A stretch of DNA of 64,000 nucleotides from NCBI GenBank assembly GCA_035541755.1, contig DATKMQ010000093.1, forward strand, positions 1 to 64,000, read 5' to 3'. The position numbers were made by a program, and so were the translations under genes. The stretch comes from Syntrophorhabdaceae bacterium (GTDB taxonomy: Bacteria; Desulfobacterota; Syntrophorhabdia; Syntrophorhabdales; Syntrophorhabdaceae). Shown here piece after piece: positions 1 through 64,000 of the stretch. Below the pieces are notes generated by a model. That model did not search any database. It was not told the origin of the DNA and saw only the letters and a program-made list of their open reading frames with translations. Within the stretch, counting starts at the first letter, position 1. Every line of letters begins with the position of its first letter.

Positions 1-73
1 TGATCTCAACGGTCTCACCTTTGGGAAGATCGTAAGCCATGCTGCGAAACGCCTTAAGAACTGCGCCGTTCAT
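1..73 (-). CDS. Hypothetical phage-type protein, N-terminal fragment
   Basis: An ATG at 71-73 follows a strong AGGAGG-type ribosome binding site at about 78-83. The frame stays open for 24 codons to the window edge, beginning MNGAVLKAF. It overlaps the end of the preceding gene by 20 bases, as is usual in compact phage operons. The visible residues do not identify a family. Confidence 0.5.
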   Translation of the reverse strand, partial: MNGAVLKAFRSMAYDLPKGETVEI

Positions 74-359
74 CGCTCACCTCCTCATAGACGCTGGCGT
101 CGTCCGGATACCAGAACTCCTTGATGTCAAGGCAGAGGCCAGGGGGGAAGGTGAGCGGTTCCTTAAGGTAGACATAGCCGAAGAAGTTCACGAACACATA
201 GGGCTCCACCGTTGCCGGCTCGCCGTCATCACCGTGCCTGATAGCATAGCGGTGAGGGTAGCCGGGCAAGGCCTCGGGCGCGTGTTCTCGCACATCAGTA
301 AATTTCCCGATAACATCCCGATTGAAAAATGAAACTGTCATTCCGATTGTTTCGTACAT
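54..359 (-). CDS. Hypothetical protein of the integrative element (101 aa)
   Basis: This small acidic protein has no family I recognise. I chose the ATG at 357-359 rather than an upstream in-frame start, because an AAGGAGGA ribosome binding site lies immediately before it and that site overlaps the stop codon of the preceding 53-aa gene. It is rich in aromatic residues around position 55-85 (FVNFFGYVYLKEP). It belongs to the minus-strand late part of the element and probably shares the promoter at 657-685. It could be a minor structural or moron protein; nothing in the sequence decides this. Confidence 0.55.
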   Translation of the reverse strand: MYETIGMTVSFFNRDVIGKFTDVREHAPEALPGYPHRYAIRHGDDGEPATVEPYVFVNFFGYVYLKEPLTFPPGLCLDIKEFWYPDDASVYEEVSDERRSS

Positions 360-369
360 TCGATCCTCC

Positions 370-531
370 TTAGAAAGAAACTTCGATGGTGATTTCTCTT
401 GGCGGCTCCTTGCCAGCAAACAGCTCCTTACGGATGTAGATCGGCCCGAAAGAGGAGTTCTTTCTCGTGTCCGCGTATCTCACCGCGCCCTTCGTTTCCT
501 TGTCGAGCTTATACGTCGTCTTTGCGTTCAT
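370..531 (-). CDS. Small basic protein of the integrative element (53 aa)
   Basis: A 53-codon frame opens with an ATG at 529-531 behind AAGGAGGTG. It closes with a TAA that forms part of the next gene's AAGGAGGA site, a sign of translational coupling. The product is Lys/Arg-rich and begins MNAKTTYKLDKETKGAVRY. No domain is recognisable. It is the first gene after the promoter at 657-685. Confidence 0.6.
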   Translation of the reverse strand: MNAKTTYKLDKETKGAVRYADTRKNSSFGPIYIRKELFAGKEPPREITIEVSF

Positions 532-903
532 GCGATTCACCTCCTTTTCGATTGAGTTTCGGCCTTGAAAGCGGCCTTAGAGATTACGGGAATTAAACCC
601 GCTCTTCCCTTAGTTGGTTGCGTATAATCGTTAATGATATCCATATGTTATAGAATATTATCTTTCAGATGAGATGGTTTGTCAAGTGAAAAATACAATA
701 AAATCATGCACTTATGAGTTATTTTGTCGCCCAGATGGCACGATGTTTGATGCGGCGGTCGTGCCTTATTTATGCTCTATATCGTTATCAGAAGTTTAGT
801 ATAGCGTTATGTTGTTTTTGTCATTCGTGACTCGTTGATAATAGATCGTTTCTGCATGACTCAAGGACAGCATTGTTATTTTTCATGAGGGTAAGTGTAA
901 GGG
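532..903. other. AT-rich non-coding stretch with promoter and stem-loop
   Basis: No convincing gene is present. The stretch holds the minus-strand promoter described separately and a perfect 7-bp stem (GGCACGA 737-743 with TCGTGCC 759-765) around a 15-base loop. It lies downstream of the 114-aa gene on the minus strand and could slow or end transcription there, but no U-run follows the stem on that strand. Confidence 0.4.
657..685 (-). promoter_or_regulatory. Sigma70-type promoter for the small-gene operon
   Basis: On the minus strand TTGACA (680-685) is followed after exactly 17 bases by GATAAT (657-662). Transcription would start near 650 and lead into the gene starting at 531, leaving a leader of about 120 bases. 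The match is one base from the sigma70 consensus. Confidence 0.6.
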
Positions 904-1248
904 TCATGTCGTAAAAGTGCGTGAGACAGCATTTGTGAGCTCGCTGGCGGCATATTCTCCGGCCGGCGTGGATTTAAGAAGTCCGGCTTTCCGGTGATTG
1001 TACAGCGATGATTTTTTTATCCGGTATCCCTGCGAATGCAGGTATTCGAGAGCTTTGAGCAGATTAGGAAAGACGGGTTCAGCCTGCGGGTTGGCGGATA
1101 ATTCGGCTTCGGCTTGCAGGTCGCGCAGAAGTCTCCAATCGGAGGGACTGCTTGATCCATTCCCTATGCGAACAAGTACGTCGGCTAATATTTTCTTTCG
1201 GGCCTGCTTCGCAAGTTCGAGCAGTTGAGTGGGGTCGTTGTCGGGCAA
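904..1248 (-). CDS. Phage protein with HTH-like C-terminal region, possible terminase small subunit-like
   Basis: The protein (114 aa) has a helical N-terminal half and a C-terminal segment (residues about 65-105, LLKALEYLHSQGYRIKKSSL then YNHRKAGLL) that resembles the helix-turn-helix of Nu1-like or other phage DNA-packaging small subunits. This is pattern recognition without an alignment. The start is a TTG (1246-1248), because a stop blocks the frame just upstream and there is no ATG. The ribosome binding site is poor. A 19-codon frame ends two bases before it, so translation may be coupled. Alternative: an unrelated DNA-binding protein of the element. Confidence 0.5.
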   Translation of the reverse strand: MPDNDPTQLLELAKQARKKILADVLVRIGNGSSSPSDWRLLRDLQAEAELSANPQAEPVFPNLLKALEYLHSQGYRIKKSSLYNHRKAGLLKSTPAGEYAASELTNAVSRTFTT

Positions 1249-1341
1249 CGCTATTGTTTTTTCACAAGCTCCCTCAACACTCCTTCAATCTCCTTTTTTT
1301 TCACAAGCATGCAGGTCTTCTCTTTTTATCATCATTTTTTT

Positions 1342-1629
1342 TCAAAAAGGTCTCGTTTTTTGAGGTTTAACGCCTCGTAAGCATTTCAGCCTGCCGGAAG
1401 GACCCACGCTTCCGCTTAACGGATCAGGTTCATTGGCTACTTGGAACTCTAACTCGAACTGAAGATTTTTAAACATCTCACTGTCATATGCGAGGCACAC
1501 CTGAGCGCCAAGCCTGCACATGAGGAAGATTCTGTGTTCCTGTTTTGCGGGAACGCCTTCGTCGAGAAGAGACGTACAAAGAGCAACGTCATCGAGCCTG
1601 ACCTTGACATCAACTTGAACGTCTTTCAA
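1342..1629 (-). CDS. Hypothetical protein of the integrative element (95 aa)
   Basis: The start is a TTG at 1627-1629 with a very good AAAGGAGG site seven bases upstream, directly after the stop of the replication-type gene. The frame begins MKDVQVDVKVRLDDVALCTS and contains two closely spaced cysteine regions (residues 18 and 38-48) but no recognisable motif. Position between a replication protein and a possible packaging protein suggests a phage accessory role. No family assigned. Confidence 0.5.
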   Translation of the reverse strand: MKDVQVDVKVRLDDVALCTSLLDEGVPAKQEHRIFLMCRLGAQVCLAYDSEMFKNLQFELEFQVANEPDPLSGSVGPSGRLKCLRGVKPQKTRPF

Positions 1630-1640
1630 ACCAGCCTCCT

Positions 1641-2597
1641 TTACATTGATACAGAGTTGACTATACTCAGAACTGCGCCCCTGACCATACCTTCAGGCTT
1701 TGGGCTTGTGTCGCTCACGCTCTCGGTTGGCGGCGATTCGCCTACTAATTCCTGGGTGTCGACTCGCCGTATGCGGCCTTCCTTGTCCTTGTAACATGCA
1801 GGTCCCTTCCCGCGTTTAGGCGGTGGGGGATCGTCGGACTTGCCGCGCTCCTTCTTCAGATCAGCCCAGGACAGGATCGTGTAGTAGTGCGACGTACTCT
1901 TCCTGTCAAATTCTTCGATGTTTCTGCCACGGGCGATATTGACCTGTTCGATCCAGTAGTCTGTTTTTTCCTGTCCAAATTTCTTGATGAGTTTGAAATA
2001 CTCCTCGGAGGTGAGGAACACGTTTTCCAGGAACAGTCTTTTTTCAGGCTTTGTCTCAAACGATTCGGACGGGGAGGCGGCCGCGCTTTCCTTTTCTCCC
2101 CCCTGTTCCTGTTTCTGTTCCTGTTTCTGTTTCTGTTCCTGTATGCCGATACCCTTTGAGGTGGGTTCCTTAAAGTATTGTCTGAACCGTTTCGCGAACG
2201 GTTCCCCTAAACCTTTACAGGTATCTGACATTGATGCATAGAACTCATTCTTCAAATCACAGGACGGCAGCTCATTGAAGATTCCGGCCCACGATTGCAC
2301 GACATTTGGGTTCGCCGGTGGGTTATGTTTTATGAACCGAGGTATCAGAATAAACATTGCCCTTTCATCGTGCTTCACCATACCGTTCTGAAACAGTTCC
2401 GTTAACGCTTCCCGATACCCTTCCAGCGGTATGCGGACTTCTTCCGCTAGACAGGAGACAGACATTTTAAACGCCCCGAACGGAGTTCCGAACGGAGTGG
2501 TTAAAAGATGGAGGAAGACAAGCTTTGCGCGTTCACTCAAGAATGAGAATTTGTCGCCGTTCCAGATTTTACAGTTAACATTTCGGTATCGGCTCAT
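1641..2597 (-). CDS. Phage-type replication protein with winged-helix N-terminus
   Basis: The 318-aa protein starts with a region (residues 1-120) of the type seen in prophage replication initiators or replisome organisers: KIWNGDKFSFLSERAKLVFL, then a winged-helix-like segment and KHNPPANPNVVQSWA. A linker of alternating Gln-Glu/Gln-Lys units (residues about 153-165) separates it from a C-terminal half with a helical stretch (EEYFKLIKKFGQEKTDYWIE) like those that contact helicases or DnaA-type proteins. The ATG overlaps the TGA of the 42-aa gene before it (ATGA). It likely directs replication of the excised element. The domain call is by eye. Confidence 0.65.
   Translation of the reverse strand: MSRYRNVNCKIWNGDKFSFLSERAKLVFLHLLTTPFGTPFGAFKMSVSCLAEEVRIPLEGYREALTELFQNGMVKHDERAMFILIPRFIKHNPPANPNVVQSWAGIFNELPSCDLKNEFYASMSDTCKGLGEPFAKRFRQYFKEPTSKGIGIQEQKQKQEQKQEQGGEKESAAASPSESFETKPEKRLFLENVFLTSEEYFKLIKKFGQEKTDYWIEQVNIARGRNIEEFDRKSTSHYYTILSWADLKKERGKSDDPPPPKRGKGPACYKDKEGRIRRVDTQELVGESPPTESVSDTSPKPEGMVRGAVLSIVNSVSM
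2103..2138. repeat. In-frame hexamer tandem repeat (CTGTTC/T)
   Basis: Six consecutive 6-bp units alternate CTGTTC and CTGTTT. They lie inside the replication-type gene and encode its Gln/Lys/Glu linker. Each unit equals two codons, so copy-number change would lengthen or shorten the linker without breaking the frame. Confidence 0.8.
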
Positions 2598-2722
2598 GGT
2601 TTACACCGTTTTGTTGATACCGCAATATTGCCCCAGGGACTTCCCGGATTGCTTGGTTCCACCACCCATCCTTTTTTGCGCTCCTTCTCTTCTTTTGCCA
2701 GCATCGCGTCAATCGGTTCCAT
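2594..2722 (-). CDS. Micro-protein of the integrative element (42 aa)
   Basis: The ATG at 2720-2722 follows GGAGGG at good spacing, and the TGA overlaps the ATG of the replication gene. The product begins MEPIDAMLAKEEKERKKG, so its first half is a charged helix, and it ends with a Gly/Pro-rich tail. The tight overlaps on both sides argue that it is translated. Function unknown. Confidence 0.55.
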   Translation of the reverse strand: MEPIDAMLAKEEKERKKGWVVEPSNPGSPWGNIAVSTKRCKP

Positions 2723-2726
2723 AGTT

Positions 2727-2831
2727 TCACCCTCCATAAGCGTTTTTTTGACTGGCAGCAACCACAATTACCATTCTGTAACCGCAGCCGTCAGCGAGCA
2801 CAGAGGTACGATAAATATGCCAGAGCTTCAC
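2727..2831 (-). CDS. Micro-protein of the integrative element (34 aa)
   Basis: A GTG start (2829-2831) overlaps the stop of the AlpA-like gene (GTGA), with AAGGAAAA upstream. The frame ends in a TGA that sits inside the ribosome binding site of the 42-aa gene. The product has a short hydrophobic run (MVIVVAA, residues 20-26). Coupled packing is the only evidence for translation. Confidence 0.4.
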   Translation of the reverse strand: MKLWHIYRTSVLADGCGYRMVIVVAASQKNAYGG

Positions 2832-3040
2832 GTGTTTGCTTTTCCTTCAAGCCGGGCGCAGAGGGTATTGATGTCGCTTTCTTTCCATGCGCTCGTCCGG
2901 ACGCTCAATTTCACCGGCTTAGGATATATCCCCTTCCTGATACCAGCCCACCATGTACTCTTTGACACCGGTATTCTTTCAAGCACCTGCGGTAGGCGCA
3001 AAAAGCGGTGTTCGTTGCAACCCTCTTGAGACTCAAGCAT
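2828..3040 (-). CDS. AlpA-like phage regulator (70 aa)
   Basis: The 70-residue protein has the AlpA layout: FLRLPQVLERIPVSKSTWW followed by KGIYPKPVKLSVRTSAWKES and a C-terminal helix. The segment around residues 13-35 is a helix-turn-helix of the MerR/excisionase superfold. AlpA proteins activate or repress excision and integrase genes in prophages and satellites. I chose the ATG at 3038-3040, because AAGGAGGAT lies directly upstream. The longer frame back to 3118 would run through other tiny genes. It sits in an overlapping set of micro-genes. Confidence 0.75.
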   Translation of the reverse strand: MLESQEGCNEHRFLRLPQVLERIPVSKSTWWAGIRKGIYPKPVKLSVRTSAWKESDINTLCARLEGKANT

Positions 3041-3054
3041 TTTCGTTATCCTCC

Positions 3055-3099
3055 TTAGGAAGAAGTTTCTCCATTTCCGTGTTCGGGACTTCCGTTCAT
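3055..3099 (-). CDS. Possible 14-aa leader peptide ahead of the AlpA-like gene
   Basis: An ATG at 3097-3099 overlaps the TGA of the 51-aa gene (ATGA), and the TAA at 3055-3057 merges with the AAGGAGG of the AlpA-like gene. The encoded MNGSPEHGNGETSS has no homology I know. It could simply keep ribosomes moving between the two genes. Chance occurrence cannot be excluded. Confidence 0.3.
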   Translation of the reverse strand: MNGSPEHGNGETSS

Positions 3100-3251
3100 T
3101 TGCCTTTGGTCGCCTCATCGATCAAACTGCAGCGATGAATTGCCTGGGGTGTCTTCCTTACACACGACCGGATCGCACGTGCAAAGGCATAATTTGACTT
3201 CCTTACGGGCGTCACAATTTCGTCCTCGGGTACCTTCTTCTTTCTATTCAT
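3096..3251 (-). CDS. Small basic protein of the integrative element (51 aa)
   Basis: The frame beginning with the ATG at 3249-3251 encodes a strongly basic product (MNRKKKVPEDEIVTPVRKSN) with two cysteines. A weak GGAAG site precedes it. A longer frame from 3302 exists, but it starts in AT-rich DNA without a ribosome binding site. It is the first gene of the AlpA-like/replication operon. A role in DNA binding is plausible from charge alone. Confidence 0.4.
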   Translation of the reverse strand: MNRKKKVPEDEIVTPVRKSNYAFARAIRSCVRKTPQAIHRCSLIDEATKGK

Positions 3252-3317
3252 TTTTGTCATCTTCCATAGCATGTATAACCTAACATGTAATGTAATTACC
3301 AAAGCTAAAAAAATGCA

Positions 3318-3881
3318 TCAAAAAACGGTCTTCAAATATGTCCACAGCGCTGATACTTCGATAGTATAAGTGCAGTAATCTTGTGGCCGATATTTCTTGG
3401 TCTTGTGAAGCACTTTCTTAAATGTTTCGTCGTAGGAAGCTATATGACATGAATAATTATTACGATTATCATATGCAATAAGGAGCAGATCAAACGGGGG
3501 TCCCGCCATGATGTGTGATGTTGGATTAAGACCCTCTCCGAACGTTTTCTCTTGGTAATCTGTAATATTATCCTTTGCGTCATCCTTTTGGGCGTGTCCC
3601 GTCCTTTGTTTGATTGCATCCAGTATTTCCGTTACGAGTGATTTTGTCGCAATTCCGGCGGGTATCTTTCCCCGCAGAGCTAAACAAATACAGATTTCAA
3701 AGATGTTCTGAAAGTCATACAGTCTCGGTGATCCGGCTCCTATCGTTTCCCTCGCAGGCGTAATGAAACGTTTCTCTGCGAGGTCAAGGATCTGTCTTGT
3801 GGTTACTCCGTGAAGTTTTTTGACTATTTCTCCGGCGGACCAGAATTTCCATGTAAACCTATCTGATGTTATTGCACTCAT
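3318..3881 (-). CDS. MerR-like transcriptional regulator of the integrative element
   Basis: The N-terminus (residues 12-75) reads as a MerR-type winged helix: WSAGEIVKKLHGVTTRQILD, LAEKRFITPARE and RLYDFQNIFEICICLALRG, matching the HTH, wing and third-helix layout. The remaining 110 residues have no known effector domain and no MerR metal-binding cysteine pattern. It lies between the integrase and the early genes, where an element's lysogeny regulator would be expected. Its start codon lies seven bases after a perfect promoter that contains an inverted repeat, so the mRNA is probably leaderless and autoregulated. Confidence 0.7.
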   Translation of the reverse strand: MSAITSDRFTWKFWSAGEIVKKLHGVTTRQILDLAEKRFITPARETIGAGSPRLYDFQNIFEICICLALRGKIPAGIATKSLVTEILDAIKQRTGHAQKDDAKDNITDYQEKTFGEGLNPTSHIMAGPPFDLLLIAYDNRNNYSCHIASYDETFKKVLHKTKKYRPQDYCTYTIEVSALWTYLKTVF

Positions 3882-3917
3882 TTAGTGTATATTAGAACAC
3901 TAACTGGGTGATGTCAA
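3882..3917 (-). promoter_or_regulatory. Promoter with embedded palindrome, leaderless start
   Basis: On the minus strand TTGACA (3912-3917), a 17-base spacer and TAATAT (3889-3894) give a near-consensus sigma70 promoter. The ATG of the MerR-like gene begins seven bases after the -10 box, which predicts a leaderless transcript. A perfect inverted repeat TTAGTGT-N8-ACACTAA (3882-3903) covers the -10 box and the predicted start point, the position expected for a repressor operator. Confidence 0.7.
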
Positions 3918-4071
3918 TATATTTTTTGTTTTCCGATAAAACACTCGTTTCTGGTTTGATTTCGTAAACCTATCGGACAGACCCCTAGGCACGTCTGTTC
4001 TGTGCCGTTTAATGCTCCGCCACGAGGTCGAGCGCGTCGCCGGATCGTCTCCCAAGCTTTGTTATGCATGA

Positions 4072-5298
4072 TCATGATTGTTGTTGTGCCTGCTTGTGCA
4101 TCGGCAATACGCTTGCGCCTTGTTTCAGACCATCCAGGTAGTCGGCCCATACCTGCATCATCCTACGACGCTCTTCAAGATGCGCGGTGCGGTTGTACGC
4201 TCGTCCGTTTGGGTCTCTGACAGCATGGGCAAGCTGATGCTCGATAAAGTCGGGCCTGGCTTGCAGCACTTCATCAAGAATGGTTCGGGCCATTGCCCGG
4301 AAGCCGTGACCGGTCATAGTGTCCTTATCATATCCCATCCTGCGAAGGGCTGCGTTTATGGCGTTATTTGACATCGGTCTTGCCAATGACCTGCCCGAAG
4401 GGAATACATATCTGCCGTCGCCGGTCAATGCGCGTAGTTCCGTCAGTGTCTCTATGGCTTGATGGCATAAGGGCACGATGTGGGCCTGCTTCATCTTCAT
4501 CTTATGCGCCGGGATGTTCCAGACCGCTTCATCAAGGTCAATCTCTGCCCACTCCGCCTGACGCAGTTCCCCGGGACGCGCAAAGAACATTGGGGCAAGC
4601 CTCAAGGCACACTTCACGACAAAATGTCCCTGGTAGCCGTCTATGGCCCTGAGAAGAGGGGCAACCTCTTTCGGGTCCGTAATTGCCGCGTGGTGTCTTT
4701 CTCCCGGTTGCGGCAAAGCCCCTTTGAGATCGGCAGCTGGGTTGCGCTCTGCCCTTCCAGTGACAACTGCGTACCGGAAAACCTGCCCGGCAATAGTCTT
4801 AACCCTGTGAGCCGACTCCAAAGCGCCCCTGCTTTCTACTCGGCGAAGAGCCGCCAGTAATTCAGGGGCCTTAATCCCTGCAATGGGACGCTTACCCATC
4901 CACGGAAACAGGTCCCGTTCCAGGCGGCTCATGATCGTTGACGCGTGGCCAGGCGTGCATGTCAGGGTGAACTTTGTATGCCATTCACGAGCAATCACTT
5001 CAAAGGTCTCTACGTCTTCGGTCTGTGCCTGCTTCTGTGCCTTGCGGACAGCACCGGGGTCAATGCCGCATGCAAGTTGTCGCCTGGCTTCGTCCCTTCG
5101 CGCCCTTGCCTCCAGAAGAGAAACCCGAGGATACGTTCCGAGGGCAAGCAGTTTTTCTTTTCCGTCGAAACGATACTTGAACCTGAAATATTTTCCGCCC
5201 TGTGGAGTGACCAAAAGGAAAAGCCCGTCGCCGTCAAAGAATTTCTTCTGCTTTCTTGATGGCTTGCTGGTGCGGACCTTCGCATCACTTAACGCCAT
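4072..5298 (-). CDS. int: P4-type tyrosine integrase (408 aa)
   Basis: The N-terminal 85 residues match the DUF4102 arm-binding domain of P4-family integrases (MALSDAKVRTSKPSRKQKKF, DGDGLFLLVTPQGGKYFRF). A core-binding domain follows. In the catalytic half I see the first Arg (FARPGELRQAEW), the H-x-x-R box (GHGFRAMARTILDE) and the HQLAHAVRDPNG...AYNRT segment with the nucleophilic Tyr. Length fits the family. AAGGA precedes the ATG. The gene ends in the element and starts about 180 bases from the 3' end of ssrA, its likely attachment site. It should catalyse integration and excision. Confidence 0.93.
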   Translation of the reverse strand: MALSDAKVRTSKPSRKQKKFFDGDGLFLLVTPQGGKYFRFKYRFDGKEKLLALGTYPRVSLLEARARRDEARRQLACGIDPGAVRKAQKQAQTEDVETFEVIAREWHTKFTLTCTPGHASTIMSRLERDLFPWMGKRPIAGIKAPELLAALRRVESRGALESAHRVKTIAGQVFRYAVVTGRAERNPAADLKGALPQPGERHHAAITDPKEVAPLLRAIDGYQGHFVVKCALRLAPMFFARPGELRQAEWAEIDLDEAVWNIPAHKMKMKQAHIVPLCHQAIETLTELRALTGDGRYVFPSGRSLARPMSNNAINAALRRMGYDKDTMTGHGFRAMARTILDEVLQARPDFIEHQLAHAVRDPNGRAYNRTAHLEERRRMMQVWADYLDGLKQGASVLPMHKQAQQQS

Positions 5299-5313
5299 AG
5301 GCTTTTTTCCTTA

Positions 5314-5360
5314 GGGGTATCTGTTTTTGTATGGGGGTATATTTACCTGATTTATACCCC
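5314..5360. repeat. GGGGTAT repeats upstream of the integrase
   Basis: GGGGTAT occurs at 5314-5320 and 5334-5340. An inverted copy TATACCCC lies at 5353-5360, forming a perfect dyad with 5334-5341 across 11 bases. These sit between the integrase start and the att region, where arm-type integrase sites or excisionase/AlpA sites are usually found. They may also overlap the integrase promoter. Confidence 0.6.
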
Positions 5361-5414
5361 AAATGACCCCGGATTATAATAAAATTTATAGCACACCATC
5401 GGACAAATAGCAAA

Positions 5415-5441
5415 CAAAAAACCCGTTATTTCTAACGGGTT
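5415..5441 (-). terminator. Rho-independent terminator downstream of ssrA
   Basis: The 8-bp stem ACCCGTTA (5421-5428) / TAACGGGT (5433-5440) with a 4-base loop is followed on the minus strand by a run of T (the A-run at 5415-5420). It lies about 35 bases beyond the CCA end of the tmRNA. Because it lies on the element side of the att region, the element may have supplied it. Confidence 0.85.
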
Positions 5442-5474
5442 TCGCACTCTAGTGAATCATGCCGTATTGCTAAA

Positions 5475-5506
5475 TGGTGGAGGCGGCGGGAATCGAACCC
5501 GCGTCC
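5475..5506. other. Likely attachment site: 3' end of ssrA
   Basis: The acceptor/T-arm portion of the tmRNA, which includes the GGTTCGATTCC T-loop and the terminal CCA, directly faces the integrase. Elements of this kind recombine within this tRNA-like 3' segment and restore it. The matching copy at the far end of the element is outside the window, so the exact core cannot be defined. Confidence 0.6.
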
Positions 5507-5828
5507 AGAAAAGAAGTCTTCAAAGAGCCTACATGCTTAGTTAGCGTTTTACGTCTCGGACGAAAGAGCACCCACTAACGGGTTCTCTTGAATCCTCAGC
5601 CTATAAGTTTTCGCCACGTCGTATAGACATCCGGTGTGGCTATCCCGCTTGCATGACGCCATATCGGACTTGAAGCAGGAGGAAAGTCCGTATGACGTAG
5701 CCGCGATTAAGCGGCTAGTGCGTACTCGTGAGAGTCTGCAGTTATTTTTAGTTCCGCTTGGGTACGGGTAAGCAGTAACCCGGCATGCCTCTTTGACCCT
5801 TACATCCCTGTCGAAGCCAGTCGCCCCC
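5475..5828 (-). ncRNA. ssrA: Transfer-messenger RNA (tmRNA)
   Basis: The 5' end GGGGGCGACTGGCTTCGACA and the 3' end with GGTTCGATTCCCGCC and CCA are hallmark tmRNA sequences. The tag reading frame (5707-5739) encodes ADSHEYALAA followed by TAA, starting from a GCA resume codon. The RNA rescues stalled ribosomes together with SmpB, whose gene ends only one base upstream. There is thus no space for a separate promoter outside smpB, and the RNA is either processed from a joint transcript or started inside smpB. The host copy seems intact despite the adjacent insertion. Confidence 0.97.
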
Positions 5829-5829
5829 T

Positions 5830-6276
5830 TCATCGTATTCTCGACTCCCTTTCCATGAGTCGTCTTTCGTCTTTCTTCTTGATGCTCTCCCGCTTATCGT
5901 AGAGCGTCTTTCCTTTTGCCAGAGCAATCTCCATCTTTGCCATGTTCCGGCTGTTAAAATAGAGCGAAAGCGGCACGATCGTATAACCTTTCTCCTTCAC
6001 CTTCCCCGATAACCTCGCGATCTCCCTCTTGTGCATGAGGAGCTTTCTCGTCCTCTTGGGCTCGTGATTGTAAATGTTCCCGCAGGAATAGGGGCTGATG
6101 TTGGCGTTCACGAGAAAGAGTTCGCCGTCTTTGATCCTGGCGTAGCTATCCTTCAGGTTCGCCTTTCCTTCCCGTAAGGCCTTCACTTCCGTGCCGGTGA
6201 GGACCAAACCCGTTTCAAACTTCTCCTCGATATGGTACTCGTGAAAGGCCTTTTTATTCGTACAGATCGCCTTCAT
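5830..6276 (-). CDS. smpB: SsrA-binding protein SmpB
   Basis: The 148-aa protein begins [20 protein letters not shown] and carries the SmpB core [40 protein letters not shown] and a basic C-terminal tail ([16 protein letters not shown]) that enters the mRNA channel. It binds the tRNA-like domain of tmRNA and delivers it to stalled ribosomes. The gene lies directly before ssrA in the same direction, a common arrangement. Length is typical. Confidence 0.97.
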
Positions 6277-6337
6277 ATATATAATATTATAACACAGGGT
6301 AGGCTAAAAAAGAAGGTCTGGTCTGGCCTGTGACGAA

Positions 6338-8464
6338 TCAGGCCTCCATCACAGGCAACTCGATGATGAATTTTGTCCCCCTCGGTACATTGTCCTCCAC
6401 GTTTATTTTCCCCTGATGTTCAAGGATGATTGCGTGGACAATGGCGAGGCCGAGGCCGGTACCCCCCTCGTCTTTTGTAAAATAGGGGTCGAATATCCTC
6501 TCTTTGTCCTCCGGGGCGATGCCCTTGCCCGTGTCGGTGAATTCGATGATGGCCGTTGACCTTTCCTTTTCGTATCTCGTGCGGATTCCGATAGCGCCCT
6601 GGTCCCCGTTCAAGGCCTTTACCGAGTTCGTGATAAGGTTGATCAAGGCTCTTTTGAGGCCGTCTCTGTCCATTCTGAAATGGGGTATGGGCTGTCTCTC
6701 CACGTGGAAGGCGATGTTTTGATAAAGGTTCTTGTAGAGGTCCACGGTCTCTTCCACAATGGCATTCAGATCTTCCAGGGTCTTGGCCTGCGAGATATGG
6801 GTGAGTTTGGTAAGCTCGTTGACAATCCCTTTTATGTCATCAACGGAACGTATGATCACGGAGGTTGCCTCGTCGAGCGCTTCCTTATCCTCCCCCTCGG
6901 AATGCGGGACGATCTTGCGTCGTATACGCTCGGCCGAGAGCAGGATAGGTGTGAGCGGGTTCTTGATCTCGTGCGTGAGCTTGCGGGCTACTTCCCTCCA
7001 CGTGGCAAGCTTCTCAGCCCTCACGATGTGCGTAATATCGTCAAAGGCGACGATGAACCCTTCGATCTTGTTTGACTCATCTTTAAGGGCCGTCAGCGAG
7101 GCCCTGATGTAGGTAATATCCTTTTTGATATTCAGGCGCAATTCCTTGGTGGTGCTCGTCTCGCCGGTTGTCTTCACCTCTCTCAAAAAGGACTTGGTGA
7201 GCATCCTGAAATCGCTGCCGAAGACCTCCCTCAAGGAGATCCCGTGCCAGCTCTCTTTCTCCGCACCGAGGATATGCTTGGCGGCCCTGTTTAAAAGCAC
7301 GATGTGGCCGGTTTTGTCCGTGGATATGATGCCCGTGGCCACATTGTCAAGGATGACCTCCATGTACCGTCTTCGCTCTTCGATCTCGTTCTTGGCGATT
7401 TGCAGCTCGCTCGCCATGCTGTTGAATGCCTTTACCAGGGTGCTGATTTCATCCTTGCCCCTGTCCTCGAGGTTGATGTCAAACTTGCCCCTCGCGATGA
7501 TAGCGGCCCCCTCCTTCATCTTCTCGATAGGCACCGTAATCTCGGCTGCCATTTTTATCCCCACCCATATGGAGAGAAAAATGGTGAGCATGGTAATAAG
7601 AAAGAGCGGCACGATGAAGCTATATTTCAGAACCTTCTTGATGACCCTTGATTCCTTGAATTCCTTGCTCGCAGCAGCGATTTCCTTGATCCTCTCCGTG
7701 CCCTGGACCTTCATGGCATCGCCGATAAAGAGGACGGCTTCAGGGGTCCCGTCCTCATCGAGAATCTGCCGGCCCATGATAATCATTTCACCATCGGACA
7801 CGGGGATAATTTCCCTCACCTCCTGATCGCGCATGACCGTTTTGACCTTGGCCAAAAGCTGTTTCTCAATACCGTCTACAGGGTTACTTTTTATGATGGC
7901 CTTGGTGGTCAGGTCATAGACCGAGAAGTACTCGAGAAAATATATCTTTTCGTTCTTTGCCATGAAATTCTTGAGCGCGCGTTCATTGTCGAGTAGTCCC
8001 CTTTTCGTGATCTCGCTGGTGAGCAGCGTGGCGATCTTGCCATAGCGATCAAAAATGTCCTCGTAGTGATACTGTGAGAGGGTAAGCGCGTTCTCCAGGG
8101 TATCCTCAATCTTCTGACCGAACCATCGATCCATATTCACGTAGAAGAACCCTGTGGCCAGAATAAACAAGGTGAAGGAAGGCACAATAGAGATAAAAAG
8201 CAGGGTTGACGTAAGCCTCTTTTTCAAGCTCGATCCCCATATGCCCCTCTTCTTTTCGATGTAAGACTTGAGAAAAATGCGGGTGATAAGAAAAAAGAGA
8301 AACAGGATGAGCAAAAGGTTGATGTTGAGGACCACCACGAGGAACTTGTTCTCGCGCACAGGCAGAAATCTCGCGAAATTCGGGAGCGTCACCTCCAGAA
8401 ACACAAGGAGACCGAAAACCACGAGAGTGATCGCTGAAAAAGTAATTTCCTTCTTATATTTCAT
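6338..8464 (-). CDS. NtrY-like membrane sensor histidine kinase
   Basis: The 708-aa protein has three N-terminal membrane segments (about residues 7-26, 41-63, 86-109), an extracytoplasmic region, a fourth segment near 285-305, a HAMP domain, a PAS domain (about 365-475), a phosphoacceptor box LTHEIKNPL (His near 500) and an ATPase domain with NLITNSVKAL, DTGKGIAPED and GGTGLGLAI. This layout is that of NtrY, which phosphorylates an NtrX-type regulator. No response regulator gene is adjacent, so the partner is elsewhere or the kinase is an orphan. The signal is unknown. Confidence 0.88.
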   Translation of the reverse strand: MKYKKEITFSAITLVVFGLLVFLEVTLPNFARFLPVRENKFLVVVLNINLLLILFLFFLITRIFLKSYIEKKRGIWGSSLKKRLTSTLLFISIVPSFTLFILATGFFYVNMDRWFGQKIEDTLENALTLSQYHYEDIFDRYGKIATLLTSEITKRGLLDNERALKNFMAKNEKIYFLEYFSVYDLTTKAIIKSNPVDGIEKQLLAKVKTVMRDQEVREIIPVSDGEMIIMGRQILDEDGTPEAVLFIGDAMKVQGTERIKEIAAASKEFKESRVIKKVLKYSFIVPLFLITMLTIFLSIWVGIKMAAEITVPIEKMKEGAAIIARGKFDINLEDRGKDEISTLVKAFNSMASELQIAKNEIEERRRYMEVILDNVATGIISTDKTGHIVLLNRAAKHILGAEKESWHGISLREVFGSDFRMLTKSFLREVKTTGETSTTKELRLNIKKDITYIRASLTALKDESNKIEGFIVAFDDITHIVRAEKLATWREVARKLTHEIKNPLTPILLSAERIRRKIVPHSEGEDKEALDEATSVIIRSVDDIKGIVNELTKLTHISQAKTLEDLNAIVEETVDLYKNLYQNIAFHVERQPIPHFRMDRDGLKRALINLITNSVKALNGDQGAIGIRTRYEKERSTAIIEFTDTGKGIAPEDKERIFDPYFTKDEGGTGLGLAIVHAIILEHQGKINVEDNVPRGTKFIIELPVMEA

Positions 8465-8499
8465 GGCGTCCGTTGATGGGTCTAACGTCTAATTATACC

Positions 8500-9207
8500 T
8501 TATCCGTTGAGAGAAACAAAGTTTATCTGGCGGGTAGTTCGCTCTCCCCTCCTGTAGGAAGCGAACATGTCATCGGCGCAAAAGGTACAGAATCCCGTGT
8601 CGTATATACGGTCAACGCCTAACCTTAAGAGGAGCTCCCGGTTGGCCCGGGCGAGATCAAGGTACCAAGAGCCGTCTTTTTTCTTGAAGACGGCATCGCT
8701 GAAGCCCTGCTCCCGGTAGGTGCCGTATACCTCCTCGCCCACTTCATAACAACAGGAGCGAATGCAAGGACCGAAAAGAGCGCTGATGCTGTCCGTGTGC
8801 GCCCCCAGCTTTGCCATTTTCTCCACGGCCTTTGCCGCGATCTTTGTTGCCGTGCCGCGCCATCCCGCGTGGACAATGGCCGCCATGGGGTAGTCAGGTT
8901 CTATAAGGATTATGGCAAGACAATCGGCCGTCTTGATAATGCCCGCTACGCCACGCTCAACAAGGATCAGGCCGTCGCCCTTTAGCGGCCTTTCGCCCTT
9001 CTCTATCACGTGCACGGCATCGCCATGTTCCTGATCCATGATCACCGCGTCTTTCATTCCAAAGTGCTTAAGGAATTGATTGTCCGGCTCCGAAAAAAGC
9101 TTAGGCACGGGAGAGCGCCGCGTGAAAAACCCGTGCGTTACACCGCGTTCCTGAAGTTCGGGCAGATAGTAATAGCTCCAATCGTTTATCTGTTTGCGTG
9201 CAAACAC
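8500..9207 (-). CDS. pgeF: Laccase-domain protein of the YfiH/PgeF family
   Basis: The 235-aa protein shows the family motifs VTHGFFTRR, QEHGDAVH, KTADCLAIIL, VHAGWRGTATKIA, GPCIRSCCYEV and CTFCADDMFASYRRG. The His-Cys-His set (HGD, TADC, HAGW) is the zinc site. Family members act as purine nucleoside phosphorylases/adenosine deaminases or remove wrongly incorporated residues from peptidoglycan precursors. The gene usually follows rluD, and here it lies one base after it. It is cytosolic and of normal length. Confidence 0.92.
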   Translation of the reverse strand: MFARKQINDWSYYYLPELQERGVTHGFFTRRSPVPKLFSEPDNQFLKHFGMKDAVIMDQEHGDAVHVIEKGERPLKGDGLILVERGVAGIIKTADCLAIILIEPDYPMAAIVHAGWRGTATKIAAKAVEKMAKLGAHTDSISALFGPCIRSCCYEVGEEVYGTYREQGFSDAVFKKKDGSWYLDLARANRELLLRLGVDRIYDTGFCTFCADDMFASYRRGERTTRQINFVSLNG

Positions 9208-9208
9208 T

Positions 9209-10246
9209 CTACGTCCTACCTCGCCCTTGCATGAACTCTTCCATGTCGTAAGGCACCGATGCCTCGACCTTTACCGATACGTGCGTGACGGGGTGGGCGA
9301 ACTCAATCCGGTACGCATGGAGCAGTGGCCTTGACGCCCAGGCTTTCGCCTTCTTTCCGTACATCTCATCACCGACCACGGGGTGCCCTTCATGCGCGAG
9401 ATGCACCCTGATCTGATGGGTCCTGCCGGTTTTGGGGCATGCCTCGACGTAGCTGCATCCGGCAAGTCTCTCAAGCACCCTGAAGGAGGTCTCGGCGCTC
9501 CTGCCGCCTCTCGCGAGCACGGCCATCTTCTTGCGCTCCACGGGGTGGCGCCCTATATTCCCCCGCACAATCCATTCCTCCCTTTTGGGATGTCCCTCGA
9601 TGATCGCCCGATACGTCTTTTTCACGTCCCGTTCTTTAAAAAGAGCCGAAAGTAATTCCTGCGTTCGCATGTCCTTGGCGACCAGAATCACACCGGTTGT
9701 ACCTTTGTCCAGCCTGTGTACAATGCCGGGACGAACATTTATAGGACCCGTTTGGGGAGCGGGGGGCGCTAAGTGCCCGACTGCAGAACCAGGCCCGCCC
9801 TGGTAAACGATTTGTCCCAACTGACCCTGGCGCACACTTCCTGCCCCCACAACGTTCATGGATGGCCCCTCGCCATTTTCGTGCGAGGTATACCCCAGGT
9901 ATGAGAGGACTGCGTTGACGAGCGTTCCCGACGCATGACCCAGGGAAGGATGCACAGGCATCTGCGCCGGTTTGTCGATGGCGAGCAGATATTCATCTTC
10001 GTAGAGGATATCGAGCGGGATCGCCTCCGGGGCAAGGCTTAAGGGTTCTTCCTCGGGGATTTCGCCTTCTATTTCCATGTGCGGCTTGATTTTCAAAGAA
10101 GACTTGACCACGCTGCCTCCCACGCGCACGTGGCCCTGGTCGATCATTTCCTTAACTTTTGTCCGGGTAAGGGAAAGTTTTTCCGAGAGGAAGACGTCGA
10201 GCCTCACGCCTGACCGGTCGGAAACGATGTGGAAGCTATCGGGCAT
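9209..10246 (-). CDS. rluD: 23S rRNA pseudouridine synthase, RluD type, with an insertion
   Basis: An S4 RNA-binding domain (residues 10-60) precedes an RluA-type catalytic domain with the motif GIVHRLDKGTTG (catalytic Asp about 180) and GRTHQIRVHLAHEGHPVVGD. The enzyme isomerises uridines in 23S rRNA. Unusually, about 60 residues separate LVNAVL from GIVHRLD, where E. coli RluD has roughly 16. The extra segment (about residues 125-170) is rich in Gly, Gln and Pro and has no motif. The stop is 1 base from pgeF, and the start overlaps selA by 11 bases. Confidence 0.93.
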   Translation of the reverse strand: MPDSFHIVSDRSGVRLDVFLSEKLSLTRTKVKEMIDQGHVRVGGSVVKSSLKIKPHMEIEGEIPEEEPLSLAPEAIPLDILYEDEYLLAIDKPAQMPVHPSLGHASGTLVNAVLSYLGYTSHENGEGPSMNVVGAGSVRQGQLGQIVYQGGPGSAVGHLAPPAPQTGPINVRPGIVHRLDKGTTGVILVAKDMRTQELLSALFKERDVKKTYRAIIEGHPKREEWIVRGNIGRHPVERKKMAVLARGGRSAETSFRVLERLAGCSYVEACPKTGRTHQIRVHLAHEGHPVVGDEMYGKKAKAWASRPLLHAYRIEFAHPVTHVSVKVEASVPYDMEEFMQGRGRT

Positions 10247-11633
10247 CTCTGGCTACGGCTTGAATACCTTTTATGAGCAGGGTTTCGTCCTCTTTGAGGA
10301 TGGTCCTCATATCGAGGATGAGCGTCTCTTTTTCGATCCTTCCGATAATGGGAACGTCCAGGCTTCTCAATCGCCTCTCCAAATCGGCAGCGGTCATAGC
10401 GCGCAATTTAAGCGATATCCCTGAGGAGGGTATGATCACATCAGGGAAGCTCCCTCCCCCCACTTCGGAGCGGACTTCCACGGCGGAGATGTCTATATTG
10501 TCGCATCTCTTTTTCAGCTCGCCCGCCAGGCGTCTCGCCCGTCTTTTGAGCACGCTCGGGTCTTCCTCAATCATCTTAAGGGTGGGTATCTGTTCTTTGG
10601 CCGTCTTCATATCGAGGTAAAGGAGAAGGGTGCTTTCAAGCCCTGCGAGGGTAAACTTATCGGGCCGGAATGCCCTGGTCATGGGGTTTTTCTTCATGCT
10701 GTCAACACATGTTTTTTCGCCCACGATAATGCCCGCCTGGGTGCCGCCCAAAAGTTTATCCCCGCTGAAGGAGACAACATCAAACCCTTTCGCGACCTCC
10801 CGGATGATGAGCGGTTCGTCGAGAACGCCAGGCACTTTCACGTTATGCAGCAAACCGCTCCCCGCGTCATAAAATACGGGAATGTTATATTTCTTTCCTA
10901 AAGCCGTCAGTTCCTCGGAGCTCGCCTCATGCGCAAAGCCGCGGATGCGGTAATTACTCGTGTGCGCCTTCATGATGACGCCTGTATTTTCGTTTATTGC
11001 CCGCTCGTAATCGGCAATGTATGTCCTGTTCGTGGTGCCCACTTCCTTCAGGATCACGCCGCTTTTCCTCATCACATCGGGTATCCTGAAGGAACCGCCG
11101 ATCTCAATGAGTTCTCCTCTGGAAATAAGAACCTCTTTGCCTTCCGCAAGGGTATTGAGGACTAAGAATACCGCTGCCGCGTTGTTATTCACCACAAGGG
11201 CGGCCTCGCCCCCACAGAGCCTTTTGAGAATTGCAACGCAGTGCTCGTAGCGATCACCACGCTCGCCGGTTCTCGTATCATATTCGAGGTTCGAGTAATG
11301 CGACGCCGTCTCTACAATGGCGTCAATGGCCTTCTTTGCGAGAACAGAGCGCCCGAGGTTTGTGTGGATGATAATCCCGGTTCCGTTGATCACGCGCTTG
11401 AGTCCGGCGGTGGTGAGTATAACGGTCCTCTTTCGCGTCTCTTCAATGATCACGTCGGTTTTTGGTATTAAATGTGCCTTTCCGTCGCGGATCTCGCCCC
11501 TCAGTTCATCGAGATACTCCCGTAGGGCGTTTTTCGCCACCTCTTCAGGGTGGTTTCGCACAAGTATCGCCCAGTTCTTGTTCGCCAGGATTTCGTCGAC
11601 CTTGGGTATCTTTCTCAACAGTTCTTTTGACAT
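10236..11633 (-). CDS. selA: L-seryl-tRNA(Sec) selenium transferase
   Basis: This PLP enzyme converts Ser-tRNA(Sec) to Sec-tRNA(Sec). The N-terminus LLRKIPKVDEILANK and the PLP-lysine segment VVSFSGDKLLGGTQAGIIVG are characteristic, as are GTGIIIHTNLGRS and YDAGSGLLH. I chose the ATG at 11631-11633 (465 aa), which matches the family N-terminus. A GTG 33 bases upstream is possible. Its presence implies the organism makes selenoproteins. selB, selC and selD are not in this window. Confidence 0.95.
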   Translation of the reverse strand: MSKELLRKIPKVDEILANKNWAILVRNHPEEVAKNALREYLDELRGEIRDGKAHLIPKTDVIIEETRKRTVILTTAGLKRVINGTGIIIHTNLGRSVLAKKAIDAIVETASHYSNLEYDTRTGERGDRYEHCVAILKRLCGGEAALVVNNNAAAVFLVLNTLAEGKEVLISRGELIEIGGSFRIPDVMRKSGVILKEVGTTNRTYIADYERAINENTGVIMKAHTSNYRIRGFAHEASSEELTALGKKYNIPVFYDAGSGLLHNVKVPGVLDEPLIIREVAKGFDVVSFSGDKLLGGTQAGIIVGEKTCVDSMKKNPMTRAFRPDKFTLAGLESTLLLYLDMKTAKEQIPTLKMIEEDPSVLKRRARRLAGELKKRCDNIDISAVEVRSEVGGGSFPDVIIPSSGISLKLRAMTAADLERRLRSLDVPIIGRIEKETLILDMRTILKEDETLLIKGIQAVARDAR

Positions 11634-11771
11634 GCCGTACAACCCCCGGAGTTTAATTTGTACCACACAACATGCCCTTTATCAACCGCAGACCATTCCT
11701 GTTGAATAATCGGCCTATCTATGCAAAGATTGTATTCCACAGAGAAAATTAACTCAAGGGGTATAGATGAT

Positions 11772-12206
11772 ATGAATAAAGTAGAACGCGCTCGTCTCAC
11801 ATTCGACAGCGGCTTTAATTGCGCCCAGTCGGTGCTCCACGCGTTTTGCCATGAATTCGGGCTCGATGAGGCACAGGCGTTCAAGATTGCCTGCGCCTTC
11901 GGGGGCGGCATGGACAAGATGGCAAAGACATGCGGGGCCGTGACGGGCTCTTTCATGGTCATAAGCCTTAAATACGGCAAAACGCGAAGCGACGACAAAC
12001 AGGCCAAAGAAACGACAAACAGCTTCGTAAAAAGGTTTGCCGACCTCTTCGTGAGCGAGCACGGCTCTATCGAGTGCCGGGAACTTCTCGGCTGCGACAT
12101 CAGCACGTCTCAAGGGTTCTCTTTTGCTCAACAAAAAGGTCTCTTCAAAACCTCCTGTCCTAACTATGTGGAGAGCGCGGTGAAGATACTCGAAAAACTA
12201 TTATGA
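11772..12206 (+). CDS. C_GCAxxG_C_C family redox protein
   Basis: The 144-aa protein carries the pattern that names the family: FNCAQSVLHAF, CAFGGGMDKMAKTCGAVTGS, then CRELLGCD and TSCPNYV. Such proteins are common in anaerobes. Their conserved cysteines suggest metal or Fe-S binding, and the function is not established. I prefer the ATG at 11772, where AAGGGG lies upstream and the core begins right after. It and the following gene form a two-gene plus-strand unit inside a long minus-strand block. Confidence 0.8.
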   Translation: MNKVERARLTFDSGFNCAQSVLHAFCHEFGLDEAQAFKIACAFGGGMDKMAKTCGAVTGSFMVISLKYGKTRSDDKQAKETTNSFVKRFADLFVSEHGSIECRELLGCDISTSQGFSFAQQKGLFKTSCPNYVESAVKILEKLL

Positions 12207-12216
12207 GGTGCGCGGT

Positions 12217-12666
12217 ATGGAATACGATGGCGTACTCAAGCTTCTCGCCCCCTGTGGCCTCAACTGCAGCAAGTGTATGGCATTTGCGGACGGCGATATC
12301 AAGAAACATGCGGAAAAACTCAAAGAACTTCTTGGCTCCTTTGATGTGTACGCGGAACGCTTCTCGGGCTTTTCGCCCGTTTTCAATAATTATCCACAAT
12401 TCAAGGAGCTGCTTGAGCATTTTGCCCAAGCCGGCTGCCGGAGCTGTCGTACGGGTGCTTGCGGATTCTATTCCAATTGCGGTGTGGCTGCCTGCTTCCG
12501 TGATAAGGGTGTTGATTTCTGTTTTCAGTGCGGTGAATTTCCCTGCGACAGGACAAACTTCGATACCCATCTCAGAGAACGCTGGATTAATATGAATACC
12601 CGCATGAAAGAAATCGGCGTCGAAAAATATTACGAAGAGATAAAAGACAAGGCGCGATACAGCTAA
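12217..12666 (+). CDS. DUF3795 cysteine-rich protein
   Basis: The sequence has the DUF3795 layout: LLAPCGLNCSKCMAFADGDI at the N-terminus, then CRSCRTGACGFYSNCGVAACF and CFQCGEFPC. About a dozen cysteines, mostly paired, indicate zinc or Fe-S binding. The function of the family is unknown. The ATG at 12217 has GAGG eight bases upstream and is preferred over the GTG at 12208. The start is 10 bases after the preceding C_GCAxxG protein, so the two are likely co-transcribed. Confidence 0.78.
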   Translation: MEYDGVLKLLAPCGLNCSKCMAFADGDIKKHAEKLKELLGSFDVYAERFSGFSPVFNNYPQFKELLEHFAQAGCRSCRTGACGFYSNCGVAACFRDKGVDFCFQCGEFPCDRTNFDTHLRERWINMNTRMKEIGVEKYYEEIKDKARYS

Positions 12667-12685
12667 CGCGTGAATCGCACCGTGC

Positions 12686-13201
12686 TTATAGTTTGTCGAT
12701 GGTCTTTACGACCTTGCGAAGTTTCTTGGGGAGCTTGCGCGGGTTTCCTTTTTTCTTTCCCTGATACGACGCTTCATATTCGTCCTCGTCCTTGGCTTGA
12801 CCAGGCGACACTACAGTCTGTGCCATCATCTCGGAAAGTTTCACCGGCGTCAGAAACGGGATGCCTTTCGCCTTCGCCTCGTCGATAATTGCACGATCCG
12901 AGGTGACAACCACCATGCCCGAGCGCTTCTGCCTTATCCACCCGATGATCACATCATCGGCCGTCTCATTCTGACCCGAATAGATGACATCAACCCCCCG
13001 GTAACTTTCCCTCTGTCGCGACAGGGAAAAGCTCTTGTACGCGTCGAAAACTACGGTGATGTGCGCGCCCCTTTCCTTCTTGTATCGGGAAAGTTTTTCA
13101 AGCAATCCGCGACGGAGCGTCTCGAGGCTCGAGTCCCCGTGCACGCCGCCCGCGGCTCTTCTGTTGATGAAGTTATATCCGTCGATCACGAGATGGGTCA
13201 C
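12686..13201 (-). CDS. NYN-domain ribonuclease, YacP/Rae1-like
   Basis: The 171-aa protein begins MTHLVIDGYNFINRR and shows acidic motifs DAYKSFS, NETADDVIIGWI and VVTSDRAIIDEAKA, the PIN-like NYN active site. In Bacillus, YacP (Rae1) cleaves mRNA in the ribosomal A site. The C-terminus is basic (GKKKGNPRKLPKKLRKVV) and may bind RNA. It lies downstream of nusB on the same strand with about 140 bases between. It converges with the DUF3795 gene. Confidence 0.8.
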   Translation of the reverse strand: MTHLVIDGYNFINRRAAGGVHGDSSLETLRRGLLEKLSRYKKERGAHITVVFDAYKSFSLSRQRESYRGVDVIYSGQNETADDVIIGWIRQKRSGMVVVTSDRAIIDEAKAKGIPFLTPVKLSEMMAQTVVSPGQAKDEDEYEASYQGKKKGNPRKLPKKLRKVVKTIDKL

Positions 13202-13344
13202 AAAGAACTCCGCGCTTATCCGTTAAGGCCAATCATACTGAGGCACACCTCATACGCTTGCCGACTTGATTTGCAGGGCCGTTTAAGTCAGTCAAGCTCG
13301 CGTATGCGCCTGAAACATGCGCCATACAATCGCAACCGGTTCTT

Positions 13345-13779
13345 TTATCCGTCTTGACCGCCGGCCTTTTTTTCCATCTTGTAAAAATCTTTCAAAACCC
13401 GGTCGAGAACACCGTTTATGAATTCACGGGAATCCTCGCTGCCGTATTTCTTGCCGATCTCGATCGCTTCATCGATGGCCACTTTAGGAGGAACGTCCTC
13501 GGAGAAAAGCATCTCATATATGCCGAGCCGTAGGATGTTGATGTCCACATACGTAATCCGGTCAAGTCTCCAGTGGTCGCAGGCGCTTTTGATGTGGCTG
13601 TCGATGAGATCTTTTTCCCGCTCTATCCCGGCGAGGAGTTTTTTTGAATAGTCTATGACATCCTGCTGGTAGGGGAATAATTCGCAATATTTTGCCAGTG
13701 CACGTTCAGCGTCTTGGCTGTTCGTTTCTATCTGGTAGAGTATCCTCAGTGCTAATTCTCTCGCTTTCCTTCGCCGCAC
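13345..13779 (-). CDS. nusB: Transcription antitermination factor NusB
   Basis: The 144-aa all-helical protein begins [19 protein letters not shown] and contains [18 protein letters not shown] and [20 protein letters not shown], both diagnostic of NusB. It binds boxA RNA with NusE (S10) and promotes rRNA antitermination. It overlaps ribH by 28 bases, the common ribH-nusB arrangement, so the two are translated from one transcript. Confidence 0.95.
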
Positions 13780-14240
13780 AAACTATTTTCCTTTATGAGG
13801 TTCACCATTTCCACGGCAGAGATGGCCGCGTCGAAACCTTTGTTGCCCGATTTGGTCCCCGCCCGCTCTATAGCCTGTTCAATATTGTCGCTCGTTATGA
13901 TTCCGAAAGAGATGGGCTTCTCGACCTCGAGGGACGCCTGGGCGATGCCCTTGGATACCTCCGAGGCAACGTAGTGGAAATGGGGTGTGGCGCCTTTAAT
14001 CACCGTGCCGAGACAGATGATGGCGTCGATCTCTTTTTTCTTGGCCAAAAGTTTCGCCACAAGGGGTATCTCGAAGGCGCCTGGTACTTTATACACTGCA
14101 ATCTGTTTTTCGTCGGCCCCATGTCTTTTCAAGGCATCAAGGGCACCTTCAAGAAGTCTGTCGGTGATGAAGCTGTTGAACCTGCTTACCACGATTCCAA
14201 ACCTGAAACCCTTTGCATTGAGCTTGCCCTCTCGTATCAT
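13752..14240 (-). CDS. ribH: 6,7-dimethyl-8-ribityllumazine synthase
   Basis: The 162-aa protein has the family motifs [48 protein letters not shown] and [11 protein letters not shown]. It condenses ArP (5-amino-6-ribitylaminouracil) with 3,4-dihydroxybutanone phosphate in riboflavin synthesis and assembles into a 60-mer or pentamers. It lies between ribBA and nusB in the riboflavin gene set. Confidence 0.97.
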
Positions 14241-14249
14241 ATTCGCTCC

Positions 14250-15455
14250 TTATATATTATTGAGAATATGGCCAAGTTTTTCCTGTTTGGTCCTGAGGTA
14301 GGCGACGTTATCTTTTGTCGGCTCCATTTCGATGGGCACCCTTTCGGTCACCGTAATGCCATATCCTTCAAGACCTTTTATCTTTTTCGGATTATTCGTA
14401 AGCAGCCTCATCTTTTTCAGGCCGATATCGGCAAGTATCTGCGCGCCGATGCCGTAGTCACGAAGGTCCGGCGAGAACCCGAGCGCCAGGTTCGCCTCCA
14501 CCGTATCGTGGCCGTGGTCCTGGAGGCAGTACGCCTTGAGCTTATTGAGAAGCCCTATGCCACGTCCCTCCTGCCTCATGTAGAGAAAAACGCCCTTCTT
14601 CTCCCGTTCGATCATCTTCATGGCCGTGTGGAGCTGTTCGCCGCAGTCGCACCGCATGGAGCTCAAAACGTCCCCGGTAAAACACTCTGAATGGACGCGC
14701 ACCAGCACCTCATCGTCGGGTGTGATATCCCCCTTGACGAGCGCCATATGCATTTCTTTGTCCACATCGTTTTCGTATCCGATAAGGGTAAACTCGCCGC
14801 CGTAACGCGTGGGAATCCTGGTTTCCACCACCCGTCTCACGAGCTTTTCGTTCTTCATCTTGTACTTGATCAGGTCTGCGATGGTCACGATCTTGAGGCC
14901 ATGCTTCTCAGCGAACACCTCCAAATCGGGAAGTCGCGCCATGGTTCCATCTTCGTTCATGATCTCGCAGATTACCCCGGCGGATTTAAGCCCGGCCAGG
15001 CGTGCAAGATCGACCGACGCCTCGGTGTGGCCCACGCGAAAAAGAACCCCTCCCTTTCTCGCCATGAGAGGAAAGATGTGGCCCGGCCGTGAGATATCTT
15101 CTGCTGTAGACCCTTCATCGATGGCCACCTCTATTGTCCGTGCCCTGTCGGGCGCTGAAATACCGGTAGTCACACCGTGCTTCGCTTCGATGGAGACGGT
15201 GAATGCCGTATTGTATGGCGAGGTATTATCTTCCACCATAAGGGGAAGATCGAGTTGCCGGACCCGCTCTTCGGTGAGCGACAAGCAGATAAGGCCGCAG
15301 GCGTAGCGTGCCATGAAAGTAATCACCTGGGCGGTCGCTTTCTCCGCTGCGATCATCACGTCGCCTTCATTTTCTCTGTCCTCGTCATCGATAATGATGA
15401 CCATTTTGCCTTCCCGGATATCGTGAAGCACATCCTCGATACTCGAAATCGCCAT
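14250..15455 (-). CDS. ribBA: Bifunctional DHBP synthase / GTP cyclohydrolase II
   Basis: Residues 1-200 are the RibB domain, with [16 protein letters not shown] and [16 protein letters not shown]. Residues 205-401 are RibA, with [20 protein letters not shown] (zinc cysteines) and [13 protein letters not shown]. The fused enzyme supplies both the four-carbon unit and the pyrimidine branch of riboflavin. Both active sites look complete. It is placed between ribE and ribH with a five-base gap to ribE. Confidence 0.97.
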
Positions 15456-15459
15456 CTTT

Positions 15460-16107
15460 CTATTCTCCTTGTATAAATCCGTGTCGGTAGAGAAAATCCC
15501 TATCGATACCTTTGTCTTTGTCCTTCATCAGAAAACTCTCCACGTATTTGCCGATAATATCCGTTTCAATATTGACTACATCCCGCAGGTTCTTTTCGCC
15601 TATTGTCGTTCGAGAAATCGTGTACGGAATTATGTTAACTGTAAATGTATTATCACGTTGTTCGTTGACTGTCAAGCTTATTCCGTCAATGGCCACAGAG
15701 CCCTTTTTCACGATATAACGGGCGAGCCCGCTTGCGAGATCGATGACAAGTCGCGTCGAATCGCCCGATCCCCCGAGCTCGAGGATCGTGCCTGTCCCGT
15801 CCACATGCCCCGTCACGAGGTGACCGCCGAAACGGCTCTCCGCGCTCATGGCCCGCTCAAGGTTCACCCGCTCGCCGACCCTTTTCTCTTTCAGCGTCGT
15901 CAACGTGAGGGTCTCAAGGGAAGCGTCGGCCGAGAAGATACCGCTACCCGTCTTTACGACCGTGAGACAGACGCCATCTACCGCTATGCTATCGCCTTCC
16001 CGGATTGTTGCCGCCTGAAGGGCCGTCTTGACGGTGAGTTGGGACCGGCCGCTCATCCTGTGGATATTGGAAATGACGCCTATATCTTCAATGATTCCTG
16101 TGAACAT
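15460..16107 (-). CDS. ribE: Riboflavin synthase alpha chain
   Basis: The 215-aa protein begins [12 protein letters not shown] and has two tandem lumazine-binding domains with [13 protein letters not shown] and [13 protein letters not shown] plus [11 protein letters not shown]. It dismutates two lumazines to riboflavin. The start overlaps ribD by 20 bases, evidence for coupled translation. Length is normal. Confidence 0.96.
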
Positions 16108-17191
16108 ATCCTTCTATACAGATATCGTCTTTAAAGCGCTTGAGCGTCACAATGTCTATCCGGTAAGCATCCTTGAGAAAATCGATACCTTTGCCGCCGA
16201 CGAGATTGAATGAGGCCTTACCGCCGATCATAATGGGGGCATAGAACAGAACGATCTTGTCGATGAGCCCTTCCTTGAGAAGGGAGCTGTTCACCTCTCC
16301 GCCCCCCTCAACGAGGACACTGACAATACCTCTTTTATACAATTCGTCGCAAATTTGAGCGAGCGATACCCTTCCATTTTCGTCTCTATGCACCCTGATG
16401 ACGTCGATGCCCATGGATTTCAGCTTCGCCTCTTTATCGGGGCGTGCATCATCGCCGGTAAAGATCCACGTTGCGTACTTCTCTGAGGTTTTGACCATGT
16501 CACAGGCGAGTGGTATGCGGAGCTTTGAATCGAGGACGATCCTCACGGGGATTTTTTTAGGCCGGGTCATCTTTGGAATGAGAAGCGGGTTATCAGCGAT
16601 GACCGTATTGATGCCGACCATAATCCCGTCCGATACGGAGCGCAGGCTGTCGGCGTGCTTTCTTGATTCTTCATTGGAAATCCATTTGGAGTCGCACGTC
16701 TTGGTAGCGAGCTTTCCGTCAAGGGAAACGGCCCCCTTCATCGTAAAGAAAGGTCTCTTGCGTTCCATTGAAACGATGAATGCCTCGTTGAGTCTCTTCG
16801 CCTCTTCCTCAAGCATGCCAACCTTTACTTCCATGCCCGCCTTTCGAAGCGTCTGCACGCCTCTTCCGTTCACCTGAGGATTCGGGTCAAGCATTCCGAC
16901 GACGACCTTTTTGATACCCGCCTGAATGACAGCGTCCGTACAGGGCGGTGTCTTTCCCTGATGCACGCAGGGTTCAAGATTCACATAGAGCGTCGCACCC
17001 TTTGCCTCTTCTTTGGCATCATGGATAGCCGCCACCTCAGCATGGTGGCCACCCGATTTCTTGTGGTATCCCGTCCCGATGACTTTTCCGCCCTTTACCA
17101 GGACGGCGCCGACCATGGGGTTCGGGGATGTGGTACCAAGCCCTTTCCGGGCGAGCTTAAGAGCCATATGCATATACTGCTCATCTTTCAC
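16088..17191 (-). CDS. ribD: Bifunctional riboflavin deaminase/reductase RibD
   Basis: The N-terminal deaminase domain has GHHAEVAAIHDA (zinc His and catalytic Glu) and NLEPCVHQGKTPPCTDAVI (two zinc Cys). The C-terminal reductase domain has GKLATKTCDSKWISNEESR and SVLVEGGGEVNSSLL. It performs the second and third steps of the GTP branch. Length (367 aa) is typical. The 87 bases between it and nrdR show no FMN-riboswitch-like conserved boxes. Confidence 0.96.
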   Translation of the reverse strand: MKDEQYMHMALKLARKGLGTTSPNPMVGAVLVKGGKVIGTGYHKKSGGHHAEVAAIHDAKEEAKGATLYVNLEPCVHQGKTPPCTDAVIQAGIKKVVVGMLDPNPQVNGRGVQTLRKAGMEVKVGMLEEEAKRLNEAFIVSMERKRPFFTMKGAVSLDGKLATKTCDSKWISNEESRKHADSLRSVSDGIMVGINTVIADNPLLIPKMTRPKKIPVRIVLDSKLRIPLACDMVKTSEKYATWIFTGDDARPDKEAKLKSMGIDVIRVHRDENGRVSLAQICDELYKRGIVSVLVEGGGEVNSSLLKEGLIDKIVLFYAPIMIGGKASFNLVGGKGIDFLKDAYRIDIVTLKRFKDDICIEGYVHRNH

Positions 17192-17278
17192 GTGAGATAC
17201 CTCTTCAATTACTACAAGGCGCTTATGACCGGTGGGAATTTATTGAACACTTCGTAATGAGGCCCACCGCACCGCTCA

Positions 17279-17746
17279 TCACTCTTCCTCCTCCTTTTTC
17301 AGAAGAAGGTCTTTCAATTCGCTCATGAATTCGTTGATATCTCTGAATTGCCGGTAGACAGAGGCGAAACGCACATACGCCACTTCATCAAGCTTGCGCA
17401 ACTCCTCCATGACCATCGCTCCGATTTCAGAAGCCTTGATTTCCCGTTCGCCCTTTTCGAGAAGATTGTATTCGATCCGCGATACGATCTTTTCCAGGGC
17501 GGTCACACTGATAGGTCTTTTTTCACAGGCCTTCTTTAACCCATTCAGAATCTTTGTTCGGTCAAAGACTTCCCGCCTGTCATCTTTCTTGATAACGAGC
17601 GGAAGTCCCTCTTCGATCCTTTCCGCCGTTGAGAACCGCTTGCCGCACTTTAGGCACTCTCTCCTGCGCCTGATGGTATCCATCTCTTTGCTCAGTCTCG
17701 AATCGAGGACCTTGCTCTCCAAATCATCGCAGTAGGGACATTTCAT
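17279..17746 (-). CDS. nrdR: Transcriptional repressor NrdR
   Basis: A zinc ribbon (MKCPYCDD...[17 protein letters not shown]) followed by an ATP-cone domain ([20 protein letters not shown]) identifies NrdR, which senses dATP/ATP and represses ribonucleotide reductase genes. Its position between comEB/glyA and ribD is common across bacteria. No nrd gene is present in the window. The C-terminus is acidic (LLLKKEEEE). Confidence 0.96.
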
Positions 17747-17752
17747 GCCGTA

Positions 17753-18301
17753 TCAAACACCTTTGTTCGCTCTTGGTTGCCGTTTAACCCCGGGCCTTTT
17801 GGACTTTGCCTTCTTTAGCCTGGAGGCGGGCGTGACATTTTCAGCACTGTTCAAGACAACCTTCTGAAGGACGATCGTTGATTCATCGATGAGCTTCATT
17901 GAAAGATCGTCGGGATAGCCATCAACGTAGAAGACCTTTTTGATCCCGGCATTGATGAGCATCTTGATACAGATTGAACAGGGCAGGTGGGTACAATAGA
18001 GGTCCGCCCCGTTTATTGACACCCCGTGGAATGCAGCCTGGATGATCGCATTCTGCTCGGCGTGTAACCCCCTGCACAACTCGTGTCGCTCCCCGGGGGC
18101 AATCTTCATTTGCTCACGAAGGCACGAAAGGTCCATGCAGTGCGTAAGCCCTGACGGCGCTCCGTTATAGCCGGTTGCAAGGATCCTCTTGCCTTTCACG
18201 ATGAGGGCTCCCACGTTTCGTCTCAAACACGTTGATCTTTGAGCAACAATGCGGGCGATCCCCATGAAGTAGGAATCCCAATCAGGCCGGCCATTCTTCA
18301 T
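17753..18301 (-). CDS. dCMP/cytidine deaminase family protein (ComEB-like)
   Basis: Zinc-deaminase motifs are clear: [16 protein letters not shown] (His and catalytic Glu) and [16 protein letters not shown] (PCxxC). The family makes dUMP from dCMP. The protein begins [20 protein letters not shown], as in bacterial dCMP deaminases. The C-terminal 40 residues are basic ([18 protein letters not shown]) and look like an added tail. The start overlaps glyA by four bases. Confidence 0.9.
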
Positions 18302-19545
18302 ATATCATAGATCCGGGAATAAAAAGGAAACTTCTTGCACAATGCCTTTACCGCGTCTTTTGTGTTCATCCGCAGCTCTATATTATGAATGTCCTTTAAG
18401 ACCGTGTCGATAAATTCGCAAACGGTTTCCATCTCTTTTTCCTTCATACCGCGAGTCGTAACCGCCGGGGTCCCGATACGTATGCCGCTCGTCGTATTCG
18501 GGCTCTTTGTGTCAAAGGGGATGAGATTCTTGTTTATCATGATCCCGCTTTCTTCAAGGGATTCCTGCGCCTCTTTGCCAGTCACGTTCTTCGGTGTGAG
18601 ATCCACAAGGAAGAGATGGTTATCCGTGCCTCCGGAGACGATCCGGTAGCCGCGGCCTTCCATGCATTTTGCCAGGTACTGAGCGTTCCTAATGATCTGC
18701 CGCTGGTATTCTTTGAATTCATTCGTCATCGCCTCTTTGAGTGCGACCGCCTTTGCCGCGATCACGTGCATAAGGGGGCCGCCCTGGATCCCCGGGAATA
18801 TGGCTGAATCGATCTTCTTGGCGAATTCCTTGGTACAGAGGATGAGTCCGCCGCGGGGTCCTCTGAGCGTCTTGTGCGTTGTCGTCGTTACAAAATGGGC
18901 GTGAGGAACCGGGTTTGGATGAAGACCTGCGGCCACAAGGCCGGCGATGTGGGCCATGTCAACGAGAAGATACGCCCCGACCTCATCGGCGATCTCACGG
19001 AACTTCTCAAAGTCGATAATCTTTGAATAGGCGCTCGCCCCTGCGATCAAGAGTTTCGGTCTTTCCTTGAGCGCGATGCGCCTTATCTCGTCGTAATCAA
19101 GCATCTCATCTTTGGCCGATACCTGGTACGAAACGGACCGGTACCATTTCCCGGAAAAACTCGGAGCAGCACCGTGGGTCAAGTGGCCCCCGTGGGCGAT
19201 GTCCATGCCGAGGACCGTATCTCCCCTGTCGAGCACGGCAAAGAACACGGCCATATTTGCGGATGAGCCCGAGTGGGGCTGTACGTTCGCGTGGTCCGCC
19301 CCGAACAGGATCTTCGCCCGCTCCATGGCGATGCTCTCGATTTCGTCCAAATACCTGCAGCCGCTATAATAGCGTTTCGAGGGATACCCTTCGGCGTACT
19401 TGTTCGTGAGAACGCAGCCCTGGGCTGCCAGAACATCTGCGTCTACGTAATTTTCAGAGGCTATAAGGATGAGGCTGTATTCCTCCCTCATGAGCTCCTG
19501 CTTTACAAGTTCAAATACTTTTTTGTCGTTTCCTTCGAGTTTCAT
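18298..19545 (-). CDS. glyA: Serine hydroxymethyltransferase
   Basis: The 415-aa PLP enzyme interconverts serine and glycine with tetrahydrofolate. Motifs: [50 protein letters not shown] and the PLP-lysine [16 protein letters not shown]. It overlaps both neighbours by four bases (rpiB upstream and the deaminase downstream), so the run is a single operon. Confidence 0.97.
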
Positions 19546-19997
19546 GGCTTACCCATATGTGAGTTTTCCCAGGCTTCAATCTTTTCAATTCTTGCCTGAT
19601 GCCTGCCGCCTTCAAAAGGAGTATCGAGCCAGGCCTTGACTATCTCTTCAGCAAGACCGCTCCCCGTCACCCTGCCGCCAAGCACGAGAATATTTGCGTC
19701 GAGATGGCGCCTGCTCTGGATCGCCGTATAGAGATCGAAAACAAGGGCGGCCCTCACGCCTTTCACCTTGTTGGCAACCACACTCATGCCGATGCCGGTC
19801 CCACAGACGAGAATCCCCTTGTCCGCCTCTTTTCGCGAAACTAACTCAGCCACTTTGAATCCGAAATCGGGATAATCCACGGAGGTTTCTCCGCTCGCGC
19901 CCACATCGGTCACGGTCTCTTGCCGCTGCAAAAGAACCTTCTTCACCTGTTCCTTGAGCTCAAAACCGGCATGGTCGGACCCGATGACAATCCTCAT
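19542..19997 (-). CDS. rpiB: Ribose-5-phosphate isomerase B
   Basis: The ATG at 19995-19997 gives [20 protein letters not shown], the standard RpiB start. [20 protein letters not shown] holds the active-site cysteine region. The enzyme interconverts ribose-5-P and ribulose-5-P. The stop of fabF overlaps the start (ATGA). A longer frame up to 20114 lies inside fabF and is not used. Confidence 0.95.
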
Positions 19998-21244
19998 TGC
20001 GTAAATCTCCGAAAAATCAAAACACCATTGGTGCCGCCAAAACCAAAGGAATTGGAGAGCACGCAATCGATATGCTGTTTGCGCGCCTTGTTCGGCACAT
20101 AATCCAGGTCGCAATCCGGATCAGGGGTCTCATAATTGATCGTCGGCGGACAGATATTGTCGCGCATGGCGAGCAGGCTGAAAATGGCTTCCACGGCCCC
20201 TGCGGCCCCGAGAAGATGACCAACCATGGACTTCGTAGAACTCACCGGTATTTTGTGTGCCCTGTCCTTGAATACCGCTTTTATTGCGATGGTCTCCGTA
20301 TGGTCGTTGAGATCTGTGGAGGTCCCGTGAGCGTTAATATAGTCTACATCGTCAGGCGATAAGCCGCCGTCTTTAAGCGCCATATTCATGCACCGTATGA
20401 AGCCTTCGCCGTCGGGACAGGGAGCGGTAATATGATAGGCGTCACCGTTGTATCCGTAACCGACAAGTTCCGCATATATCTTTGCACCCCGTCTTTTCGC
20501 ATGTTCGAGTTCTTCGAGGATCACAACACCCGCGCCCTCGGCAACAACAAAGCCGTCCCTGTTCTTATCGAAGGGACGCGATGCCCGCTCGGGTGCGTCA
20601 TTTCTTGTGGAGAGCGCCTTCATGGCGTTGAATCCGCCTACCGTCAGCGGTGTGAGATTCGCTTCCGTGCCGCCCGCCACCATAACGTCCGCGTCACCAT
20701 ACTGGATGGCCCGTGCCGCATCGCCTATAGAATGGGCGCCCGTTGCGCAAGCCGTGACAATACTCAGGTTCGGCCCTTTCATGCCGTACTGGATCGCGAT
20801 ATGGCCCGGCGCTTCGTTTGCAATGAGCATGGGGATGAAGAACGGTGAAATCCTGCTCGGTCCCCTCTCGAGCAGAATACTATGATATTTCTCCAGTGTA
20901 GGGAGCCCTCCGAGTCCCGTGCCCACGATAACACCCACACGGTCGGCCTGCTCTCCCGCCATATCAAGCCTGGAATCTTCTACCGCTATCTTTGTGGCGG
21001 CAAGCGCGTACTGGATGAACAGATCGATCCTCTTTATCTCTTTGGGAGACATATAGTCTTCGGGGTTGAATCCTTTGACTTCACCGGCAAATTTTGTTTG
21101 GTGGGCAGCCGCGTCGAAACGGGTAATCGGGCCGATACCCGATTCGCCGTTTACAACCTTTTGCCATACACTATCTATACCGACGCCGAGCGGAGTGACA
21201 AGCCCGACACCTGTTACAACTACCCTTCGTTTCAAAACATCCAC
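19994..21244 (-). CDS. fabF: 3-oxoacyl-ACP synthase II
   Basis: The 416-aa condensing enzyme has the Cys-His-His triad: [30 protein letters not shown] and [16 protein letters not shown]. It elongates acyl-ACP in fatty acid synthesis. The order fabD-fabG-acpP-fabF is the common one. Given the apparent lack of fabH nearby, initiation by a KASIII encoded elsewhere, or by FabF through malonyl decarboxylation, is possible. Confidence 0.97.
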
Positions 21245-21253
21245 CTCATACGT

Positions 21254-21496
21254 TTATTTACCGGCAAGACGGTCCTCAATATATTTTATCGCATCCCCGA
21301 CAGTGGCCATCTTCTCCGCGTCTTCATCGGGAATCTCGATGCCGTATTCATCTTCGAGCGCCATAATAAGTTCCACGATATCAAGAGAATCTGCCCCAAG
21401 GTCATCAATAAACTTTGCTTCCGGAAATACTTCCGATTCGCTAACCCCGAGTTGATCCACAATCATCTTTTTTACTTTTTCCATTACTGCTGACAT
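21254..21496 (-). CDS. acpP: Acyl carrier protein
   Basis: The 80-residue acidic protein carries the phosphopantetheine site [19 protein letters not shown] (Ser in DSL). It begins with [20 protein letters not shown] good ribosome binding site (AGGAGG) precedes the ATG. It carries growing acyl chains for fabF/G/D products and for PlsX. Confidence 0.97.
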
Positions 21497-21557
21497 TAAG
21501 CCACCTCCTGTTTTATTAAAAAATGCTGTCTCTGCACTTGCAATTACTTTTACATTG

Positions 21558-22283
21558 CTACATATGTAAACCCCCGTTAACGCTGATCACCTCCCCTGTT
21601 ATATAATTTCCGTATGCTGAAAGAAGAAAGTATACCACATAAGCGACATCTTTTGCCTCGCCCAGTCTTTTGAGCGGAATCGCGTTAAACATTTCCTCTC
21701 TTGTTTTCTCGTCGAGCGCATCCGTCATCTTGGTCCGTATAAATCCCGGGGCGACTGCATTTACCCGTATGTTTCTCTCGGCGTATTCCTTTGCCACGCT
21801 TTTAGTAAAACCGATAATACCGGCCTTGCTCGCCGCGTAATTTGCCTGCCCCGCGTTGCCCATGATCCCGACGACGGATGAGATATTCACGATAGCCCCC
21901 CCGGTTTTCAGCATGTACCTTACCACACCCTTGGTGCACTGAAACACGCCTTTGAGGTTGATATCAAGCACTTTATCCCAGTCTTCTTCTTTCATTCTGA
22001 GAAGCAGGTTGTCCCGCGTGATGCCCGCATTGTTTACGAGGTTATCGATTTTCCCGAAATCTTTGGCGGTCTGGTCAATGGCCCCTTTTACCATGGCGGC
22101 ATCGGCCACATCCACATGGTAGAATTCGCATTTTTTCCCCATGGCACGGATCTCTGTCACAATCTCGCTCGCTTCTATCACATCGAATATGGCTATATGA
22201 CTTCCTTTTTCCGCGAGAAATTGTGCAATCGTCCGACCGATTCCCTGGGCCCCGCCTGTTATAATAGTGACCGCGTCAATCAT
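21558..22283 (-). CDS. fabG: 3-oxoacyl-ACP reductase
   Basis: This short-chain dehydrogenase has the NADP motif [18 protein letters not shown], the catalytic Ser in [16 protein letters not shown] and Tyr/Lys in [10 protein letters not shown]. It reduces 3-oxoacyl-ACP. The ATG overlaps the fabD stop by four bases (ATGA). Length (241 aa) is normal. Confidence 0.95.
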
Positions 22284-23215
22284 ACGAGTAACCCTTTCAC
22301 CGTTTCAACATCTGCCAGTGATTCCACGCTCGCACAGGGAATCTGGGGAGCGATTCTCTTTACCAGATTTGTGAGTACCTTCTGGGGGCCCACCTCGACG
22401 AAGAGTTCTACGCCTTCGCCTATCATTCTCTTAACGGACGCCTCCCACAAGACCGGGGAGAACATCTGCCGGTATAACTTGTCCGGTACGCTATCTTTCT
22501 CACTTCCCGGTGTTGCGTCCACGTTGAAAACGACCGGCGTCGTCATATCAGCGCGGGGAATCTGCGTAAGTTCGATCATGAGCTTTTCTGCCGCGGCTTT
22601 CATGAGCGGGCTATGAAAAGGTCCCGACACATTGAGAAAGACCGCTTTCCGGTAAGCCCCTTTAAGCTTTTCTACCGCCTCTTTCAACGCCTGAGCATCC
22701 CCCGACAGCACCACCTGCTCGGCGGAATTGAGGTTCGCCGGCGTAGCCACGTAATCGTCGTGCGATATCTCTTGCAGGATAACTTCAACTTTCGTCATAT
22801 CAGGACCGATAAGCGCCACCATGCCCCCCTTGCCCTTGGGACAGGCCTCTTCCATGAAAAGGCCTCTTTTCCGCGTGATGACAAGCGCGTCTTCAAGCGT
22901 GAAAAAACCGCTCGCAAGCAGGGCCGTATATTCTCCCAGGCTGTGACCGGCAACGAAAGACGGGGTGATGCCGGTTTCTCTTTTTAGCACCTGCCAGACC
23001 GTGTAGCACACGAGCAAAAGCGACGGCTGTGTATTGTAGGTCTGTCTCAGCTCTTCCTCTGGCGCCTTGAAACAAAGGTCGGTCATTGAAAAACCGAGCG
23101 CCGCGTCTGCGGCGGCATAGTATCCCTTCACAAAATCAAAACTGTCGTAAAGCGATTTACCCATGCCCACATATTGCGAGCCCTGTCCCGGGAAAATAAT
23201 ACCAACCTTCTTCAT
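22280..23215 (-). CDS. fabD: Malonyl-CoA:ACP transacylase
   Basis: Motifs: IFPGQGSQYVGMGKSLYD at the N-terminus, the nucleophile FVAGHSLGEYTALLASG (GHSLG) and VSGPFHSPLM with the catalytic His. It loads malonyl groups onto ACP. A gap of 93 bases lies upstream, before the acyl-CoA dehydrogenase, with no obvious gene in it. Confidence 0.96.
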   Translation of the reverse strand: MKKVGIIFPGQGSQYVGMGKSLYDSFDFVKGYYAAADAALGFSMTDLCFKAPEEELRQTYNTQPSLLLVCYTVWQVLKRETGITPSFVAGHSLGEYTALLASGFFTLEDALVITRKRGLFMEEACPKGKGGMVALIGPDMTKVEVILQEISHDDYVATPANLNSAEQVVLSGDAQALKEAVEKLKGAYRKAVFLNVSGPFHSPLMKAAAEKLMIELTQIPRADMTTPVVFNVDATPGSEKDSVPDKLYRQMFSPVLWEASVKRMIGEGVELFVEVGPQKVLTNLVKRIAPQIPCASVESLADVETVKGLLV

Positions 23216-23308
23216 CTATGTCCTTTTGTTCTTGGCTTCTAATCTCAGACCAGAAAGAATCGTTTCTCTTTTATACGATTTCATTTCTCGTCTGTGAAAT
23301 CTGAAACG

Positions 23309-24469
23309 CTATTTCTTCCGAGTGGCCGCGCTTTTGATCAGCTCAAGGCCGATAATATTCCTCTGGATCTGGTTCGTACCTTCATAAATCTGAAGTATCT
23401 TGGCGTCACGCATCATCTTTTCTATGGGGTACTCTTTCATATACCCGTATCCACCAAAAATCTGCAATGCGTCAACAGTCACCTTCATGGCCACATCACT
23501 GGGGAAAACCTTACTCATTGCGGATACTTTTGAGAAGTCCTTGGGGTTGCTGTCGATGTACCGCGCCACTGCGTACACGAGGGCGCGCGCCGCCTCAACC
23601 TGTATTGCCATATCGGCGAGCATATGCTGAACCGCCTGAAAACTGATGATCTTTCTGTCAAATTGTTCTCTTTCCTTTGCGTACTGTATTGCCGCCTCAA
23701 GCGCGCCATGAGCCACACCAACGCCCTGGGCGCCGATGCCGGGCCGGGTCCTGTCGAAGGTCCTCATGGTGAGGATAAACCCCATGCCTTCCCTACCTAT
23801 AACATTTTCCTTCGGAACTTTGCAATCCTGAAACACGAGCTCCCGTGTCGCGGATGCCCTGATGCCAAGCTTGTTCTCCTTTTTGCCGAAGCTAAAACCT
23901 TCCATGCCTTTTTCCAGAATAAAGGCAGTGGCCCCTCTTCCACCCTTTGACCTGTCGGTCATGGCGATGACCGTGTAGATCTCCGCCTCACCACCGTTCG
24001 TTATCCATTGTTTGGTGCCGTTCAGGATATACTCATCTCCCACCTTCTTCGCTTCCGTTCTGATACTCTGGGCGTCGCTTCCGGCATTTGCCTCAGTAAG
24101 CCCGAAGGCCGCGAGCTTTTTGCCGCTCGCTATCTGGGAAAGATACTTCTTTTTCTGCTCCTCGGATGCGCCGAGCAGTATGGGATATGCGCCGAGAAGA
24201 GACGCCGCATAGCTCACCGAAACGCCGAGGCATGCCTTGCTCAATTCTTCCACGACGATACAGTTCTCGAACGATCCTCCGCCCATGCCGCCGTAAGCTT
24301 CGGGAATACTGACCCCGAAAAGGCCCGTCTCTGCACAATTCTTCATTATCGCCCAGGGGAATTGGCCAGTTTCATCAAGCTCCGCCCGTACCGGTACGAT
24401 CTTCTCTTCGGCAATCCTTCGCGCTATTTTTTGAATGCTTTTCTGATCTTCAGTTAGAAAATAATCCAT
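23309..24469 (-). CDS. Acyl-CoA dehydrogenase in the usual fabH position
   Basis: The 386-aa flavoprotein has the short-chain/branched acyl-CoA dehydrogenase motifs AFGLTEANAGSDAQSIRTEA, KQWITNGGEAEIY, and near the C-terminus QIFGGYGYMKEYPIEKMMRD and YEGTNQIQRNIIG, where the Glu is the catalytic base. It would oxidise an acyl-CoA and pass electrons to an ETF. It sits between plsX (4 bases upstream, co-transcribed) and fabD, exactly where most bacteria have fabH. Substrate chain length cannot be read from the sequence. No FabH-like Cys-His-Asn enzyme is seen in the cluster. Confidence 0.93.
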   Translation of the reverse strand: MDYFLTEDQKSIQKIARRIAEEKIVPVRAELDETGQFPWAIMKNCAETGLFGVSIPEAYGGMGGGSFENCIVVEELSKACLGVSVSYAASLLGAYPILLGASEEQKKKYLSQIASGKKLAAFGLTEANAGSDAQSIRTEAKKVGDEYILNGTKQWITNGGEAEIYTVIAMTDRSKGGRGATAFILEKGMEGFSFGKKENKLGIRASATRELVFQDCKVPKENVIGREGMGFILTMRTFDRTRPGIGAQGVGVAHGALEAAIQYAKEREQFDRKIISFQAVQHMLADMAIQVEAARALVYAVARYIDSNPKDFSKVSAMSKVFPSDVAMKVTVDALQIFGGYGYMKEYPIEKMMRDAKILQIYEGTNQIQRNIIGLELIKSAATRKK

Positions 24470-24472
24470 CTC

Positions 24473-25486
24473 CTATTTCTCCTTTGCCTTATCAAGTGAT
24501 TGGTTGCCCAGCATTATCTCCTGGATAGACTCGTTTACGTTCTTTTCAGCAAACCGCTTCGCGAGCAGTATGGCATTACGCATGGCCCTCTCATTCGATT
24601 TTCCGTGGCAGATGATGCAGACACCGTCAACCCCGAGAAGGGCGGCGCCGCCCGTTTCCGCGTAATCCGACATCTTTTTGAGCGTCCCAAAGATATCCCT
24701 CAAGAGATAATAGCCGACTCTATATTTCAAACTCTTTACCACATGCTTCTTGAAAAAATTGAGGAAGAGCTCTGCTATGCCTTCGCTCACTTTGAGCGCT
24801 ATATTCCCCACGAAACCATCCGTCACGATAACATCGACTTTTCCGTTGGCTATATCGCCGCCTTCCACGTAGCCGATGTAGTGTATGCCGGTGAGGTTCT
24901 TGAGCAACGCATGGGATTCGCGCGTGAGCTCGTTGCCCTTTGTCTCCTCCTCGCCGTTACTGAGCACGCCCACCCTGGGGGCCTGAATCCCCTGTACCAC
25001 ACGGGCGAAGGCCTCACCCATAAGAGCAAACTGGACGAAATGGGTCGGCTTACAGTCCACCGTGCCCCCGCCGTCGATGAGAATCGACAGTCTTTCTTTT
25101 ATCGTGGGGTGAAGAACGGCGATAGCGGGTCGATCAACGCCTGCGATTCTGCCGAGCGTAAATGTGGCAAAAGCCATGGTAGCGCCTGAATTTCCAGCCG
25201 AGACCACGGCCTGGACGTCGCCGTTCTTGTGGAGCGCAAAGGCCTTGTTGATCGATGAGTCTTTCTTCTTTCGTAACACCGTGGAGGGCGATTCATCCAT
25301 CTCTACAAAGACCGGCGTGTGGACGATATGTAGGCCTTTTGAAGTATGGATGAAGGGTTTCATCAGGGTTTCGTCGCCCACGAGGACGACTTCGGCAATC
25401 CCCTGGCTCGCTATGGCCTGAGCCCCCTGCACAATGGCTCGCGGGGCAAAGTCCCCTCCCATTCCGTCTACTGCAATTCGTATCAC
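24473..25486 (-). CDS. plsX: Phosphate acyltransferase PlsX
   Basis: The 337-aa protein begins MIRIAVDGMGGDFAPRAIVQ and has AVVSAGNSGATMAFA, VLSNGEEETKGNE and VTDGFVGNIALKVSEGIAE, the PlsX signature. It makes acyl-phosphate from acyl-ACP for PlsY in phospholipid synthesis. Located four bases after rpmF as in the common yceD-rpmF-plsX unit. Confidence 0.96.
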   Translation of the reverse strand: MIRIAVDGMGGDFAPRAIVQGAQAIASQGIAEVVLVGDETLMKPFIHTSKGLHIVHTPVFVEMDESPSTVLRKKKDSSINKAFALHKNGDVQAVVSAGNSGATMAFATFTLGRIAGVDRPAIAVLHPTIKERLSILIDGGGTVDCKPTHFVQFALMGEAFARVVQGIQAPRVGVLSNGEEETKGNELTRESHALLKNLTGIHYIGYVEGGDIANGKVDVIVTDGFVGNIALKVSEGIAELFLNFFKKHVVKSLKYRVGYYLLRDIFGTLKKMSDYAETGGAALLGVDGVCIICHGKSNERAMRNAILLAKRFAEKNVNESIQEIMLGNQSLDKAKEK

Positions 25487-25490
25487 GCCC

Positions 25491-25673
25491 TTATTCTTCC
25501 TCTACGTCGAGATACTTCTTCCCATCGTACATGCCGCACTTGGGACAGACAACGTGCGGCGGTTTGGGTTCTTTGCAGTTGGGACATAGCACAACGCTCA
25601 CAGGTTTTGCCTTGTAGTGAGTGCGTCTCTTGTCACGCCTTGTTTTTGAGGTTTTCCGTTTCGGAACAGCCAT
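25491..25673 (-). CDS. rpmF: 50S ribosomal protein L32
   Basis: The 60-aa basic protein begins MAVPKRKTSKTRRDKRRTHY and holds a zinc ribbon CPNCKEPKPPHVVCPKCGMY, so it is the zinc-binding (C+) form of L32. Immediately upstream is yceD and downstream plsX, a conserved trio. Confidence 0.96.
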   Translation of the reverse strand: MAVPKRKTSKTRRDKRRTHYKAKPVSVVLCPNCKEPKPPHVVCPKCGMYDGKKYLDVEEE

Positions 25674-25686
25674 TGTTTACTCCTTA

Positions 25687-26202
25687 TTAGTTTAGGAATG
25701 ATTTTAGTTTTTCTCCGAGGAGGGTATCGGTTTTCTCGCTGCAACTGCAGGTTTCTAAGTTCCTGTTCTTTCCGCAAACGCCGCAAAGCCCCTGGCAATC
25801 TTCCTTGCAAACGGGTCTTACAGGCATGTTGAGGAGCACTTCGTCATAGACAAAAGGGTCGATGTCGATCTCGTCGCCGTCGTAGTAATATACATCCATG
25901 TCTTCGCCTTTGAGCTCAAACTCCGACGCCTCTGACGCCTCACTTCTCGGTGAAAGGCGTATATCCATATTTACCGTGAGAGACTGGGAGAATTCCTCCA
26001 GGCATCTCCCGCAGGTAAAGAGCGCCTCGACAACAATGGGACCCTCAAGTGTCACGAGATTATCGAACTTCCTCACCGTCAATTCGTAGGTCACCGGTGA
26101 GGCCACATGAAACTCGCTATTCTCTACGCTCATGAACTGAGAAGCCTCCATGCTGCCCCTTACCACCAAAGAATCATCTATTTCAGACAATTTGACTATC
26201 AT
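25687..26202 (-). CDS. yceD: YceD family protein (DUF177)
   Basis: The 171-aa acidic protein precedes rpmF, as YceD does in many bacteria. A CGRCLEEF motif in the middle and a C-terminal CKEDCQGLCGVCGKN cluster could bind zinc. The family is linked to 23S rRNA accumulation or L32 production, but the mechanism is not settled. Length is normal. Confidence 0.88.
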   Translation of the reverse strand: MIVKLSEIDDSLVVRGSMEASQFMSVENSEFHVASPVTYELTVRKFDNLVTLEGPIVVEALFTCGRCLEEFSQSLTVNMDIRLSPRSEASEASEFELKGEDMDVYYYDGDEIDIDPFVYDEVLLNMPVRPVCKEDCQGLCGVCGKNRNLETCSCSEKTDTLLGEKLKSFLN

Positions 26203-26261
26203 AAGGCAGCCTTTTTTCGAGTCTGATAATATATGAGTTTAACATTGGATTGTCAAGGAAA

Positions 26262-26534
26262 TTAACCTGTTGTAACTTTTACCTTTTCACGTAAGATTGC
26301 GCTAAATGTGGCGTAATCGAGAGCTAGAGCTATGACTTTTCTTCTGTCTTTTTCACCCTGGACGATCTGGATTTCCGATTTTCTTACGTTGAAACATTCC
26401 GCGAGGTATTCGATGAGCTCCTCGTTGGCCCGGCCGTCTCTCGGAAGCGACGTGAGCTTCACCTTGAGCTCGGGCCCGTCCGCGATTATCTCCCTCTTTC
26501 GCGCGTTCGTAATTACCTTTATGCTGATCTTCAT
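26262..26534 (-). CDS. yggU: YggU family protein (DUF167)
   Basis: The 90-aa protein has the DUF167 pattern ELKVKLTSLPRDGRANEELI and VQGEKDRRKVIAL. The family has a known fold but no established function. It commonly follows yggT, and here it starts 19 bases after it. The spacing suggests one transcript with yggT. Confidence 0.88.
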   Translation of the reverse strand: MKISIKVITNARKREIIADGPELKVKLTSLPRDGRANEELIEYLAECFNVRKSEIQIVQGEKDRRKVIALALDYATFSAILREKVKVTTG

Positions 26535-26553
26535 GGGGAAATAACAAGGGGTA

Positions 26554-26853
26554 TCAATGCATCCTTATTGCCATATCCGCGAGGCTCTTCACCAGAAACC
26601 TCTGGAAGAAAATGATGCAGAGCATAAGGATGAAGGGAGCGATATCCACCATGCCGACCCGTGTGGGAATTATCCTTGAAATCCGATAGGTTACCGGGTC
26701 GACAAGCCTGTTGAGCGTCCTCACAATGGGGTTATAAGGGTCGGGTCGAACCCATGAGAGCAAAACGCGCACAACGATCACCAGGAGGTAAATGTCGAGG
26801 AGCGTATCCAGGATGCTTGCAATCGCAGAAAAAAGATTCCCAACAATAAACAA
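26554..26853 (-). CDS. yggT: YggT family membrane protein
   Basis: The 99-aa protein has two hydrophobic segments (about residues 4-32 and 72-90) joined by the conserved loop VLLSWVRPDPYNPIVRTLN. YggT proteins are small inner-membrane proteins linked to division or osmotic stress. It is paired with yggU as in many genomes. Confidence 0.88.
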   Translation of the reverse strand: MFIVGNLFSAIASILDTLLDIYLLVIVVRVLLSWVRPDPYNPIVRTLNRLVDPVTYRISRIIPTRVGMVDIAPFILMLCIIFFQRFLVKSLADMAIRMH

Positions 26854-26920
26854 TCACACCTCCTCATGAAACATCATCGCATACCATGCCTTCCAGTGAG
26901 CCTAAAAGCAAATTCGCTTA

Positions 26921-28195
26921 TCAGCCGGGGCCTGCCCTAGCCCGAAGCAGGCCGTCCTCCACGCCTTCTATTGTAACCTGAAGAAGACAATTTTCAAGTT
27001 TTTTCTCATAAGGGAGATAGAGTGGAAGATAATTATCCGTGTATCCCCGCATATATTTCCCTTTATATACCTTGCCTTCCGCTATGATCTGCACATCTGT
27101 CCCGATGAAGAGGCGGTAAAAGGCCTGTCTTTTCACCTGGTCAAGGCTTCTCAATTGGCCCACCCTTCGTTTTTTTTGCGCCTCCGGGACTTTCTCGTCC
27201 ATCGCCCAGGCTCTGGTGCCGATCCGTGCCGAAAAGGGGAAAACATGGAGATAGTAAATTGGGGCGGACTCAACAAATGTTATGGTTTCCCTATATCGGT
27301 CTTCATCTTCGCCGGGGAAACCTGCGATCACGTCGAGGCCAATGCCGATACGAGGCATCTTCGCCGTGAGCCTCTTAATGAGGTCTTTCACGAAGGCGCT
27401 GGTATAACGTCTGCCCATGCGCTTCAGAATTTCATCAGAGCCGCTCTGGAGGGGAATATGGAGGCTCTTCATCACCTTGTCCGATCCCGCCATGATATCG
27501 ACAAACTCATCATCGATGAACAGGGGGTCCACAGAGCTCATCCTGATCCGCGCAGGGGTCTCGCTTTCAATGAGGGCATTCAAGAGCCCCTTTAAGTCCA
27601 TGTTTGTCTCATGATCACGGTATGCCGAAATTTCAATGCCGGTGAGCACTATCTCGTTGACGCCACCCTGCTTGAGGGCCTTCGCGATTTTAATAACCTC
27701 GTCAGCAGGCCTGCTTCTCGGGTTGCCTCGCGCGTAAGGCACCACGCAGTAGCTGCAGAAATTATCGCAGCCGTCCTGAATCTTCAAAAAAAAGCGCGTC
27801 TTGCCTTGAGGCAGGCTACCAATACGCGCGCTCTCAAGAGAAAATAGGTCGCGATCCGACCGGATCGGGCCGGCCTTCCCTAAGAGATCGGCAATACGAA
27901 ACTTCTCCTCGTGGCCCAGCACGAGATCGGCGCCGAAAGCCCGCTCAGGGTAAACCTGGCCGTGGCAACCGGCGAGGATGATCAGCGCACTCCCGTTCTC
28001 TCTGCGGGCCCGGTTGATGAAACGCCTGATATCGCGTTCAGCGCCACCGGTTAACGTGCAGGCATTGACCACGATGAGATCGGCCCCCTTCAAGTCACTT
28101 TTTGTGAAACCGGCTTGAGTTAGCCCATCAGAGGCTACCAGGGAATCCCACTGGTTTGCCTTGCAACCCGTGGTATGGATAAAGTATTTCTTCAC
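26921..28195 (-). CDS. mtaB: tRNA t6A37 methylthiotransferase, MtaB type
   Basis: A UPF0004 domain starts at KKYFIHTTGCKANQWDS. The radical SAM cluster follows in QDGCDNFCSYCVVPYARG (CxxxCxxC), then the conserved PRSRPADEVI and a C-terminal TRAM domain. The enzyme adds a methylthio group to t6A37 of tRNA. I place the start at the GTG 28193-28195, because it matches the usual MKK start. A TTG at 28225 is also open, and neither has a clear ribosome binding site. Confidence 0.88.
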   Translation of the reverse strand: MKKYFIHTTGCKANQWDSLVASDGLTQAGFTKSDLKGADLIVVNACTLTGGAERDIRRFINRARRENGSALIILAGCHGQVYPERAFGADLVLGHEEKFRIADLLGKAGPIRSDRDLFSLESARIGSLPQGKTRFFLKIQDGCDNFCSYCVVPYARGNPRSRPADEVIKIAKALKQGGVNEIVLTGIEISAYRDHETNMDLKGLLNALIESETPARIRMSSVDPLFIDDEFVDIMAGSDKVMKSLHIPLQSGSDEILKRMGRRYTSAFVKDLIKRLTAKMPRIGIGLDVIAGFPGEDEDRYRETITFVESAPIYYLHVFPFSARIGTRAWAMDEKVPEAQKKRRVGQLRSLDQVKRQAFYRLFIGTDVQIIAEGKVYKGKYMRGYTDNYLPLYLPYEKKLENCLLQVTIEGVEDGLLRARAGPG

Positions 28196-28476
28196 AACGC
28201 ATTGGTATAGCAGATTTGGCAACAAAAGGAAAATTGGGGCAATGGGTCAGTTTCAGGTCAAACTGACACACTGCGAAAATCGGCGCGATTAGCGGGGGGA
28301 TTGACGTTGCGCCTCACGCTCCGACGAATGACTTACACGCAAAATGCCGGCCGGACCAAAACGGCTAATCAAATCTCATTTGCTTTCCCATCCTGATGAG
28401 TGGTAATTCAATGGACCATACAATAATCAGCAATCAGGGAAGATATATGCGGAAAAATGTCATATAATACAGGAAG

Positions 28477-30327
28477 ATGCCAGCCGGGGATTACCCGGTG
28501 GGCAAGAACCGGCAAAAGGAAATGTCCGCTACCCATATGACGAACGTAAAAGAAGAAGTTCGCGCTATGCCAAAATCTCAAGCCAAGTTGGAAGAACTCA
28601 TCACCGTTCTCAGGCAAAGCGAAGCCAAATTACAGAATATCGTGGGTAATGCCATTGAAGGGATATTTCAAACCGATCGTGAGGGGCGCTTGACGCACGC
28701 CAACCCTTCCTTCGCCCGCATACACGGGTATGATTCCCCTGCCGAGATCAAGGACGCGATTTTTGCCAAAGACCTCTTTGTTGATCCATCGGACCATGCG
28801 AGACTCATACAGGTTCTTCGTGAGCGGGGCTCGGTTCAGAGCTTTGAGGCCCGATTGAAGATGAAGAACGGGAACATACACTGGGTCTCTATGAATATCA
28901 TGGTCTTTCGTGATGAAAGGGGCAAGGCCCTCCGGTATGAAGGCACAATGCTCGATATAACAGAACGCAAGCGCGCCGAAGAAGCCCTCACGGAAAGCGA
29001 AGAGAGATACAGGATCGCTATCGAGAATTCGAACGATGGTATCTCAATTCTTGAGGCAGATATATGCCAATACGCAAACAAACAGTATATGAGAATGTTT
29101 GGATTTGACCACCCCGAGGAGATCATCGGCAAATCGATAAAGCCTACCATCCATCCTGAGGACGTCGCGATGGTAACCGACATCCTAGAAAGGCGGCAGC
29201 GTGCAGAGCCTGTTCCATCAAGATACGAATTCAGGGGTATCACAAAGAAAGGGGATATGCTGTATGTCGAAGTGTCGGCGGCGAGCATCACGTTTCGTGG
29301 AAAACTCTTTGATCTTATTTACTTCAGAGACGTGACCGAAAGAAGACGCGCCGAAGAATCACTTAAGAAATCCCATAGGGAACTGGAGCGGCTGAACAAG
29401 GCAAAGGATAAGGCGGTACACCACATTTCCCACGAACTCAAAACGCCCCTCGCGGTCATCCAGGGGGTGATCGGTATCTTGCGCCGAAAATTCCAGGAAG
29501 CGTCACCGCCCGCGCTCACCGAGACCCTGGATACCCTGGAAAGAAATACGGAACGCCTTCTCGAGATATCCCGGGAAACCGATGAAATCTTCAGAGTCTC
29601 GCAGGAGGTTGAGGTAGGAATGGCCGTCAACGACCTTGATCGCCTTCTGGAAAAAATAGAGGACCTGTCCCACGTCCCTGAGGCGATACGGACGAGCTGG
29701 GAGCAACTCAAGGAATGGACGGTTAGCCACCTTGGCGCCGGTTTCCAGCAGGCGGAGCCGACAGATCTCTATACATCAGTTGAACTTGTGCTAGAAAAGA
29801 TGAGTGAGGCCTCGCTTAATCGCCATCTCCAGTTGAGTATACACGGACACAAGGGATTTTTTGTTCATGTGGACCCCTCGATTCTCGGCTCCGTCGCCTG
29901 GTGCCTCATCAAGAATGCCATAGAGAATACCCCCGACCGAGGGTCCATTGAAGTGACGGTGGGGCGGGATGAGAGCGGAATCTTCCTCAAGGTGGCAGAC
30001 CGGGGCATAGGTATCACCGAGGAAAATCAAGGCTCGCTTCTCGATGGTCTCTTTCATACGGAAGAAACCGACCTCTACTCAACCAAGAAGCCTTTCGCAT
30101 TCGGGGCGGGCGGAAAGGGGCTGGAGCTTCTTCGAATCAGGCATTATGCAGAGCGCTACCACTTCAATATCTCGTTTGAAAGCAAAAGGTGTATATACAT
30201 ACCTACCGATAGAGATATCTGTCCGGGCGACATTACCCTGTGCAGCTACTGCAGGAGTGCCAATGACTGTAAGGATTCCGGGGGGACAACCTTTACCGTG
30301 ACATTCCCGCAGGCAGATGCGGCGTAA
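28477..30327 (+). CDS. Cytosolic double-PAS histidine kinase with C-terminal cysteine cluster
   Basis: There is no membrane segment. Two PAS domains (about residues 45-160 and 175-290) lead to a phosphoacceptor helix HHISHELKTPLAVIQG (His about 317) and an ATPase domain with NAIENTPDRG, VADRGIGITEEN and a G2-like FGAGGKGLELLRI. Between the G2 box and the final strand lies an added segment with five cysteines (about 572-598, CPGDITLCSYC then CKDSGG), which may bind a metal or sense redox state. The gene converges with the response regulator at 30408, a likely partner. A TATAAT lies just before the start. Confidence 0.86.
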   Translation: MPAGDYPVGKNRQKEMSATHMTNVKEEVRAMPKSQAKLEELITVLRQSEAKLQNIVGNAIEGIFQTDREGRLTHANPSFARIHGYDSPAEIKDAIFAKDLFVDPSDHARLIQVLRERGSVQSFEARLKMKNGNIHWVSMNIMVFRDERGKALRYEGTMLDITERKRAEEALTESEERYRIAIENSNDGISILEADICQYANKQYMRMFGFDHPEEIIGKSIKPTIHPEDVAMVTDILERRQRAEPVPSRYEFRGITKKGDMLYVEVSAASITFRGKLFDLIYFRDVTERRRAEESLKKSHRELERLNKAKDKAVHHISHELKTPLAVIQGVIGILRRKFQEASPPALTETLDTLERNTERLLEISRETDEIFRVSQEVEVGMAVNDLDRLLEKIEDLSHVPEAIRTSWEQLKEWTVSHLGAGFQQAEPTDLYTSVELVLEKMSEASLNRHLQLSIHGHKGFFVHVDPSILGSVAWCLIKNAIENTPDRGSIEVTVGRDESGIFLKVADRGIGITEENQGSLLDGLFHTEETDLYSTKKPFAFGAGGKGLELLRIRHYAERYHFNISFESKRCIYIPTDRDICPGDITLCSYCRSANDCKDSGGTTFTVTFPQADAA

Positions 30328-30407
30328 TGAATTAGGGGCGCAAGACAGACGCCTGAAGACGCGGGCTTATGGAGGGATACCCCACAAGCCCGGCACATTA
30401 AGGCCTG

Positions 30408-30887
30408 TTAATACCAGTATGCGATATTTGTTTTGGTTTTCCAGTCTTTTTCCCAACGCGCATTCAAGTATGCTTCCAATTTGTCCATAAGACGCTTCCA
30501 GCCGGTCTTGTAGTCATTCGTCAAAACGTCTTCGAGGAAAGGAACTAATTCGCCAATCTTATCTTTTGGGATATAGGCCATGGCGCCCATATCGTGAGAT
30601 TTGGCAAGGGCTTCAGGATTTAAGGCATGACCTGTGAGCATGGCGACCCTGAATTTGCGTTTGACGGCAATCTCGAGAAGATCAAACCCCCTGACACCCA
30701 TAATGTCGAGTATGACGACATCGTAGCTGTTTGCGTCAAGAAGTTGAGCTCCCTTCTCGTAATTGGCGGCTTTGTCGATGGTGCAATTAGGACAGGATAG
30801 CAAAATCCCTTCCTCGACCACCGCGAGAATGTCCGGTTCATCATCAACTATTAGGATCCTTTTACCGTTTAAAATCGACTCTGCCAT
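30408..30887 (-). CDS. Single-domain response regulator with C-terminal tail
   Basis: Residues 8-125 form a receiver domain with acidic pair in LIVDDEPDIL, phosphoacceptor in VVILDIMGVRG (Asp about 57), Thr in VAMLTGHA and Lys in AYIPKDKIGE. The C-terminal 35 residues (WKRLMDKLEAYLNARWEKDW) are a Trp/Lys-rich helix rather than a DNA-binding domain, so it probably acts by protein contact. It converges with the PAS kinase gene 80 bases away and has a near-perfect promoter of its own. Confidence 0.85.
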   Translation of the reverse strand: MAESILNGKRILIVDDEPDILAVVEEGILLSCPNCTIDKAANYEKGAQLLDANSYDVVILDIMGVRGFDLLEIAVKRKFRVAMLTGHALNPEALAKSHDMGAMAYIPKDKIGELVPFLEDVLTNDYKTGWKRLMDKLEAYLNARWEKDWKTKTNIAYWY

Positions 30888-30987
30888 TGTACATACCTCC
30901 CTTTGTGCTGTTTATCGTTCCGTTGCTTTCTACATCACAGAGCTCATAACTGAAATCTGTACCCTCATTGCAAACTGACGATACGTA

Positions 30988-31016
30988 AATATAACACGCA
31001 GGCAGACGACAGTCAA
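30988..31016 (-). promoter_or_regulatory. Sigma70-type promoter of the response regulator
   Basis: TTGACT (31011-31016), a 17-base spacer and TATATT (30988-30993) on the minus strand. The predicted start lies about 95 bases before the ATG of the regulator. Confidence 0.65.
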
Positions 31017-31022
31017 GACAAT

Positions 31023-31074
31023 AATTCATAATAATGAACAAATGCTCTGCTATACTCAAATAATATTATGAATT
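31023..31074. repeat. Perfect 10-bp inverted repeat upstream of the response regulator promoter
   Basis: AATTCATAAT (31023-31032) and ATTATGAATT (31065-31074) are exact inverse copies 32 bases apart. They lie just upstream of the -35 box of the response regulator promoter, in the position of activator or looping repressor sites. The rest of this interval to 31380 shows no gene. Confidence 0.65.
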
Positions 31075-31380
31075 TTAGCCTATATACGTATTCTCCATCG
31101 TGAACATATGTATTGTTTCGGGCGAGTTAAGCGGTGCCCACTGTTCGAGAAGAGTGAAGAGACGGCTCATGGGATTCAGAGATACGGCCTATTGAGCCCT
31201 AATCTCATAAGCCGGTCCCGTAAGGTAAAGAGGCGCTCCTCACACCATGCGCTCGTAAGGCATGACCTCATTTGAAACGGCTTCTCAAGGTTCCGTTATG
31301 CAAGACAGGGCGCGGTTAAGACGAGGAACAATGAAAGGAGGTGGGGTTGGATCACGAGGCCTAAGCTTCGCGGGCCTGGC

Positions 31381-34262
31381 TTAGCGGTCGAGCATGGTGC
31401 GGATTTTTGCAAGAACCTCATCGACTTTCAGGGGCTTGGCGATAAAATCAAATTCACCATCGACGATCCCCTTGTCAAGGACCACATCCTTAGTGTATCC
31501 GCTGGTGAAAAGGACTTTGACGTGGGGGTTCGTCTCATGCATCTGTTCGTAGACCTCCCGTCCGTTCTTTTTCGGCATCACCGAATCGATGATAATGAGA
31601 TCGATATTCCGGTGTTGTTTGAATTTGTCTATGGCATCCTCTCCATCCCTTGCCTCGATGGTCCCGTAGCCATACTCGCGAAGCACCTGCTCAATGAAGT
31701 GCCTCACCTCCTCGTCGTCCTCAGCGATAAGGATTGTCTCGTTTCCCTGCATAATAACGGGGAGCGCCGAATCCTCACCCTCGTTCGGCCTTAACATCGC
31801 TTTGGGGAGATAGATGCGGAAGGTTGTGCCCTCATCCGGTTCGCTGTGCACCGTAATATATCCGCTGTGCTGCTTTACAATGCCGTAGACCGTAGCGAGA
31901 CCAAGGCCCGTACCTTTACCTACCTCTTTGGTGGTAAAAAAGGGATCGAAGATGTGTTCTTTGGTTTTTCGGTCTATACCCGTGCCCGTGTCTGAGACTA
32001 TGATCGATACGAAGCTACCCGGCTCACCGAACCCGTGAGTCCGGATGAAATCCTCGTCCATGTAGATAACCTCCGTCTCTATGACGAGCGTTCCACCCTG
32101 GGGCATGGCGTCCCTGGCATTGGTTACGAGATTAAAGAAAATCTGATCCATCTGGGATTTATCGGCCAGGACCACCGCATTATCGTCCGTGAGAGACGTG
32201 CGCAACTCGATATCCTCGGTCAGGAGTCTTCTCAGTAATTTTTCCGTTGTACGTATGGTACCGTTGATATCAATAGGTCGGGGAGTTATGGGTTGCTGTC
32301 TGCTGAATGTTAGGAGACTCTGGGTGAGATCGGCAGCCTTCCGGGAAGCGGCGAGGATCTGTTCCACGTATGCCTTAAGCGGACTATCTTCACCTATCTT
32401 CATTTGAGCAAGGGTTGCATATCCTATCAGACTCGTGAGTATGTTGTTGAAATCATGGGCGATGCCTCCTGCGAGGGTGCCAATAGCCTCCATTTTTTGC
32501 GACTGACGAAGTTGGGATTCGAGGTGTTTCCGCTCTGAGATGTCACGGTGGATGCCCCTGTAGCCTGAAAACCTTCCAGAACTATCGAAAATGGGCACGC
32601 CGCCCGTCTCAAGCACCACCTTTTTCCCGTCTTTGGAAATATTAGTATTTTCCAACCCTGCAAAAGCATTGCGGAACTTGACAGCATTGTTGAAAATAGC
32701 GGCTATACGTCTTGCCTCGTCGCGTTCCATAAAATCAGAAGGCGTTTTACTGATCACCTCTTCGGGCTCGTATCCAAGAATGTCTTTCACCTTTGGGCTG
32801 GAGTATGTGTATACGCCGTTCTCGTCCACCTCCCACACCCGTCGCTCGTTGTCTCCACAAGCGAACGGAAGCGTTTCTCACTTTCGCGCAGAGCTTCTTC
32901 TGCGCGCTTGCGCTCGCCGATGTCACGCCACACCGTGTAAGGGATATTCTTTCCTTGAACGGGGACCGCCGTCAGGGAAACTTCCGCCCAGGATTGTTGG
33001 CCGTTTGGAGCGCGGTGTACCCACTCGAAACGATGGGCGCCCGATTTCAAGGCAGTTGCGATCATCTCCTGCGCTTTGTCGGTTGATAGACGGCCGTCGG
33101 GCTGCCTTTCCGGAGAGAGGTGAGCGGGGGTCAATCCGATAAGATGCTCCTTATCTGAAGACCCAAGAAACCTCACAGCCGCTTCATTATAGTCGATGAA
33201 CCTGCCCTCGTGCAGTAACAATATCGGATCAGCCGATTTTTCAAAAAGAAGTCTGAATTTCTCCTCGCTTTCTCGGAGCGTTTCTTCGGTATGCCGCCGT
33301 TTTTCTTCTTCCCGCACTACAAACCACGCTTTCACGCCGTAATACGAAATCAGGATGCAGCCCAGCAGGAAAATGCCGCCGACCAAAATGAGTCTGTTCC
33401 TGAAACCCGCAAGGGATGAGAGGACCTCGGTCTCGGGCGAGGTAACCACAATCGACCAGAATGTGCGACCTATACTGACAGGCATGAATACGGCATGCAT
33501 TCTTACAGCATCTGTTTTTTGCCCGCCAACGTTATCACAGGTGTAGACCGCCGCACCCTGGCGTTTTTCGAGCATATTGTCGGCCATGGCAAGGATTGAG
33601 GGGCAATCTTTGGCATTCTGAAATACCGAATTTTCCACGTGGCCGGGGATGGGACAGAACAGTTCTGTACCATCCCGACTTATTACCCAGGCGTATCCTG
33701 CCCTGCCGGTCTTTATAACTTCTAAGTATTTCTTTGCGAGCGCTTCAAAATTAAATGTCGCAGCCAGCGTCCCCTGGAAGGTCCCGCCCTTCCATACGGG
33801 CACATGCAGGGCGATGGTCTTATAACCTCGCGCGCTCATGAACACATCGCTCGTAACCGGTTGGTGAGTTTGTATGATTTCACGTACATGCTTGAGCGAT
33901 GAAACGTCTTTGCCGATTATGCTCCGATCGTACGGCGCCGAGTAGATAATCCTGCCTCTTGCATCCAATCTCGTGAAAGACCTGATAAGCCCTGTGTTGT
34001 GTCTGTAAAGGCTTTCCAGGTACCCTCTGCCCGTCCTGTCGATATTCTTGATAGCATCCATCTCGGAGAATGTGCTGAGGTCTCTTGTCCAGTCCGCGAA
34101 GAAATCTTCGACCCCCCGGGCAGCCTGTTTAGCCTGGAGCATCTGCTCGGCATTGAGGCTCTCGATGGCTTCACGTCTGGCTTCGTAATAGAGTGATAGG
34201 AAGAGAAACACGCAGACAAGCACAAACAAGGCAAAGAAAAATAGTACCCGCCTCTTTCTCAT
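31381..34262 (-). pseudogene. Hybrid sensor kinase/response regulator split by a one-base deletion
   Basis: Two frames join at 32840/32841. The upstream one gives a membrane anchor, a dCache-like sensor, a second membrane segment and two PAS domains, and stops being PAS-like after SLVETTSD. The downstream one resumes with WEVDENGVYTYSSPKVKDIL. Adding one base there (A on the plus strand) restores SDWVWEVDENG and a 960-aa protein continuing to HisKA (LAGGIAHDFNNIL), ATPase (GKGTGLGLATVYG) and a receiver domain (AEDDEEV, IDSVMPKKNG, IAKPLK). All motifs are intact, so this is a recent mutation or a sequencing error. I start at the ATG 34260-34262 behind GGGGAGAG. Confidence 0.88.
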
Positions 34263-34502
34263 ATCGATTCTCTCCCCATATACGGGCATCCCTTCGACGG
34301 ACGCAGGGCTTTTCTGTTCCCCTGTTCTTTCCAATCACCGACAGGACAATAATCATCTTCCGGACGGTTCATGACAGGGACAGGCGCATTAAAAAAAATC
34401 CGACATCACACTATCATACTTCTTATCGGCAGGAATGCACAAGATATTAGGGGATACTTCGCATGCGCCGTCTCATCATGCATGCCTTGCGGCATTTTGG
34501 AT

Positions 34503-34553
34503 TTGACTTAAGTCAACGACAACGTCTCTAGCCTGTTTTATAAATGGTATAAT
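34503..34553 (+). promoter_or_regulatory. FNR/CRP-like palindrome and -10 box of the cupin operon
   Basis: The perfect palindrome TTGACTTAAGTCAA (34503-34516) has the TTGAC-N4-GTCAA form of FNR/CRP-superfamily sites. A consensus TATAAT (34548-34553) lies downstream with no good -35 box, as in activated promoters. The palindrome centre is about 50 bases before the predicted start. Confidence 0.6.
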
Positions 34554-34580
34554 TGGTGATATGATGTGAAGGAGGAGACT

Positions 34581-34913
34581 ATGGCGGAGAACAACAATAC
34601 AGCTATTACGGCTCAGGTGCAGGCCTTGGGAGACCTGGTCGCATACCAGGAACATTCGGTGGTCAGCAGGGAGATCATCCATAAATCTTCGGGGACCATG
34701 ACGGTTTTCGCCTTCGACAAGGGTGAGGGTCTAAGCGAACACACGGCCCCTTTTGATGCGGCGGTTTATCTCATTGAAGGAGAGGCAGAGGTCTTTATTG
34801 ACAGCCATCCTTACGTAGTCAAAAGCGGGCAAATGATCATTTTGCCTGCCGGTAGGCCGCACGCGCTCAAAGCGCTCACCCCCTTCAAGATGCTGCTCGT
34901 AATGATAAGATAA
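34581..34913 (+). CDS. Cupin-domain protein
   Basis: The 110-aa protein is a single cupin: GEGLSEHTAPFDAAVYLIEG and VVKSGQMIILPAGRPHAL contain the two metal-binding motifs, with some His ligands present (H in SEHT and PHAL). AGGAGG precedes the ATG. Single-domain cupins may bind a metal or small ligand, and no substrate can be given. It is followed 19 bases later by a 58-aa cysteine-containing protein. Confidence 0.85.
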   Translation: MAENNNTAITAQVQALGDLVAYQEHSVVSREIIHKSSGTMTVFAFDKGEGLSEHTAPFDAAVYLIEGEAEVFIDSHPYVVKSGQMIILPAGRPHALKALTPFKMLLVMIR

Positions 34914-34932
34914 GAATACAAGGAGGGACGCT

Positions 34933-35109
34933 ATGGATAAAGAGGCGCTCACGAAAAAACTCAAGGCCCGCGCAAAGGAAGGAAGAATAGCATGCAAACA
35001 GGCGCTCAAAATCGCGGAAGAGGAAGGTATATCTTCCAGGGAAGTGGGCGCTCTTTTAAACGAGCTCAAGATAAAGGTGAGAGGCTGTCAGCTGGGTTGC
35101 TTTCCCTGA
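34933..35109 (+). CDS. Conserved-looking 58-aa protein with C-terminal GCQLGCF
   Basis: The short frame has an excellent GGAGGG ribosome binding site and follows the cupin gene closely. The product starts MDKEALTKKLKARAKEGRIA, contains a helix-turn-helix-like middle (IAEEEGISSREVGALLNELK) and ends RGCQLGCFP, with cysteines at positions 21, 52 and 56. I recall similar short proteins in anaerobes but no name or function. A redox- or metal-sensing regulator is possible. Confidence 0.65.
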   Translation: MDKEALTKKLKARAKEGRIACKQALKIAEEEGISSREVGALLNELKIKVRGCQLGCFP

Positions 35110-35153
35110 TCAATGGCGATGTGAACGCCTGATAAGGAGAATCGTCAGGCCTA

Positions 35154-35576
35154 TCACAGGCCGTTCTGGTCGAAGAACACGCTCATGGCCTTTACCGGAC
35201 AGACCTTCACGCAGAGCTCACAGGCTACACATTTCTTGTAGTCGAATTCCACTTTCATGCTCTCTCTGTCGGCAATGTGAAGGGCAAGGGGAGCACAAAC
35301 ACCGGTGCAGACACCGCAGTGGACACATCTTTTCTCGTCTCTGCGTATGTCCTGTTCTATGGGTTCTATATCGATACTCAGGTCTTGCAGGTACTTGATG
35401 CCTTGCTTGTAGTTCTGTTCAGTGCCTTCTATCTCCATGACCATCATGGACTCGGCCCTGGGCGAGATGGTGGCCCTGAGGATGTTAAACACCAGGTTAT
35501 AGTCTTTCACCAGTTTATACACAATGGGTTTGTCGATAGTCCTTCTCTTGAAACGTAAGATAATCCTTTTTTTCAT
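35154..35576 (-). CDS. NIL-domain ferredoxin
   Basis: An N-terminal NIL domain (residues 1-75) is followed by two [4Fe-4S] motifs: CVHCGVCTGVCAPLALH and CVACELCVKVCPVKA. NIL-ferredoxins of this form are encoded with UPF0280 and DUF39 proteins in anaerobes and methanogens and take part in homocysteine formation. Here the UPF0280 gene overlaps it upstream by four bases. The DUF39 partner is not in the window. It would transfer electrons or sulfur in the cytosol. Confidence 0.85.
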   Translation of the reverse strand: MKKRIILRFKRRTIDKPIVYKLVKDYNLVFNILRATISPRAESMMVMEIEGTEQNYKQGIKYLQDLSIDIEPIEQDIRRDEKRCVHCGVCTGVCAPLALHIADRESMKVEFDYKKCVACELCVKVCPVKAMSVFFDQNGL

Positions 35577-36343
35577 GACGACCTCTTTCCCTCACGCCAC
35601 TTACTTGTGGCTTTCGGCCCTTGCAGTCTGACTATATCAATATCTCCCCATACGCCCAGGTGTTCTCCGAGAATAATGAGTATGCCGATGACCCCGGGGA
35701 ACTTTTGTCCCTTTTCTATGGCGGCGGCTATATCATCCTTCTTTTTTACACCATTACCCAGGCAAGTTGCAAGCCCGTCTGCGAAGAGTGCCGAGTCCGC
35801 CACAATACAGACCGCGTCTGCGTTGCCCAGGCTCAATGATGGGCCGACCGTTGCAGAAGACGTGCAAATCCCGTAAGTCGAACTTCTCGCCTTGAGCCTG
35901 ATGCCGAGCTTTTCACTAAAAGGAGACTTTTTGGCGTAGACCTGGATGATCCTTTCCACGTCGGTTTTCATGCTGATATCGCCCCCGTTTTCGATGATAA
36001 ACGCGTCGGAAAGGAAGGCGATATCACTGCCGACAAACTCGGCCACAGCCCCAGCCACCGTTGCCATAGGGCCCACACCGAGCGCAGATGAGGCTTCAAG
36101 CATTTGCCCTACAATGCGGGGCGCCATCGGATCACCGGACAGGGGCGATAAGCTATCACGAAATGCCGGTTTTATGCGGATATATTCCTCAAGCTGATGC
36201 CGGTAAAAGAATACTCTTTCCTTTATGTGGGCGCTCAAATCCGTTCTCGTGCAGCAGAACAGGTCTGTTTCTTTGTGCCGCACTTCATAGCAGATGAGAT
36301 CCTTGGGTCTCATCAATGCCCGATAGTATCGTTTCTCGTACAT
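35573..36343 (-). CDS. UPF0280 family protein (ApbE-like fold)
   Basis: The protein reads MYEKRYYRALM at the start, then VGPMATVAGAVAEFVGSDI, IIENGGDISMKT, GICTSSATVGPSLSLGNADA and VADSALFADGLATCLGNGV, all typical of UPF0280. These resemble ApbE flavin transferases in fold. The family is genetically linked to NIL-ferredoxins in sulfur/homocysteine metabolism. I start at the ATG 36341-36343 (256 aa). A GTG 33 bases upstream is also possible and no strong ribosome site decides. It is coupled to the ferredoxin gene (ATGA overlap). Confidence 0.82.
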   Translation of the reverse strand: MYEKRYYRALMRPKDLICYEVRHKETDLFCCTRTDLSAHIKERVFFYRHQLEEYIRIKPAFRDSLSPLSGDPMAPRIVGQMLEASSALGVGPMATVAGAVAEFVGSDIAFLSDAFIIENGGDISMKTDVERIIQVYAKKSPFSEKLGIRLKARSSTYGICTSSATVGPSLSLGNADAVCIVADSALFADGLATCLGNGVKKKDDIAAAIEKGQKFPGVIGILIILGEHLGVWGDIDIVRLQGPKATSKWREGKRSS

Positions 36344-36559
36344 GGTTACTTTAGGTGTACGCGACTGGAAGTTCACCTGCTATCAATGAGTCTCGGGCAG
36401 GCGTCCTGTACCAACAAGGTTCAAAAGAAACCGGCAGGCTTACCTCGCGAATCGCTAAGAACATATTTATTGGTAAATATATCAGGCCGCTAACAAGGTG
36501 TCAACGAATTGGAACCAGGCTTAACCGGTGACGCGAGGGCGGGCTTTCCGCGCTTTCGT

Positions 36560-38641
36560 TCAGGCTTTCTTTACGCTGTCCGTCATCTCATCACTGTAGA
36601 AACTATATTTGTTTCTGCCTATGCCCTTGGAATAATACATGGCAATGTCGGCGTGCTTGACCAGTGCCTCGGGGTCCTTTCCGTCCTGGGGAAATATGGC
36701 CACACCGACGCTCGTCGTGACGGAGAGCTCTTGAGAGTCCAGCTTAAAAGGCTGCTGAAATACTTCGATGATCTTTTGGGCAACGATACCCGCATCGTAT
36801 TCTCGTGCCATCTCGGGCAGTATCACGACAAACTCGTCCCCGCCCATTCTCGCCACAGTGTCACTCTTTCTCAATGTCCTGGTCAGCCGTCCCGCTACCG
36901 CTTTCAACAGGAGGTCACCTACCTTATGTCCCAGTACGTCGTTCACCTGTTTGAATTTGTCGAGATCGAGCATCATGACGGCTATCGCCTTTCCGTGCCG
37001 CTGAGCATTTGCCGTGGCCATAGCCAGACGGTCGTCGAAGAGCACCCTGTTGGGAAGTCCTGTCAACGCGTCGTGATATGCCATGTGTCGTATGGTCTCT
37101 TCGGCTTTCTTCGTGGCCGTAATATCCCGGATAATGCCCTGATATCCGATCGTCTGCCTGTTCTCGTTCTGCTTTGTCATGACGGTAACGAGGCAATCCA
37201 TGACTTCTCCGCCACGCTTCTTCAGTTTCACCTCATAATCTTTTGTGAAACCCTTTTCTTTCATCACCTTTTTGAAGGCTTCCAGGTCTTCGGGTGATAA
37301 GTAGGCGTCTTTCGCATTGACCCTTAGGAGCTCCTCCCTCGCGTATCCAAACAGGTCGAGAAATGACTGATTCATATCTACAAATGATCCGTCCTTTCTC
37401 GTAATGTAGATGGCGTCCCGTGAGTCATCAAACAGAGATCGGTACCTCTCTTCGCTGTCTCTCAATGCCTGTTCCCATCTCTTGCGGATTGTCACGTCGC
37501 GTACAATCGCCTGAATCAGGATCTCCACGCCTAACTCGATCTTATTCAAGCTCACGTCGGCGTCAAACAGGGTCCCGTTACCCGAGCGGAATCTCCATTC
37601 AAAAAATTGCGGTTTGCCGGCGAGCGCCGTGTCGGTCTTCTCAATGATTTTTTCCTTTGAGTCCCTGCCGTCCGGCTGGCACTCCGGAGAGAATTCATAG
37701 ATGGAACTGCCTATTATGGCTTCTCGGGCGCACTTAAACAACCGCAGCGTTTCGGAATTGCAATCAAAGAAATTTCCATCTTTCATGAGAAAGATGGAAT
37801 CATTGGCGTATTCAAAGAGGGTTCTGTACCGTGTTGCGCTTTCTCGCAATTCCTCCTCGGCCTTCCTCTGGACAAAAGCGCCTGCGAAGAACTCACCCAC
37901 CATCCTGAAAAGGAAGATCATATCGTCCGGCCAGGTCTTCTTGGCGGCAACGCTGTCCAGACCAAAGAACCCGATTAATTCAAACCCATGCACAATTGGT
38001 ATGCAGATGATCGACTGGATGCCCTCACGCTCCCACTCTTTCTTCTCTTTCTCCGCTTCAGGCGGCAGCTCTGAGACATCCGGCACCTGCACGATCTCAA
38101 GGTTACGAATCCTCTCAAACAACCAAGGGAAGTCGTCCGTCGGCAGGTGCTGCAACTCCTCCGCGTATGGTGTCACGCCATGATGGCACCACTCGTGGGT
38201 ATTGCTCACCTTTGTTCCGTTCGCGTCAAACAGAAAGACGTATGTCCTCCCCGCATCGGAGAATTGCCCGACAATACTGAGAACGTCTTTAATCCCGCCG
38301 TCAATTTCGTCAGAGGGAAGATACATGAAGTTGGTTGACAGGTTGAAGATAAGATGGAGCAGCCTCTCCTTTTTTTCAAGCGCACTTTCCAATTCGAGAC
38401 GTCTATCAATCTCCTTTTGAGCGCACTCCTCGTGAGGCCCACCATCAGCGGAAAACGGGGGGTCTGCCTTTGCGAGAGCCTCTTCGCCGGCGATACGCTC
38501 CAGCTCCACAAGGCGCCGACGCATGGCCTCTATTTCCTCGAGGACTTTGCGCTTGGTCTTTTCTTGTCTTCCGGTCTCGTGCGCTCCCTCTTTGGAACCG
38601 AAGTGTGGTTTGATCACTTTAAAGGTTTTGTCTGTACCCAT
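36560..38641 (-). CDS. Diguanylate cyclase with GAF and two PAS domains
   Basis: The 693-aa soluble protein has an N-terminal coiled region, a GAF domain (about 95-270), two PAS domains (about 280-390 and 400-515) and a GGDEF domain beginning HDALTGLPNRVLFDDRL. The active-site loop is MGGDEFVV and is preceded by RKSD five residues before, a proper product-inhibition site, so it should make c-di-GMP under feedback control. The end VTTSVGVAIFP...AMYYSKGIGRN is complete. No EAL domain follows. The signal is probably cytosolic. Confidence 0.92.
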   Translation of the reverse strand: MGTDKTFKVIKPHFGSKEGAHETGRQEKTKRKVLEEIEAMRRRLVELERIAGEEALAKADPPFSADGGPHEECAQKEIDRRLELESALEKKERLLHLIFNLSTNFMYLPSDEIDGGIKDVLSIVGQFSDAGRTYVFLFDANGTKVSNTHEWCHHGVTPYAEELQHLPTDDFPWLFERIRNLEIVQVPDVSELPPEAEKEKKEWEREGIQSIICIPIVHGFELIGFFGLDSVAAKKTWPDDMIFLFRMVGEFFAGAFVQRKAEEELRESATRYRTLFEYANDSIFLMKDGNFFDCNSETLRLFKCAREAIIGSSIYEFSPECQPDGRDSKEKIIEKTDTALAGKPQFFEWRFRSGNGTLFDADVSLNKIELGVEILIQAIVRDVTIRKRWEQALRDSEERYRSLFDDSRDAIYITRKDGSFVDMNQSFLDLFGYAREELLRVNAKDAYLSPEDLEAFKKVMKEKGFTKDYEVKLKKRGGEVMDCLVTVMTKQNENRQTIGYQGIIRDITATKKAEETIRHMAYHDALTGLPNRVLFDDRLAMATANAQRHGKAIAVMMLDLDKFKQVNDVLGHKVGDLLLKAVAGRLTRTLRKSDTVARMGGDEFVVILPEMAREYDAGIVAQKIIEVFQQPFKLDSQELSVTTSVGVAIFPQDGKDPEALVKHADIAMYYSKGIGRNKYSFYSDEMTDSVKKA

Positions 38642-39052
38642 CTATGCCGTTACCTATGAATATTGGGCGGAAAGGCCTATGCCTTACGCCCTGTTTCTCG
38701 ATGTCGGCCGCAACACGAGGTGTCTTCATTCCGTTTGCGGCGTCAAGTATCTCTCGGCCAGCGTGATGGCCTTAAGTCGCGCATATCGGGCCACTCCCCA
38801 TGGTTCAGCCGGTACACACATTATGCCCGTGCTTAAGTAGGTTATCGGCATAAGGAGGCGATAATTAAATATCAAGTTGCATATGTGCCGGCTAATTTGG
38901 CCTCTTAAGCGTGCCCATACGAAAAGCGCCGGGGTCTTGAAACCATAATGAGGCGGGAGACTGTTTAAGAAAAACTTTTATTTTTCGATAAATTGTTTTA
39001 GAATGGGCTGATAAATTGAATATTGATCTGATTCCCAGGGAGGTACGTGAGA
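38642..39052. other. Divergent intergenic region between cyclase and chemoreceptor
   Basis: About 410 bases between divergently read genes. No gene with a ribosome binding site is visible. The right part is AT-rich and carries a possible sigma28 promoter. The left 250 bases show nothing I can name. Confidence 0.5.
38965..38991 (+). promoter_or_regulatory. Possible sigma28 (flagellar) promoter of the chemoreceptor
   Basis: TTAA (38965-38968), 15 bases, then TTCGATAA (38984-38991) resembles the sigma28 consensus TAAA-N15-GCCGATAA. Chemoreceptor genes are often read from such promoters. The match is partial. Confidence 0.35.
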
Positions 39053-40696
39053 ATGGATGCAGCAAAGCTCACCATCAAGGCGCGTCTGGCATGGGGTTTG
39101 GGATTAATAATCGTTTGCATGGCGGCACTGATACTTATAGGCGTATGGAGCTTAAAAAGTATCGACAATAAGCTCGAACAAATTCTTGCGACAAACAACT
39201 TAAAAATCTTTCTTGCTCACGAAATACGGGATACGACAACTTCCATTGACATGAGCGTCGTAACCACCGTTCTTTCCGCCGATGAGGCCACTACAAAAGA
39301 ACAACGCCAGAAGATAGAGGCCTCTCGGGCAACACTTAACGGCGCCATGGAAAAACTTGAAAAACTGGAAAATACGAAGAAGGGCAAAGACCTCATTGCC
39401 AAGATTAAGGAGAACTATGGCATAGCCCAGTCCACGAATGACAGGGTGATAGATTCGGTTGCCTCGGGCAACTCCTTAGTCGGCGGCTCGCAAAGTCTTC
39501 AAGTGATGACGCTCGTCACAGCAAGTCTCCAACTATCCGAAATGCTCGGCGCAGCCTGCAAGGACCTGGCGAACTACCAGGAAGAGCAGAGCGCTGTTGG
39601 GGGCAAAGAGGCAAAGAGAACTTACAGAATCGCTTTTATCTCCCTTGTGGGGTTCGGAGTGGTTGTGCTCGCGTTCAGCGTCCTTCTTGCCTTGTGGCTC
39701 ACGGCAAGCATCACAAACCCGTTGAGTCAGGGGGTCTTTGTGGCGAACAGGATAGCCGAAGGCGATTTGACGGCTACGATAGAGAATATCGGCAGGGATG
39801 AAACGGGTCAGCTTCTCGGGGCACTCAAGGATATGGTGACAAAACTCCAGGTCATCATCGGCCAGGTGAAGAGCGCCGCCGAGAATATGGCATCGGCAAG
39901 CCACGAGCTCAATGCAAGTTCGGAACTCATGCTAAAAGGAGCGTCAGAACAAGCGGAGAGGGCTTCCCAGGTGGCTACCGCTTCGGAAGAGATGTCGCAA
40001 ACCGTCCTCGATATTGCGAAAAATACGTCGAGTATAGAAACCTCAGCGACCGATACGGCCAAACTCGCAAAGGATGGGGAAGCGGTCGTAGACCGGTCAG
40101 TTGAGAAGGTAAAATCCATAGCACACACCATCGACCAGTCAGCCCAGTTAATAAAATCGCTCGGTGACCGCTCCAATCAGATAGGTCAAATAGTCAACGT
40201 GATCAATGAAATTGCCGATCAGACAAACCTTCTGGCGCTGAACGCCGCTATCGAAGCGGCACGCGCCGGTGACGCGGGTCGGGGATTTGCCGTGGTCGCT
40301 GATGAAGTGAAGAAGCTTGCCGAAAGGACCGGCAATTCCACCTCTGAAATAGGCGGAATGGTAAAATCCATACAGGGCGAGGTTCATCAGGTCGTCCTGT
40401 CCATGGAAAACATAACAAGGGAAGTGAAATCCGGTGTGGACTTGTCCGCTCAAGCCGGAGACGTTCTCAGAAACATCGTGAGTAGCGTGAACACGTTACA
40501 CGTCATGGTGCAGCAGATAGCTTCAGCGACCGAAGAAATGGCGTCCACCTCGGAAGAGATCAACAAGGATATAGAGATGATTTCATCGCTATCCACGGAG
40601 ACATCGGGCAGCTCGGGGCAGATCGCAAAAGCGTCGAGCGAATTGTCCATCCTGTCGGTGAATTTGAAAGATATGGTGAAAGGGTTTAAGGTCTAA
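39053..40696 (+). CDS. Methyl-accepting chemotaxis protein
   Basis: A membrane segment (about residues 12-34), a periplasmic four-helix-bundle type region, a second segment (about 192-214), HAMP and a signalling domain with the canonical hairpin tip [20 protein letters not shown] followed by [19 protein letters not shown]. It senses an external ligand and controls CheA/CheW. GGAGG nine bases before the ATG fixes the start (547 aa). It converges with livF, sharing the last bases, so a ligand handled by the Liv importer is a reasonable guess. Confidence 0.95.
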
Positions 40697-41382
40697 ACCA
40701 TCAGGTATTTCTTCTTCACTTCTTCGTTGGCGTTGAGCTCGCTCACGGTCCCCTCAAACCTGATAGCACCCTCGTCGATAACATAGACCCTGTCGATCAG
40801 CTTCAGGGCTGACCGCACATTTTGCTCCGACAGGAGAATGCTTATGCCCTGGTCCTTCAGTTTCAGGATTTGCTGCTCAAGGTCTCTCACGATAAGGGGC
40901 GCCAGGCCTTCCGTGGGTTCGTCGAGTAAGAGAAGCTCCGGACTTGTCATGAGCGCCCGGGCGATGGTGAGCATCTGTTGTTCTCCTCCGCTCAAGTTTC
41001 CCGCTCTTCTCGTTTGCATATGGGCGAGTGCCGGAAATAGGTCGTAGATCCGTTCTTTATTCCAATCATCGTTTCTCTTAAAGGCAATTTCCAGATTGTC
41101 ATCCACGCTGAGACCGGCAAAAACCCTGCGATCGTCAGGCACGTACCCTATACCTTCCCGCACGAGGAGGTACGGCTTGCTTCCCGTTATCTCCCGCTCG
41201 TTAAAGGTAATGGCGCCCTTTTTGGGAGGGGTAAGTCCCATGATGCTTCTCATAGTCGTACTCTTGCCCGCCCCGTTTCTACCCAACAGGCCTACGATTT
41301 CACCTTTGGAAACCGTAAGTGATATGTCAAATAATATATGACTCAGGCCGTAATACGTGTGGATTCCTTTTACATTAAGCAT
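40693..41382 (-). CDS. livF: Branched-chain amino acid-type ABC transporter ATPase LivF
   Basis: The 229-aa ATPase has Walker [15 protein letters not shown], signature LSGGEQQM and Walker [14 protein letters not shown]. It is the last gene of the livKHMGF set and pairs with LivG. Start overlaps livG by 13 bases. Confidence 0.94.
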
Positions 41383-42119
41383 ACGTCACTCCCGCCAAGA
41401 TACGCGTCCTGTACCGCCTGATTACACCTGACTTCCTCGCAGGACCCCTGAATAATAGTGGTCCCCCGAACCATAACCATTATTCTGTTCGAAATAGAAA
41501 ATACAAGCTCCATATCATGTTCACAGAAAAGAATCGTGAGACCCATGTTTTCCGAAAGGCGTTTGATAAGCTCTATGCAGCGTACCGTCTCTTCCGGGGC
41601 CATACCGGCGGTCGGCTCATCGAGAATCAGGAATTCGGGATTGCCCCCAAGGGCCATCGCGATTTCAAGCACCTTGCGATCGCCATGAGAGAGCGCCCCG
41701 CTCACGTCAGCCCGTTTGCCCGCGAGGCCTACACTCTCCAGGATACGGTCGGTCTCATCTATAACGAGTTTTTTTGAAGGTGTAAAAAGATTCCAGGTCT
41801 TGCCCTCCCTCGACAATACCGAAACCTGGACGTTTTCAAAAACGGAGAGCTTTTGAAATACATTCACCACCTGAAACGAACGGGTCATTCCCTTTCTACA
41901 GATGATATACGGTGGAAGTCCTGTTATCTCTTCGTTTTTGAAGAGCACGCTCCCGGAGTCCGGTTTTAGTATGCCGGTAATAAGGTTAAAAAGTGTGGTC
42001 TTGCCCGCGCCATTCGGACCGATGACGGCCACGATTTCTCCCTTCTTCACATCAAGGTTGGCCGCGTTAACAGCTCTGAACCCCCCGAACGATTTGGATA
42101 ACGAGTTTATTTGTAGCAC
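41370..42119 (-). CDS. livG: Branched-chain amino acid-type ABC transporter ATPase LivG
   Basis: Walker A GPNGAGKTTLFNLI, signature SHGDRKVLEIAMA and Walker B FLILDEPTAGMAP identify LivG. I start at the GTG 42117-42119 (249 aa), with AGGTGAG upstream, and discard the longer frame that runs into livM. This energises the importer for amino acids or, in many degraders, aromatic or dicarboxylic acids. Confidence 0.92.
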   Translation of the reverse strand: MLQINSLSKSFGGFRAVNAANLDVKKGEIVAVIGPNGAGKTTLFNLITGILKPDSGSVLFKNEEITGLPPYIICRKGMTRSFQVVNVFQKLSVFENVQVSVLSREGKTWNLFTPSKKLVIDETDRILESVGLAGKRADVSGALSHGDRKVLEIAMALGGNPEFLILDEPTAGMAPEETVRCIELIKRLSENMGLTILFCEHDMELVFSISNRIMVMVRGTTIIQGSCEEVRCNQAVQDAYLGGSDVCLM

Positions 42120-42123
42120 GCGC

Positions 42124-43080
42124 TCACCTCTTTGCCGGTTGTTTATCGAGTTTTCCCGCGAACTTTCCCATGACATAACCGAGGATGCCGCTGGGAAGAA
42201 AAAAGATCACGGCCATGAGAATAATGCCCAAGATGAGCGACCAATATTCGGTATAGGAACTGACAAAAGTTCTGATCGATATGATAAGCGCCGCACCCAC
42301 CATCGGCCCCATGAACGTGAGCCATCCGCCAAGCAGGCACATGATCACGACTTCCATGGAAAGCGCCCAGAACATCATGCCGGGGAATACCGAGCTGTCA
42401 ACGACAACGAAGAGAACGCCTGCAACGCCGGCAAAAAAGCCGCATATAATGAGTGCGGCAAGCTGGTGGCGCCTCACATTGACCCCTATCATTTCGCTCC
42501 TCACCGGATTATCCCTGATACCCTGCAGCGCAATCCCGAAGGGGGCCTTTAAGATCTTGTAGATGACGAACATAGAAGCGGCGACCACGAGAAAAGTGAA
42601 GTAGTACGCCCCTGTGGAGGAGCTGATGAGGTCCGGCACAGGTATGCCGTGAATCCCGTCTTCACCCCCCGTGAACGAGCGCCATCGGTATATGACGGCC
42701 CATGCAAGGGAGCCTAAAGCAATCTGGAGCATACCGAAGTAAAGTTTGGAAAGACGAACACAGATTAGCCCCATAACGAGGCTCAAGATGGCTGCTACCA
42801 CCGGCCCTGCTACAAAGCCGATCCATGGCGATATGCCCGTCTTGGTGAGCACAACGGCCGCGCCATAGGCCCCTATGCCATAGAAGACACAGTGGTGAAG
42901 CTGATAGATACCGCCAAAACCCAGGGCAAAATTATTGCTCGTGGCAAGAAGGCCGAAGAGCATAATAAGCGAAACCGTATAGACCAGGAACCGGGGGAGC
43001 CCAAGGGGCAAAAGCAAAAGAATGATGATCCCCGCATATCCCAACATGCGACCTTTGCCTTCTCGAATGGCCTGTCCCAT
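42124..43080 (-). CDS. livM: ABC transporter permease LivM
   Basis: About eight to ten hydrophobic segments, with the family stretch LATSNNFALGFGGIYQLHHC and the signature GIALQGIRDNPVRSEMIGVN. The ATG 43078-43080 follows GGAGGA, which favours it over an upstream start. The membrane partner of LivH. Confidence 0.92.
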   Translation of the reverse strand: MGQAIREGKGRMLGYAGIIILLLLPLGLPRFLVYTVSLIMLFGLLATSNNFALGFGGIYQLHHCVFYGIGAYGAAVVLTKTGISPWIGFVAGPVVAAILSLVMGLICVRLSKLYFGMLQIALGSLAWAVIYRWRSFTGGEDGIHGIPVPDLISSSTGAYYFTFLVVAASMFVIYKILKAPFGIALQGIRDNPVRSEMIGVNVRRHQLAALIICGFFAGVAGVLFVVVDSSVFPGMMFWALSMEVVIMCLLGGWLTFMGPMVGAALIISIRTFVSSYTEYWSLILGIILMAVIFFLPSGILGYVMGKFAGKLDKQPAKR

Positions 43081-43094
43081 AACCTGCTCCTCCG

Positions 43095-43994
43095 CTACCA
43101 CGTTGATTTGAGAAGACCCGTCGGTCTAATCAGCAATACCACCACCACGGCGATATAGGGAAAAACGATACCGAATTGCGGCCATATGAGGATACCCAGG
43201 GATTGGGTCAGGCCGAAGATCAGCGCACCCATGAGTGCCCCCCAGATATTGCCCAATCCACCGATAATAACGATGAGAAACCCCTCCATGATGAGGGTAG
43301 AATCCATGCCAAGGGTAACGCCGACGGTCGGGGCAATCAGCGCGCCGCCCAAGCCCGCCAAAAAACATCCGATCACAAAGACCGCAGCGAATACCCAACT
43401 CACGTTTATTCCAACCGCTCCGACCATCTCCCTGTCAACGGCGGCTGCCTGCGATATCTTGCCAACCTTGGTCTTGTTGACAAGAAACCAGATCCCGACC
43501 GCCACAATAGGGCCTACGACAAGAAGAAAGACATTATATAGAGGAAAGGGCAGTCCTCCGAACACGGAGACGAACCCCTTCAATGCCTGGGGCACCGGCA
43601 CCGTTTTGAAGTCGGCGCCCCAGACCATTTTTACTAGATCCCCAAAAACCAAGGAGACAGAAAAGGTAAACAGAATGAGCATGAGGTGCTCTCTCTCGTA
43701 GAGAAACTGGAAGAGGCCTCGTTCTACGGCAAGGCTCAGCAAGGCGACCCCCAGGGGGGCGCCGATAAGAGCCGCTATAAAGCCCGTGTATCCGCCACCC
43801 ACGACATTTGTGATCGTGTAAGCCATAAAGGCCCCGATCATGTAAAGGGATCCGTGGAATACGTTCGGTATACGGAGCACGCCCAGTATGAGGCTTAAAC
43901 CCGAAGAGACGATGAAGAGAATAACCGTACGACTGAGCCCCACCATAATCTGGGTCAGCACGCTTGCCGGGATAAACGAATAAATAAAATCCAA
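43095..43994 (-). CDS. livH: ABC transporter permease LivH
   Basis: The 299-aa permease has the family stretches SSGLSLILGVLRIPNVFHG, AAVDREMVGAVGINVSW and IVIIGGLGNIWGALMGALI. It forms the channel with LivM. It follows livK by 24 bases. Confidence 0.93.
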   Translation of the reverse strand: MDFIYSFIPASVLTQIMVGLSRTVILFIVSSGLSLILGVLRIPNVFHGSLYMIGAFMAYTITNVVGGGYTGFIAALIGAPLGVALLSLAVERGLFQFLYEREHLMLILFTFSVSLVFGDLVKMVWGADFKTVPVPQALKGFVSVFGGLPFPLYNVFLLVVGPIVAVGIWFLVNKTKVGKISQAAAVDREMVGAVGINVSWVFAAVFVIGCFLAGLGGALIAPTVGVTLGMDSTLIMEGFLIVIIGGLGNIWGALMGALIFGLTQSLGILIWPQFGIVFPYIAVVVVLLIRPTGLLKSTW

Positions 43995-44018
43995 GGCCCT
44001 TCCCTCCTTGTGGTGCTT

Positions 44019-45251
44019 CTACTTGGCTTTCGCCCTCAACTGCTCGATCTCTTCACAGGACGGATACCCCTGTCCCGGCGGCACGGTCATAATGTCAGTA
44101 CCGATGAGAAAATCTTTATACTCGGGCACTTTCTTGGTCATTCCGTAGTACACGGGAAGCATGAGCTGGTGATCACACTTTCTCATCTGGAGCTTTCCGA
44201 TGGCGCTTGTATCCAGGGTCATGCCTTCCAGGGCGTTGATAAACTTTTCCTTATCTATGGCGCCTGCTTTCTCGTATGCCTTTGAAATGAACTGGGCTGC
44301 AGTGTACCCGTAGAAGGACGGCATAGTAGGCACCCTGTTATACTGCTTCTGATATTTGGCCACAAAGGCTTTATTTTCAGGGGTCTGCGGGTAATAGAAC
44401 ATATAGCTTGCCGTTCCCGCTACGTTCTCAGGTCCTTCAAGACCCAGTGAGGTAAGAACCGCAAATTCAATGGCTGTGTGCTGATAGATGGGTACCTTGT
44501 CGATGAGCCCGGTGGCTTTAGCCGCTTTCTGAAAACCGATAACGCTGGCTCCGCTGTTACCCATGATAATGTAGTCCGGCTTGGCAGCCATAATCTGGGT
44601 GATGTAAGGAACAAAATCTGTCTCGCCGACTTTCCACCATGTTTCACCGAGAAGCTGTGCTTTCGGGTTAAGCTTTTTTACCGTGTTCCAGGTTGATTCG
44701 CAGATGGCATGGCCGTACTCCATATCGTCGCCGGCTATCCAGTATTTGGTGTAAGGCTTTTTGGCCAACACCGCCCCTGCAGCTCTGCCGGCCATGGCCG
44801 TATTCTCTGAAAAGGCAAATACATAGCGGTGGCCCTTCTCACCGGTGATCTTCTCACTCTTCGCATAGGTGACGAGGAAGGGAAGTTTTTCTCTCTTGGC
44901 GAAATCCGATATGGCAAGGGCGGACGCGCTACTGATGGTTCCCATCAGAAGGTCAACGTTCTCCTTCATCACGAGTTCCTTGGCCATAGCAAGCGCCACA
45001 TCGGGCTGAAATTTCTCATCCCTCGTTACAATCTCAATCTTTTTACCGAGGACTCCCCCTTTTGCATTAATCTCATTCACACCCAGCCTGAATCCGTCGC
45101 GCATGTCGATCCCGAAGATGGCAGCCGGCCCGGAATAACTATCTACGATGCCTACTTTGATAGTCTTGCCTGCCGCATGGGAGGCCGGACAGACGAAAAA
45201 AAGGCCAAGGAAACCGATAAGACATAATGACAGCAGAAAATACCTTTTCAT
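44019..45251 (-). CDS. livK: Substrate-binding protein LivK-type
   Basis: A signal peptide (MKRYFLLSLCLIGFLGLFF...ASHA) leads to a periplasmic binding protein of the Leu/Ile/Val family: IKVGIVDSYSGPAAIFG, GVNEINAKGGVLGKKIEIV and a C-terminal YGYTAAQFISKAYEKAG. Substrate cannot be told from sequence; relatives bind amino acids, amides or aromatic acids. A good GGAGGTAG site precedes the ATG. It is the first gene of the transporter set, downstream of the GntR gene. Confidence 0.92.
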   Translation of the reverse strand: MKRYFLLSLCLIGFLGLFFVCPASHAAGKTIKVGIVDSYSGPAAIFGIDMRDGFRLGVNEINAKGGVLGKKIEIVTRDEKFQPDVALAMAKELVMKENVDLLMGTISSASALAISDFAKREKLPFLVTYAKSEKITGEKGHRYVFAFSENTAMAGRAAGAVLAKKPYTKYWIAGDDMEYGHAICESTWNTVKKLNPKAQLLGETWWKVGETDFVPYITQIMAAKPDYIIMGNSGASVIGFQKAAKATGLIDKVPIYQHTAIEFAVLTSLGLEGPENVAGTASYMFYYPQTPENKAFVAKYQKQYNRVPTMPSFYGYTAAQFISKAYEKAGAIDKEKFINALEGMTLDTSAIGKLQMRKCDHQLMLPVYYGMTKKVPEYKDFLIGTDIMTVPPGQGYPSCEEIEQLRAKAK

Positions 45252-45349
45252 ATGCTACCTCCTTGATTTTTTTGATACTACTGCTTGCCCCTATCATTCA
45301 TTGAAACCACGCACAGTATAACTCCGCTTAATGCCAAACCTCCTGTTCT

Positions 45350-46030
45350 TCACGCACAAAGGTGTACCGCCTTGTCCGGATCATAGCTGAGCAAATCTTC
45401 CTGGGCTTCCTGCAAATGCCGCTCCAGAGCGGCTACAGCGGCTTCCGGATCGGACCTTTCGATCGCCTGAAGGATGCGTTTATGACCTTTCATGGATCTC
45501 ACCGCGTTGTTTATCATATAGATACTCTGTCGTCTGAATCTTAACATGTGCCATCTCAACATGGGCGCCATCTCAAGCAGACGATCGCTCCCGCTCAGCC
45601 TGGCACTGGCCTCATGAAACTGGCCGTCCAGTTCCGCATAAGCCCGAAGGTTCTCTTTTAAGATTTCCTTCTCCTGTTTCAGTACGTTCTTTTTTAACTC
45701 TTCCGCAAGTTTCTTCTGCGACCTTTCGATGGCCCACCTAAGCGCCAATCCCTCGATGGCCATACGTATCTTACAGATCTCCTCCATCTCGCGTTCCTTC
45801 ATGCGGGCAACCACATATCCCACCCTGGGAATCGCCTTGATAAGCCTCTCCCGTTCAAGGTTGTGGAGCGCTTCCCTGACGGGTGTTCTTGATATGCCTA
45901 TCTCCCTGGCAAGTGTGGTTTCGATAAGACGTTCATCCGCCTCTATCTCTCCGTTCAAAATCTTTTCGCGGAGGTGGTCGAGCACCTTCTTTCTCAGGGT
46001 GCCATTATCTTCAACGGTAAATTTTTTCAA
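45350..46030 (-). CDS. GntR-family regulator with FCD domain
   Basis: A winged helix (TTLAREIGISRTPVREALHN, RLIKAIPRVGYVV) precedes a FadR C-terminal domain that carries acidic and His residues likely to bind a metal and an organic acid (LDGQFHEASARLSGSD, GHKRILQAIERSDPEAAV). It probably controls the livKHMGF genes downstream and perhaps the divergent MaoC gene. Effector unknown. Confidence 0.9.
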   Translation of the reverse strand: MKKFTVEDNGTLRKKVLDHLREKILNGEIEADERLIETTLAREIGISRTPVREALHNLERERLIKAIPRVGYVVARMKEREMEEICKIRMAIEGLALRWAIERSQKKLAEELKKNVLKQEKEILKENLRAYAELDGQFHEASARLSGSDRLLEMAPMLRWHMLRFRRQSIYMINNAVRSMKGHKRILQAIERSDPEAAVAALERHLQEAQEDLLSYDPDKAVHLCA

Positions 46031-46038
46031 GATTGTAT

Positions 46039-46068
46039 ACTGTACTTCAGCTATTTTTGCTCTGTCAA
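46039..46068 (-). promoter_or_regulatory. Promoter of the GntR gene with overlapping dyad
   Basis: TTGACA (46063-46068), 18 bases and TACAGT (46039-46044) on the minus strand. A GTATAC dyad at 46035-46040 overlaps the -10 box and may be an autoregulatory GntR site. Confidence 0.5.
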
Positions 46069-46129
46069 CAAAATTTGTAAAAAACTCTCTGTCTCTGAAA
46101 TCTTAAGATCTTCCTCGCATTTCCCAGGT

Positions 46130-46158
46130 TTGACAGAGGGGAACGCGTGTGATAGCAT
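46130..46158 (+). promoter_or_regulatory. Promoter of the MaoC gene
   Basis: TTGACA (46130-46135), 17 bases and TAGCAT (46153-46158). The predicted start near 46165 rules out the GTG at 46149 and supports the ATG at 46185. Confidence 0.55.
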
Positions 46159-46184
46159 TGGGCATCAACGCCAAAGAGGTGGCG

Positions 46185-46649
46185 ATGCGAATGAGAGGAC
46201 GTGGCAAGACCTTCGATGATCTCAATGTTGGCGATGAGGTCATCACCATGGGTAGAACAGTCACAGAGGCCGACGTGGTCAATTTCGCCGGCATCTCCGG
46301 AGATTATCATCCCGAGCACACACATGAGGAATACGCGAGCAAGAGTCCGCTCGGCGGCCGGGTGGCCCACGGCATTCTCATCTCGGCGATGGCTTCCGGC
46401 ATGGTCAATCAGACTGGCATAACGGAAGGGACGACCATCGCACTCCTCGAGATGAGAGAACGGTTTCTCAAGGCTGTCAGGTTCGGCGACACGATTCGGG
46501 CGGTATTCAGGATCGTAAACAAGAAGGAAACTAAAAAGCCGGACAGGGGGATTATCACGGCCAGTTTACAGGTGCTCAATCAAAGGGATGAGGCCGTTCT
46601 CGAGGCCGAGGTCGTAATCATGCTTTATAGAAGGGGTTATCCCCAATAG
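46185..46649 (+). CDS. MaoC-like (R)-enoyl hydratase family protein
   Basis: The hot-dog hydratase motif is clear: VNFAGISGDYHPEHTHEEYA with Asp and His, followed by GGRVAHGILISAMASG. Members hydrate enoyl-CoA or act on thioesters. The 154-aa length fits a single domain. AAAGAGGTGG precedes the ATG at 46185, and a second ATG six bases later is possible. It is read divergently from the GntR regulator. Its placement suggests a CoA-thioester step in the local pathway. Confidence 0.88.
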   Translation: MRMRGRGKTFDDLNVGDEVITMGRTVTEADVVNFAGISGDYHPEHTHEEYASKSPLGGRVAHGILISAMASGMVNQTGITEGTTIALLEMRERFLKAVRFGDTIRAVFRIVNKKETKKPDRGIITASLQVLNQRDEAVLEAEVVIMLYRRGYPQ

Positions 46650-46759
46650 GCGCGGCTCTCCCCACGGAAATCAACAACGAGAACGAAATAGTAAGAAACA
46701 AAAAGGGAAGGTCCCCGGAATCGAGAAACCCTCCCTCACAATACAATACCGGTCTAAAT

Positions 46760-47209
46760 TTACGCCATTGCTTTGAGTTTTTCCTGCAGGTTCTTCGTGG
46801 TCTCGGCCTCGATCTGTTTCGTCTTCTGTTTCATAATCCTGTCGCCGAACATGGCAAGTTTGCCTACGATGCTCACATCGACGGTATAGACGATCTCAAC
46901 CTCGTCGCCGACCTGATTGAGCCTCACGTCCATCTTCATATTGAAACGACCGAGTTTCGTCATGTCTTCGCCGTCGCCTTCGTACTTCATAAACTTCGGT
47001 TTTTCCGTTTCCACAAGGTGCATGGTGTACTTCATCTTCACGCCGAAGACGCCTACCTTCTGTTTCATCACTCCGGTATAGGTCTTGTCATCAATGATCG
47101 TGGGCGGCTCAGCGCCTGGCAGACAACCCATGATGCTCTCCGGTTTCATGACGAAATCGTACAGCTTGTCAATAGGGGCTTTTACCTTTACACTACCTTC
47201 AAGAATCAT
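46760..47209 (-). CDS. CoxG-like SRPBCC protein
   Basis: The 149-aa protein has the CoxG fold signature EGSVKVKAPIDKLYDFV, the GCLPGAE motif and KVGVFGVKMKYTMHL. CoxG-type proteins accompany molybdenum hydroxylases and are thought to help recruit or mature them at the membrane. It is the last gene of the Mo-hydroxylase operon. Function here is inferred from context. Confidence 0.85.
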   Translation of the reverse strand: MILEGSVKVKAPIDKLYDFVMKPESIMGCLPGAEPPTIIDDKTYTGVMKQKVGVFGVKMKYTMHLVETEKPKFMKYEGDGEDMTKLGRFNMKMDVRLNQVGDEVEIVYTVDVSIVGKLAMFGDRIMKQKTKQIEAETTKNLQEKLKAMA

Positions 47210-47259
47210 AGAAACCTCCTAGAATAGCCCTCACTTTATAGATCGGGCTTCATGCGGAT

Positions 47260-47284
47260 ACCTCCGGTCTTGCCGACCGGAGGT
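47260..47284 (-). other. Intercistronic stem-loop before the CoxG-like gene
   Basis: A perfect 10-bp stem ACCTCCGGTC / GACCGGAGGT with loop TTGCC lies between the 71-aa gene and the CoxG-like gene. No U-run follows on the minus strand. It may be a processing or attenuation point rather than a full terminator. Confidence 0.55.
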
Positions 47285-47309
47285 CTTCCGTATTCTTCTT
47301 CAAAGATGA

Positions 47310-47525
47310 TTACAGTTTACTCTGCGCCTTCTCTACGAGTTTGGCAACAGTTTCGTAGCTCGCATTTCCGGGGCTCGTGGCCTGCTGAACCAATAGGTCT
47401 GCGTATGATTCGCCCTCTGACTCCACCCACGCTCTATGAGGTTTATCGCCAGTCCCGAATATATGCCGCGCTACCTGCAGACTGAAATTCCACTGTTTTT
47501 TACACACAGGACATTTAAAGGCCAT
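47310..47525 (-). CDS. Small zinc-finger-like protein in the Mo-hydroxylase operon (71 aa)
   Basis: The product starts MAFKCPVCKKQWNFSLQVAR and has Cys5, Cys8 and His20 as possible metal ligands, then a helical C-terminus (ETVAKLVEKAQSKL). AGGAGAG precedes the ATG. It is placed between the Mo-subunit gene and the CoxG-like gene with short gaps. I know no name for it. A structural subunit or insertion helper for the Mo enzyme is a guess from context. Confidence 0.7.
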   Translation of the reverse strand: MAFKCPVCKKQWNFSLQVARHIFGTGDKPHRAWVESEGESYADLLVQQATSPGNASYETVAKLVEKAQSKL

Positions 47526-47539
47526 TGTACTCTCCTCCC

Positions 47540-49912
47540 TTATTTTCCTTTTTTAGCACCTTTTGCTGCTTTGTCTTTCTCTTCCTTTTCCTTTAAGGCC
47601 TGGACTATCATATGCGGCCTGACCGGGCATTCTTTCATCTGAATGCCGAGGGCATGGAATATGGCGTTGCCGATTGCCGCAGCCGTCGGGTTCGTGAGGC
47701 CTTCACCCGCTTCTTTTGCTCCGTACGGTCCCTCGGGCTCGTACGTATCAATCTCAGCGATGGGCGTCTCAGGCATCTCGGTTGCCCTGATCATCTTATA
47801 GTCAACCAGGTTCGGGTTCATAAGTTTGCCGTCTTCATAAGGCATATACTCGAGGTATCCATATCCTGCTGCCATGGAGAATGCACCTTCGAGCTGACCG
47901 ATAAGACCGAGGTGGTTAATCGGCGTACCGCAGTCGTGAGCGGTAAGGCTGTCAATGAGATCTATATGGCCTGTCTCTTTGTCGATCTCAACCTCTACCG
48001 CCTGCATCATGTAGCTGTAGGCCGGGGAAATCATACCTTTTCTGTGAGGAGTATAGAAACCTCTGCCGATAATTCTCTGGCCATCTTTGCCGCGGGTCGC
48101 TATTTTACACAGCTCTTCCCATGGCATACCTCTTTCCGGACGCGCCACGATATGTACCCAGCGGTCCTTGATGTCGAGGTCGTAGACGATATTGAGTCCC
48201 ATCTTCGCGTAGGCAAATTCAAGGATCTGCCTCTTTGCGTCTTCGCAGGCCCTCTTAGTGGCATTACCGGTCATCAGGGTCTGGCGGGAGCCCCAGGCGC
48301 CCAGGTCTGCAGGGCAGTGATCCGTATCGCCGGAGTGTACCGTGATATCCTCGACTTTTACTCCGAGGGTCTCAGCCGCAATGATTGCCATGGTCGTGTT
48401 GGAACCCTGTCCGATTTCAGTAGCTCCTATGTGGAGAATGACGGTTCCGTCCTGATTGATGGTGACGACCGCCGAAGAGAATGAGTAGGGGGTATCGAAC
48501 CAGTTAAAGATACCGCCGGACATAAAGCCCGCCGCCGAGTATCCGATGGCCCTGTTTGCAGGCAGTTTGCCCTTGGCTTTGATCCATTCTTTGGTCTTGG
48601 TAAGCGCTTCATCAAGACCGCAACTTGCGATGTAGGCTTGGCCGGGAACTTCGTAGCCCGCATAGTGGCCATTCTTGCGTCTCATCTCGATAGGATCAAG
48701 ACCCAGGTCGGTGGCCATCCATTCGAGCTGCTGCTCGGAGCACCACATCGCCTGAGGAGCGCCAAAACCTCGCATGGAGGTAGATGGCAGGGTGTTGGTG
48801 TAGACGCGGTAACCGTCATATCGGTATGCCGGCCATACGTAAGGGAAAGAGTGGAAGAAGCCGGTCAGATAAAGAGCTGTTGCTCCCATGCCGGTATACG
48901 CGCCGCCGTTACTCACGACCCTCGCTTCACGGGCACAGAAGGTGCCGTCTTTCTTTATACCTGTTCTGACCCAATAGTGCATGGGGGTACGGCGTTTCGT
49001 GGCAATAAAGTCTTCTTCTCTTGTATAGACTATTTTCACAGGCCTGAACAGCTTCATCGTAAGGATCGCGGTACAGAAAATCGCACCATCAAGCTCGAAC
49101 TTTCCGCCGAAGCCGCCGCCCACGTATTTGGCGATGACGCGGATATCGCCCTCTCTGATACCGAGGACGCCTGCCATGAGTGCCTGCATATAATAAGCCG
49201 ACTGGTTTGAATGATAAATGGTAAGTTTGCCTTCAGGGGTGTAGCTCGATACGGCCGCGCGGGTTTCCATGCACATGTGGGCCTGGCCACCACAGAAGAA
49301 GTTATCCTCTCTAATGTAGTCCGCTTCCTCAAAACCGCTTTCGACATCGCCCCATTCGATATGACGCGTCACGTTGATATTTCTTTCCACGCCCTCATGG
49401 ATCGTGGGAGCATCTTTTTTCATCGCTTCCATGGGCTCAAAAACGCCGGGGAGCACCTCGTAGTCAACCTCGATAAGATCGAGTGCCGCCTCCGCGATCT
49501 CCTCTGTAGCGGCCGCAACTGCGGCAACAGGCTCGCCGATATAGCGTACCTTTTCCACCGGCAGTATCTGCTCATCGCAGAGTTCCTGATAACGCCGCCA
49601 GATACCCTGTTTGATACCGAGCGTGTCTTTGCCCGTTACAACAGCCTTGACGCCGTGGAGCGCTAAAGCTTTGCTTGCATCTATGTTCTTTATTCTTGCA
49701 TGGGCATGCGGGCTGCGCAGGATTTTACCGTAGAGCATACCGGGTAGCTTCGTGTCAAAGCTGTAGGTCGCCCGGCCTGTAACCTTCGCAACGCCGTCTA
49801 TATTGTGAACGTGTGTATTGAGGACAGTCAGCTTTTCTTTGGCGAGACCAAAGGTGGTCATCTCCTGTCCTTTTTTGGCTGTGGCCTCTTGTGCTTTCTT
49901 TGTCGTTGTCAT
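47540..49912 (-). CDS. Molybdenum hydroxylase large subunit (xanthine dehydrogenase family)
   Basis: The 790-aa protein has the family motifs [40 protein letters not shown] (Q/F-loop), [12 protein letters not shown] (about 378), [12 protein letters not shown] (cofactor contact) and [13 protein letters not shown] with the catalytic Glu (about 735). It binds the molybdopterin cytosine dinucleotide cofactor and hydroxylates or reduces its substrate. The substrate is unknown, as the active-site loop is not that of CO dehydrogenase (no AYRCSFR). It overlaps the small subunit gene by four bases. Confidence 0.93.
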
Positions 49913-50394
49913 ACTGACCCCTCCTTATATTCACCTCTTGCCACTGCTTCGACAGCCCGTACGATACTGTTGTATCCTGTGCAACGGCATATATTTCCTT
50001 CGATACTCTCTTTTATCTGATCCTTTGTCGGCTTTTTGTTTTCCTTGAGAAGTCCTGATGTCGCCATCAGCATACCCGATGTGCAGAAGCCGCACTGATA
50101 AGAACCGTTATCCAGAAATGCCTTTTGGATCGGGGCAAGCTTACCGTTTACTTCGAGCCCTTCGGAGGTGGTGATCTTCATTCCATCGCACTGTACGGCA
50201 AGGACGGAACATGATTTGACCGCCATATCGTTTACAAGCACCGTGCAGGCGCCGCAAGAAACCGTTTCACAACCCCTCTTTGTTCCAGTGAGGCCAACAT
50301 GGTCCCTTATTGCCTCAACGAGAAGGGTTTTGGGGTTTACATATATTTCATACGCTTGTTCGTTAACTATCAATGTTATAAGTCTCTTTTCCAT
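49909..50394 (-). CDS. Molybdenum hydroxylase [2Fe-2S] small subunit
   Basis: Two iron-sulfur sites: [19 protein letters not shown] with a following SC, and the C-terminal [15 protein letters not shown] with GNICRCTGY. This is the normal arrangement of the small subunit in three-subunit hydroxylases. It carries electrons between the Mo site and FAD. Length (161 aa) is normal. Confidence 0.95.
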
Positions 50395-50414
50395 TTCTCA
50401 AACCTCCTTCACCC

Positions 50415-51284
50415 TTATTTGGAAGCCTGTTCCCAGGCTTTTTTTGCCATGCGCTTCGTGAGAACTTTGACGAGGTGGCGTCTATATTCTTCAGATGCAT
50501 GAATATCGGACACCGGATCCGCATCGGCAGCCGCGGCTTCTCCGGCCTGGGCAAACAGTGCGTCACTCAACTTCTTGCCTACGAGCACCTTCTCCGCGCT
50601 TTTGGCCCTGATCGGTGTGACGCCGGCATTACCGAGGACAACCCTCGCATCTTTGCAGGCGCCGCTCGCATCGGCAACCACGGACACAGCCACGCCAACA
50701 ACTCCCATATCGTTTCGCAGGAGGTTGAATTTCGTATATGCCACACCGCTTTTGGCGGGCATAGGGGGAACCTGGATTTCAACGATCATCTCGTCATGTT
50801 CCATAACCGTTTCGAAAATGTCGGTGTAGAAATCTTCGAGCGGGACAAGCCTTTCACCCTTTGCCGAAGCAATTTTGACCTGTGCATTAAGCGTGGTGAG
50901 GACCGGAGCAGGATCTCCTGCCGCATCACCGTGGGCAAGGTTGCCGCCGATCGTGCCCCAGTTACGGGTCTGTGTGGAAGCGAGTCTGTCTTCCATCTCT
51001 ACAAGAACAGGATAATGCTTTTTGATCACATCCGATTTCTCGATCATCCTGTGCGTCGTGGTGGCGCCCATCTTGAGGCCTTCTTTCGCGTCATACTTGA
51101 TGTAGCTCAACTCATTGAGCCCTTTGATGTCGATCAAGTAGTCCGTGACTAATAGCCCTTGCCGCATCGGAATCAGCAATGACTGACCGCCGCAGACGAT
51201 CTTGCATTCATCTACATGGTCCGCGAGCATGGCCAGGGCTTCTTTGACGGAGCCGGGTTTTAGGTACGTAAAATCGTGTATCAT
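50415..51284 (-). CDS. Molybdenum hydroxylase FAD subunit
   Basis: The 289-aa protein shows CGGQSLLIPMRQGLL (FAD pyrophosphate loop) and NWGTIGGNLAHGDAAGDPAP, both typical. It lacks the four-cysteine loop that binds an extra [4Fe-4S] cluster in 4-hydroxybenzoyl-CoA reductase, since only single scattered cysteines are present. This argues for a xanthine-dehydrogenase-like electron path. It starts 81 bases downstream of the end of the 90-aa cysteine protein. Confidence 0.93.
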   Translation of the reverse strand: MIHDFTYLKPGSVKEALAMLADHVDECKIVCGGQSLLIPMRQGLLVTDYLIDIKGLNELSYIKYDAKEGLKMGATTTHRMIEKSDVIKKHYPVLVEMEDRLASTQTRNWGTIGGNLAHGDAAGDPAPVLTTLNAQVKIASAKGERLVPLEDFYTDIFETVMEHDEMIVEIQVPPMPAKSGVAYTKFNLLRNDMGVVGVAVSVVADASGACKDARVVLGNAGVTPIRAKSAEKVLVGKKLSDALFAQAGEAAAADADPVSDIHASEEYRRHLVKVLTKRMAKKAWEQASK

Positions 51285-51365
51285 GCGTCTCTCCTTTCGT
51301 TAAATTTTCCGAATTCCTTATCTAGTAACTTATAGCATCATACGATACAATTGCCAGGACTCAAA

Positions 51366-51638
51366 CTACCGCACACCGAATTTCTCGAATTCCTCCGTTT
51401 CTATCATATCTTCCACATCGGTAATCACGTTGCGACTGGACAGAACCTCGGAAGGAACATCGACGGTGAAATTTCGAACGCCATAAACCGTTTTTTCTTT
51501 GCCAGCTTTACCGCCCTCGCCTACCAGACATCCGCGATACTCCTTTTTGAAACACAAATAGTAGTGACTTCCCCTGTATACGGCGCAGTCTCTGCAGATC
51601 CGGTTTGAAAAAGGACACGTCATTGCTACTTTTGCCAT
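51366..51638 (-). CDS. Cysteine-rich small protein heading the Mo-hydroxylase operon (90 aa)
   Basis: The N-terminal half has a compact cysteine set, MTCPFSNRICRDCAVYRGSH then YYLCFKKEYRGC, that could hold an Fe-S cluster or zinc. The second half is acidic with no motif. GAGAGGTG precedes the ATG. It is the first gene behind the promoter at 51819-51847. No family name is known to me, and it is a candidate electron carrier or maturation factor for the hydroxylase. Confidence 0.7.
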   Translation of the reverse strand: MAKVAMTCPFSNRICRDCAVYRGSHYYLCFKKEYRGCLVGEGGKAGKEKTVYGVRNFTVDVPSEVLSSRNVITDVEDMIETEEFEKFGVR

Positions 51639-51818
51639 GTACCATCACCTCTCATAACGCATTTTTCACGACAAAAATCAAGGACATTTTCCATGCTGCC
51701 TCATCTCTTTGCCGTGGGAGTTATTTGCCAGAGCTACCTTTTTCCGCTGTCCTGAAACACCTCTGAAGTTTCAATGGCTTATGTTCATTATTACGAATCA
51801 TGCAACCCTTGCTTCCTT

Positions 51819-51847
51819 TTTATACTATAGTTTATATTCCTTATCAA
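51819..51847 (-). promoter_or_regulatory. Promoter of the Mo-hydroxylase operon
   Basis: TTGATA (51842-51847), 17 bases and TATAAA (51819-51824) on the minus strand, in AT-rich DNA. It would leave a leader of about 175 bases before the first ATG, enough for further regulation. Confidence 0.5.
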
Positions 51848-51923
51848 GTTTTTTTTGAAGCATACCGCCTTTTATTGTTCAGTATAGAGAACATTATATT
51901 CTCCGGTTGGACTCTGGATCATG

Positions 51924-51959
51924 ACGCATGTGCCGGGAATTTTTTCCCGGCACATGCGT
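51924..51959 (-). terminator. Perfect 16-bp hairpin after the FAD/CCG unit
   Basis: The arms at 51924-51939 and 51944-51959 pair without mismatch around a TTTT loop. It begins 18 bases past the stop of the FAD oxidoreductase gene. There is no U-run on the minus strand, so it may end transcription with Rho or protect the 3' end. Confidence 0.6.
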
Positions 51960-51977
51960 GAACTCGTGCAGATTATC

Positions 51978-53591
51978 TTACTTCCACTCAGGCATAGGGA
52001 GTTTCTTGGGGGCCTTCCAATCCTTCATGGATTTCATCCAGGGTGCTCGATCCACGAACTCGTCATGGGCAAGCGGAACCGGCGGATGGCAAACCCACAG
52101 CGGGTCAAATTCATCTTTCACCTTGAGAAGCCATTCGTGGTAGTTCGGTCCGTATTTGGGGCCCGTGAGGTAGAGGGGTTGATGCGGGCCAAGAAGCGAT
52201 GTATAGAACCGCTCTTTGATGTTCATCTTGGAGGTTTCAACATAGAACTGGTCTACGCCCGTTGTATCCTCATCCTGATCCCAGTACACGAGGAATTCCG
52301 AATATCCCTGATGGCCGAGCTCAAAGCTCTGGAACCAGCCCGGATCACCGTAATCGGGCATGAGAGGAGGCGTATAATTTCTTTTGGTCTTGGCATAGGA
52401 TTCGCCATGTACCGTGGCCTGTGAGAGCGATTCGATGATGTAATCAACGGAGACATAAGAACCGCACATGAGCCACATACCCGCGGAGTCAGCATTCTTG
52501 ATCCACGACTCGTCGAGCGGTCTTGTTGCCCTGGGTTTGGCGCCCAATTCTGCCATAATGTCGTTTAACACATTTTCATCGTACTGCATCTGTTCTTCCG
52601 AGGTATAACCGATAAGGAGCACGCGCACGATAAAGAAGTTCTTGATCGTGTTCTCGTCTTCTTTGCCCCAGAGTTCCCAGAACTCTTCTTTGGACTCCGC
52701 CTTATTGATCGCCCTCCAGAAAAGGGGCACCTTTGTGATGGCGCCCGCTACCTCGGCCTTTCCGACCTCAAACATGGCCTTTACCTGGGCCGCTTTACTC
52801 GGCACCTGGTAGTTGATCCATTTGACCCGGTTCGTGGGGAGTTGCAGTCCCGTGTTCGGTGAAATGCCGGTGGGTACGAGCGGCTCGGGCTGGAAGGGAA
52901 GGGTCTTGATTGCCATTTTCGTTACAATTCCGAGGCAGCCACGCAGTCCCGTAAACCCGCGAAGAAGTCCTCTCAGGTCAGGACCGGGACCGTCTCCCCA
53001 GAAGGGATCGCTGCCGTCGGCCAAAGAACCCATCTTCACGAGTTCTCCGTCAGGCAAAACAAGCTCGGTGCCGAGGATACGTCTGTGGGGCAGACCGATT
53101 CTGTGGCTCAACGGTGACCACCCATCGCCGATCAGGTTTGCGATCGCCGATGCCTGCGCCCCGCCGCCGCCGATGACTACGTAGGCGCCTTTGTTGAGTG
53201 CTTCCTGCTGGATCGGGGAATAAATAACGCCGGGGCCGACGACGATGTAGAAGTGTTTTTCGTCGATCTCGAAGTCATTCATCCGCTTCATGTCGATGAG
53301 CAATTCGTTCTCCACATGGCAATGGGAACGGGGTCCGTAAAAGCCGGTTGCATAGGGCACGTACGGAACTTTATACCGGTTGCATATCTTTACGATCTTT
53401 TGCACGTCCTCGGTCGTCCTGGGCAGTATCACTGCGCCCGGGATTTTGGTCATGACCTTCTCATATCCGAGACCGCTTTCATACCCGCCCGGTCCGGACC
53501 TGTATCCTTCGCAGACAGCAGGATCATCGGAGAGATACCTGGCGCCAACGACCGATTCTAATGCGTTGTATGCTGCTTTCTGTATACTCAT
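51978..53591 (-). CDS. FAD-linked oxidoreductase (GlcD/VAO-type), 537 aa
   Basis: The N-terminal half is an FAD-binding domain of the PCMH type: PGAVILPRTTEDVQKIVKIC, GPGVIYSPIQQEAL and FTGLRGCLGIVTKMAIK. The C-terminal half is an oxidase-like substrate domain. The family includes glycolate/lactate oxidases, p-cresol and vanillyl-alcohol enzymes. No covalent-FAD residue can be assigned by eye. It is one of two FAD subunits flanking a CCG-type Fe-S protein, so electrons probably leave through that protein. Substrate unknown. About 150 residues in the middle appear as a divergent region. Confidence 0.85.
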   Translation of the reverse strand: MSIQKAAYNALESVVGARYLSDDPAVCEGYRSGPGGYESGLGYEKVMTKIPGAVILPRTTEDVQKIVKICNRYKVPYVPYATGFYGPRSHCHVENELLIDMKRMNDFEIDEKHFYIVVGPGVIYSPIQQEALNKGAYVVIGGGGAQASAIANLIGDGWSPLSHRIGLPHRRILGTELVLPDGELVKMGSLADGSDPFWGDGPGPDLRGLLRGFTGLRGCLGIVTKMAIKTLPFQPEPLVPTGISPNTGLQLPTNRVKWINYQVPSKAAQVKAMFEVGKAEVAGAITKVPLFWRAINKAESKEEFWELWGKEDENTIKNFFIVRVLLIGYTSEEQMQYDENVLNDIMAELGAKPRATRPLDESWIKNADSAGMWLMCGSYVSVDYIIESLSQATVHGESYAKTKRNYTPPLMPDYGDPGWFQSFELGHQGYSEFLVYWDQDEDTTGVDQFYVETSKMNIKERFYTSLLGPHQPLYLTGPKYGPNYHEWLLKVKDEFDPLWVCHPPVPLAHDEFVDRAPWMKSMKDWKAPKKLPMPEWK

Positions 53592-53602
53592 ATCATGCCT
53601 CC

Positions 53603-54922
53603 TTATTTATCCACTGAAGCAAGGATAAGCTCTGCTATATCCATTACTTTTACATTCTCGGCGTTCTCTTTTGCCGCCTGGCTGAAATTGCTCTTGCACC
53701 AGGGGCATGCGGACACGAGAACCTCAGCGCTCACTTCCTTGACCTCTTCCATTCGGTGCTCGGCAGAAAACTTCGCCAGTTCCGGAAAGGCCTCTTTTGT
53801 TCCTCTTCCGGCGCCGCAGCAGAAAGCGTTCTCTCTGGTCCTCGGCATCTCGACAAACTTGGCGCCCGGGATGGCGTTGAATATATTTCTCGCCTCCAGA
53901 TACAGGCCGGATTTGCCGCGCCTTCTCTTGAGTGTAGGGCTCACGCAGCCCATCCAGCCCCGCTCGCCTTTCCATGGCGTCCAGGGGTCGCAGAGCCTGC
54001 TCACGCCGCATGAATCATGATACGTGAAGCGGAAATCCACGGGTTTTTTCAACTTCAGGCTACCCTGTTTTATCGCCTCATCGGCGAACTCGATGAGATG
54101 GATCACTTTGAAGGGAAGATCATCCGTGGCAATCTCAAGCAGCTTCGGGTAATCGACCTTGAGCATGCGGTAGCACTCTGCGCAGCTCGTAATGACCGTT
54201 TTCGCCCCGGTCTTCTTGATCGCTTCAATGTTGCGTTTGGCAAGCGTTCTTGCTTCATCTATCATGCCCACGGAATAGATCGTGTTACCACAGCACCATT
54301 CGTCCTTCATAAGCTGGAAGCGCGCGCCCGATGCGTTGAGTATCTTGGCCGTGGCACGGGCTATGTCGGGATTCACGTAGGAAGCCGAGCAACCGGGAAA
54401 GTAGAGCAGATCAGCCTTGTCGGTAACCTTGATGTCTTTGGTAAGCCATTTGTGCCTGTTTTCGTGGGCTGATCCGAACTGGTTGTGCTTGGTGGCAATA
54501 TTCTTGGCCACTTTCTTGTGCACGGGCATGGGACCCGCTCCATCCTTTACCGCCTTCACCCTCAGCGCCTCGAGGGTAAGCCCAATTTCCAGGTCAAGGT
54601 TGCGCTTGCATCCCACATCGCAGGCGCCGCAGAGCGGATCGGCGTAGATGATCTCGAGGAGCTTATCGGTCCACTCAAGCTTTTCTTCATTGATGGCGAG
54701 GCCAATTCTCATTTTTCCAAAGGCGCCATACGAATCAAAATCGTTCCAGGTATTGCTCGGGCATCTCGTTGAAAATTTGACGCCGGGCATATAGGTGTGT
54801 TCTACCCAGTAGCACCCCTTGCATTTAATACAGTGGTCCATATCGTAAACAAAATTGTCCAATTTTGTCACGTCCAGGCTTACTTTCTTTTTTGGTGTAT
54901 CATAGCGATCTTTTTTCTGCAT
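53603..54922 (-). CDS. CCG-domain iron-sulfur oxidoreductase (GlcF/HdrD-like)
   Basis: The N-terminus has a ferredoxin-like motif CIKCKGC...STRCPS and CGACDVGCKRN. Two CCG domains follow: FPGCSAS, WCCGNTIY and SCAECYRM, then DSCGVSRLC, FCCGAGRG and ACPWCKSNF. Such proteins join FAD dehydrogenases and pass electrons to quinones or other carriers (GlcF, LutA, HdrD). It lies between two FAD subunits, with 10-11 base gaps, so all three form one unit. Length 439 aa. Confidence 0.9.
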   Translation of the reverse strand: MQKKDRYDTPKKKVSLDVTKLDNFVYDMDHCIKCKGCYWVEHTYMPGVKFSTRCPSNTWNDFDSYGAFGKMRIGLAINEEKLEWTDKLLEIIYADPLCGACDVGCKRNLDLEIGLTLEALRVKAVKDGAGPMPVHKKVAKNIATKHNQFGSAHENRHKWLTKDIKVTDKADLLYFPGCSASYVNPDIARATAKILNASGARFQLMKDEWCCGNTIYSVGMIDEARTLAKRNIEAIKKTGAKTVITSCAECYRMLKVDYPKLLEIATDDLPFKVIHLIEFADEAIKQGSLKLKKPVDFRFTYHDSCGVSRLCDPWTPWKGERGWMGCVSPTLKRRRGKSGLYLEARNIFNAIPGAKFVEMPRTRENAFCCGAGRGTKEAFPELAKFSAEHRMEEVKEVSAEVLVSACPWCKSNFSQAAKENAENVKVMDIAELILASVDK

Positions 54923-54932
54923 CGTATCCTCC

Positions 54933-56390
54933 TTAGAAACACAGATTGCCGGGGTTCATAATATTCTTGGGGTCAAAGACCTTCTTTACGCGCTTGAGTG
55001 CCATGGTGTAACCGGCGGCTCTATCGAATATTATGGGTGCCAGCTCTCCGTACGGTCTTGTGAAAAATGCACCTTCGTTCATCATAGCCAACGCCGCCTC
55101 ATGGTACATCCCCGCCACCAGGGCTCGCTCCGCTTCGTCTTTGGGATCATAGAAGAAGCTAAACTCAACCTGGCAAGCCCGGTTGTGTTCTATGGGCTGG
55201 ATGTGGCTTCCTACATCGCTCATGGGATAGCCGTACTTGGCGGCCACAAACTCCATGATTTCGATGTACATCGGCGCCTGTACCGGTTTGGTGATAAAGA
55301 AGAGATTCTGGAATCCGCCTTTGAGCCGGTTCTTCCAGTAAGGGGCGTTCGTGGGCCACGGCTTTCTCAGCATGGGCAAAAGTTTTCTCCCAAGACCGGG
55401 GAAACCGGGAAGGTTGTCTCCAAGGGGCAGTTTTGGGAATTCGTTTTTCAACACCTGCTTTAGAAAGTTTTCTTCGTACGCTATCTTTTCCTCAGGTCTT
55501 CTCAAAAGACCACTTATGACGAGAACGAGTGACCAGGGGGGAAGTTCTGCACGGAGCCGCTCGAAATCCGAGGACATGTCGTCCGCGGCGAGCAGGGCAA
55601 GGTCTACGTTGTTGAGTAAGAGGCATTCCTGGCCTATCCTCCTGGGAAGAATCCTGTAAAGAAAATCGATGGCGTAGGGCAGATCGTATACCGGGGCAAA
55701 GAATATCTTGTCCGTCCTCGGGGTGTACTCTGCCTTCAAACTTATCCATGTGACAACGCCCATGGTCCCCTGGGCACCCTGCACGAATCGGTAGAAGTCA
55801 AGCCCCGGTCCGGACGGATTTGCGCCCCTTGACTTGGATTCGGGGAAACCGTTTACGCTCGCTGAGCCGCACCGGAAGACTTCGCCGGTGGGCCAGACGA
55901 CCTCCAATGATTGCGTGGGTTCGCCGTAATCATAGACCGTATTTATGGGCACTTCCCTTTCGAGAGAGTCGGTCAGCACGGAGCGCTCACCATGAGGTAA
56001 AAGCGGCATGATAACTCTCATGCCCTTCTTCTCCAGCGCGCTCGTCAGCTGCTTCCAGGTAACCCCTGCTTCAAACCGCACCAAGCGGTTTTCCGTGTCG
56101 ATCTCAAGGATCTTGTTCATCCTTTTGAGATCGACCACCACTCCGCCCTGCTTGGGTATGGAGCATCCGTAGAAGTGCGCCCTTGAACTGACGGGAACAA
56201 CAGGGATGTTCTCCTGGTTGCACCATGTCACGATCTTTCCCACCTCCTGCGAGGTAGCCGGAAAGACCACGGCGTCAGGCATCCCGGGAGGAAGAAGACT
56301 CTGGTCCCGCGAATATTTCTCGCGATCCCCGATGCTGTCGCTCACGTACTCTTTACCAACAATCTTTGCAAGCTCATTTTTTATTTCCAT
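54933..56390 (-). CDS. FAD-linked oxidoreductase (GlcD-type), 485 aa
   Basis: This second FAD subunit has the PCMH-type domain (PDAVVFPATSQEVGKIVTWC, RFEAGVTWKQLTSALEKKG, VQGAQGTMGVVTWISLK) and the typical GlcD ending FDPKNIMNPGNLC. It is the first gene of the unit and is read divergently from the MarR gene. Its relation to the 537-aa subunit is moderate, so they may act on the same substrate as partners or on two successive ones. Confidence 0.88.
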   Translation of the reverse strand: MEIKNELAKIVGKEYVSDSIGDREKYSRDQSLLPPGMPDAVVFPATSQEVGKIVTWCNQENIPVVPVSSRAHFYGCSIPKQGGVVVDLKRMNKILEIDTENRLVRFEAGVTWKQLTSALEKKGMRVIMPLLPHGERSVLTDSLEREVPINTVYDYGEPTQSLEVVWPTGEVFRCGSASVNGFPESKSRGANPSGPGLDFYRFVQGAQGTMGVVTWISLKAEYTPRTDKIFFAPVYDLPYAIDFLYRILPRRIGQECLLLNNVDLALLAADDMSSDFERLRAELPPWSLVLVISGLLRRPEEKIAYEENFLKQVLKNEFPKLPLGDNLPGFPGLGRKLLPMLRKPWPTNAPYWKNRLKGGFQNLFFITKPVQAPMYIEIMEFVAAKYGYPMSDVGSHIQPIEHNRACQVEFSFFYDPKDEAERALVAGMYHEAALAMMNEGAFFTRPYGELAPIIFDRAAGYTMALKRVKKVFDPKNIMNPGNLCF

Positions 56391-56563
56391 AGTACCTCCT
56401 ATAAAAGTTCACCTTGCAGGTCAGACGAGAATAATGCCCGCCTCGACATCCATTGCCTGTAATCTGTTTGACCCATTCCTTATTTCCTCATGAACGCTGC
56501 CGACAAACACACGTATATTTGCATACCACAGGAAGGCACAATAAATCAATATATAAAATATCA

Positions 56564-56587
56564 ATGTATTTACTTTACATGTATTTA
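56564..56587. repeat. Direct repeat ATGTATTTA between the FAD unit and marR
   Basis: ATGTATTTA occurs at 56564-56572 and 56579-56587, 15 bases apart, inside the AT-rich divergent region. It may be a regulator site, but AT-richness makes chance likely. A TATAAT at 56616-56621 could serve marR, with no good -35 box. Confidence 0.35.
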
Positions 56588-56664
56588 TTTTCTGGTATAC
56601 AGGCACGTTACCTGATATAATAGCTACTTACTGCAATGAAAACGGAATTGGTTGAGGTGAGGCT

Positions 56665-57126
56665 ATGGCAAAGATCAACTATCGAAGCGACTTAAGCGGC
56701 GATGAGAATGTGCTCATGGCACTCGTTCGGGCTGCCGAGACCTTCAAGAGGGTAGTGTCGGCCATTTTCAGGAAGTATGACCTTTCCTTTCCGCAATACA
56801 ACGTCTTGAGAGTGCTCGACGCCTCAAAAAACGGCCGAAACAGGATTACCGATGTAAGCAGGATCATGCTGGTGCCGGGCGCCAATATGACGGGCATAGC
56901 CAAGAGGCTCGAGAAGAGCGGCTTCATCGTGAGAAAGTCCGATCCCCGGGATGAGCGGGTAACCATCCTTGAGATTACCCAAAAGGGCAAGAAACTCCTT
57001 GGCAAGATTGAAAAGGAACGAGATCAGAATATGCATGCCATGCTCAGAGGCTTTACCGAGGAGCGGAAGCGCGGACTTCTCGATAACGTGAAGCGACTTA
57101 TCAGAAACAGCAGGCAGATATCTTAG
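56665..57126 (+). CDS. MarR-family transcriptional regulator
   Basis: The winged-helix core is plain: LSFPQYNVLRVLDASKNGRN, DVSRIMLVPGANMTGIAKRL, and the wing RKSDPRDERVTILEITQKGK. GAGGTGAGG precedes the ATG. It is read away from the FAD/CCG unit and likely represses it in response to a substrate. Length 153 aa is normal. Confidence 0.92.
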   Translation: MAKINYRSDLSGDENVLMALVRAAETFKRVVSAIFRKYDLSFPQYNVLRVLDASKNGRNRITDVSRIMLVPGANMTGIAKRLEKSGFIVRKSDPRDERVTILEITQKGKKLLGKIEKERDQNMHAMLRGFTEERKRGLLDNVKRLIRNSRQIS

Positions 57127-57241
57127 GGAAAATCCTACAACGCTAACGGGAATCCTAAGGAGGATCCATGGGAGGATCCTTAAGGGTTTGTGGTTTCTCT
57201 CATCTTATTACACTGCCTCGTCCGATCACAGATAGGGCAAC

Positions 57242-57652
57242 TCACGGTGTCTTCTTTTTGACGTACTCAAGGTAACACGCATAGCAGCAGTGGCCGCCCT
57301 CACGGTAATTGTGCTCACCACAGACCGAGCGCTCACAGTATTCGCACTGTCCTACGTTCTCGGTCGAAGAACAGCCCACTTCATCGCATATCCGCCGGCC
57401 ATTCTCATCGAACCGCCGGTTAAGCTCCCTTAACAATTCCTCATTTTGCTCCATCTTGTTGCGTTCCAACGCTGCCATTACGTCCGGTCGCATGACCGAG
57501 AAATACTCCCCCAGATAATATTCCAGGGTGGTTTTTCGTACGAGTTCATCCTTCTTGAGAGTCCCTGCCCGGTCCTTGAGTGCTTCTATTTCGTTCATAT
57601 CGTCTTCGCTCAGTTCTATACCGAGTCTTTTTATGTCATCAAGTATCCCCAT
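57242..57652 (-). CDS. Hypothetical protein with C-terminal zinc-binding cysteine set
   Basis: The N-terminal 85 residues are helical (IKRLGIELSEDDMNEIEALK). The C-terminus has a set of Cys/His residues, CDEVGCSSTENVGQCEYC and CGEHNYREGGHCCYACY, reminiscent of a B-box or zinc finger. I know no name for the family. It stands alone between marR and the porin, without an obvious operon partner. Confidence 0.65.
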   Translation of the reverse strand: MGILDDIKRLGIELSEDDMNEIEALKDRAGTLKKDELVRKTTLEYYLGEYFSVMRPDVMAALERNKMEQNEELLRELNRRFDENGRRICDEVGCSSTENVGQCEYCERSVCGEHNYREGGHCCYACYLEYVKKKTP

Positions 57653-57799
57653 GTGCTTTGCGCCTCCGTTTCGTGGCCGTGTGCGTCAAACGCGCCCGAA
57701 GAGGGATAGTTTATGTGTTTTTTTGTGTCCTGTCAATTCCGTGGGGTTTGAAAGTCGTTCAGCCGTTTTTTGCCAATGGTCTTTGAAAAAAAGGCGTAA

Positions 57800-57825
57800 A
57801 AAAGGGGGCCAAATGGCCCCCTTTT
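57800..57825 (-). terminator. Rho-independent terminator of the porin gene
   Basis: An 11-bp stem AAAAGGGGGCC / GGCCCCCTTTT with a 4-base loop lies 22 bases after the porin stop and is followed on the minus strand by a T-run. Confidence 0.9.
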
Positions 57826-57847
57826 GGAAAGCAGTTTGTATCTCCTC

Positions 57848-59182
57848 TTAGAAGAAATACGTAACGCGGAAACGGGCTGTATTCAGCGTTCCGTATGTCT
57901 GGTATGACTGTACGCCGTTTACATAGCCTGGAGCCGCAAACTTGTTATAAAGCGATGAGAACTCAGCACCGAATCTCAATGCAGGGTTTACATCATAGAA
58001 GAAGGCTAGGTTGTACATGTCTTCCCGTATGACCGTATCCGGGTTAGCTGCAGAGCCGGCAGGAAGCAGCGCGTTGTTCACCGTAGCATTCCGCCATGCA
58101 TTGCTCACGTTCATCCACTGTGTGGACCAGGTCGGGGCCATAAAGAAGCTGTCTGTAAAGTAGAAGAATGCACCCGCCCAGAAACCACCACCGGCAGGCG
58201 GTACAAAACTGCCATCCGGCCTCTGAAAGGCTGCCGGGTTCCACGGGTTCTCGTAACCGCCATTCTGGCCCCAACCGAATCCTGCGGTGAAGCCGAGAGC
58301 GCCAGCCTTATTGTTGTTCTTCTCGGGGATAATAGGGATATAGGTGTAAACCACCGCGGACCATGAGTCCTCATTGTCTGAGGAGAACCGCTGGGCGTTA
58401 CCCGCGTTATCCAGTACGCCTGTCGCGGCGTTGGTCACGTACTTCGCGCGTCCGTAGTAACCGCCCGCGCCGAAGAGGAGCTGCTGGGGACCGATCTTTC
58501 CGCATGCGCCGGAGGTATATTCCACAACGCCGAAGAGGTTCGGTATATCCGACCTTGTGTAAGCGTCAACGTAGTTCTGTCCGAGGGCGCCCAGAGAGTT
58601 AGTGTAGTTGGCAAACTGTCTGCCCTGATACTCGATACCGAGGATGGTCTTGAAGGTCGGGCCAAACTGGTGTGTCCATCTCATCTGGGGAACACGGTTG
58701 GATTTGCCGAATGCAGGCAGGTTCCACCCAATGAGGCCGAGCGGAGGTGTGCCGCCAAGCCAGCCTGTCCAGAACTCACCAAAGAGCAACTGGTCATTGG
58801 CCCAGTCCATTCTCACGTAAGCGTGTCTCAATGAGGCACCGCCCTGAACGTATGAACCACCTGTGCTTGAGCCCTGGAAATCGTATTCGATGAAGGCCCT
58901 TGTCTTGGCACCGAACGCATCCGGACCCAAAACGAGGAAGTTCAGACGGGTCTCAGACACCTTGGCGTACCAGTTATTGAACTCGGCATCGATGTTCTGT
59001 TTCGAGCCTGATTCCCTGACGCCCGCCTTATAGTCTGCGCCGGCCTGCTGGTTCGCATAGCCGTAATCAAATGCGACGTATCCGCCGATGGTCATGTCCC
59101 ATCTGCTGGTCGCGCTGCCTGCATAACTCAATGCTGGCAACATAAGAAGCAGTGCAAATGCAACAATTACGAGTTTCTTCAT
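57848..59182 (-). CDS. Outer-membrane porin-like protein
   Basis: A signal peptide (MKKLVIVAFALLLMLPALSY, cleaved after AYAG-like residues) precedes a 420-residue protein rich in aromatic and small residues in alternating pattern and ending in a terminal Phe (RFRVTYFF), typical of outer-membrane barrels. The start at 59182 follows AAGGAGGAAAG. It has a near-consensus promoter and its own terminator, so it is likely strongly expressed. Specificity unknown. It could admit the substrate of the adjacent catabolic genes. Confidence 0.85.
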   Translation of the reverse strand: MKKLVIVAFALLLMLPALSYAGSATSRWDMTIGGYVAFDYGYANQQAGADYKAGVRESGSKQNIDAEFNNWYAKVSETRLNFLVLGPDAFGAKTRAFIEYDFQGSSTGGSYVQGGASLRHAYVRMDWANDQLLFGEFWTGWLGGTPPLGLIGWNLPAFGKSNRVPQMRWTHQFGPTFKTILGIEYQGRQFANYTNSLGALGQNYVDAYTRSDIPNLFGVVEYTSGACGKIGPQQLLFGAGGYYGRAKYVTNAATGVLDNAGNAQRFSSDNEDSWSAVVYTYIPIIPEKNNNKAGALGFTAGFGWGQNGGYENPWNPAAFQRPDGSFVPPAGGGFWAGAFFYFTDSFFMAPTWSTQWMNVSNAWRNATVNNALLPAGSAANPDTVIREDMYNLAFFYDVNPALRFGAEFSSLYNKFAAPGYVNGVQSYQTYGTLNTARFRVTYFF

Positions 59183-59256
59183 TCTTTCCTCCTTGTATAT
59201 TTTTGAAAAACTACCCACGCCACCTCCTTTTTCATTAAAATCTGTTAATAGAGAAG

Positions 59257-59285
59257 GTTATAGCAAGCAGAGTGACACTTGTCAA
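59257..59285 (-). promoter_or_regulatory. Strong promoter of the porin gene
   Basis: TTGACA (59280-59285), 17 bases and TATAAC (59257-59262) on the minus strand, with A/T-runs upstream that resemble an UP element. The leader is about 70 bases. Confidence 0.7.
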
Positions 59286-59455
59286 GAAAAAAATTAAAAG
59301 ATTTTAAATAATATTTCCAAGGGCTTAGCTTGACCGAGGCACATCCCATGGGTGGTCGCTTGATGGAGCCACGTAACCCATTGAAACCAAACAATAAAAT
59401 CCCCGTGACCAGCTGCTTTCAGGAACACGCGGTGAAGGTTAGGTTTCGTTAGGGC

Positions 59456-60268
59456 CTAATGTCTGTGATACAGGTAATGAGAGTGCCGGTGGGCGTGGGC
59501 CAGCACGCCATGGTAATGCATATGCTCGTGGATGAGATTTACCCGCAACAAAAGATCTTCATCCCCGAGTATCGCATCTGCCGCCCCCACCCTCTCTATG
59601 GTGTGCTCCTCCGAGAGCACCCCCACGGTGGGCTGCAATTCATCAACAAGGGTGAGATCATGAGTGCTCACCAGAATAGTCTTCCCCGCCTCATTGAGCT
59701 CGAATATCAGTTCCGTAAGGAAACATTGTGTCCTCGGGTCGAGGCCTCCTGTGGGTTCATCAAGAAGCAGCACCTCGGGATTCATGGTCAACACGGAACC
59801 CACGGCAACCTTCTTCTTTTCCCCTTCCGAGAGCATGTACGGGGGCCTCTTTGTGAGCGCTTCGATGTGGAGCATCTTGATTACCGCCTGTGCCCGCTCT
59901 AACGCCTCAACGTGTGGTATCCCCAACTGCATGGGACCGAAAACGAGTTCATCAAGGACGGTCGGGCTAAAGAGCTGTACGTCCGGATCCTGAAATATAT
60001 AGCCCACACCGGCGCGGAAAAACTTCAGAAAACCTCTCTGTCTTAAGGACCGCTCAGTCACCTCTCTGCCCTTAAAGAAGATCCTGCCTGAGTCAGGTAA
60101 AAGAAGGCCGCTCATCACTCGAAGCAGGGTTGATTTTCCGCTTCCATTGGTCCCGATCAGGGCAAATTTTTCACCTTGCTTGAGACTCAAACTCACGTTA
60201 AGGAGGGCTGGAATCGTATCATGATACCGGTAGCTCACCCGTTCCACGTTAAGTATCGGTTCTTCCAT
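59456..60268 (-). CDS. nikO: ECF nickel/cobalt transporter ATPase with His-rich tail
   Basis: Walker A LIGTNGSGKSTLLR, signature LSEGEKKKVAVG and Walker B VLLLDEPTGGLDP identify the CbiO/NikO ATPase. The last 30 residues carry about ten His (HEHMHYHGVLAHAHRHSHYL), an unusual metal-binding-looking tail. It ends the nikR-nikMNQO operon. It is named nik because of the adjacent nikR; a cobalt role is possible. Confidence 0.9.
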   Translation of the reverse strand: MEEPILNVERVSYRYHDTIPALLNVSLSLKQGEKFALIGTNGSGKSTLLRVMSGLLLPDSGRIFFKGREVTERSLRQRGFLKFFRAGVGYIFQDPDVQLFSPTVLDELVFGPMQLGIPHVEALERAQAVIKMLHIEALTKRPPYMLSEGEKKKVAVGSVLTMNPEVLLLDEPTGGLDPRTQCFLTELIFELNEAGKTILVSTHDLTLVDELQPTVGVLSEEHTIERVGAADAILGDEDLLLRVNLIHEHMHYHGVLAHAHRHSHYLYHRH

Positions 60269-60278
60269 AAGTCTTTCC

Positions 60279-61208
60279 TTATGTTAGGATGAGGCACATA
60301 CCGGCGACGAGCATGAAAGCTCCCGCCACAATGTCGGCCGATTTCATATTGTGCAACTCGCCAAACACCATGTCGCCGCTAAAACCACGGGCAAGCATGG
60401 CCTCATAGATCTTCTCGCAATGCGCACGCGTTTTGCGGAATAAAAAGGCGAGCCTCTGTGCAATCCAGTCTCTGGTTTCGGATGCATCTGCCTCCACCAC
60501 CTTGCTCTTCCTTGCAAGATGGAAATCTTCGACGGTCTCAGCAAAGACGAAGATGTATTTGTAAGACAGGGTAATGATCATGAGAAAAAGATCAGGCACA
60601 CGCAGGGCTTTAAGGGCCTTGATAATTTCGGAAAAGGGCGTGGTGTGTATGATAAGAAAAGAGAGAGAAAGGGAATTGATTACCCTCACTGTAATGAGAA
60701 GAACCCCTTCAAGGCCTTGCCTCGTGATACCTATGGTTTGCGGTATCCGGTAGATCCAGATCTCGTATTGCCTGGAGAGATGGATAAGGGGCCATGCCAC
60801 GGATCCGCCGCTAACCAGATTCAAACAGGAGGGAAGTACCACGAGAAAACCAAAGAAAAAGCCGAGAAACAGGACCTTTGAGTAGAAAGCTGCGAGGTTG
60901 AGACGGGAGAGGCCGGCAAGGATAAGGATGAAAAGACCGATAGCAGCTTCCGGCATAACGGTCTTCTTGGCGCTGATAATTGCCATAAAGACAAAAAGAA
61001 ACATGAGTTTCACCCTGGGATCGAGCTGTTGCATCAACCCTTGTCTCTGAGCGCCGTCCCAGTGGATACAGGTGCTTTTGATAAAGGCGGCGAAATGGTC
61101 AAGACTCCGGTCGAAGAAGCGCGACCCCCGTGTCCTGCCCTTGGTACAGGGGGAACCGTAGCTGTCATTTGATCTTTTTAGAAGAAACTCAGGGATCTGG
61201 CTTCTCAT
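60279..61208 (-). CDS. nikQ: ECF nickel/cobalt transporter T component
   Basis: Several membrane segments, the DPRVKL motif near residue 65 and the coupling helix ARGFSGD (about 275) are CbiQ/NikQ features. It links the S component to the ATPases. The N-terminus is about 60 residues longer than usual, and an internal start is possible. The start overlaps the nikN gene by four bases. Confidence 0.85.
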   Translation of the reverse strand: MRSQIPEFLLKRSNDSYGSPCTKGRTRGSRFFDRSLDHFAAFIKSTCIHWDGAQRQGLMQQLDPRVKLMFLFVFMAIISAKKTVMPEAAIGLFILILAGLSRLNLAAFYSKVLFLGFFFGFLVVLPSCLNLVSGGSVAWPLIHLSRQYEIWIYRIPQTIGITRQGLEGVLLITVRVINSLSLSFLIIHTTPFSEIIKALKALRVPDLFLMIITLSYKYIFVFAETVEDFHLARKSKVVEADASETRDWIAQRLAFLFRKTRAHCEKIYEAMLARGFSGDMVFGELHNMKSADIVAGAFMLVAGMCLILT

Positions 61209-61534
61209 GTCTTCCTTAACATTTTCACGATGAAGCTGAGAACGATCGAGGCCATCGCAATACCCACAAAACCGGAGAGGGCGTACGAAATGATCCGGAC
61301 ACCGTCTTTACTGTCTTCACCCCCCAAGCCATAATCAGCCATGGGCGCCTTCCACATGCCCGACTCCTTCTTCAAACCCTGGGGGGTATAACCGAGCTTC
61401 CCCCGGATAGTATCAGAATTCCATTCTCCCCACGCCTGGCCGGCCCTAAATTTCTCAGGAAGGATGATGCCCAGGGGAGAAACAAGGGTGAGCACGATAA
61501 TCCCGATCCAGAGTCTCTTCTGGGTTCTTGTCAT
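61205..61534 (-). CDS. nikN: NikN/CbiN-like (PDGLE) small membrane component
   Basis: Two membrane segments (about residues 8-26 and 85-105) flank a soluble loop. The protein starts RTQKRLWIGIIVLTLVSPLG and belongs to the PDGLE type that works with CbiM/NikM. It overlaps both neighbours by four bases. Confidence 0.8.
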   Translation of the reverse strand: MTRTQKRLWIGIIVLTLVSPLGIILPEKFRAGQAWGEWNSDTIRGKLGYTPQGLKKESGMWKAPMADYGLGGEDSKDGVRIISYALSGFVGIAMASIVLSFIVKMLRKT

Positions 61535-62220
61535 ATCGGATCACCCCGCCGCAGGGCGTAGATCTGTGCTGGTTCGTGGCGGAGAAGATACTTGAAAAGC
61601 AAGGCGGTGATGATACCCTCTATCACACCGAATAAGGCCAAATGTTCGATAGCCATTGCGGGGACCGCGACCGAAAGGGGATAAGGCGCATACAGGGGCC
61701 TGCCATCTACCCCCCGGGCTATGAGGGGTTGAATGCCGAATTCGAATCCCGTCATTATTGCGGCCGCGCAAAGCCCTGTATATCCCGCAACAAATGCGGC
61801 CACGTAGGGTCGTACCCCTTCCATCTTTTTCCCGTTGACGGCTCTAAACATCCAATAGGCCATAAAAGGCATGACAACCGCCATGTTGAAGCAGTTGGCG
61901 CCGATAGCCGTAACGCCACCATCGCCGAACACTATTGCCTGGATCATGACGACAACGGAGATGGCAATCACGGCAGTCCAGGGACCGAGGAATATGGCTA
62001 CAATGCCGCCACCCACCGCGTGGCCCGTGGTGCCTCCAGGGATGGGGATATTGAACATCATGATGAGAAACGAGAAGGATGCGGCCATGGCCAGGTACGG
62101 GACCTGTCTCGTGGAAAGCTCCCTCTTCACTTTCTTGAGCGCAATCGACCAGAATACAAGGGAAATTCCCCAGAGGGGCCCGTAGCTTTGAGGGCTTAAA
62201 TATCCGTCGGGTATATGCAC
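61531..62220 (-). CDS. nikM: ECF nickel/cobalt transporter S component
   Basis: The N-terminus MHIPDGYLSP is the metal-binding Met-His start of CbiM/NikM, and the motif GTTGHAVGGGIVAIFLGPW has the third ligand region. About six membrane segments. It binds and moves Ni2+ or Co2+. Adjacent nikR argues for nickel. Confidence 0.93.
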   Translation of the reverse strand: MHIPDGYLSPQSYGPLWGISLVFWSIALKKVKRELSTRQVPYLAMAASFSFLIMMFNIPIPGGTTGHAVGGGIVAIFLGPWTAVIAISVVVMIQAIVFGDGGVTAIGANCFNMAVVMPFMAYWMFRAVNGKKMEGVRPYVAAFVAGYTGLCAAAIMTGFEFGIQPLIARGVDGRPLYAPYPLSVAVPAMAIEHLALFGVIEGIITALLFKYLLRHEPAQIYALRRGDPI

Positions 62221-62235
62221 CGGGACTCTACCTTC

Positions 62236-62991
62236 TCACCACAGTTTGTCGCTCACGAGCCTTAGGCCCATTCCCACAAAGGTATTCAGCTGCTCGCTGC
62301 CAAAAAGCCCTGAGCCTGTGGTCATGTCGATCTGGATCTTATCGCTCACGATATATCGAAACCCCGCCTGGAAGGCCCCGCCTGTCTTTCCTGCGTAAGG
62401 ATCGTTGTAGAATACTTCAAATACGCCGTTGAGCCCTCCTATCATACGGATCTGAGTACCGACGCCCCATGTAGCCACTGTTGCAGGGTTGGTGGTCGAA
62501 ATGCCGATGTTGCCATGGATAAGCACACGCTCCTTGTCAAAGAGCGATTCTGTTGCAGCGAGGTAGAGAAACTCGCTCCACCTGTTGGGCCTTAGATCGC
62601 CTCTACCCCAGGGCGGGGATGCACCTGTGGCGAAAGCCATGCCCGGATACCCGTTCGGTTTCGCCTCCCAGAGCAAGTATTTGTACTGAATGAGGGGTCC
62701 TGTTATGGAGAAACTCCGGTTGGACTCGACATCAAGGGGAAACCCATCAACGAAACCCATGGTTATTTCAGATTTTTTGACAGGGCTCATGGCAACAAGG
62801 TTCAAGTTCGTGAAAACATCCTTGTCGTAGCGGACCGAAGCCTCGAGCTGCATCGTATGTTCATCGAGAATACGGGCGTCATCAGTCACAAAAGGACGGA
62901 CGGCCAAAGCCCGACGGGCAAAGACACCTGCGAGAATAACCGAGACAAAGACAGCGACAAGGATTCTCGTGAGCGAAATAGATTTCTCCAT
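62236..62991 (-). CDS. Outer-membrane beta-barrel protein in the nickel operon
   Basis: A signal peptide (residues 1-30, VFARRALAVRP) precedes a 220-residue barrel-like protein with alternating hydrophobic stretches and a C-terminal GLRLVSDKLW. It resembles the MetA-phenol-degradation-like outer-membrane group. Located between nikR and nikM and co-transcribed with them, it may help pass nickel or a nickel complex across the outer membrane. That role is inferred. Confidence 0.65.
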   Translation of the reverse strand: MEKSISLTRILVAVFVSVILAGVFARRALAVRPFVTDDARILDEHTMQLEASVRYDKDVFTNLNLVAMSPVKKSEITMGFVDGFPLDVESNRSFSITGPLIQYKYLLWEAKPNGYPGMAFATGASPPWGRGDLRPNRWSEFLYLAATESLFDKERVLIHGNIGISTTNPATVATWGVGTQIRMIGGLNGVFEVFYNDPYAGKTGGAFQAGFRYIVSDKIQIDMTTGSGLFGSEQLNTFVGMGLRLVSDKLW

Positions 62992-63013
62992 AGTACGGCC
63001 TCCCCAAGAAAAT

Positions 63014-63430
63014 TTATTTCAGACGTTTGCCTGTTGTTGTTGCGGTCAACTTTCCGTGCTTTACGCCCTTTGTTCCAATAAGTCTGTCGGCAATCTCTTT
63101 AATGTCTCTCGTCTTTCCCTTTACGATAATCACCTCAAGGCAATTGTGCTTATCAAGATGTACGTGCATGGTCGACACGATGGACCTGTGGTGCTGGTGC
63201 TGGAGGTCCGTCAAGGTGTCCGTCAGCTCATGCGTTTCGTGAGAGTAGACGATGGTTATGGTTCCAACGGCTTCAACGGACGATGATTCCCATTCTTCCG
63301 CGACAAGACTGTTTCTGATAAGGTCGCGGATCGCTTCACTGCGGTTCGAATAGCCTTTTTTCTTTATAAGGTCGTCGAATTTCGTAAGCAGGGGGTTTTC
63401 GATAGATGTACCGAAGCGTGCAACCGACAT
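63014..63430 (-). CDS. nikR: Nickel-responsive regulator NikR
   Basis: A ribbon-helix-helix ([34 protein letters not shown]) precedes an ACT-like domain with nickel ligands in [20 protein letters not shown] (H...HxH...C). The ATG 63428-63430 gives a 138-aa protein with GGAGA upstream, and a longer frame would begin inside the promoter. It represses nickel uptake genes when nickel is sufficient. It is first in the operon and so likely autoregulated. Confidence 0.93.
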
Positions 63431-63431
63431 C

Positions 63432-63487
63432 GTGTTACTATCTCCTTTTTTCGTGTTACTTATACCAGCCTTTTTTGCCTTTGTCAA
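63432..63487 (-). promoter_or_regulatory. nikR promoter with two GTAACAC elements
   Basis: TTGACA (63482-63487), 17 bases and TATAAG (63459-63464) form a near-consensus promoter. GTAACAC follows directly (63453-63459) and again 14 bases on (63432-63438), next to the start codon. These match half-sites I recall for NikR operators in related bacteria, except that they are in direct, not inverted, orientation. Confidence 0.65.
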
Positions 63488-63644
63488 TGCGCATGTGTAT
63501 CTTAACCTCTTCGTGCTGGCGCTCGCGGTATCCCAAAACCGCCCAGAGGCCTCACATCAAGAAAGCGCAAGGGAATCGAATCAATTGACGAGCTTATTTT
63601 GTGTTTGCTCAACGCGTTTTCCTGTGTTACAGTATAAAACGGTT

Positions 63645-63935
63645 ATGGGCAGGGCAATGAGGGGCTTACGATTTGTCATTTTGTGTTTTCTCGTCATCTT
63701 CTTGCTGGACATACTTACCGTGGAATCGCATGAGGCTGCGAAAGGCTCCTTCAGGAACCGCCTGCCCACCTGCGTTGAGAGCACGGTGGCGTTTGCGCTT
63801 AATTCCAGCCCTACCGGGCCATTTCATTCGTTTCCCTTTGTTGGCCATTTTGTGGCCAACGCGAACACCGAGGACATTCGCCAGTCTGTGATATTTTTTG
63901 ACCACGGCAACCGAGCACCCCCGCTTTTCCTCTAA
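63645..63935 (+). CDS. Possible small secreted protein (96 aa)
   Basis: The frame has a hydrophobic N-terminus (LRFVILCFLVIFLLDIL) like a signal or anchor, then a Pro/His/Phe-rich region with no known motif. No clear ribosome binding site. A TATAAA (63633-63638) lies just ahead, with a GTGTTAC element (63624-63630) immediately upstream of it, so it may be under NikR control. It may also be a chance frame; low confidence. Confidence 0.35.
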   Translation: MGRAMRGLRFVILCFLVIFLLDILTVESHEAAKGSFRNRLPTCVESTVAFALNSSPTGPFHSFPFVGHFVANANTEDIRQSVIFFDHGNRAPPLFL

Positions 63936-64000
63936 ACAATCTTCTTAATAACCACCTGCAGACTCGACTTGGTATTTTAGTTGCGTGCCCGCGCTTGTCA

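What the first reader, a model, noticed from the sequence alone, without database searches (positions are those of the whole stretch)
46760..51847. Mo-hydroxylase operon with two undescribed small cysteine proteins
The order is a 90-aa cysteine-rich protein, FAD subunit, [2Fe-2S] subunit, Mo subunit, a 71-aa zinc-finger-like protein and a CoxG-like protein, behind one promoter. The two small proteins have no family I know and could be new electron carriers or maturation factors. The FAD subunit lacks the extra [4Fe-4S] loop of 4-hydroxybenzoyl-CoA reductase, so the substrate is open.
Basis: partly seen in the sequence, partly recalled or inferred. Interest (0 to 1): 0.65.

Follow-up and report, generated by a model that had tools for sequence, protein, structure and literature searches.

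The report
Mo-hydroxylase with two new helper proteins
A molybdenum enzyme in an anaerobic, probably aromatic-degrading bacterium is always encoded together with two tiny metal-binding proteins of unknown function, an arrangement conserved across several bacterial phyla, so the two are probably dedicated helpers needed to build or hold this enzyme type.

Summary
The six genes are real, co-directional and ordered as described: p90, FAD, 2x[2Fe-2S], Mo, p71, CoxG. The association far exceeds chance. In unbiased scans of 1,093 genomes (Desulfobacterota, plus the phyla of a Dehalococcoidales and an Aminicenantes genome), p71 occurred in 24 genomes (25 loci), each time beside a Mo large-subunit gene. 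The p71-bearing Mo subunits form one clade (support 0.999). In Desulfobacterota all 14 genomes with this Mo subunit also have p90. p90 has no Pfam or NCBIfam family. p71 is a small C2H2 zinc-finger protein with helices (AlphaFold pLDDT 95), only weakly similar to DUF5810. The FAD subunit lacks the [4Fe-4S] loop of 4-hydroxybenzoyl-CoA reductase. About half of the p90 copies away from Mo cassettes lie in Fe-S/metal-cofactor assembly islands (Mrp/MinD, NifU, FeMoCo-type, XdhC). The reading I favour is a distinct, quinone-linked (CoxG) xanthine-oxidase-family enzyme with dedicated assembly or maturation proteins; electron carriers are less likely. Function is inferred, not shown. Upstream, a GlcDEF-like flavoprotein trimer shares the architecture of the putative benzene-activating flavoprotein of BzS1 and often accompanies such Mo-hydroxylases. 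Verdict: new variant of a known kind.

The parts
51366..51638 (-). p90: 90-aa protein; N-terminal ~40-residue module C-x6-C-x2-C-x10-C with CPF/I...YRGRHYYLCF, plus a variable tail
   Evidence: ORF; no Pfam/NCBIfam family; module conserved in 63 loci
50415..51284 (-). FAD subunit (medium) of a xanthine-oxidase-family Mo-hydroxylase, without the [4Fe-4S] loop
   Evidence: PF00941 7.5e-48, PF03450 1.5e-24; loop absent in all cassette copies compared, cysteine-rich insert present in two own-genome paralogs
49909..50394 (-). [2Fe-2S]x2 small subunit
   Evidence: PF01799, PF00111
47540..49912 (-). Molybdopterin large subunit; catalytic Glu at residue 737, equivalent to Glu726 of Thauera HcrA
   Evidence: MoCoBD_1/2; best solved relative 1rm6_A, E 1.2e-126; Glu conserved in 31/31 p71-bearing homologues
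47310..47525 (-). p71: C2H2 zinc-finger-type protein (C-x2-C-x12-H-x8-H) with four helices
   Evidence: AlphaFold pLDDT 94.8; motif in 49/49 homologues; weak DUF5810 similarity
46760..47209 (-). CoxG-like SRPBCC protein, proposed membrane/quinone partner
   Evidence: PF06240 1.8e-17; best solved relative 8uds_D, a CoxG-family protein, E 5.3e-10
51978..53591 (-). FAD4: PCMH-type FAD-binding flavoprotein (537 aa), part of an upstream trimer that often accompanies the cassette
   Evidence: PF01565; conserved order FAD4b-CCG-FAD4
53603..54922 (-). CCG-domain Fe-S protein (439 aa) of the trimer
   Evidence: PF02754 4.2e-32
54933..56390 (-). FAD4b: FAD_binding_4 plus FAD-oxidase_C flavoprotein (485 aa) of the trimer
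   Evidence: PF01565, PF02913
51924..51959 (-). 16-bp perfect hairpin just after the FAD4 stop; probably separates the trimer transcript from the Mo cassette
   Evidence: -31.4 kcal/mol, z -6.8; no U-tail, so not a classical terminator

Best explanation
This is a distinct clade of xanthine-oxidase-family Mo-hydroxylase that carries two dedicated small accessory proteins. Shown: genes, domains, conserved linkage, monophyly of the p71-bearing Mo subunits, conserved catalytic Glu, missing [4Fe-4S] loop. Inferred: the L-M-S trimer (hydroxy)oxidises an organic, probably aromatic or CoA-activated carboxylate; electrons run Mo -> two [2Fe-2S] -> FAD -> quinone, with the CoxG-like protein docking the enzyme to the membrane or handing over quinone. 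p90 and p71 act on the enzyme rather than in its electron path. p90 is a metal-binding assembly/maturation factor (cluster or Mo-cofactor delivery or quality control). p71 is a zinc-stabilised adaptor or chaperone for the Mo subunit, whose gene it directly follows.
For: p71: 14/297 Desulfobacterota genomes, 2/400 and 8/396 genomes of two further phyla; all 25 loci adjacent to a Mo large-subunit gene. Mo subunits with >=75% identity occur in 14 of 297 genomes and are exactly the genomes that have p71 and p90. p71-bearing Mo subunits are monophyletic, support 0.999, with one secondary loss, L097. 41 of 63 p90-module loci directly precede the FAD subunit, 35 of these with p71; four of the other six are cut by contig ends. 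Away from the cassette, 11 of 20 p90 copies (12 if the XdhC-only locus L129 is counted) have Mrp/MinD, NifU, FeMoCo-type, DUF5320, radical-SAM or XdhC genes nearby, against 3 of 43 cassette-group loci; MrpORP proteins of such islands transfer Fe-S clusters (PMC6345978). p71 folds confidently. CoxG relatives anchor oxidoreductases to the membrane (PMC11962113) and are proposed to link Mo-CODH to quinone (PMC13240472).
Against: All functional evidence for p90 and p71 is genomic context. No fold for p90 (pLDDT 51). The assembly-island genes are common in anaerobes, and p90 also occurs fused to receiver domains and to a nucleoside-phosphorylase domain, which suits a regulatory or docking role equally well. 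One clade member (L097) lacks p71, and the related 45-55% Mo enzymes manage without it. No metal content, partner or substrate is known.
Confidence: 0.5

Rival explanations
1. p90 and p71 are small structural subunits of the mature enzyme (a five- or six-component complex), for instance joining the trimer to CoxG or to the upstream flavoprotein trimer.
For: Strict linkage of p71 to the Mo gene in 25/25 loci and in most cases same-operon position of CoxG; p71 is compact and confidently folded.
Against: p90 tail is variable and predicted with low confidence; p90 module lives in other genomic contexts without Mo genes; one clade member lacks p71.
Confidence: 0.2
2. They are regulators: p71 a single C2H2-finger DNA-binding protein, p90 a metal- or redox-sensing signalling module.
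For: C2H2 finger profile matches; p90 module fused to receiver domains (PF00072), in three cases within 1.5 kb of a related Mo cluster.
Against: p71 lies inside the operon between Mo and CoxG or at its end, in several phyla with different neighbours; no fold match to a DNA-binding protein at E<0.001; the H-x8-H spacing is longer than in classical fingers.
Confidence: 0.15
3. The small proteins are electron carriers between the FAD subunit and the respiratory chain.
For: p90 has a conserved C-x6-C-x2-C-x10-C set; electrons must leave without the [4Fe-4S] loop.
Against: p71 has two Cys and two His, a zinc pattern; p90 of two cassettes (L044, L237) lacks the fourth cysteine; CoxG already offers a quinone route; p90 paralogs sit in assembly islands.
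Confidence: 0.1
4. The enzyme is simply a 4-hydroxybenzoyl-CoA reductase and the small proteins are incidental.
For: Best solved relative is HcrA (427 bits, next 268); TIGR03194 is its best NCBIfam model (660 bits).
Against: 660 is below the 994.55 cut-off; FAD subunit lacks the loop; the own genome holds FAD subunits with the cysteine-rich insert and a Mo subunit (C122, 685 bits) that groups with HcrA, outside the p71 clade.
Confidence: 0.05

Closest known systems
4-hydroxybenzoyl-CoA reductase HcrABC (1rm6, TIGR03193-03195)
   Same: Same xanthine-oxidase-family trimer; closest solved relative of the Mo subunit; conserved catalytic Glu
   Different: No [4Fe-4S] loop in the FAD subunit; below all three equivalog cut-offs; separate clade; p90, p71 and CoxG attached
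Mo-CO dehydrogenase CoxMSL with CoxG
   Same: L-M-S trimer plus a CoxG-family partner (closest solved relative 8uds_D)
   Different: Active-site segment is SMRGFGAPQ, not the form I AYXCSFR loop as I know it; CODH models far below cut-off; no coxDEF genes among the neighbouring genes seen
DUF5810 (PF19126) / C2H2 zinc fingers
   Same: p71 relatives score up to E 1.1e-8 against DUF5810, N-terminal finger half
   Different: Window p71 scores 19.1 bits against a cut-off of 26.9; C-terminal helical half not covered
BzS1_12970/80/90, putative benzene-activating flavoprotein; also GlcDEF glycolate oxidase
   Same: Upstream trimer has the same architecture and order: FAD(+FAD-oxidase_C), Cys-rich Fe-S protein, FAD without it
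   Different: Sequence identity to BzS1 could not be measured here; the paper notes 23-42% homologues in non-benzene degraders
XdhC / MrpORP-type maturation systems
   Same: p90 paralogs are neighbours of such genes
   Different: p90 has no detected sequence relation to them and no known fold

Membership tests
Xanthine-oxidase-family Mo-hydroxylase | Ald_Xan_dh_C + MoCoBD large subunit with catalytic Glu, two-cluster [2Fe-2S] subunit, FAD_binding_5 subunit | tested here: met
4-hydroxybenzoyl-CoA reductase | [4Fe-4S] loop in the FAD subunit | tested here: not met
   paralogs C25 and C66 of the same genome have a cysteine-rich insert at that place
4-hydroxybenzoyl-CoA reductase | Scores over TIGR03193/03194/03195 cut-offs | tested here: not met
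   169/258, 660/995 and 131/405 bits
Mo-Cu CO dehydrogenase | CoxL equivalog score and Cu-binding active-site loop | tested here: not met
   TIGR02416 277 of 991 bits, NF040766 325 of 950; segment SMRGFGAPQ; loop identity from own knowledge
CoxG | COXG domain above gathering score | tested here: met
   PF06240 63.8 bits, cut-off 22.2
CoxG | Quinone binding / membrane recruitment | not testable with these tools
   literature on relatives only
DUF5810 | Gathering score 26.9 bits | tested here: not met
   window p71 19.1 bits; relatives scanned singly at most 26.5; one member of A4 reaches E 1.1e-8
C2H2 zinc finger | C-x2-C ... H ... H ligand set | tested here: met
   49/49 homologues with C-x2-C..H-x8-H; zinc itself not testable
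GlcDEF / BzS1-type flavoprotein (upstream trimer) | Two FAD_binding_4 proteins plus CCG Fe-S protein in one operon | tested here: met
GlcDEF / BzS1-type flavoprotein (upstream trimer) | Close sequence relation to BzS1_12970/80/90 | not tested
   BzS1 sequences not available in the collections used

The most novel reading that the evidence does not exclude
p90 and p71 build or insert a modified Mo centre (an extra ligand or second metal, as in Mo-Cu CO dehydrogenase or the Mo-Cu orange protein), making this clade a Mo-hydroxylase with a new active site and a new dedicated maturation pathway shared across several phyla of anaerobes.
Probability: 0.08. Interest if true: 0.85.

Novelty: new variant of a known kind. 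Interest (0 to 1): 0.55.

Why it matters
Maturation of xanthine-oxidase-family enzymes is known mainly through XdhC-type chaperones. Two uncharacterised protein families that track one enzyme clade across Desulfobacterota, Chloroflexota and Aminicenantes (with an incomplete set in Bacteroidetes) point to a separate assembly or electron-exit solution in anaerobes. The enzyme sits with a flavoprotein trimer of the type recently proposed for anaerobic benzene activation, in organisms central to syntrophic aromatic degradation, so its substrate is worth finding. The clear genetic signature (p71) makes the clade easy to recognise in metagenomes, where such genes risk being misnamed as CO or xanthine dehydrogenase.

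Tried and rejected
AlphaFold on p90 gave no usable model, so no fold search was made with it. PDB sequence and profile searches with p90 found nothing convincing. Foldseek of p71 gave only a weak hit, 4lqx SSO2700 (E 0.36; also E 0.29 by profile), not relied on. Plasmid search found neither small protein, and for the Mo subunit mostly 36%-identity xanthine-dehydrogenase annotations. Promoter scan was no better than chance. Considered and rejected: 4-hydroxybenzoyl-CoA reductase membership, CO dehydrogenase membership, p71 as an Fe-S protein, an isolated chance neighbourhood. The p-cresol idea (flavoprotein trimer oxidises an alkylphenol, Mo enzyme the aldehyde) was considered from general knowledge; the trimer matches PCMH/VAO only over the FAD domain, so it stays a guess.

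Full report
What is there. The window belongs to a bacterium of the Syntrophorhabdaceae: the same family holds a genome whose cassette contig (37,101 bases) matches a record titled Syntrophorhabdaceae SKW35. The six ORFs are at the stated coordinates on the minus strand with gaps of 81, 20, -4, 14 and 100 bp. Pfam identifies the FAD, [2Fe-2S], Mo and CoxG proteins; p90 hits no family and p71 only sub-threshold zinc-finger models and DUF5810. A perfect 16-bp hairpin follows the upstream gene. No promoter-like site stands out, so 'one promoter' is an inference.

The linkage is real. In 297 Desulfobacterota genomes the Mo subunit has 14 relatives of >=75% identity. Exactly those 14 genomes carry p90 and p71, with p71 beside the Mo gene in every case. 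A scan of a genome collection with the p90 profile found 63 loci. In 41, p90 directly precedes the FAD subunit, or CoxG and then the FAD subunit; 35 of these have p71. Four of the six without it end at a contig edge, one (L118, Bacteroidetes) has no Mo gene, and one (L097) lacks only p71. Profile searches for p71 that did not use p90, in 400 and 396 genomes of two other phyla (those of a Dehalococcoidales and an Aminicenantes genome), found 10 genomes and 11 loci, all beside a Mo gene. p90 lies upstream in the loci that extend far enough (L110 and L104). The gene order is p90-FAD-FeS-Mo-p71-CoxG in most, and p90-CoxG-FAD-FeS-Mo-p71 in Dehalococcoidia.

Phylogeny. In a FastTree of 55 Mo subunits the 31 p71-bearing sequences form one clade (support 0.999) that includes only one p71-less member, L097. 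The sister group (52-55% identity) has CoxG and, in three cases, a protein carrying the p90 module nearby, in two of them with a receiver domain. Next come 45% enzymes without p90 or p71. HcrA and the own-genome C122 copy fall outside. The simplest reading is that p71 was gained once and kept.

Which enzyme. The best solved relative is the alpha subunit of 4-hydroxybenzoyl-CoA reductase, but all three equivalog cut-offs are missed. The FAD subunit lacks the loop in all cassette copies compared, while two other FAD subunits of the same genome have a cysteine-rich insert there. The catalytic Glu is kept in 31/31. Neighbours vary: ABC, TRAP or SSS-type transporters, and AMP- or ADP-forming acyl-CoA ligases in some. 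This suggests catabolism of an imported, CoA-activated carboxylate; the substrate is unknown.

The small proteins. p71 is predicted with high confidence (pLDDT 94.8) as a short beta-hairpin finger plus four helices; the ligand set C-x2-C..H-x8-H is kept in 49/49. p90 is a ~40-residue module with Cys8, Cys15, Cys18 and His25 invariant and Cys29 nearly so, and a variable tail; AlphaFold gives no fold. In the 20 other contexts, p90 copies stand in islands of Mrp/MinD ATPases, NifU, FeMoCo-domain, DUF5320, radical-SAM and XdhC genes (11 loci, or 12 counting one with XdhC only), or are fused to receiver domains or to a nucleoside-phosphorylase domain. Mrp/ORP islands serve Fe-S assembly (PMC6345978). 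This favours an assembly or maturation role over electron transfer, but does not prove it.

Electron exit. The CoxG protein is closest to a solved CoxG-family protein (8uds_D). CoxG relatives anchor a glycerol-3-phosphate dehydrogenase to the membrane (PMC11962113) and are proposed to connect Mo-CODH with the quinone pool (PMC13240472). I propose the same here.

Wider unit. Upstream lie FAD4b-CCG-FAD4, a GlcDEF-like trimer with the architecture and order of BzS1_12970/80/90, proposed to act in anaerobic benzene activation (PMC13416013). FAD4 at >=76% identity occurs in 21 of 297 Desulfobacterota genomes, including 11 of the 14 cassette genomes. In other families it lies a few kb from the different, 45%-identity Mo-hydroxylase, and it also precedes p90 in Dehalococcoidia. 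The trimer and a Mo-hydroxylase therefore seem to work in one pathway; p90 and p71 belong to the Mo side.

Verdict.

Noticed in passing
51978-56390: GlcDEF-like flavoprotein trimer (FAD4b-CCG-FAD4) with the architecture of the putative benzene-activating flavoprotein BzS1_12970/80/90; very conserved (76-90% for FAD4) and often near a Mo-hydroxylase.
   Followed up: partly
56665-57126: MarR-type regulator; similar-looking MarR proteins stand beside the trimer in several other genomes (L213, L215, L216, L219), so it probably controls it.
   Followed up: partly
51924-51959: Perfect 16-bp hairpin without U-tail right after the FAD4 stop codon.
   Followed up: partly
L046, L047, L049-L051, L121: p90 module fused to receiver (REC-like) domains, in L046 and L049 convergent with a 52-53%-identity Mo-hydroxylase/CoxG cluster.
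   Followed up: partly
L115:5499-10258: Dehalococcoidia locus with FAD4b-CCG-FAD4-p90 followed by a corrinoid protein and a methyltransferase instead of the Mo-hydroxylase.
   Followed up: no
L096:10001-18056: Chloroflexi locus with a tandem Mo-p71-Mo-p71 duplication.
   Followed up: no
L002 (G000:C100:45660-45740): A second p90-like protein in the same genome (CPISKAACIECGLFRGRHVHCSFF), away from the cassette; neighbours not identified.
   Followed up: no
4072-5298: Protein that looks like a tyrosine integrase, with small unknown ORFs beside it; probably a mobile element edge (from sequence inspection only).
   Followed up: no
59456-63487: CbiMQO-like ECF metal transporter genes with a NikR-like regulator at 63014-63487; probably a nickel uptake system (from sequence inspection only).
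   Followed up: no
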